Source of the DNA: a virus
Virus record (IMG/VR): IMGVR_UViG_3300009365_003810
Coordinates: 1 to 22,330 of that record
DNA length: 22,330 nucleotides
Direction: 5' to 3' (one strand)
How positions within the stretch are numbered: position 1 is the first letter of the stretch; every line of letters starts with the position of its first letter. The notes below the pieces were generated by a model. That model was given only the letters and a program-made list of their open reading frames with translations, was not told the origin of the DNA and did no database searches. Below are positions 1-22,330 of this stretch, in pieces. A program made the translations under genes and the position numbers.

Positions 1-28
1 TAGCAATTCCCGTGCCAAGCCACACAAC

Positions 29-78
29 TTATGTCTACTGGTAGCGCTCCGCTACTGGTAGACATGACCATCTTTTTT
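29..78 (+). terminator. Rho-independent terminator-like hairpin before the head genes
   Basis: An imperfect inverted repeat has arms at 31-46 and 50-65. Eight pairs, two mismatches and six pairs surround a three-base loop, and a T-G and a T-A pair can extend the base. A run of seven T follows at 72-78, with further T-rich sequence to about 90. This is the layout of an intrinsic terminator, probably for the gene left of the window (a terminase large subunit would be expected there; inferred). The two arms also carry the same 10-base direct repeat, CTACTGGTAG, so a binding-site role is possible. Confidence 0.5.
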
Positions 79-107
79 TCCTTCTTTTTTCTTGTCATGC
101 TTCCTGC

Positions 108-332
108 ATGCCAACAATCACCGAAATCCAAGAGCGACTTGCCCGCTACAAAGATCGCGAAACTAAGATTTTAGAGGGCAACCAGAGTTACCAGGTAGGC
201 CGGAGTCAATTCACCCATGCCGATCTGGACACGGTCCAGGCCAAGATCAAAGAACTGGAACATGATTTGGCGATGGCCCAGACCGGTGATCGTCTTTCCC
301 ATAACACCACAGTTTTTGGAGGCCGCCGCTGA
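108..332 (+). CDS. gpW-like head-tail joining protein
   Basis: A 74-residue protein. Its layout is a helix, a short beta hairpin (around QSYQVGRSQF) and a second charged helix (KIKELEHDLA), matching the compact gpW / DUF6148 fold. In lambda, gpW (68 residues) enters the DNA-filled head at the portal vertex and prepares the site for the next connector protein. The position immediately before a lambda-family portal is exactly where this gene sits in lambda-like phages. I see no good Shine-Dalgarno before the ATG at 108, so the start is less certain than the frame. The stop overlaps the portal start by one base (TGATG). The family call rests on size, predicted fold and context. Confidence 0.75.
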   Translation: MPTITEIQERLARYKDRETKILEGNQSYQVGRSQFTHADLDTVQAKIKELEHDLAMAQTGDRLSHNTTVFGGRR

Positions 333-1960
333 TGGAGACCTCCGGTCGAGCCTATAAAGTCGGCGCCCTGGCCCGTCGCACATACGACTCAGTCACCGGC
401 TTGGTGTCCAGCGCCATCGGGGTGTTTTCTCCTGGACGTGCAACTCTCTATCGGTATGGCCGCGAAATTTATCGGTCATATGCGGCCGGTGATGTTAATA
501 ACGGCCCTAATCAAAATTGGCGGCCCAAGCCCCGATCCGCAGACGCCGATATCAAGAAAAATCACAAGTATATTGTCGGCCGGGCTCGGGAACTTGCTCA
601 AAATTCCGGCCATATCTCCGGCGCCATTGAGCGGATCTGCAACAACGTGGTGCGGAAAGGCATTAATCCCCAGGCAGCATTGCGTAACAAGAGCGGAAAA
701 TTGCAGAAAGACGTAAATGACCGATTGGAGTTACTTTTCAGCCGCTGGAAACGCCATGCCGATTTGAGCGGGCATTCAGGCTTTCCTGGTTTGCAAAAGT
801 TGATTCTCCGCCATATGTGGACTGACGGAGAGGTGTTGGTCCACAGGGTCATGATCGATGATGCCCCTCCTGGAATTGTGCCGCTGAAAATCGAGTTAAT
901 CGAGTGTGACCAACTCGATCGGCGAGTGGACGGTCCATTGTCCAACGGCAATATCGGCCGCCGGGGAGCAGAACTTGCCCCATCCACGGGCAAGGTTGTC
1001 GCCCTGCATGTGCTGGACAGCCATCCGGGTGATTACCTGAACCTTGGCCGTATGCCTAAAAGCCTACGAATCCTTGCTGAAGATATTTTCCATGTATACG
1101 ATCGCCGCCGAATCAGCCAGACCGGTGGCGTGCCTTGGCTGGCCTCCATCCTGATAGAGTCATACGATCTCTCCGAATATAAAACCACCGAGAAAATCGG
1201 CGCCCGGCTTGCCGCAGCGTTCGGGATTTTCGTCAAAACAAATTACCCGGGCATGACTCCGGGTATTGGCGTTCCGCCGCCTGGTCCGCTGGTCAACCCC
1301 AATAATTCCGGTGAGCCCGTTCAAACCGCACCAGGTTGGGCCGACATGCCGGATTATATCGAACCGGGCCGTATCCAGGGTATCCCTGCCGGCACCGACA
1401 TTGAGGTTGCCAGCCATAACCGCCCAGGCACGCAGTACGAGCCATTTGTCCGCGACTCCCATCGAGCTCAATCCACCGGCTTCGGTATGAGCTACGAGGG
1501 GTTCTCAAACGATTACACTTCTTCGAGCTACGCCTCTGCCCGGTCCGGATCCCTGGAAGAGCGCCTGTCGTATCAAGGGCATCAGGATTTCTTGAACGAT
1601 CATTTTAACGATCATATTTGGGCCTGGTTTGTTGAGGCCGCCTGGTTGGCCGGCATGCTGCCCGAGCTACGCGACTATGCCCGTAATTCCCTTTTCTATC
1701 AAGAGGCTGTGACCTGGCAAAGTCCGGGCTGGACCTGGGTCGACCCCTTGAAGGACGGCAGAGCCTCTGAAATTTTGATTGATAACGCCTTGTCAACCCG
1801 TCGGAAATTGAGTGCCCAGCGTGGCGAGGATTTTGATGAAAACGTCAACGGGCTGATCGATGAAGAAGAAAAGCTCTTAAAACTCTGGGAATTAAGAGCC
1901 CGCAGGAAAAAATTAGAGGAGGAAGCCAGTGGATCGAAAAGCAATAGCCAAAGCGCTTGA
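332..1960 (+). CDS. Phage portal protein, lambda family
   Basis: A 542-residue protein that forms the dodecameric ring at one capsid vertex through which DNA is packaged and ejected. The N-terminal third holds the hallmark of the lambda portal family (PF05136): the RARELAQNSGHISGAIERI segment followed by NNVVRKGI. Later come SYDLSEYKTTEKIGARLAAAFGIF and the FSNDYTSSSYASARSGSLEE segment, the conserved core of lambda gpB-type portals. The C-terminus is a charged, Lys/Glu-rich helix. A GGAG Shine-Dalgarno lies at 318-321, and the ATG at 332 overlaps the gpW-like stop. The 3' end overlaps the next gene by 32 bases. Length is normal for the family. Confidence 0.95.
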   Translation: METSGRAYKVGALARRTYDSVTGLVSSAIGVFSPGRATLYRYGREIYRSYAAGDVNNGPNQNWRPKPRSADADIKKNHKYIVGRARELAQNSGHISGAIERICNNVVRKGINPQAALRNKSGKLQKDVNDRLELLFSRWKRHADLSGHSGFPGLQKLILRHMWTDGEVLVHRVMIDDAPPGIVPLKIELIECDQLDRRVDGPLSNGNIGRRGAELAPSTGKVVALHVLDSHPGDYLNLGRMPKSLRILAEDIFHVYDRRRISQTGGVPWLASILIESYDLSEYKTTEKIGARLAAAFGIFVKTNYPGMTPGIGVPPPGPLVNPNNSGEPVQTAPGWADMPDYIEPGRIQGIPAGTDIEVASHNRPGTQYEPFVRDSHRAQSTGFGMSYEGFSNDYTSSSYASARSGSLEERLSYQGHQDFLNDHFNDHIWAWFVEAAWLAGMLPELRDYARNSLFYQEAVTWQSPGWTWVDPLKDGRASEILIDNALSTRRKLSAQRGEDFDENVNGLIDEEEKLLKLWELRARRKKLEEEASGSKSNSQSA

Positions 1961-3962
1961 ACGCGCCGGCCTCCGGCCTGGACTGACTGTCCGCACCGGT
2001 AGCGTGACCCCGGACACCTATAACTTAGAAAAAAACGAGGTCCGTTTTGTGGCCTCCACCGAATTGCCGGCCACTGTCTTTGACTGGGATCGTTATGAAT
2101 TTGTCCAAGAGGTCCTGCGGGCCGACGGCATGGTGGTGCCCGAGTCAGGTCAGGTTCCTCTGTTGGATACCCACAGCCGGAATACGGTCGACGACGTACT
2201 CGGATCTGTAACCGATTTCCAACAATGCGATGTTGCCGGATATCCGGGTCGTGACTGTCTGAGTCGCTTCGGCTCCGATGAACGGGCTAAACGGGCCGAG
2301 AACAAGGTAGCTGAGAGGCATATCACGGACGTTTCGGTAGGCTATGAAGTTTTGGAGTCCTACTGGATCCCTGAAGGTGAAAAGCAAGTAATAGGCGACC
2401 GGGAATATGAAGGGCCGGTCAAGGTGTCCACTCGATGGGCAATAAAAGAGTTGAGCCTGGTGCCTATCGGTGCCGACCGGCTTGCCAAAGTTCGCGCCAT
2501 GGTCATGGCCCCGGATGAATCAATACAAAGAGGTGAAGGAATGAAAAAATGTCCCGATTGCGGAAAAGAATTAGAGGACGGTGGCTGCACTTGTGGTTAT
2601 CGCGCCGACAAATCTGCCGGTGATAATCAAAGAGGCCAGGAGTCAACTCCTGCCGCCCCTGCCCCGGCAGTAGATGTAGAAAAAGAACGTGCCAAGGCTG
2701 TTACAGCCGAACGGCAAAGGGCTAAGGGTATCCGTGATGCTGTCTCCGTGGCCGGTCTGGATAGCGAGCGGGCCGAGGAAATGATTGACAGCGGTATGTC
2801 CATGGATGCTGCCCGAGCTGAAATTTTTAAGGGAATGAAAGAGCGCAACAAGGCCATCGGCGCAGGGTCTGGGATCTCCGTTGAAACAGACTCCCGCGAT
2901 AAATTCCGCGCTGCAGCTGGTGATGGTCTGGCGCTGCGTGCTGGTATCAAAATTCAAAAACCGGCAGCCGGCGCCCGAGAGTTCCGTGGCCGGTCAATGG
3001 TTGAAATTGTCCGGGAATGCCTTGAGGCCGCAGGCGTTAACACCCGGGGTATGAGCAGAAGGCAGGTGGTAGGTCGAGCACTTGGTGGCCCTTCCAGCAG
3101 TGATTTCCCGCTGCTTATGTCTCAGCTGGCCGGCAAGCGTTTGCTGGCCGCATACGACGAGATGCCTTCTACGTGGCGGCCCTTTGTTGATGTGGTGGAT
3201 GCGATTGATTTTAAGGAAATCCATGGCATCAAACTTTCCGAGGCTCCGGATCTTATGCCGCTGAACGAGAAAGGCGAGTATGTCACCGCAAAATTCAGCG
3301 AAAAACAAGAACGGTATCGGGTTTCCACCAAGGGGCGGATTATCAATCTGACCCGAGTCATGATCATCAATGATGATTTGCGGGCTTTTGTCCGGATTCC
3401 GAAACTGCTCGGCAACGCATCTGTGCGGATGGAGTCAGACATGGTGTACAGCCTTCTAACCGGCAACCCTGTCATGTCCGATGGTCTGACACTTTTCCAT
3501 GTCGACCATGGCAATGTCGGCACTGAAGCTGACATGGATTCCGACTCGCTTACTAAAGGGCGTGTCGCAATGCGGAAGCAAAAGGGTATGGGCGGTTCAA
3601 GGCTTGATATCCGGCCGGAATTCCTCTTGACACCAGTGGTAAAGGAGACCGACTCCGAGGTGATCCTCCGGTCAACCGCCATGCCGTCTGATAATAAATC
3701 ATCCGGTGTCCATAATCCATGGGCCAACAGGCTTAACCCAATCGCCGAGCCACGCCTGGACGATGACGACCCGAACGCCTGGTACATGTTGGCCTCTCCT
3801 GGTCAAGCTCCTGTTATCGAGGTTGCCTACCTGGAAGGGGAGGAAAAACCATATATCGAGGAGGAGATTGAGTTCAAGTCCGACTCTTTGGGCATCAAGG
3901 TCCGACATGACTTCGGCTGTGGCGTAACCGATCATGTGGGTATTTTCCGCAACAAACCATAA
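1929..3962 (+). CDS. Prohead protease / scaffold / major capsid fusion protein
   Basis: A 677-residue fusion. Residues 1-190 resemble HK97-type prohead serine proteases: PLLDTHSRN gives a candidate catalytic His82, HITDVSVGYEV a candidate Ser136, and IKELSLVPIGADRLAKV is the typical closing motif with Glu174. Residues 205-224 form a Cys knuckle (CPDC, then CTC). Residues about 245-340 are helical and charged, like a scaffold or delta domain. Residues about 345-677 are an HK97-fold capsid subunit related to Mu gpT, with RIINLTRVMIINDDL, MVYSLLTGNP and a DGLTLFHVDHGN motif. Such fusions are known in phages, where the protease removes the scaffold during head maturation. The start is GTG at 1929, with AGGAGG six bases upstream, inside the portal gene. 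A second, internal start may exist at 2541. Confidence 0.92.
   Translation: MDRKAIAKALERAGLRPGLTVRTGSVTPDTYNLEKNEVRFVASTELPATVFDWDRYEFVQEVLRADGMVVPESGQVPLLDTHSRNTVDDVLGSVTDFQQCDVAGYPGRDCLSRFGSDERAKRAENKVAERHITDVSVGYEVLESYWIPEGEKQVIGDREYEGPVKVSTRWAIKELSLVPIGADRLAKVRAMVMAPDESIQRGEGMKKCPDCGKELEDGGCTCGYRADKSAGDNQRGQESTPAAPAPAVDVEKERAKAVTAERQRAKGIRDAVSVAGLDSERAEEMIDSGMSMDAARAEIFKGMKERNKAIGAGSGISVETDSRDKFRAAAGDGLALRAGIKIQKPAAGAREFRGRSMVEIVRECLEAAGVNTRGMSRRQVVGRALGGPSSSDFPLLMSQLAGKRLLAAYDEMPSTWRPFVDVVDAIDFKEIHGIKLSEAPDLMPLNEKGEYVTAKFSEKQERYRVSTKGRIINLTRVMIINDDLRAFVRIPKLLGNASVRMESDMVYSLLTGNPVMSDGLTLFHVDHGNVGTEADMDSDSLTKGRVAMRKQKGMGGSRLDIRPEFLLTPVVKETDSEVILRSTAMPSDNKSSGVHNPWANRLNPIAEPRLDDDDPNAWYMLASPGQAPVIEVAYLEGEEKPYIEEEIEFKSDSLGIKVRHDFGCGVTDHVGIFRNKP
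2529..2543 (+). promoter_or_regulatory. Internal ribosome-binding site and in-frame ATG within the fusion gene
   Basis: AAGAGGTGAAGGA directly precedes an in-frame ATG at 2541 (codon 205 of the fusion). It matches the anti-Shine-Dalgarno at eight of nine positions and is better than the signals before many genes here. Initiation would give a 473-residue scaffold-capsid polypeptide lacking the protease. Lambda (C/Nu3) uses such nested starts to make scaffold from a protease gene. Use of this start is inferred. Confidence 0.5.
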
Positions 3963-3974
3963 AGGAGAACAATA

Positions 3975-4307
3975 ATGGCTCAGAATCATGTTCGAGAAGG
4001 AAAGACATTCACCTGGACAAATGGCACCGCCGCTGATGTGGTCAGCGGCCAGGTGGTGCAGGTCGGTGAATTAATGGGCGTGGCCCAGGTAGATATTCCA
4101 ATGGGCCTCAGCGGTGAACTCGCTGTTGGGGAAGTTTGGGAAGTGCCTTATGACGGCTTGGCCGATGTGGATCCAGGCGTTCAACTCTACTGGGATGATA
4201 CGGCCGGGGCAATGACCCTTGCAGCCGCTGGCAACATCGAGGCGGGCAAGGCCTGGGCACCTGCGCCAGCTGGATCTACCTCCGTCCAGATCAACATCGG
4301 AGCGTAA
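3975..4307 (+). CDS. DUF2190 capsid cement/decoration protein
   Basis: A 110-residue beta-rich protein matching the DUF2190 family (PF09956), whose members bind the outside of HK97-fold capsids as cement. It shows the typical flow: an N-terminal stretch ending GKTFTWTNGTA, then VVSGQVVQVGELMGVA, then GELAVGEVWEVP, and a YWDDTAGAMTL hairpin near the C-terminus. A Shine-Dalgarno (AAAGGAGAA) lies five bases before the ATG. It directly follows the capsid gene, as usual for this family. No transmembrane or signal segment is present. Length is normal. Confidence 0.85.
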   Translation: MAQNHVREGKTFTWTNGTAADVVSGQVVQVGELMGVAQVDIPMGLSGELAVGEVWEVPYDGLADVDPGVQLYWDDTAGAMTLAAAGNIEAGKAWAPAPAGSTSVQINIGA

Positions 4308-4310
4308 GTA

Positions 4311-4622
4311 TTGGCTACTGCCCGGGAACATATGGCCGACGACCTCGCCGCTGTCCTTTCTGACACCGGCGAGGCTGCGGTGGATACCGACCTTAATGGT
4401 GTATCTCTGGCTGCCATCATCGAACCGGTTTCCCTGGACTCAGAGGATCGGCGCTTTGAAGGATGCAGTATCCATCGTCGGCGGCTGTATGTGGCAACTG
4501 AAACGTGTCCCGTATTGGTAATTGGTCAGGAGGTTCCCCATGGCGGAGTTATCTGGCTTGTTGAGGTCTTTGACGCAAGGGATGTTTTAACGGAGGTCCT
4601 GCTGGCCAGGAATGTCGCGTGA
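4311..4622 (+). CDS. Head-tail joining/attachment protein (gpFII-like)
   Basis: A 103-residue protein with an acidic helical N-terminus (REHMADDLAAVLSDTGEAA) followed by beta strands. It resembles lambda gpFII-type attachment proteins, which sit at the neck between connector and tail. Position after the cement protein and before a gpZ-like gene agrees with this. The start is uncertain: TTG at 4311 has GGAG at 4299-4302, eight bases upstream. The ATG at 4332 would remove seven residues but has no visible Shine-Dalgarno. The 3' end overlaps the next start (GTGA). A different neck-protein family is possible, since sequence similarity to gpFII is weak by eye. Confidence 0.6.
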   Translation: MATAREHMADDLAAVLSDTGEAAVDTDLNGVSLAAIIEPVSLDSEDRRFEGCSIHRRRLYVATETCPVLVIGQEVPHGGVIWLVEVFDARDVLTEVLLARNVA

Positions 4623-5224
4623 TCGATATTGGTGTCAATAACGTTGCGTTGGAGAGGATGGCCGCTGATTTTGCTGCCACCCCGCAGCAGATCGAAATGG
4701 CCCGAGGCAGGGCTTTACGCGAAACTGCCAAGTGGGTGCGTAGAGTGAGCTTACGGAATGCAGCCCGAAAGTTGCGAATCCCTCAGAAATCTCTCCAATA
4801 CCGATTTTACCTCTCGAAGATTCCCAGAGGCGCAAGTGAGGCCGAGCTTCGAATTGGCACCTTGCCAATACCGGTTTCCCGTGTGGGTAATCCTCGGCAG
4901 AGCGCCAAGGGTACAAAGGTGGGGAGGCTCCCCTTTTTCCGGGGTGCCTTTATTGGGGAAATCTACAGCTCACAAGAAAAGGTTTGGATCAGGAAGGGCA
5001 GTCCACATTATGACCCGGCACGCTATCCGGTTATCCGACAAAACAGACCCAGCACATTACGCCCGGGTGCAAGTGGTCGTTTTCCTGTAGTCCGCGCAGC
5101 CGTGCCCATTGACGATGTGGTGGAAAAAACAGCAGACGACTTGGAAGGATTATTACCTGGCAGGTTTGAGCACGAATTCGGCCGGGCATTGAACTATGAA
5201 GTCAATATCAAGGGAAGAAAATGA
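4619..5224 (+). CDS. Minor tail protein Z-like (gpZ family)
   Basis: A 201-residue basic protein. Its length and composition match lambda gpZ (192 residues; PF06763), needed for proper connection of the tail to the head. Visible landmarks are the N-terminal helical pair (RGRALRETAKWVRRVSLRNA), the basic KLRIPQKSLQYRF segment and the glycine-rich stretch PFFRGAFIGEIY. The acidic C-terminal helix ends in the EFGRALNYE motif often seen in the family. It starts with GTG, overlapping the previous stop by four bases, which implies coupled translation. Synteny (attachment protein, Z, terminator, tube) is that of lambda-like tails. Confidence 0.75.
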   Translation: MIDIGVNNVALERMAADFAATPQQIEMARGRALRETAKWVRRVSLRNAARKLRIPQKSLQYRFYLSKIPRGASEAELRIGTLPIPVSRVGNPRQSAKGTKVGRLPFFRGAFIGEIYSSQEKVWIRKGSPHYDPARYPVIRQNRPSTLRPGASGRFPVVRAAVPIDDVVEKTADDLEGLLPGRFEHEFGRALNYEVNIKGRK

Positions 5225-5700
5225 TCCAGTTACTTCCTGGCCTGAAAACCGCTCTTGAAGGTGCCCTGGAAAATGAGCTTTTCAAGGATCCGGTGGGGCC
5301 TGATATCTCGCCTCGGATCGCCCTGGGCTTTTTACCTCCCAAGCGGAGCGATGCGGCCCAGAACCAGGATTTCCCCTTTATTGTTATTCGCGCCAAAGGA
5401 GGCCGAGATACGAAATCCAAGGGTGAGGTTGAGGTCCGACTGATCTGTGGAACTTGGACTAACGGGGATATTGAGTCCGGGGTCCTGGAGATTCACCGGC
5501 TCATGGATATTCTGCGGGCCTGGCTACCAACTCACCTGGGCGTTTGTCGCCCATGGGTGATGGATCCCGACATAGCCTGGGAGTTCGGCGACAAGGAAGA
5601 CGGCAAACAACCGCATCCGCATTATTACGGTGAAATATTCTTGAATTTTAAAAGATCGCCCGAGGCAAATTCCCGGCGGTCAAAAGCTCAAGGTCAATAA
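5221..5700 (+). CDS. Probable tail terminator / tail completion protein
   Basis: A 159-residue protein directly before the tail tube gene, the usual place of the tail terminator (lambda gpU position). The sequence reads as alternating strands and helices: an N-terminal helix (LLPGLKTALEGALENEL), then FPFIVIRAKGG, VEVRLICGTW, a helix with LEIHRLMDILRAWL, and a final HPHYYGEIFLNFK strand. This order suits the small alpha/beta fold of tail terminators, which cap the tube and bind the head connector. It starts at an ATGA overlap with the gpZ-like stop. I cannot assign a named family with certainty, so the call depends on size, fold pattern and context. Confidence 0.55.
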   Translation: MIQLLPGLKTALEGALENELFKDPVGPDISPRIALGFLPPKRSDAAQNQDFPFIVIRAKGGRDTKSKGEVEVRLICGTWTNGDIESGVLEIHRLMDILRAWLPTHLGVCRPWVMDPDIAWEFGDKEDGKQPHPHYYGEIFLNFKRSPEANSRRSKAQGQ

Positions 5701-5715
5701 ATAAGGAGAACAGTC

Positions 5716-6480
5716 ATGGCTGGAGATCAAGCAGAAAGTTTTATGGGAAGTGGCGACTTGCAAATGGCAATCCTGGATGCCAACGACATCCCGCTGGGTG
5801 AGCTGGACGTGGGGAACGCGTCTTCTTTTGTCATCCCCGCCCCCAGCATCGAGAAAAAAGAACGAAAGAGCAAACGTCGTGCCAGTTTTGGGCAAACAAC
5901 CACCTCGGTGGTGGGTGAAACAGAGCAAGATGTCAAGCTAACCCTGACCGATGTCAATCGGGACAATCTGACCATGGCTATGTTTGGTTCGGATTCCGAC
6001 TACATTCAGGCGGCCGGCAACAATACGGGTGCGCCCGAGGATGTGATCAGCTATCTCGGCAAATATTCGAAGCTTACGGCCCGCAATCTGGATCCAGCTA
6101 CTCCTCCGGTGGTCACGGACGCAACCGATGTAACCACCTATGTCGAAGGTACTGATTACGAGATCGATTATCAGGTAGGTCGCATCCTGCCGTTGGTGAG
6201 CGGCTCCATCTCAGAGGGCGATGTTTTACACGTCGGCTCGAGTTGGCTTGCGCAATCCGGCTTCAGCATCAAGGCGTTGGACAATCTCTCTTTTAACGTT
6301 TTCATGCGGCTCATTGGCCGCAACGAAGCTACCGGCAAGAATCACGAGGTCATTATCAATAAGGCTCAGCTCGAACCGGCCGGAGACCTGAATTGGATTT
6401 CCGACGATCTGATAGATATTGAGTTAACCGGCAAGATTTTGGCGACTCCGGAGGGCACTTGGGAGCTTGTCAGTTATTAA
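5716..6480 (+). CDS. Major tail tube protein
   Basis: A 254-residue beta-rich protein placed between the terminator and the tail chaperone, the position of the tube subunit in siphoviruses. The first half carries DLQMAILDANDIPLGELDVGN and, after a Lys/Arg-rich stretch, VKLTLTDVNRDNLTMAMFG, a pattern seen in phage tail tube proteins. The second half has TYVEGTDYEIDYQVGRI, an Ig-like or beta insertion often annotated in tail tube proteins. It ends in a LTGKILATPEG strand. Its own Shine-Dalgarno (AAGGAGAA) and a 15-base gap after the preceding gene suggest strong independent initiation, as expected for an abundant structural protein. Confidence 0.75.
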   Translation: MAGDQAESFMGSGDLQMAILDANDIPLGELDVGNASSFVIPAPSIEKKERKSKRRASFGQTTTSVVGETEQDVKLTLTDVNRDNLTMAMFGSDSDYIQAAGNNTGAPEDVISYLGKYSKLTARNLDPATPPVVTDATDVTTYVEGTDYEIDYQVGRILPLVSGSISEGDVLHVGSSWLAQSGFSIKALDNLSFNVFMRLIGRNEATGKNHEVIINKAQLEPAGDLNWISDDLIDIELTGKILATPEGTWELVSY

Positions 6481-6542
6481 AAATGGCCTGCAGACGGCTT
6501 TAATCGGCCGCCGGCAGAGGACTTTTGCAAGGGGAGAGGCGA

Positions 6543-6932
6543 GTGCGTAATACAAAAGAAATAACAATTTCCGACAAGAAAATTGAGGTGGGAGAAATTC
6601 GGGTCAAAGAGGTGTGGAACCTGTTTGACGAGGCTAATCAGGATTCTATGGTTGGCCGATTTGATCAACTCCTGAACTCATGTAGCAATCTGAAGAGGGA
6701 TGACTTTCTCGAAATGTACCCCTCTGAAATTGAAGAGTTGGTTGAGGTATTTAAGGAGGTGAACACCCCTTTTTTGCGTCTAGCCAAGATGGTGCGGCTG
6801 GACAAGGCGGCCGCAAATCTCCTGACGGAGATCAGCGATGCCATCGCAGCCGACTTGAGCGAAGTATTTGTGAACTTACCCGGACCGGACACGGCCGGGG
6901 CGTCTGGGAATATGGATGGGGATATTTCTTAG
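6543..6932 (+). CDS. Tail assembly chaperone, G-like frame
   Basis: About 129 residues, acidic and helical, between the tail tube and tape measure genes. In siphoviruses this slot encodes the chaperone (lambda gpG) that coats the tape measure protein before tube polymerisation. The preferred start is GTG at 6543, with GGGGAGAGG immediately upstream; the frame stays open back to a TTG at 6525. The stop is TAG at 6930-6932, beyond which the -1 frame continues to the tape measure start. A canonical in-frame slippery heptamer, T TTT TTG, lies at 6770-6776. Family assignment rests on position, size and the overlapping second frame. No enzymatic motif is present. Confidence 0.65.
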   Translation: MRNTKEITISDKKIEVGEIRVKEVWNLFDEANQDSMVGRFDQLLNSCSNLKRDDFLEMYPSEIEELVEVFKEVNTPFLRLAKMVRLDKAAANLLTEISDAIAADLSEVFVNLPGPDTAGASGNMDGDIS

Positions 6933-7048
6933 CGGCTTTGGATGAACTTCAGGCTGCCAGGGGAGACCAACTGCGGGATATGGCTATTGCCTGCAGGGCC
7001 AGTCATCTGGACGGCAAGGACTGGAAGGCTTTTCTGAACCAAGAATGA
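6902..7048 (+). CDS. Tail assembly chaperone, T-like extension in the -1 frame
   Basis: A reading frame too short and start-less to appear as an ordinary gene. It is open from 6755 to the TGA at 7046-7048. Its last 48 codons, from about 6902, read like real protein: VWEYGWGYFLAALDELQ, then helical residues ending DWKAFLNQE. It lacks ATG or GTG starts; the only candidate is a TTG at 6938 without a Shine-Dalgarno. Its stop overlaps an ATG of the tape measure gene (ATGA). This is the arrangement of lambda G and GT, where a -1 frameshift makes a longer chaperone that also binds the tape measure protein. The exact frameshift point is not resolved. Confidence 0.6.
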   Translation, partial: VWEYGWGYFLAALDELQAARGDQLRDMAIACRASHLDGKDWKAFLNQE

Positions 7049-7080
7049 TTGACAGGACGGCCCACCCTTTGGAAAGGAAC

Positions 7081-10000
7081 ATGAAAAAAACTTTCAGTAT
7101 CATCATAAGCCTTAAGCAGGCAGGAGGTCAAATTCTAGAGAGGCTTACCCAGGGTGCGACCGCCTTGAGCCGTGACCTGACCGCCCTCGGCAAGATCGAA
7201 TCTTTCCGAAAGATGAAGACCGATCTCCGTGATACTGAGAAGGCTTGGAAGGATGCCCAGACAAGAGTCGCGGAGTTGGGTCGGGAAATAAGTGAGACTG
7301 ACAGGCCAACCAAGCGTCTTGTCGCCGCTTTCAACCAGTCCCAAAAAAGCGCCCGTCGGGCAAAAAACGCTTTTGAAAAACAGCGGTTGACCTTGCATAA
7401 TTTACGGCAGGAGTTGGCCGGCGCAAAAATCAACACCAAGGGTTTGTCCCGGGCACAGAATGACTTAAAGAAAAAAACCAGCAAGGCTGCAAGGTCGGTT
7501 GGGGTGCTGTCAAAAGCTCTTGCACGGACCAGGGCTACCTTGGGTCGTGCTAAAACTGCCAGCAGGGCATTCAATAAAGAAATAGGCAAGGGCCATAAGG
7601 CGGTTCAGTATTTTTCCGGTTCCATGGTCACCGCGTTCGGTGGTCTGGGTGCCGGCGTTTTGGTGAGCGGTCTTTTCCGGGCTGGTACCAGTGTGCAGCG
7701 ATTGAATCGAGCCTTTGAGGCAATAAAAGGCTCCAGTGCTGCAGCCAAGGAAGAATTGGATTTTGTCCGAAAGGTGTCCAAGGACCTGGGGCAAGAGTTC
7801 TATGCCGCTGCCGGCTCCTACAAAGGTCTGGCCGCTGCAGCTAAGGACACTAATCTTGAGGGGCGGGAATCGAGGAAGATTTTTACTGCCGTGATGGAGG
7901 CCTCCACCGCATTGGGGCTTTCGGCTGACCAGACATCCGGCTCTCTCTATGCAATTTCCCAGATGATTTCAAAGGGCAATGTCTCAGCCGAGGAGCTTCG
8001 TCAGCAATTGGGTGAGCGGCTGCCCGGCGCTTTCCAGTTGGCGTCCCAGGCCATGGGTGTGTCGACCTCGGAATTAAACAAGATGCTGGAACGTGGCGAG
8101 GTATTGGCAGCGGACATGCTGCCCAGGCTGGCCGATGTATTGCACAAAAAATTCGGCCAGGCAGCCAAGGATGCATCCCAGGATGCCACTCAGTCTTTGA
8201 ATCGTTTTGTTACCGCCTGGGTTGATATTAAAAATCGAATTGCGTCATCCGGTTTTTTGGAGGTTGCGGTCAAGTATCTCAATCAAATGGCCGCTGCATT
8301 GAAAGATCCGGTTGTGATTGAACGGATCAAGAGCTGGAGTGAAGGCTTTTTTAGGATGGTCGACGGACTCATAAGGGTGACAGCGGAATACAGGAATTTC
8401 ATTTTGGCGGTTGTCGGCGGCCTGGTAGCAGTTAAGGTTATTTCCAGTCTGAATACGGGATTCGTCGGCCTGAATGCTGCTTTGCTTGCCATGGGCGGTC
8501 AAACCATCCCCCAATATATCGCCTCTTTAAAATATGCCGTCGTGTCTACCAAGGCTTTTGAGGTCGGAGTCCAACGCATGAAGCTCGCGTTTAAGGGGTT
8601 TCTCCCGATTTTAGCAGCTTTTTCCGCTGGCTGGATGGTGGGAAAGTGGCTTAATCAATTTGATGTCGTAAAAAAAGCCGGCATTGCTCTGGCCGGTGGT
8701 CTGACCACAGCATTCTTGCGGATAAAAAAAGCCTGGGTTTGGTTGACCGGTGGGGATGCTGATGCGGTTCAGCGGGAGATCGAAAGGACTAAACAAATCT
8801 TTGCCGAGATGTTTGCCGAAATCGGCAAAGGAGCGGAGAAAACTGCCCACACCGTTTCTGGAAGCCAACAAGAAGCTCTAGAGTCCATGGCATGGGCTGC
8901 CCAGCAGAGTGCGGTTCAGGTGGAAAAAAGTGCGACCCAAATGGCGGCAGCTGTAAGGAAAAGTACTAAGGAGATCAAGGCGCAGTTTACTGACTGGAAA
9001 GTTGGCGATATCCAGGGCCTTGAAAAAATCGGCGCGGATCTTCTTGAATTGGTCGAGACGGGCAAGCTTACCCGTGATCAGCTTAAAAAGGCCCTGCAGG
9101 AAGCCTTTGCCGATATCCCCACCGACAAATTAGACGAGTTGCAGATCTCTATGCAGGCAGCGTTTGGCAATATGGCCAACGAGGCTGACCTGGCCGGGCT
9201 TGCCATGGAGGCTTCACTTGATGCTGCCTTAAAAAAGCTTGGTGTCGATGTTGTGAAAGCCACCACCGGAGTTTCCGAAGCAGCAACTATTGCCCGGCAC
9301 GCCTTGATGGCTGTGGCTGAATCTGGCAAGGCTTCGGCCGAGATTATTTCCGCCGCCTTTGACGAAACCCTGACCAAAATGAAGGACCCGAAAGAATTCG
9401 AGGCCCTTAAGGAAGCTCTGCAGGGGTTGGGTGATGCCAGTATTATTACCAATCAACAATTATCCGACTTTTCAAGCAAGCTTGACAAGGCTGCCGAGAA
9501 TGCCGGCAAGACAAAAAAAGAAGTCAAAGACCTTGCCAAAGCCGAACAGGAAGCCGCCGAGGTCTTACGTTCCACTTGCCCGGCCCGTGAGCAGACAGTC
9601 GCTTCGGTAAAAAATTATTCTGGTGCGATTGGCCAGGCCAAGTCAAAGACGCGGGAGTACATACAAGCCTCCAAGGCGGCGGAGGGAGTTGATCGGGATC
9701 GTATCGAACAAGCCGAGCGCCACGCCCGGAGTCTGAGAATTCAGGCCGAAGCCATCCAAGGGACCGCCAAGGCGGAACTGGCTCGATTTAAAGTTGCCCG
9801 CCGTGAATACAACCAACGTAAGCAGGCTCTGGCCCAGGCCCGTGAGTATCTGCGACAATTGCTCCTTTCCAGGACCGCATCTCAGGAAGAGTTGCAGGCC
9901 GCCAAGGCCCGTGTCCAAGCGTTGTCTGATCAGTTTGAGGCATCCCGCCGGAATGTTGAACAGCAAGAAAAAGTTGCCCGGGCCGCTTTTAAGGCCGCCG

Positions 10001-11289
10001 CTGCCTTTAAAAAAGAGGCTAAGTCTGCCAAGGAAGCAGCCGACGCTTTGGGGGAAGTCGCCAAGTCCGGCAAAGAGGCCTCATCAACATCGACCATTAC
10101 TGTTATTAACGATGCTGCCACTGCTTTCCGAGAGCTTGAACAAATGTCAAGAGGTGCGGCCGACGAGATCCGGGGCATGTTTGATTATCTCAGCCAGAAA
10201 AAGGAAATCCCAGAGGTTGATCTTTCCAGCCTGGAAAGTGTCGACGCAAAGCTCCATGAACTTGCCGCCCGGATTGTCCAGGCCGACCAGACACTCCGGG
10301 ATCGCTGGAGTCATCTCGACGGGATTCATACCGGCCTTGGCCGAAGTCTGAACAAGATGTGGCAGGCGCTCCACGATCAAGAGGTTGCGGCTCTCAATGT
10401 GATGCAGTCCATCCTGTCTGAGGCCAAACAAGTCGAAGGGTTGCGGCGCCAGCTTGAAGGACTCGACATGGCAGCCGGAAATGCCTACCAGACTGCCCTC
10501 TCCTCTGTGGCTCTCTTTAACGACCAAGCATCGGCGTCAGCCGGTGCAATCATTAACTTAATCAACCAATCCGAGACGGCCATTGACCGGGTTCAATACC
10601 TGGATGAAAACCAGCTTGATGGACTTCGGCAGGGTATCGAGGCTGCCAAGGATAAGCTGGTTGAATTAGTTTCCCAGGCCATGGCAGCCGTTCACGCCCT
10701 CGCTGGTGTCAACCGGACACTGCAGGACCAGATTGATCGAGAGCAAGGCAATCTGGCCGCCCTTGAACAACGCCGGTATGAAGATCAGCTGCGACAAATC
10801 GAAGAATTACACGAGAAAGCCGGTGGTCTTGATGAGGAAGAATACCGGCGTGCGGTGCGACTCGCAGAGCAGCTCCATCAACTCAAGATGCAACAAATCG
10901 AGGAGCGCAGGCAAAGCGAGGCCCAGGCTGAAACTGAAGCACAAGCGCGTCAACAGGACAACCTGCCAGAGGTAACATCTAGCGCGGAACCTGCCTCTGT
11001 ACCGGCAAGCAAGACCAACAGAAATTCCCTGTTGTCATCCATCGAGTTTCCTTCCCTGGTGCCCAAGATCCAGGCCGGCTTGGAATCTCTTGCTCAAAAT
11101 TTGAATTTCTCTTTGCCGGACCTCAATCTGAATAGTCCGGAACTGCCTGCAGGGCAGACAATCAAGCCAGCCAAGGTGGTGGAGGTCCGGTTAAAACACG
11201 ACAACGGTCAGTCTGCCACGGCCATGGTCGACGAGAACCAGGTGGACAGCTTTCTGGGGATCCTTGAAACAGCGGGGTTACGAGCATGA
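7081..11289 (+). CDS. Tape measure protein
   Basis: About 1402 residues, the longest gene here. This protein fills the tail lumen, sets tail length and is ejected with DNA. After a beta start (KKTFSIIISLK) and a Lys/Arg/Ala coiled coil comes the conserved tape-measure domain, about residues 205-400, with LNRAFEAIKG, YKGLAAAAKDT and NVSAEELRQQLGERLPGAF. Hydrophobic segments lie near residues 438-470 and 505-525. The rest is almost entirely Ala/Lys/Glu/Gln coiled coil. I see no lysozyme or peptidase domain. At roughly 1.5 angstrom per residue the tail would be near 200 nm. I prefer the ATG at 7081, preceded by GGAAAGGA. An earlier in-frame ATG at 7045 adds 12 residues and overlaps the chaperone stop. 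Confidence 0.93.
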   Translation: MKKTFSIIISLKQAGGQILERLTQGATALSRDLTALGKIESFRKMKTDLRDTEKAWKDAQTRVAELGREISETDRPTKRLVAAFNQSQKSARRAKNAFEKQRLTLHNLRQELAGAKINTKGLSRAQNDLKKKTSKAARSVGVLSKALARTRATLGRAKTASRAFNKEIGKGHKAVQYFSGSMVTAFGGLGAGVLVSGLFRAGTSVQRLNRAFEAIKGSSAAAKEELDFVRKVSKDLGQEFYAAAGSYKGLAAAAKDTNLEGRESRKIFTAVMEASTALGLSADQTSGSLYAISQMISKGNVSAEELRQQLGERLPGAFQLASQAMGVSTSELNKMLERGEVLAADMLPRLADVLHKKFGQAAKDASQDATQSLNRFVTAWVDIKNRIASSGFLEVAVKYLNQMAAALKDPVVIERIKSWSEGFFRMVDGLIRVTAEYRNFILAVVGGLVAVKVISSLNTGFVGLNAALLAMGGQTIPQYIASLKYAVVSTKAFEVGVQRMKLAFKGFLPILAAFSAGWMVGKWLNQFDVVKKAGIALAGGLTTAFLRIKKAWVWLTGGDADAVQREIERTKQIFAEMFAEIGKGAEKTAHTVSGSQQEALESMAWAAQQSAVQVEKSATQMAAAVRKSTKEIKAQFTDWKVGDIQGLEKIGADLLELVETGKLTRDQLKKALQEAFADIPTDKLDELQISMQAAFGNMANEADLAGLAMEASLDAALKKLGVDVVKATTGVSEAATIARHALMAVAESGKASAEIISAAFDETLTKMKDPKEFEALKEALQGLGDASIITNQQLSDFSSKLDKAAENAGKTKKEVKDLAKAEQEAAEVLRSTCPAREQTVASVKNYSGAIGQAKSKTREYIQASKAAEGVDRDRIEQAERHARSLRIQAEAIQGTAKAELARFKVARREYNQRKQALAQAREYLRQLLLSRTASQEELQAAKARVQALSDQFEASRRNVEQQEKVARAAFKAAAAFKKEAKSAKEAADALGEVAKSGKEASSTSTITVINDAATAFRELEQMSRGAADEIRGMFDYLSQKKEIPEVDLSSLESVDAKLHELAARIVQADQTLRDRWSHLDGIHTGLGRSLNKMWQALHDQEVAALNVMQSILSEAKQVEGLRRQLEGLDMAAGNAYQTALSSVALFNDQASASAGAIINLINQSETAIDRVQYLDENQLDGLRQGIEAAKDKLVELVSQAMAAVHALAGVNRTLQDQIDREQGNLAALEQRRYEDQLRQIEELHEKAGGLDEEEYRRAVRLAEQLHQLKMQQIEERRQSEAQAETEAQARQQDNLPEVTSSAEPASVPASKTNRNSLLSSIEFPSLVPKIQAGLESLAQNLNFSLPDLNLNSPELPAGQTIKPAKVVEVRLKHDNGQSATAMVDENQVDSFLGILETAGLRA

Positions 11290-11666
11290 TTCTTGGCACC
11301 GTAACCCTACCTGATGACCTTCTTTGGACCAACGAGTTTGAGTGGACTCCTGTTGAACAGTCAATTGAATACACCTTGCCCGGATCCATGATCGTGGAGA
11401 CCGGCGTCAAGCAGGCCGGCAGACCCATTATTTTGGCCGGTGCTGATGATCACGGCTGGGTGACCCGACAGACAGTGATCGATCTCCAAGCCTTGGAGGC
11501 GGATCCGGACTTGGAGATGACTTTGACCTTGCCCGATGCCCGAGAATTAACCGTAATTTTTGACCGGACAAACGGCTTGCCCGTCGAGGCCCGGCCTTTG
11601 CTGCCTATGGAAGATCATGTGGCCGGCGATTTTTATATCCTTACCCTGCGCCTGTTGGAGGTTTGA
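11286..11666 (+). CDS. Small tail-tip protein following the tape measure
   Basis: A 126-residue, mostly beta protein that begins at an ATGA overlap with the tape measure stop. It reads MILGTVTLPDDLLW, then WTPVEQSIEYTLPGSM and GRPIILAGADDHGW, with strand-like repeats and an acidic character. This is the position of lambda gpM or of distal tail adaptor proteins that start the tail tip, but I cannot tie the sequence to a named family. Two short motifs (ALEADPDLEMTLTLPDARELTV and the FYILTLRLLEV end) fit a compact beta sandwich. There are no cysteines, no signal peptide and no membrane segment. Role in the tail tip is inferred from order alone. Confidence 0.6.
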   Translation: MILGTVTLPDDLLWTNEFEWTPVEQSIEYTLPGSMIVETGVKQAGRPIILAGADDHGWVTRQTVIDLQALEADPDLEMTLTLPDARELTVIFDRTNGLPVEARPLLPMEDHVAGDFYILTLRLLEV

Positions 11667-11667
11667 T

Positions 11668-14600
11668 GTGGCAATAACTAAGACCGATATTAAATTGATG
11701 AAGTCTCAGCGCCTGGCTGACACCGATGACGGCGGCGGGCGTATGACCGGCATCGAGGTTGTGGATGGAAATGTTAACAACCTGTTCCCGGATATTTCCC
11801 GAACCGACCGGGTGTATGGCCGGGTGAGTTTGCGTAAGGCATTCATGGGAGTGTTCACCGACGACGACTCTATCTATTACGGTGCCCATGTGATTCTTAC
11901 CGATCCGGCCGACGATCCGCTGGTTCACACTTGCTTGTTCACTACCAATGACCCGGTTGATTTTCGCGTTCAGGCCCAGGACCGCATTGAGTCGTATATA
12001 ACCCAGGGTCCTCTTTTCCGTGGCTGGCTCTGGAATACTCAGCCGGAAGGCTCTCGTACTCTTAGTTTGTTTTGTTCTGCAGAGGTGGGTCTGCCCCAGG
12101 TAGGTGATGTTTGGTACCTGGTGGAAAACCAAGGCGAAGGCGATGAGTATTCTCAGTACGTCCGGATCACCGACGTGGATCAAGAGACGCGGTCCTTTTT
12201 TGCAAACGGCATGAATTTTTCTCGTCGTACTCTCACCTTGGGTATCGGGGATCCGCTGCAGCATAGTTTCCATGGCACGGCGATAAATAAAAATGACAAC
12301 CTATCCCCTGCCGCCAAGGTTTATGAGGGCCAGGTGGCGGATGCGGCTCAGTATTACGGTGTCATGCGGTTGTCTTCTCCGATCTCCTCTGGCGCTTTGG
12401 TCTTGCCGGTTGATTCGATTTTCACCTATCTCGTACCATCTGCTCAGTCTGAGGCGCCGGTGGTAGATGTCCAGGCCGGCACCGACGTGGCACCAGTGCT
12501 TGATAGCGGTGTCACGTATTCATTTACGTATTATTTTCGTGTTATGGCCGGTGTTACGCTGTTTTTGGGTTTCGGGATTAAGACCGGTAGTCTCAGTGTT
12601 TCTGGCTATTACTCTTGGACGGATGATGGCGGCGGCAATTTGGTCAGGGGGGATGATATCGAAGGCACGGTTGATTATGGAACCGGTGAGGTGACCTGGG
12701 CCGATGACCTGACTGTCAACCGCTACCAGACCTGGTCAATTTCCGCTGAAGCAGCCACCGCAATACCGCGAGTGTCAAACACCCACGCCACCGAGGTGGA
12801 AATTAATAACCGAGGTTACAACTGGACCGCCAGTCTGCGGCCCATCCCGGCGCCGGGAACCTTGGTGGCGGATTACATGAGCCAAGGTAAGTGGTACCGC
12901 CTTAAAGACAACGGTGCCGGCGAACTGGTCGGCGAGGAATCCGGTTTGGGAACCGGTTCAATTGATTACGGCACCGGGGCGGTCATCGTAACCACCGGGG
13001 CGCTGCCGGACGTAGGCTCACTCATTATGTACGGCTGGGGTACTCCCACGGAGTACACCGAGCGGGCCGGTGATCTGAATATTGAAATTCCCGGTATCGA
13101 GCACACCCTTCCCGACTCCGTGGCACCTGGCACCTTAACCATCACCTGGGAGGCCGGTGGTGCCACCAGGACGACAACTGACGACAGCAACGGCAATCTG
13201 ACCGGCGATGGCACCGGCCGGGTGGTCTATCAATCCGGTCAGGTTTATCTCCGGCCCGGGCAGGTGGTGGATCCAGGCTCACAAATCCATTATGCCTATG
13301 ATTTTTTTACCCAGAATCAGGAGACCGTTCCTTTTAATGAGTCTGGTGACCACACCCTTGATTTCACTCTGCCAAACGGTCCTATTCGGCCTGGAACCGT
13401 GGAGTTTCGGGTCGAAGTTTCGCTTGTGGGGACCAAAATATTGACCGTCACGGACGACGGTTCCGGCAATCTGGTTTCCGACACGATTCGGGCACATAGC
13501 CACCGGCACCGTTATGAGGCGACCTTGACTTCTGGTTCAACAATAAATTACACAACCGGAGAGGTGCATTTAGTCGGGGCTTTAAGTGGCACGTATTTTT
13601 ATCGGCCGGAAATTTACCAGATGGTTGAGACCATGGTGTCTGGTCCCGGCGCTGTATTCGGCAATCCCGGAGGCAGGACCGGCCCCAGGAAAATTCACAT
13701 CGGTTGGGGGGCGGAAGTTTCGGAGGCAGTGAATCTCTATTTTAGGAACGGTCAGAACCTGGCCTGTAATTATTCTCGGGCGTCGATTTTCGGTCAGCCT
13801 ATCACCGACGATCTGGATTCCCCACCTTTGGTCATTAATCTCCTGCCGCTCACCTCCGAGTCTGTTGTTGCCGGCTCTCTTATGTTTAATTGGGCTGGGC
13901 ATACCTATGTCGACCGGGCTGGGACAATTTACCGGGATGTAGACCATGAAACCAATTCCGGCATTATAGCCGGCACAATTGATTACGGTTCCGGGTTGGC
14001 CACTCTGAGCAGTTATGTCACCGGCACAAATGATCTAACCATTTCCAGTCTGCTTTCGGAGTTTCGGCCCCAGGCGTTGCATGATTGTCAGTTCCGTACC
14101 CCGGGTGCGCCCTTGAGGCCTGGGTCTTTTTATGTGCAGCTCAACACCGAGGATGGTGAGCTGCTAAATGCTACGGCTGATTTCAATGGCAATATCACCG
14201 GCGACAGAATAACCGGCACGGTGGACACCGAGACCGGTGTGGTAATCCTTTCGTTTGGTGAACTACTTGCGGCCGAGGGTAATGAGTTGGAGCCCTGGTA
14301 CGATGCCACCCTGGTCGAAGGCGGCAATATTTGGGTGCCTACTTTGGTCAACGCTTCCACCATTAGGTACAATTGCGTGGTTTATTCTCACCTGCCTTTG
14401 GACGCAGGGCTCATCGGGCTTAACCCTGTTCGTCTGCCCCAGGACGGCCGGGTGCCCATTGTCAAATCCGGCTATATTGTGGTGATTCATCACACCTTGC
14501 AGGAGACCATGCCGGAGCCGCTTTCTGCAGCCCAGGTGGTCAACCTGCCACGAGGCGATCTCTCCCTGGTGGAGCTATATGACGCCGACGGAGTATTCGT

Positions 14601-15267
14601 GCCGACCACCAATTATGCCGTGGATTTGGCCACCGGTGTTATCACCATGGCCGACCCTCTAGATCTTGCCGGCTTTACCGAGCCCCTCACCGCTTTGCAC
14701 CGTCGGGAAGACATGGCCTTGGTTTCGGATGTGCAAATCAATGGTCAAATCTCTCTCACTGCTGCCGTGACCCATGATTATCCGGCCGGCGAGACCTATG
14801 TGTCCAGTGCTTTGCTTTTCGGCGATCTTGCTGCCCGGGTTTATGGGTTGTTCGACCAGCAGACCTGGACCAGCGTGTGGTCCGACACCTTGATCGGTAA
14901 TGCCTGCACTGCCAATTACAACGAGGTTGCCTTTCCCTTGGTGATCACCAACTCCGGTGCCATCGAGGAGCGCTGGGCGCTGGTTTTCGACTCGCCCACC
15001 CATTTCGATATTGTCGGCGAGAGCGTGGGTGTCATCGGTGAGGGCTATATCAATAACGCCTGTACACCTATCAACCCGGCCACCGGTTCTCCCTATTTTA
15101 GTATCCAGGCCGATGGTTGGGGGGCCGGTTGGGCAACTAATAATGTGGTCCGTTTTAATACCACGGCTGCCAACGCCCCAATTTGGATTGCCCGCACTAC
15201 CCTGTCCGGCCCAGTCACCGAGCCCAATGATCAATTTGTCATCCAGATCAGGGGAGACGCCGACTGA
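11668..15267 (+). CDS. Large tail-tip structural protein with repeated beta modules
   Basis: A 1199-residue protein. The start is GTG at 11668, with GGAGG six bases upstream; the open frame extends further back through the previous gene, but that part is a shadow. Residues 1-215 form a conserved N-terminal domain (LMKSQRLADTDDGGGRMTG, FPDISRTDRVYGRVSLRK) of a kind I associate with tail proteins of siphoviruses, including transposable ones. Residues about 316-1000 hold six to seven degenerate modules. Each has a PGTL/PGTV strand, a DDGxGNL turn and a closing (I/V)DYxTGxV hairpin. The C-terminal 200 residues are beta rich and lack the repeat. The protein is acidic, with no signal peptide. A long rod or fibre-like tip component is likely; receptor binding is possible but not shown. 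Confidence 0.75.
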   Translation: MAITKTDIKLMKSQRLADTDDGGGRMTGIEVVDGNVNNLFPDISRTDRVYGRVSLRKAFMGVFTDDDSIYYGAHVILTDPADDPLVHTCLFTTNDPVDFRVQAQDRIESYITQGPLFRGWLWNTQPEGSRTLSLFCSAEVGLPQVGDVWYLVENQGEGDEYSQYVRITDVDQETRSFFANGMNFSRRTLTLGIGDPLQHSFHGTAINKNDNLSPAAKVYEGQVADAAQYYGVMRLSSPISSGALVLPVDSIFTYLVPSAQSEAPVVDVQAGTDVAPVLDSGVTYSFTYYFRVMAGVTLFLGFGIKTGSLSVSGYYSWTDDGGGNLVRGDDIEGTVDYGTGEVTWADDLTVNRYQTWSISAEAATAIPRVSNTHATEVEINNRGYNWTASLRPIPAPGTLVADYMSQGKWYRLKDNGAGELVGEESGLGTGSIDYGTGAVIVTTGALPDVGSLIMYGWGTPTEYTERAGDLNIEIPGIEHTLPDSVAPGTLTITWEAGGATRTTTDDSNGNLTGDGTGRVVYQSGQVYLRPGQVVDPGSQIHYAYDFFTQNQETVPFNESGDHTLDFTLPNGPIRPGTVEFRVEVSLVGTKILTVTDDGSGNLVSDTIRAHSHRHRYEATLTSGSTINYTTGEVHLVGALSGTYFYRPEIYQMVETMVSGPGAVFGNPGGRTGPRKIHIGWGAEVSEAVNLYFRNGQNLACNYSRASIFGQPITDDLDSPPLVINLLPLTSESVVAGSLMFNWAGHTYVDRAGTIYRDVDHETNSGIIAGTIDYGSGLATLSSYVTGTNDLTISSLLSEFRPQALHDCQFRTPGAPLRPGSFYVQLNTEDGELLNATADFNGNITGDRITGTVDTETGVVILSFGELLAAEGNELEPWYDATLVEGGNIWVPTLVNASTIRYNCVVYSHLPLDAGLIGLNPVRLPQDGRVPIVKSGYIVVIHHTLQETMPEPLSAAQVVNLPRGDLSLVELYDADGVFVPTTNYAVDLATGVITMADPLDLAGFTEPLTALHRREDMALVSDVQINGQISLTAAVTHDYPAGETYVSSALLFGDLAARVYGLFDQQTWTSVWSDTLIGNACTANYNEVAFPLVITNSGAIEERWALVFDSPTHFDIVGESVGVIGEGYINNACTPINPATGSPYFSIQADGWGAGWATNNVVRFNTTAANAPIWIARTTLSGPVTEPNDQFVIQIRGDAD

Positions 15268-16211
15268 TGGCCGCTCCAACGATTTACAGGTGGGACGACG
15301 ACGATGCTCCGGTCCTGGCCGGCCAGTTTGGTTCGCTCACAAACCTCCTACGGAAGGTCTTGGTTGACGGGTACGGCACCAGGGATCCGCTTGGTTGGAC
15401 CTTGGAATTTGTCGATGGGGCCGAAGAGAAGATGGTTTTTCGCAATAATCCGGCCACCGGTACCGGCTTCTTTCTACAGGTGGATCATTCCGTCGGGAGT
15501 GTGATGCCCGATAGTGTTCAATATACCGCAGAGGTACGGGGTTTCGAGTCCATGGCGGATATTGATAACGGCAACGGCGCCTTCCCTGTGGATGCCTCTC
15601 GTTATTTTCGTTTGTCAAACACAAACAACAATACTGCGCGGCCTTGGATGGTCATCGGTGACGATCGTTGTTTTTATTTGTTGGTGTGGGCATTTTGTAC
15701 GAGCGGCGATCCGGTGGGCGACTCTTCGCAAGTTTTGAGCCATTTTTTTGGAGATATTATTTCGCTGGTACCTGGGGATGCCTGGGGGTGTGCGCTTTTA
15801 GCTCCTGCTAGTTACGGCAGTTACGATATGCTCGGTTATTACGCCAGCTACATTGGTCATTATGCACGCTATTCGGACGGCGTCGTCCCAGCGGTAGGGA
15901 CTGAGCAATATTGCACCATGAGGTCGGGCGGTGGGCCTTGCGTGGCGGGCAACATGTCTGGTCGGTGGGGACCGCCCGAGCAATGGCATGGCCAATGGAT
16001 TTTTTCTCGCCCTCATTTGAAGGATAGTTATGCGGATATCTATTCGTTTCGCGGTTACCTGCCAGGCTTTTGGGATCCCAATCATTACGAGGCTTTTCCT
16101 AATCTCCATCGGGAGGCTCAGGGCGACCTCGATCTAATGGCTTTCCTGCAGTATCGCGGGGGGAATAGAGGCCAGATGATGATCGACCTCGGCCCTGGAT
16201 TCCGGCCGTGA
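15267..16211 (+). CDS. Tail-tip structural protein, unknown family
   Basis: A 314-residue protein starting at a TGATG overlap with the large tail protein. It is aromatic and glycine rich, with strands such as WTLEFVDGAEEKMVFRNN, a CFYLLVWAFCTSGD core, and a Tyr-rich stretch (MLGYYASYIGHYARYSDG). An Asp/Trp-containing N-terminus (IYRWDDDDAPVLAG) precedes these. The composition is typical of beta-sandwich tail-tip proteins. Cys residues occur in CFYLLVWAFC and near the CTMRSGGGPC segment. I do not recognise a named family. Its place between the repeat protein and the hub-like protein suggests that the five genes from 11286 to 18228 build one tip complex. Confidence 0.6.
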   Translation: MAAPTIYRWDDDDAPVLAGQFGSLTNLLRKVLVDGYGTRDPLGWTLEFVDGAEEKMVFRNNPATGTGFFLQVDHSVGSVMPDSVQYTAEVRGFESMADIDNGNGAFPVDASRYFRLSNTNNNTARPWMVIGDDRCFYLLVWAFCTSGDPVGDSSQVLSHFFGDIISLVPGDAWGCALLAPASYGSYDMLGYYASYIGHYARYSDGVVPAVGTEQYCTMRSGGGPCVAGNMSGRWGPPEQWHGQWIFSRPHLKDSYADIYSFRGYLPGFWDPNHYEAFPNLHREAQGDLDLMAFLQYRGGNRGQMMIDLGPGFRP

Positions 16212-16531
16212 TGACCTTTGGTGGTGCTGACGGCCTGGTTCAGTTTTTCGGAAATCCGGTGCCGACAGCTTACACATGGCGTCACAAGTTGGCCGGGGTG
16301 GTGCAAGTCAACGGGATACCGGCTCGGCGCCGGGTGTTGGTTGTTGGCCGTTTGCATCATGATTACAAGGGTTCAGCTTGGTCGGATCCTGTGACCGGCG
16401 AGTGGTCTATCGAGGGCATGGCCGAGTATCCCGAGCGGAGTCTTTTGGTAATTGCTTTCGATGATCTCCAGAAGACTCTCGAATATAACGCGGAGGTTGC
16501 TGACCAGGTCTCTCAAGTTGCGACGGTATGA
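16208..16531 (+). CDS. Small beta-sandwich tail protein (carboxypeptidase-regulatory-like)
   Basis: A 107-residue protein with GTG at 16208 followed directly by ATG at 16211. Either may initiate; the GTG gives a four-base overlap with the previous stop. The core LAGVVQVNGIPARRRVLVVGR, followed by VTGEWSIEGM, has the shape of a transthyretin-like or carboxypeptidase regulatory-like module: one strand, a turn with substitutions at a solvent edge, and a G-W-S-I strand. Such modules decorate phage tail tips and often mediate protein contacts. The gene ends in an ATGA overlap with the hub-like gene, so the two are likely made in a fixed ratio. Confidence 0.6.
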   Translation: MMTFGGADGLVQFFGNPVPTAYTWRHKLAGVVQVNGIPARRRVLVVGRLHHDYKGSAWSDPVTGEWSIEGMAEYPERSLLVIAFDDLQKTLEYNAEVADQVSQVATV

Positions 16532-18228
16532 GTCATGCGGAAACAAAAAAAATACATTGCGGTTTTGATCGCCTGGACTGCCTGGACCCTGCTGTTCGAG
16601 CTATTTGGCGTTCCATTGATGGCCAGCATGCCCATAAACAATTCAGTTGGGACCAGCCTGCGGTCGAAGATCCGTCTGTCTCCTCTCCTTGGGAAGAGCT
16701 GCACGAACTTAGGCTTCGCAACCGTGCAGGCTGGGAGCGGCTTGCTCGGGTCGAGGATACTGAAACCTTGCCCTGGTTGGGTTGGGCACCCAATGACCGC
16801 AAACAAACAACACCTTGGGATGAATTGCCGGGCAAGGATATTGACAGGGTTGCTCCCTATATTGCACCTCCAGCCAACGATCTTGACCGGATCCTGTCAT
16901 GGAATGAACTGCCCGTCAAAGAGGCCGAGCGTGTTCTTCCCTATGGCGCCCCGCCACCCAATGACGAGCATCACCGCACCCTCTGGGGCAAGAAATACTA
17001 CGAAGAGATCTGTCAACGCCGGTATGAACCGCCGGCTGGTGATCAGATTATTCTTAATTTCGATCAGCCCATTGCCGGAGTCGGTGGTGGCGACCATATC
17101 GATTTTTATTTCGAGACCCTCAACTATGACCAGCGTTGCCGGCACCGGGAACATTCCGGCTGGCGTGATCAATATATTTTCACCCGGCCACCGGTCATTC
17201 CCGGGGCTCCGGTTCAGCGAGTTTACATAATTATGAATAATGCCCTCCTCTCCAGACTGCCCGGTCATGAGCCCATCGACGTAAGCACCATGCGGCTTAC
17301 CGCCGACTTGGACTCATGGTGCTGGGGTTTAGAGGCTACGGTGAATTCCAGGGCTGCTCTGGACATGGTGGCTCCGGACGGCTCCGGGCCGGTTTCTGTT
17401 GAGGTGGAGATCAACGGCTGGCGCTGGGTGGTGATGGTTGAGTCCTGGCGGGAGTCCAAGCAATTTGGCCGGGCAAGTTGGACCATTAATGGCCGCAGCG
17501 AGTCGGCTCAACTTGCGGCGCCGTATGCTCCGTCCAGATCCTATACTGAGGAAAACGATCGCACCGCCGTGCAGCTAGTTGAGGCGGAGTTATTGAACAC
17601 CGGCTGGTCCGTGGACTGGCAACAAGTGGGCTGGCTGGTCACCGCCGGGGCTTGGAGCTATCAAAATTTAACGCCCATGCAAGCCATTCTTCGCGTAGCC
17701 AAGTCGGCCGGCGGCGTGGTGTTAACGGACGCTGAAGATAAAACATTGATCGTGCAGCCGCGCTACCCTTCCAGTCCCTGGAATTGGGATGTGGCCACCC
17801 CGGACCTCATTATTCCAGACGCCATGATCCGCGATTTAGGCCGGGATTGGCGTCCTGGGCCGAATTACAACGCCGTTTATGTTTCCGGCACCAACCAGGG
17901 GGTAACGGTCCGGGTATACCGCGAGGGATCTGTCGGCGATGCCCTGGCACCCTCAATGGCCGACTCATTGATTACCGAGGTGGCGGTCGGCCGGGAACGA
18001 GGCCGCAATATCCTTGCTGCAGCCGGCAATTGGGATCTCTGCAGGATCTCAGTGCCCTTGATGGCTGAACCTGATCTGCCTGGTTTGATCCTGCCCGGTG
18101 CCCTGCTGGAGATTAACGAATCAGGCATTCCTTGGCGTGGCCAGGTGATGGGGGTCTCCATATCAGCGGCCAGAAATAATGGTCTGAGAGTGGCGCAGGG
18201 CCTTGAGGTGGCTTGTTACCATGGCTAA
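16528..18228 (+). CDS. Tail hub/baseplate-like protein with N-terminal W/P repeats
   Basis: A 566-residue protein in two parts. Residues 38-160 carry a low-complexity repeat rich in Trp, Pro, Asp and Arg, with PWDELPGKDIDRVAPY, APPANDLDRILSWNELP and APPPNDEHHR as the clearest copies. Residues 165-566 look like a tail hub: FDQPIAGVGGGDHIDF, strands around VYIIMNNALLSRLPGHEP, then LTADLDSWCWGLEA and a WSIDWQQ-like region (WSVDWQQVGW). This is followed by QAILRVAKSAGGVVLTDAED and a C-terminal LPGLILPGALLEINE strand set. The DLDSWCW pattern occurs in hub proteins of siphoviruses. The start overlaps the previous stop (ATGA). A structural, probably ring-forming role is inferred. Confidence 0.65.
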   Translation: MSHAETKKIHCGFDRLDCLDPAVRAIWRSIDGQHAHKQFSWDQPAVEDPSVSSPWEELHELRLRNRAGWERLARVEDTETLPWLGWAPNDRKQTTPWDELPGKDIDRVAPYIAPPANDLDRILSWNELPVKEAERVLPYGAPPPNDEHHRTLWGKKYYEEICQRRYEPPAGDQIILNFDQPIAGVGGGDHIDFYFETLNYDQRCRHREHSGWRDQYIFTRPPVIPGAPVQRVYIIMNNALLSRLPGHEPIDVSTMRLTADLDSWCWGLEATVNSRAALDMVAPDGSGPVSVEVEINGWRWVVMVESWRESKQFGRASWTINGRSESAQLAAPYAPSRSYTEENDRTAVQLVEAELLNTGWSVDWQQVGWLVTAGAWSYQNLTPMQAILRVAKSAGGVVLTDAEDKTLIVQPRYPSSPWNWDVATPDLIIPDAMIRDLGRDWRPGPNYNAVYVSGTNQGVTVRVYREGSVGDALAPSMADSLITEVAVGRERGRNILAAAGNWDLCRISVPLMAEPDLPGLILPGALLEINESGIPWRGQVMGVSISAARNNGLRVAQGLEVACYHG

Positions 18229-18448
18229 TCTCTGGGCCAAATTTGCACGGTTGCTTCCTGACGAACCAACCATTATCGGCACAATTACAGCCCATAATGT
18301 CGACGGCACGTCCACCGTGGCCACCCTTGCCGGTGGCACCATGCGTGTACGTGGGCAGTCAGTGGTCGTAGGGAATAAGGCATTTATCCGCCATGGCGAA
18401 ATTACCGGCGAGGCACCCGATTTGCCGGCCTATGAGGTGACAGTATGA
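18221..18448 (+). CDS. Small OB-like tail-tip protein
   Basis: 75 residues from the ATG at 18221, which overlaps the hub stop by eight bases. GAGGTGG lies about ten bases upstream, inside the hub gene. An in-frame TTG at 18203 would add six residues but seems less likely. The sequence is beta rich: IIGTITAHNVDGTSTV, then TMRVRGQSVVVGNKAFIRHG and a conserved-looking GEITGEAPDLP end. This suggests a small barrel of the kind found attached to tail hub proteins. It ends in ATGA, though the following gene probably starts 15 bases later. No family name can be given with confidence. Confidence 0.65.
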   Translation: MANLWAKFARLLPDEPTIIGTITAHNVDGTSTVATLAGGTMRVRGQSVVVGNKAFIRHGEITGEAPDLPAYEVTV

Positions 18449-18459
18449 GGAGGTTTATT

Positions 18460-18768
18460 ATGTATGATGCACTTGGTTACGACCAATTCGCAAATGTGAA
18501 TGGGGTTGTAAATCTGGACGATGGCAGCGGTATTTTGCCCGGTGTTCCACCTGGGGCCGACACAGCCCTGATTGTTGTGGAGGATGGCAGTATTCGATGG
18601 ATGGATGCCGGTGGCGATCCTACCGCTGCTATAGGTATGCCAATAAACTCCGGTGGTGAGTTTGAGTACGATGGCCGGCCGCTCAAAGATTTTAAATTTT
18701 TCGCTGCCGGCGCAACCGTCAACGTGGCTTATTACAAGGCCCGTCGCCCGGGGAGGCCATTGGTATGA
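18460..18768 (+). CDS. Small tail-associated protein, unknown
   Basis: 102 residues. The ATG at 18460 has a perfect AGGAGG six bases upstream. An in-frame ATG at 18445 overlaps the previous stop (ATGA) but lies within that ribosome-binding site, so I chose 18460. The protein is beta rich and acidic: DQFANVNGVVNLDDGSGI, then ALIVVEDGSIRWMDAGGDPTA and GMPINSGGEFEYDG, ending in an ATVNVAYYKARRPGR strand. The sequence DGSIRWMDAGGDPTA followed by a GMPI segment resembles small virion proteins of tailed phages that form trimmed beta sandwiches. Its 3' end overlaps the next start (ATGA). Confidence 0.6.
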   Translation: MYDALGYDQFANVNGVVNLDDGSGILPGVPPGADTALIVVEDGSIRWMDAGGDPTAAIGMPINSGGEFEYDGRPLKDFKFFAAGATVNVAYYKARRPGRPLV

Positions 18769-19355
18769 AATCCAAACAAGGTCCTCAACCAACAGCAATT
18801 GTCCCAATACCGACCGGATACACGCCTTTATCAAGCGCCTACTGGCCTATTACTGCCGGGGCTGAAGACGGCAACTCAACTGCTTTTCTGATTGGGCAAT
18901 GGTACAAGATGGCCCTTTTTTTACTGCCCATGGACGGACAATCTGTGATTAGCATCGGCTACAAGGTTGCCGTGAATACACGCACCCTTGATGCCAATAT
19001 CGGCGTCGGAATATGGGATTACCTGACCGGCGAATTAGTCTTTTGGACGAGCGACACGTTGCCCGCCGGCGTTACTCCTAACCGTAATGCATCGTTTGGC
19101 GGTGCAGTAAAGGTACCGCGCATCTTTTACCTCGGACTTTCGTTGGAATCAATTGAGAATGGCACTCTCCTGGAGCTTGCCACTTGCTATTCTGGTGGGG
19201 GGTTACCGGGTATTGTGGGCGGTTCGGTCGCACCGGCCGTCAATATGCATGCGGTGTTTTTTTCAGGTACCCACGCTTCTCCCGGCGCACTATCGACGGC
19301 CTTGCTGTTTGCCTCCATGGATAATATATCTTGCCGGGCAGCCATAGAACAGTAA
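18765..19355 (+). CDS. Probable tail fibre or receptor-binding-associated protein
   Basis: 196 residues, starting at an ATGA overlap. It is neutral, Ser/Thr/Gly rich and beta rich: STAFLIGQWYKMALFLLPMDG, SIGYKVAVNTRTLDANIGVG and IWDYLTGELVFWTSD, then FYLGLSLESIENGTLLELA. The C-terminus is hydrophobic and glycine rich (GGGLPGIVGGSVAPAVNMHAVFF). This looks like a carbohydrate-module-type sandwich that could sit at the tip and touch the host. Position between tip proteins and a fibre-associated gene supports that. No catalytic motif is evident. I regard receptor contact as a hypothesis, not a finding. Confidence 0.5.
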   Translation: MKSKQGPQPTAIVPIPTGYTPLSSAYWPITAGAEDGNSTAFLIGQWYKMALFLLPMDGQSVISIGYKVAVNTRTLDANIGVGIWDYLTGELVFWTSDTLPAGVTPNRNASFGGAVKVPRIFYLGLSLESIENGTLLELATCYSGGGLPGIVGGSVAPAVNMHAVFFSGTHASPGALSTALLFASMDNISCRAAIEQ

Positions 19356-19366
19356 GGAGGAATTAC

Positions 19367-19930
19367 ATGATACAGCCTTTAAAAAGAAAAACCGTTACCG
19401 CTGAACAGCTCTATCTGGCCACCCAGGGCTTTGTCGTTATTTCAAGTAATCTCGATGAGTCCGTCGATTTTGTTGAGCCTAATGGAGTAAAGCCAGTTGA
19501 TCTGGAAAATTATGGCGATGAGGCCCAGGCACTGCTCGAAGCCTATGATCCTCTACCGGATACTAAGGCCACGGCAAAACAAGCTATTGATCTGGCAGCT
19601 GGCAAGGCAAGGGCTCAGTATATCACCGTCGCTCCTGGGCAGAACGCTGTCTATGCTCTTAAACTTGACGAATGCAAAAGATACGCTGAAGGGGGTCATC
19701 CGAAGGATTTAACCAATTGGGATTTTGTGGCCGCCGAAGCTGCCGCAAATAATTGCGATGGAAAAACCGCATGTGATGGGGTGATTGCCAAGGCTGGCCA
19801 GTGGTCAAAACTTGCCGCCAGTATCGAGATGGTCCGCCGTGGGGCTATCGCTAAGATTGCCCTAATGGATGATGTTGTGGCCATCAAGGCTACGACCCAG
19901 GCTGCAATTGGTCAATTGGCAAAGATTTAG
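19367..19930 (+). CDS. Fibre-associated / tail fibre assembly-like protein
   Basis: 187 residues from the ATG at 19367, with AAGGAGG six bases upstream. The open frame reaches back to 19331, within the previous gene, but those residues are spurious. The N-terminal third is beta-like (LYLATQGFVVISSNLDE). From about residue 65 it is helical and Ala rich: KATAKQAIDLAAGKARAQYI, then the phrase TVAPGQNAVYALKLDECKRY and repeated AAE/AAI helices. The pattern RAQYIT-x-PGQ-xx-Y-xxK-xxE is common in the C-terminal part of fibre or fibre-assembly proteins of siphoviruses. Its Shine-Dalgarno is the strongest of the tip region, consistent with an abundant product. Exact role is not settled. Confidence 0.6.
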   Translation: MIQPLKRKTVTAEQLYLATQGFVVISSNLDESVDFVEPNGVKPVDLENYGDEAQALLEAYDPLPDTKATAKQAIDLAAGKARAQYITVAPGQNAVYALKLDECKRYAEGGHPKDLTNWDFVAAEAAANNCDGKTACDGVIAKAGQWSKLAASIEMVRRGAIAKIALMDDVVAIKATTQAAIGQLAKI

Positions 19931-19939
19931 GAATAACAA

Positions 19940-20199
19940 ATGACCCGTGATGAAATAAAACAAGCCGTGGCCGAAGCATTGGAAGAACATCGCAAGGACT
20001 TTTTGATTGAAGCTGAAGAGCATTACCAGCACCACCTGCAGTTGAAATCTTGCGTACGCTCACGAGATGAATGGTTAGAAAACCACAAATTTGTCTCCGA
20101 CATTAGGGCTAACGGCAAAATTGCCCAACAACAGCTATTGGCGTGTTTGTTACTGCGGTTCTTGGATGGTTTTTAAAAATCTGGTGGGAAAAAACCTGA
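19940..20199 (+). CDS. Small membrane protein with apparent -1 frameshift before its TM helix
   Basis: The ATG at 19940 (AGGAA Shine-Dalgarno) opens an acidic helical stretch: TRDEIKQAVAEALEEHRKDF and EEHYQHHLQLKSC. In the zero frame it stops at 20174-20176, giving 78 residues without a clean membrane segment. The -1 frame, open from 20113, encodes TTAIGVFVTAVLGWFLKIWW and ends EKT at TGA 20197-20199. That is a classic single transmembrane helix with a basic end. This stop overlaps the ATG of the following peptidase gene (TGATG), as most genes here do. The whole gene therefore looks like soluble helix plus TM helix, separated by a one-base shift near 20113-20128. Holin-like or membrane-anchor roles are possible. 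Programmed shift, mutation and sequencing error cannot be told apart. Confidence 0.6.
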
Positions 20200-20510
20200 T
20201 GGCCCTGCAGCCTAAACAAAGCCGTTTTGCTCATATGGTAGCTCTGCTCATTCTCCATGCTGAGCAGCTGGAGTACCAAGTAACTTTTGGCGACGCCTAC
20301 CGTGATCTACGCACACCATACGGCAACCCCAAAAGCCTACACAAGATGCGGCTGGCAGTTGACCTGAATCTATTTAAGGACAACAAATATTTAACCGGGA
20401 CCGAAGATCATCAGCCCCTTGGTGAATACTGGGAATCAATCGGTGGATCCTGGGGTGGACGCTTCGATGACCCGAACCATTATTCCCTGAGACATGAAGG
20501 TATGAAATAA
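20199..20510 (+). CDS. M15-family zinc peptidase, probable endolysin
   Basis: 103 residues. Three conserved positions mark the M15 / VanY-like (PF13539 type) L-Ala-D-Glu or D-Ala-D-Ala peptidases. His48 lies in KSLHKM, seven residues before Asp55 in RLAVDLN; a second zinc histidine, His94, lies in the GGSWGGRFDDPNHYSL segment. These enzymes cut the peptide stem of peptidoglycan, and phages use them to lyse the host. The ATG at 20199 overlaps the -1 frame stop of the preceding membrane protein; the open frame extends upstream to 20091 but that part is a shadow. No signal peptide is present, so release probably depends on a holin-type partner. Length is short but includes all zinc ligands. Confidence 0.88.
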   Translation: MALQPKQSRFAHMVALLILHAEQLEYQVTFGDAYRDLRTPYGNPKSLHKMRLAVDLNLFKDNKYLTGTEDHQPLGEYWESIGGSWGGRFDDPNHYSLRHEGMK

Positions 20511-20523
20511 GGAGGATTCAATT

Positions 20524-20817
20524 TTGAGAAGATCAGTTAGAAAATTACTTTTTGATGTCCCGGTGTTTGGCATATTTTTAATGCTTGTGGCACTTGCTAC
20601 TCCATTCCTGGCGATGGCTGCTGAAAGTTATGTATGGCAGGTGACCGTTGCTTGGAATTTTAACAGCACCAGGCCAGATGAGGCCGGTTTTCAATTGTTG
20701 CATCAAGGGGCCGCTGTGCCCGACTGCTTTGTTACTGACCCGGAGATACGGGAAATGACCTGTGAGGCTGTTTTTTCGGAAGGCAATCAGAGTTTTACTG
20801 TTTCTGTTCAAGGTTAA
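20524..20817 (+). pseudogene. 5' part of a secreted FN3-like protein gene, truncated by an insertion
   Basis: The start is TTG at 20524, with AAGGAGG eight bases upstream. Residues 1-32 are a signal peptide: a basic n-region (RRSVRKLL), a hydrophobic core (FGIFLMLVALATPFLA) and an AMA/A cleavage site. The mature part (VWQVTVAWNFNSTRPDEAGF, then two Cys in DCF and TCE) looks like one fibronectin-III-type sandwich with a likely disulfide. The frame closes at TAA 20815-20817, just where a hairpin-rich insertion begins. Sequence beyond the insertion (21002-21127) reads as the missing final strand, so the intact ancestor had about 137 residues. The truncated form may still be exported, but it lacks the last strand. 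Function is unknown; lysis accessory or envelope modification roles are possible. Confidence 0.6.
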
Positions 20818-21001
20818 AGCCCCCGCCTTTCAGGCGGGTAGCATTCTGCTAGCAGTATGTTTTTATGGATCGGAAAGTGGCTTTTGTATTAACGAGCCAC
20901 ATGTAACCATGTATAAACTTTGAACATTAATTAAGATAGTACAGGACTTTTAGTCCTCAGTTAAACCCACCTACTTCAGTAGGTGGTTGTTTAGTCTTGC
21001 C
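20812..21001 (+). mobile_element. IS200/IS605-like palindromic insertion (MITE) inside the secreted-protein gene
   Basis: About 190 non-coding bases with a chain of hairpins. They are 20822-20838 (seven pairs, TTC loop), 20846-20855 (perfect palindrome CTGCTAGCAG), 20877-20900 (GTGGCT/AGCCAC), 20943-20957 (AGGACT, TTT, AGTCCT) and 20967-20986 (eight pairs, TTCA loop). The CCC..CTTTCAG..GGG and CCACC..CTTCAG..GGTGG hairpins at the two ends resemble subterminal hairpins of IS200/IS605 elements. No transposase or TnpB frame is present, so it would be a non-autonomous derivative. Ends are approximate: removing a segment that joins the codon ending at 20811 to 21002 restores the flanking gene. No target duplication is seen, as expected for this family. 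Confidence 0.5.
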
Positions 21002-21127
21002 ACTGTTTACACGGATGGGAGTTATTCGGAAAGCAGTCTCCCTTTCGTATCAGCGGCGATGCTAAATTCAAAAGCCTCGCCGACCAATTCGAAAATCTCC
21101 ATCAAGTACTTACGGAAATTAGAATAA
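21002..21127 (+). pseudogene. 3' remnant of the interrupted secreted FN3-like gene
   Basis: A start-less open stretch of 41 codons in front of a TAA. It reads TVYTDGSYSESSLPFVSAA and then a basic tail ending KYLRKLE. The YTDGSYSESS phrase is what the last strand of an FN3-like domain usually looks like, and it completes the truncated protein ending SFTVSVQ at 20811. It has no ribosome-binding site or start codon of its own. Together the two pieces show that the gene was whole before the intervening hairpin-rich segment arrived. The hydrolase gene follows 45 bases later. Confidence 0.6.
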
Positions 21128-21172
21128 TTGCCGATGGTGCCGATCCGAAGAGAAGTAAAAAAGGAGAACTCA

Positions 21173-21691
21173 ATGATGCCGAAATTACAAGCCGGTGATG
21201 TGTTCTGCGTGTCCAGGAAGACCTGGATTGGCCGGGCTATCAATGCCGTTCAAAAAATCTTGTCACGAGATAACCACTCTATATATTCACATACCGGCAT
21301 CATTCGCGATGGCAACGGGATGACCCTTGAGGCCCTTGAGAAAATTACAACGCAGCACTTTTATAACGCATATAAGGGTGAACAGGTGCTTATTGCCCGT
21401 GTTCGGTCACTGGACAAAAGGCGTGTAAAGGAGGCAATATCAAAACTGGACGCAGAGCATCTTGGAGATATTTATCCGTATTGGCGCCTTCCCCTGCAGC
21501 TTTTCCCAATTCTGGCAAAATATATCTCTTACAAAGGGAGATGGCTGGTGTGCTCCGAGCTGACTGGCAAGTTTCTGCATCTTATAGGCGAACGACATCG
21601 AGGCTATAAAGGGACAACACCGGACACGCTGGCCGACGAATGGCGGAACTGGAAGAACTTTGAGATTATCTACGAAGGGGTGATCCCTTAA
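21173..21691 (+). CDS. Permuted papain-like hydrolase (YiiX/NlpC-P60 superfamily)
   Basis: 172 residues from the ATG at 21173, preceded by AAGGAG six bases upstream; an earlier in-frame TTG at 21128 is less likely. It follows the circularly permuted NlpC/P60 order: LQAGDVFCVSR near the start, then His40 in YSHTGIIRDG, Glu53 in TLEAL, and the nucleophile Cys127 in RWLVCSELTG. YiiX/YebB-type members of the superfamily cut amide or ester bonds, with peptidoglycan, lipids or proteins as substrates. No signal peptide is seen. Position after the M15 peptidase suggests a second wall-acting lysis enzyme, but action on a host protein or lipid is equally open. Confidence 0.75.
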   Translation: MMPKLQAGDVFCVSRKTWIGRAINAVQKILSRDNHSIYSHTGIIRDGNGMTLEALEKITTQHFYNAYKGEQVLIARVRSLDKRRVKEAISKLDAEHLGDIYPYWRLPLQLFPILAKYISYKGRWLVCSELTGKFLHLIGERHRGYKGTTPDTLADEWRNWKNFEIIYEGVIP

Positions 21692-21711
21692 GAAGAAAGC
21701 TGAATAAAAAT

Positions 21712-21960
21712 CTAGCTCCAGAAATCATAAGGGTCAATTCCAAATCGACGCAACAATGCTGTAATAACAGGAATATAAATTTCTGTTGACTTGCCGTGAT
21801 TTTTTATGGGGAACTGAAGGCCCTGTTTTGACCCTTCAGATACAGGCTTTAAGAGAATTAATTCAGAGCCCTTACCCCTTTTTCGAGCCATTACGATTAT
21901 TCCGTAAGGCTTGAGCTTTTTTAAAAGATCTTTTAGGGGCAGAGGTCGCTTACTAGGCAT
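21712..21960 (-). CDS. hicA: HicA-like toxin (mRNA interferase family)
   Basis: 82 residues read leftwards from the ATG at 21958-21960; the open frame extends to a TTG at 21996, but the ATG fits better. HicA toxins are small dsRBD-fold proteins that cleave mRNA. Visible family features are the N-terminal LPLKDLLKKLKPYGIIVMAR, the GKGSE loop, and FPIKNHGKSTEIYIPVITAL with its conserved His, closing in LLRRFGIDPYDFW. In canonical HicA the catalytic residue is the His of GSH. Here that position is Glu (GKGSELILL), so activity is doubtful or the protein belongs to a variant subfamily. It overlaps the antitoxin gene by eight bases and converges with the phage operon. Confidence 0.7.
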   Translation of the reverse strand: MPSKRPLPLKDLLKKLKPYGIIVMARKRGKGSELILLKPVSEGSKQGLQFPIKNHGKSTEIYIPVITALLRRFGIDPYDFWS

Positions 21961-22330
21961 TGCCGGCAATCCCCGCTTGGCAGGTTTTCGCAACAAGCCA
22001 AGGAGGGAAGGCTAAAGCAGCATCTTTTTTTTGTGAAAATCCAGACTCTATTTTGTATTTCCGCTCTTTCTGTTCTTTGCAGGCGGCGAGTTCTTTCCAG
22101 AGTTCAGGAGGGGCAGGATGGAAAAGATTGTCAAGGTTGTCATTGCTGAAGGCATAATCAACTTGAGCGCAAATCAAGGCAACCACTTCTCTTTGGGCTT
22201 GATCTAATGTTTTAGCAGCCGCGACAATGTCAAACTCAAGACAGTGAGCAACAAAAAGACCATCCTCTTCCTTGATAAGGATGTTTACATCTATTGAAAT
22301 TTCGGGGGACTTACAAAGCAATTCACCCAT
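21953..22330 (-). CDS. hicB: HicB-like antitoxin, reaches the window edge
   Basis: 125 residues read leftwards. An ATG occupies the last three bases of the window, so it may be the true start or an internal Met. The N-terminal part has the HicB partial RNase H-like fold: VNILIKEEDGLFVAHCLEFD, then the acidic helix TLDQAQREVVALICAQVDYA. HicB neutralises HicA by covering its active site and usually also represses the operon. The C-terminus (ELWKELAACKEQKERKY, then AFPPWLVAKTCQ) shows no ribbon-helix-helix or helix-turn-helix pattern, so self-repression may be missing. It lies upstream of hicA, which is the reverse of the common hicA-hicB order. Confidence 0.75.
   Translation of the reverse strand: MGELLCKSPEISIDVNILIKEEDGLFVAHCLEFDIVAAAKTLDQAQREVVALICAQVDYAFSNDNLDNLFHPAPPELWKELAACKEQKERKYKIESGFSQKKDAALAFPPWLVAKTCQAGIAGNA

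Follow-up and report, generated by a model that had tools for sequence, protein, structure and literature searches.

A putative transposase-less IS200-group element interrupting the gene of a small exported protein in a phage genome

The DNA considered here, hereafter the window, is the virus record IMGVR_UViG_3300009365_003810 at its length of 22,330 bases, and the gene of interest lies near its right end. The portal protein of the window (332-1960) is 58-59% identical to those of prophages in G248, G205 and G212, genomes that belong to the order of MAG G001 (see below), a similarity pointing to a Desulfobacterales-like host, probably a sulfate-reducing bacterium. A match to the portal gene was absent in G001, the nearest MAG, which is therefore not demonstrated as the host. 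The coding segments of the locus are the following.

20217-20510, plus strand: upstream gene for an M15-type peptidase, a phage endolysin (Pfam PF13539, E 3.7e-7; PHROG endolysin; 26 viral loci).
20524-20798, plus strand: 5' part of the split gene, encoding an N-terminal export signal and most of an FN3-like domain (91 codons and 2 bases; open reading frame with homologs in 65 of 258 genomes).
20995-21127, plus strand: 3' part of the split gene, encoding the last strands of the domain and a C-terminal tail (alignment of the junction to homologs).
21173-21691, plus strand: downstream gene, preceded by a ribosome-binding site of its own, for a 172-residue lysis/accessory protein of peptidase-like type (L007 and the G120 prophage have homologs, 48% and 40% identical respectively).

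In its present form the split gene is read from a TTG start behind AGGAGG as a frame of 97 residues with a hydrophobic N-terminus (20524-20817), in agreement with an earlier sequence-only reading that had described an exported protein stopping at 20817. A hairpin-rich, non-coding stretch of about 190 bases comes next, after which the frame is open to 21127. The stretch folds far more stably than its shuffled versions (z = -5.4, none of 200 shuffles being equal, DNA parameters), and an Rfam search returned no match. The same reading had placed a mobile insertion at 20812-21001; its hairpin-rich and non-coding character stands, whereas both edges and the length have to be changed, since other copies of the element place it at 20799-20994, with the following features.

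20794-20798, plus strand: target pentanucleotide TTTAC, abutting the left edge of the element (TTTAC, once TTGAC, before six G001 copies; TTTAC, TTTAT, TTCAT or TTAAT before others).
20799-20994, plus strand: putative non-autonomous IS200-group element (PATE) of 196 bases, no tnpA (elements in 46 of the order's 258 genomes match its left end, LE, q1-66, and right end, RE, q146-196, but not its middle).
20799-20817, plus strand: left-end bases now read as VSVQG and the stop TAA (same TGTTTCTGTTCAAGGTTAAAG in six MAG copies with unrelated left flanks).
20816-20819, plus strand: AAAG, the putative guide tetranucleotide of the left end (covariation with target base -1 over 27 copies).
20822-20838, plus strand: left-end hairpin CCCGCCT-TTC-AGGCGGG (DNA fold, z = -4.0 for 20799-20860).
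20856-20940, plus strand: element middle, unrelated to tnpA or anything found (no match; fold z of only -1.75).
20943-20957, plus strand: conserved small right-end hairpin AGGACTTTTAGTCCT (matches the RE of tnpA-bearing elements).
20963-20966, plus strand: putative right guide tetranucleotide AAAC (directly 5' of the RE hairpin, assigned after the IS608 model, PMC6006769).
20967-20986, plus strand: right-end hairpin CCACCTAC-TTCA-GTAGGTGG (DNA fold, z = -5.3 for 20938-20994).
20991-20994, plus strand: terminal TTAG, the right cleavage site (GTTTAG and then unrelated flank in eight MAG copies and most full copies).

The edges were set by copies of the element ends elsewhere. When a 31-base left-end pattern was scanned against 84,980 species genomes, six matches were obtained, all in one Desulfobacterales MAG (G001) and every one near a contig end, as would be expected of a repeat on which assemblies break. 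These six copies agree with the window at every one of the 47 bases that follow TTTAC (once TTGAC), starting TGTTTCTGTTCAAGGTTAAAGCCCCCGCC, and 94% identical over 67 bases counted from 20799; their left flanks are unrelated, and the left edge is therefore 20799. Each of the eight right ends found in G001 terminates in GTTTAG, with a T and unrelated sequence beyond it, which places the right edge at 20994. The remaining ambiguity amounts to one base, a T assignable to either side, and leaves the empty site unchanged. About 20 further copies of the left end, again with unrelated left flanks and a TTTAC/TTTAT-type target directly before them, occur in genomes related to G001, and one or both element ends are present in 46 of the 258 genomes of the Desulfobacterales order. 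A boundary initially drawn from a plasmid comparison (from GGTT/AAAG to GTC, 181 bases) was dropped, as the MAG copies extend the left end to TTTAC; a further check of the boundary relied on an interrupted gene in L059, whose joined frame looks to the eye like that of a type I specificity subunit, but it had no Pfam support and was set aside. In G001 (LH_M18; L034-L053) at least 14 element ends lie near contig ends, this IS being a main breaker of the MAG assembly.

Both ends of the insert are homologous to those of tnpA-bearing IS200/IS605 members. Its right part matches plasmid intergenic sequence just behind the tnpA of such elements in Azotobacter, Vibrio and Deinococcus, and its left hairpin matches the left ends of the same plasmid elements. 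Full copies with tnpA measure 574-582 bases (other subgroups reach about 593), most of them ending in GTTTAG; they carry tnpA only, and their TnpA is a Pfam Y1_Tnp protein (E 6e-42) whose nearest solved relatives are IS200-type transposases, including IS608 TnpA. The window copy retains about 66 left-end and 51 right-end bases. Neither tnpA nor any Y1 transposase is found in the window, so the insert is not an autonomous IS200. It has palindromic IS605-type ends with subterminal hairpins on one strand (z -4.0 for LE, -5.3 for RE), is too short for a transposase and has no terminal inverted repeats; there is no target-site duplication either, the right flank lacking a repeat of the target and the join restoring the frame. 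A classical MITE was rejected, as terminal inverted repeats and target duplication are both missing. Judged by these sequence features, the 196-base insert at 20799-20994 belongs to the IS200 group as a non-autonomous element, a PATE (palindrome-associated, without transposase), an identity that the sequence-only reading had not given.

Neither the end patterns nor the middle of the element gave a hit in 2.9 million viral contigs, so that the segment is not part of the normal layout of unrelated phages. The 85 bases of the middle (20856-20940) had no match in the 258 genomes of the order, in viral contigs or in the comparison with tnpA, and a second copy of the exact element was not found in a search including these genomes and contigs, the host's own genome not being among them. 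Other forms occur in the order. Elements of a second subgroup start with CGTCCG after TTAATT-like targets (L064, L065, L067, L077, L078, L081, L084). G012 harbors another element that lacks tnpA; it measures about 325-340 bases, has ends of the same kind and is present as three near-identical copies at unrelated sites, each after GTTTAC, and thus is a multi-copy PATE of the order (L125-L127; C36, C9, C6). The L126 copy is bordered on both sides by CTGTTTACTCGGCACAG, which is unusual in a family that does not duplicate its target.

When 20798 is joined to 20995, with edges taken from the element alone, one in-frame reading frame of 135 codons results. Relatives of the 135-residue protein were found in 65 of the 258 Desulfobacterales-order genomes (E <= 0.01), and in nearly every alignment from the 20 loci inspected the junction is crossed without a gap (in the window SFT followed across the junction by LATVYTDGSYSESSLPF, compared with NFTLTATFSDGTESPHSAPF and similar), L085 and L101 having a one-residue gap close to it. 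Against homologs, none of which ends at the present stop, the restored protein gains about 2 to 20 bits over the truncated form. It had been proposed that joining 20811 to 21002 yields a protein of about 137 residues; this join keeps 13 bases of the element (20799-20811) and drops seven of the gene (20995-21001), thereby creating two extra junction residues that are absent in homologs, and its product scores 5.8 bits lower in most pairs. The proposed missing last strand is indeed encoded in a frame reading on to 21127, but the gene resumes at 20995 and not at 21002. Bases 20799-20811 being element DNA, the last residues VSVQG of the 97-residue frame and its stop codon (20815-20817) are encoded by the transposon end. 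The truncated phage protein, deprived of its last strands, is probably non-functional. With element ends at many unrelated sites and uninterrupted homologs across the junction as two independent lines, the central claim of the sequence-only reading, that a small mobile insertion has split one exported FN3-like protein in the lysis/accessory region, is supported.

Relatives of the split protein are mainly exported FN3-like domains within large proteins, with a smaller exported form of 163 residues at L105. Pfam yields neither an FN3 nor any other match for the family, and a family profile reaches the FN3 domains of chitinase A1 and NagJ at E about 0.02. The intact FN3-like domain supposed earlier is thus plausible, and "FN3-like" may serve as a fair, if weakly founded, description rather than as proven membership. 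The uninterrupted homologs, which had been expected in related prophages, come from Desulfobacterales genomes: the joined protein has no relative in IMG/VR or GenBank phages and none in plasmids at a useful E-value, and prophages related by portal protein gave no clear homolog of the split gene. They gave one weak syntenic candidate, in the G120 prophage, whose portal is 50% identical to that of the window. Its lysis region (L117:12079-14856) encodes a small exported FN3-like protein of similar layout about 1.8 kb upstream of the peptidase-like homolog (40%); this small protein resembles the split-gene family only weakly (E 0.047 with the profile, probability 49 in hhalign). Possibly, then, the pairing of a small exported protein with the peptidase-like gene is conserved between G120 and the window. 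In phages sharing either the endolysin or the downstream peptidase, the split gene is not adjacent to it.

We consider it very probable (about 0.92) that a transposase-less IS200-group derivative jumped into TTTAC within an exported FN3-like phage gene, most likely mobilised in trans. The short derivative of a Y1/HUH insertion sequence would have entered TTTAC as single-stranded DNA, with a host TnpA most likely acting in trans; TnpA would bind the hairpins, and the guides would choose the cleavage sites, AAAG with TTAC on the left and AAAC with TTAG on the right. The insertion left no target duplication, and the left end of the element adds five codons and a stop, cutting the protein to 97 residues with loss of its last strands. 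The predicted empty site is CAGAGTTTTAC joined to TCTTGCCACTG, with a clean TTTAC/TCTTGCC junction. Several points count against this account: neither a second copy of the exact element, nor tnpA in the window, nor an empty site from the same phage was found, the 85 bases of the middle are unexplained, G001 carries no matching portal gene, and related copies swell the covariation count given below.

The main competing view is that a full IS200-group element jumped autonomously and lost tnpA in place, leaving a decayed, internally deleted and immobile remnant. The single copy of the short form, and LE and RE that keep the order and orientation of full copies, would suit such a history, which we nevertheless regard as unlikely: the middle does not resemble tnpA, so that a simple deletion is insufficient, and the three near-identical copies of the tnpA-less G012 element indicate that such forms multiply in the order. 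For these two reasons, movement of the short element with help in trans is favoured over decay in place. IS200/IS605 transposons excise precisely, and for that reason the element might even switch the phage gene off in a reversible way, at any time when TnpA is available from the host, with two protein forms in the phage population; we hold this to be very improbable. Lower still stands an assembly artefact in which a repeat fused two unrelated contigs, for although this repeated family does break assemblies and G001 contigs end inside the element, the flanks of the insert combine in frame to give a single domain that is continuous at the level of residues, which is not expected of random flanks. 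Equally remote is a REP/RAYT-type palindrome (TnpA-REP) in place of an IS200 end: the Y1 family and similar hairpins are common to both, but no GTAG tag lies 5' of the hairpins, LE and RE differ as in an IS, and ends of this kind enclose the parent tnpA. Strong hairpins behind a stop codon would also be accounted for by an ordinary terminator or regulatory hairpin array that separates two genes, with the 97-residue protein complete, yet this reading is already refuted by hairpins that are transposon ends at unrelated sites, a stop inside the element and a downstream frame encoding the missing strands.

Cleavage in the IS200/IS605 family is directed by tetranucleotides that lie 5' of the hairpins and act through linear and cross complementarity to the target (PMC6006769; PMC8266576). 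Over 27 left ends, target base -1 follows guide base 4, C occurring with G in 9/9 cases and T with A in 16/18, and in both T-A exceptions the guide region is rearranged. A switch of target base -3 from T to A or C is accompanied by one of guide base 1 (from A to T or G), but no such change goes with a G at -3. The Fisher value for this covariation (5e-7) is overstated, since the copies are related, six near-identical ones coming from one MAG, and events are fewer than cells. In the window TTAC would pair with AAAG on the left and the terminal TTAG with AAAC on the right, the latter seen here and not counted across copies. Among the Desulfobacterales IS200 left ends (L034-L084), the combinations TTAC/AAAG and TTAT/AAAA occur, as do TTCAT and TTAAT with TAAA or GAAA. 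The covariation agrees with the prediction of the IS608 model, and the natural changes of target and guide between copies look like evolutionary retargeting.

The split phage gene is in itself a clear but ordinary insertion event, and the PATE kind is already known. What matters is an ends-only IS200 element within a phage gene, its two edges established by independent copies as well as by the restored protein, and a Desulfobacterales IS200 lineage whose co-changing target and guide bases provide natural evidence for a guide model derived from IS608 experiments. With the IS200 group of IS200/IS605 (models IS608 and ISDra2) the window element shares subterminal hairpins, unlike LE and RE, guide tetranucleotides 5' of each hairpin and insertion 3' of a fixed short target without target duplication, but the window copy has no tnpA, measures only 196 bases and has an unrelated middle of 85 bases. 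Ends-only IS605-type derivatives have been described as PATEs in Haloquadratum walsbyi (PMC3119063) and Halanaerobium (PMC7290912). These likewise consist of ends only, lack a transposase, have palindromes near their termini and do not duplicate the target; they are chromosomal, whereas the element described here, by its sequence a new PATE, lies in a phage gene and stems from a tnpA-only (IS200) parent of the Desulfobacterota. The split protein, finally, shares with the FN3-like exported domains of Desulfobacterales two conserved Cys, an FTLTAxxxDGxESxxSxPF ending and the N-terminal signal present in many of them, but it is a free-standing small phage protein, whereas those domains mostly occur within large chromosomal proteins.
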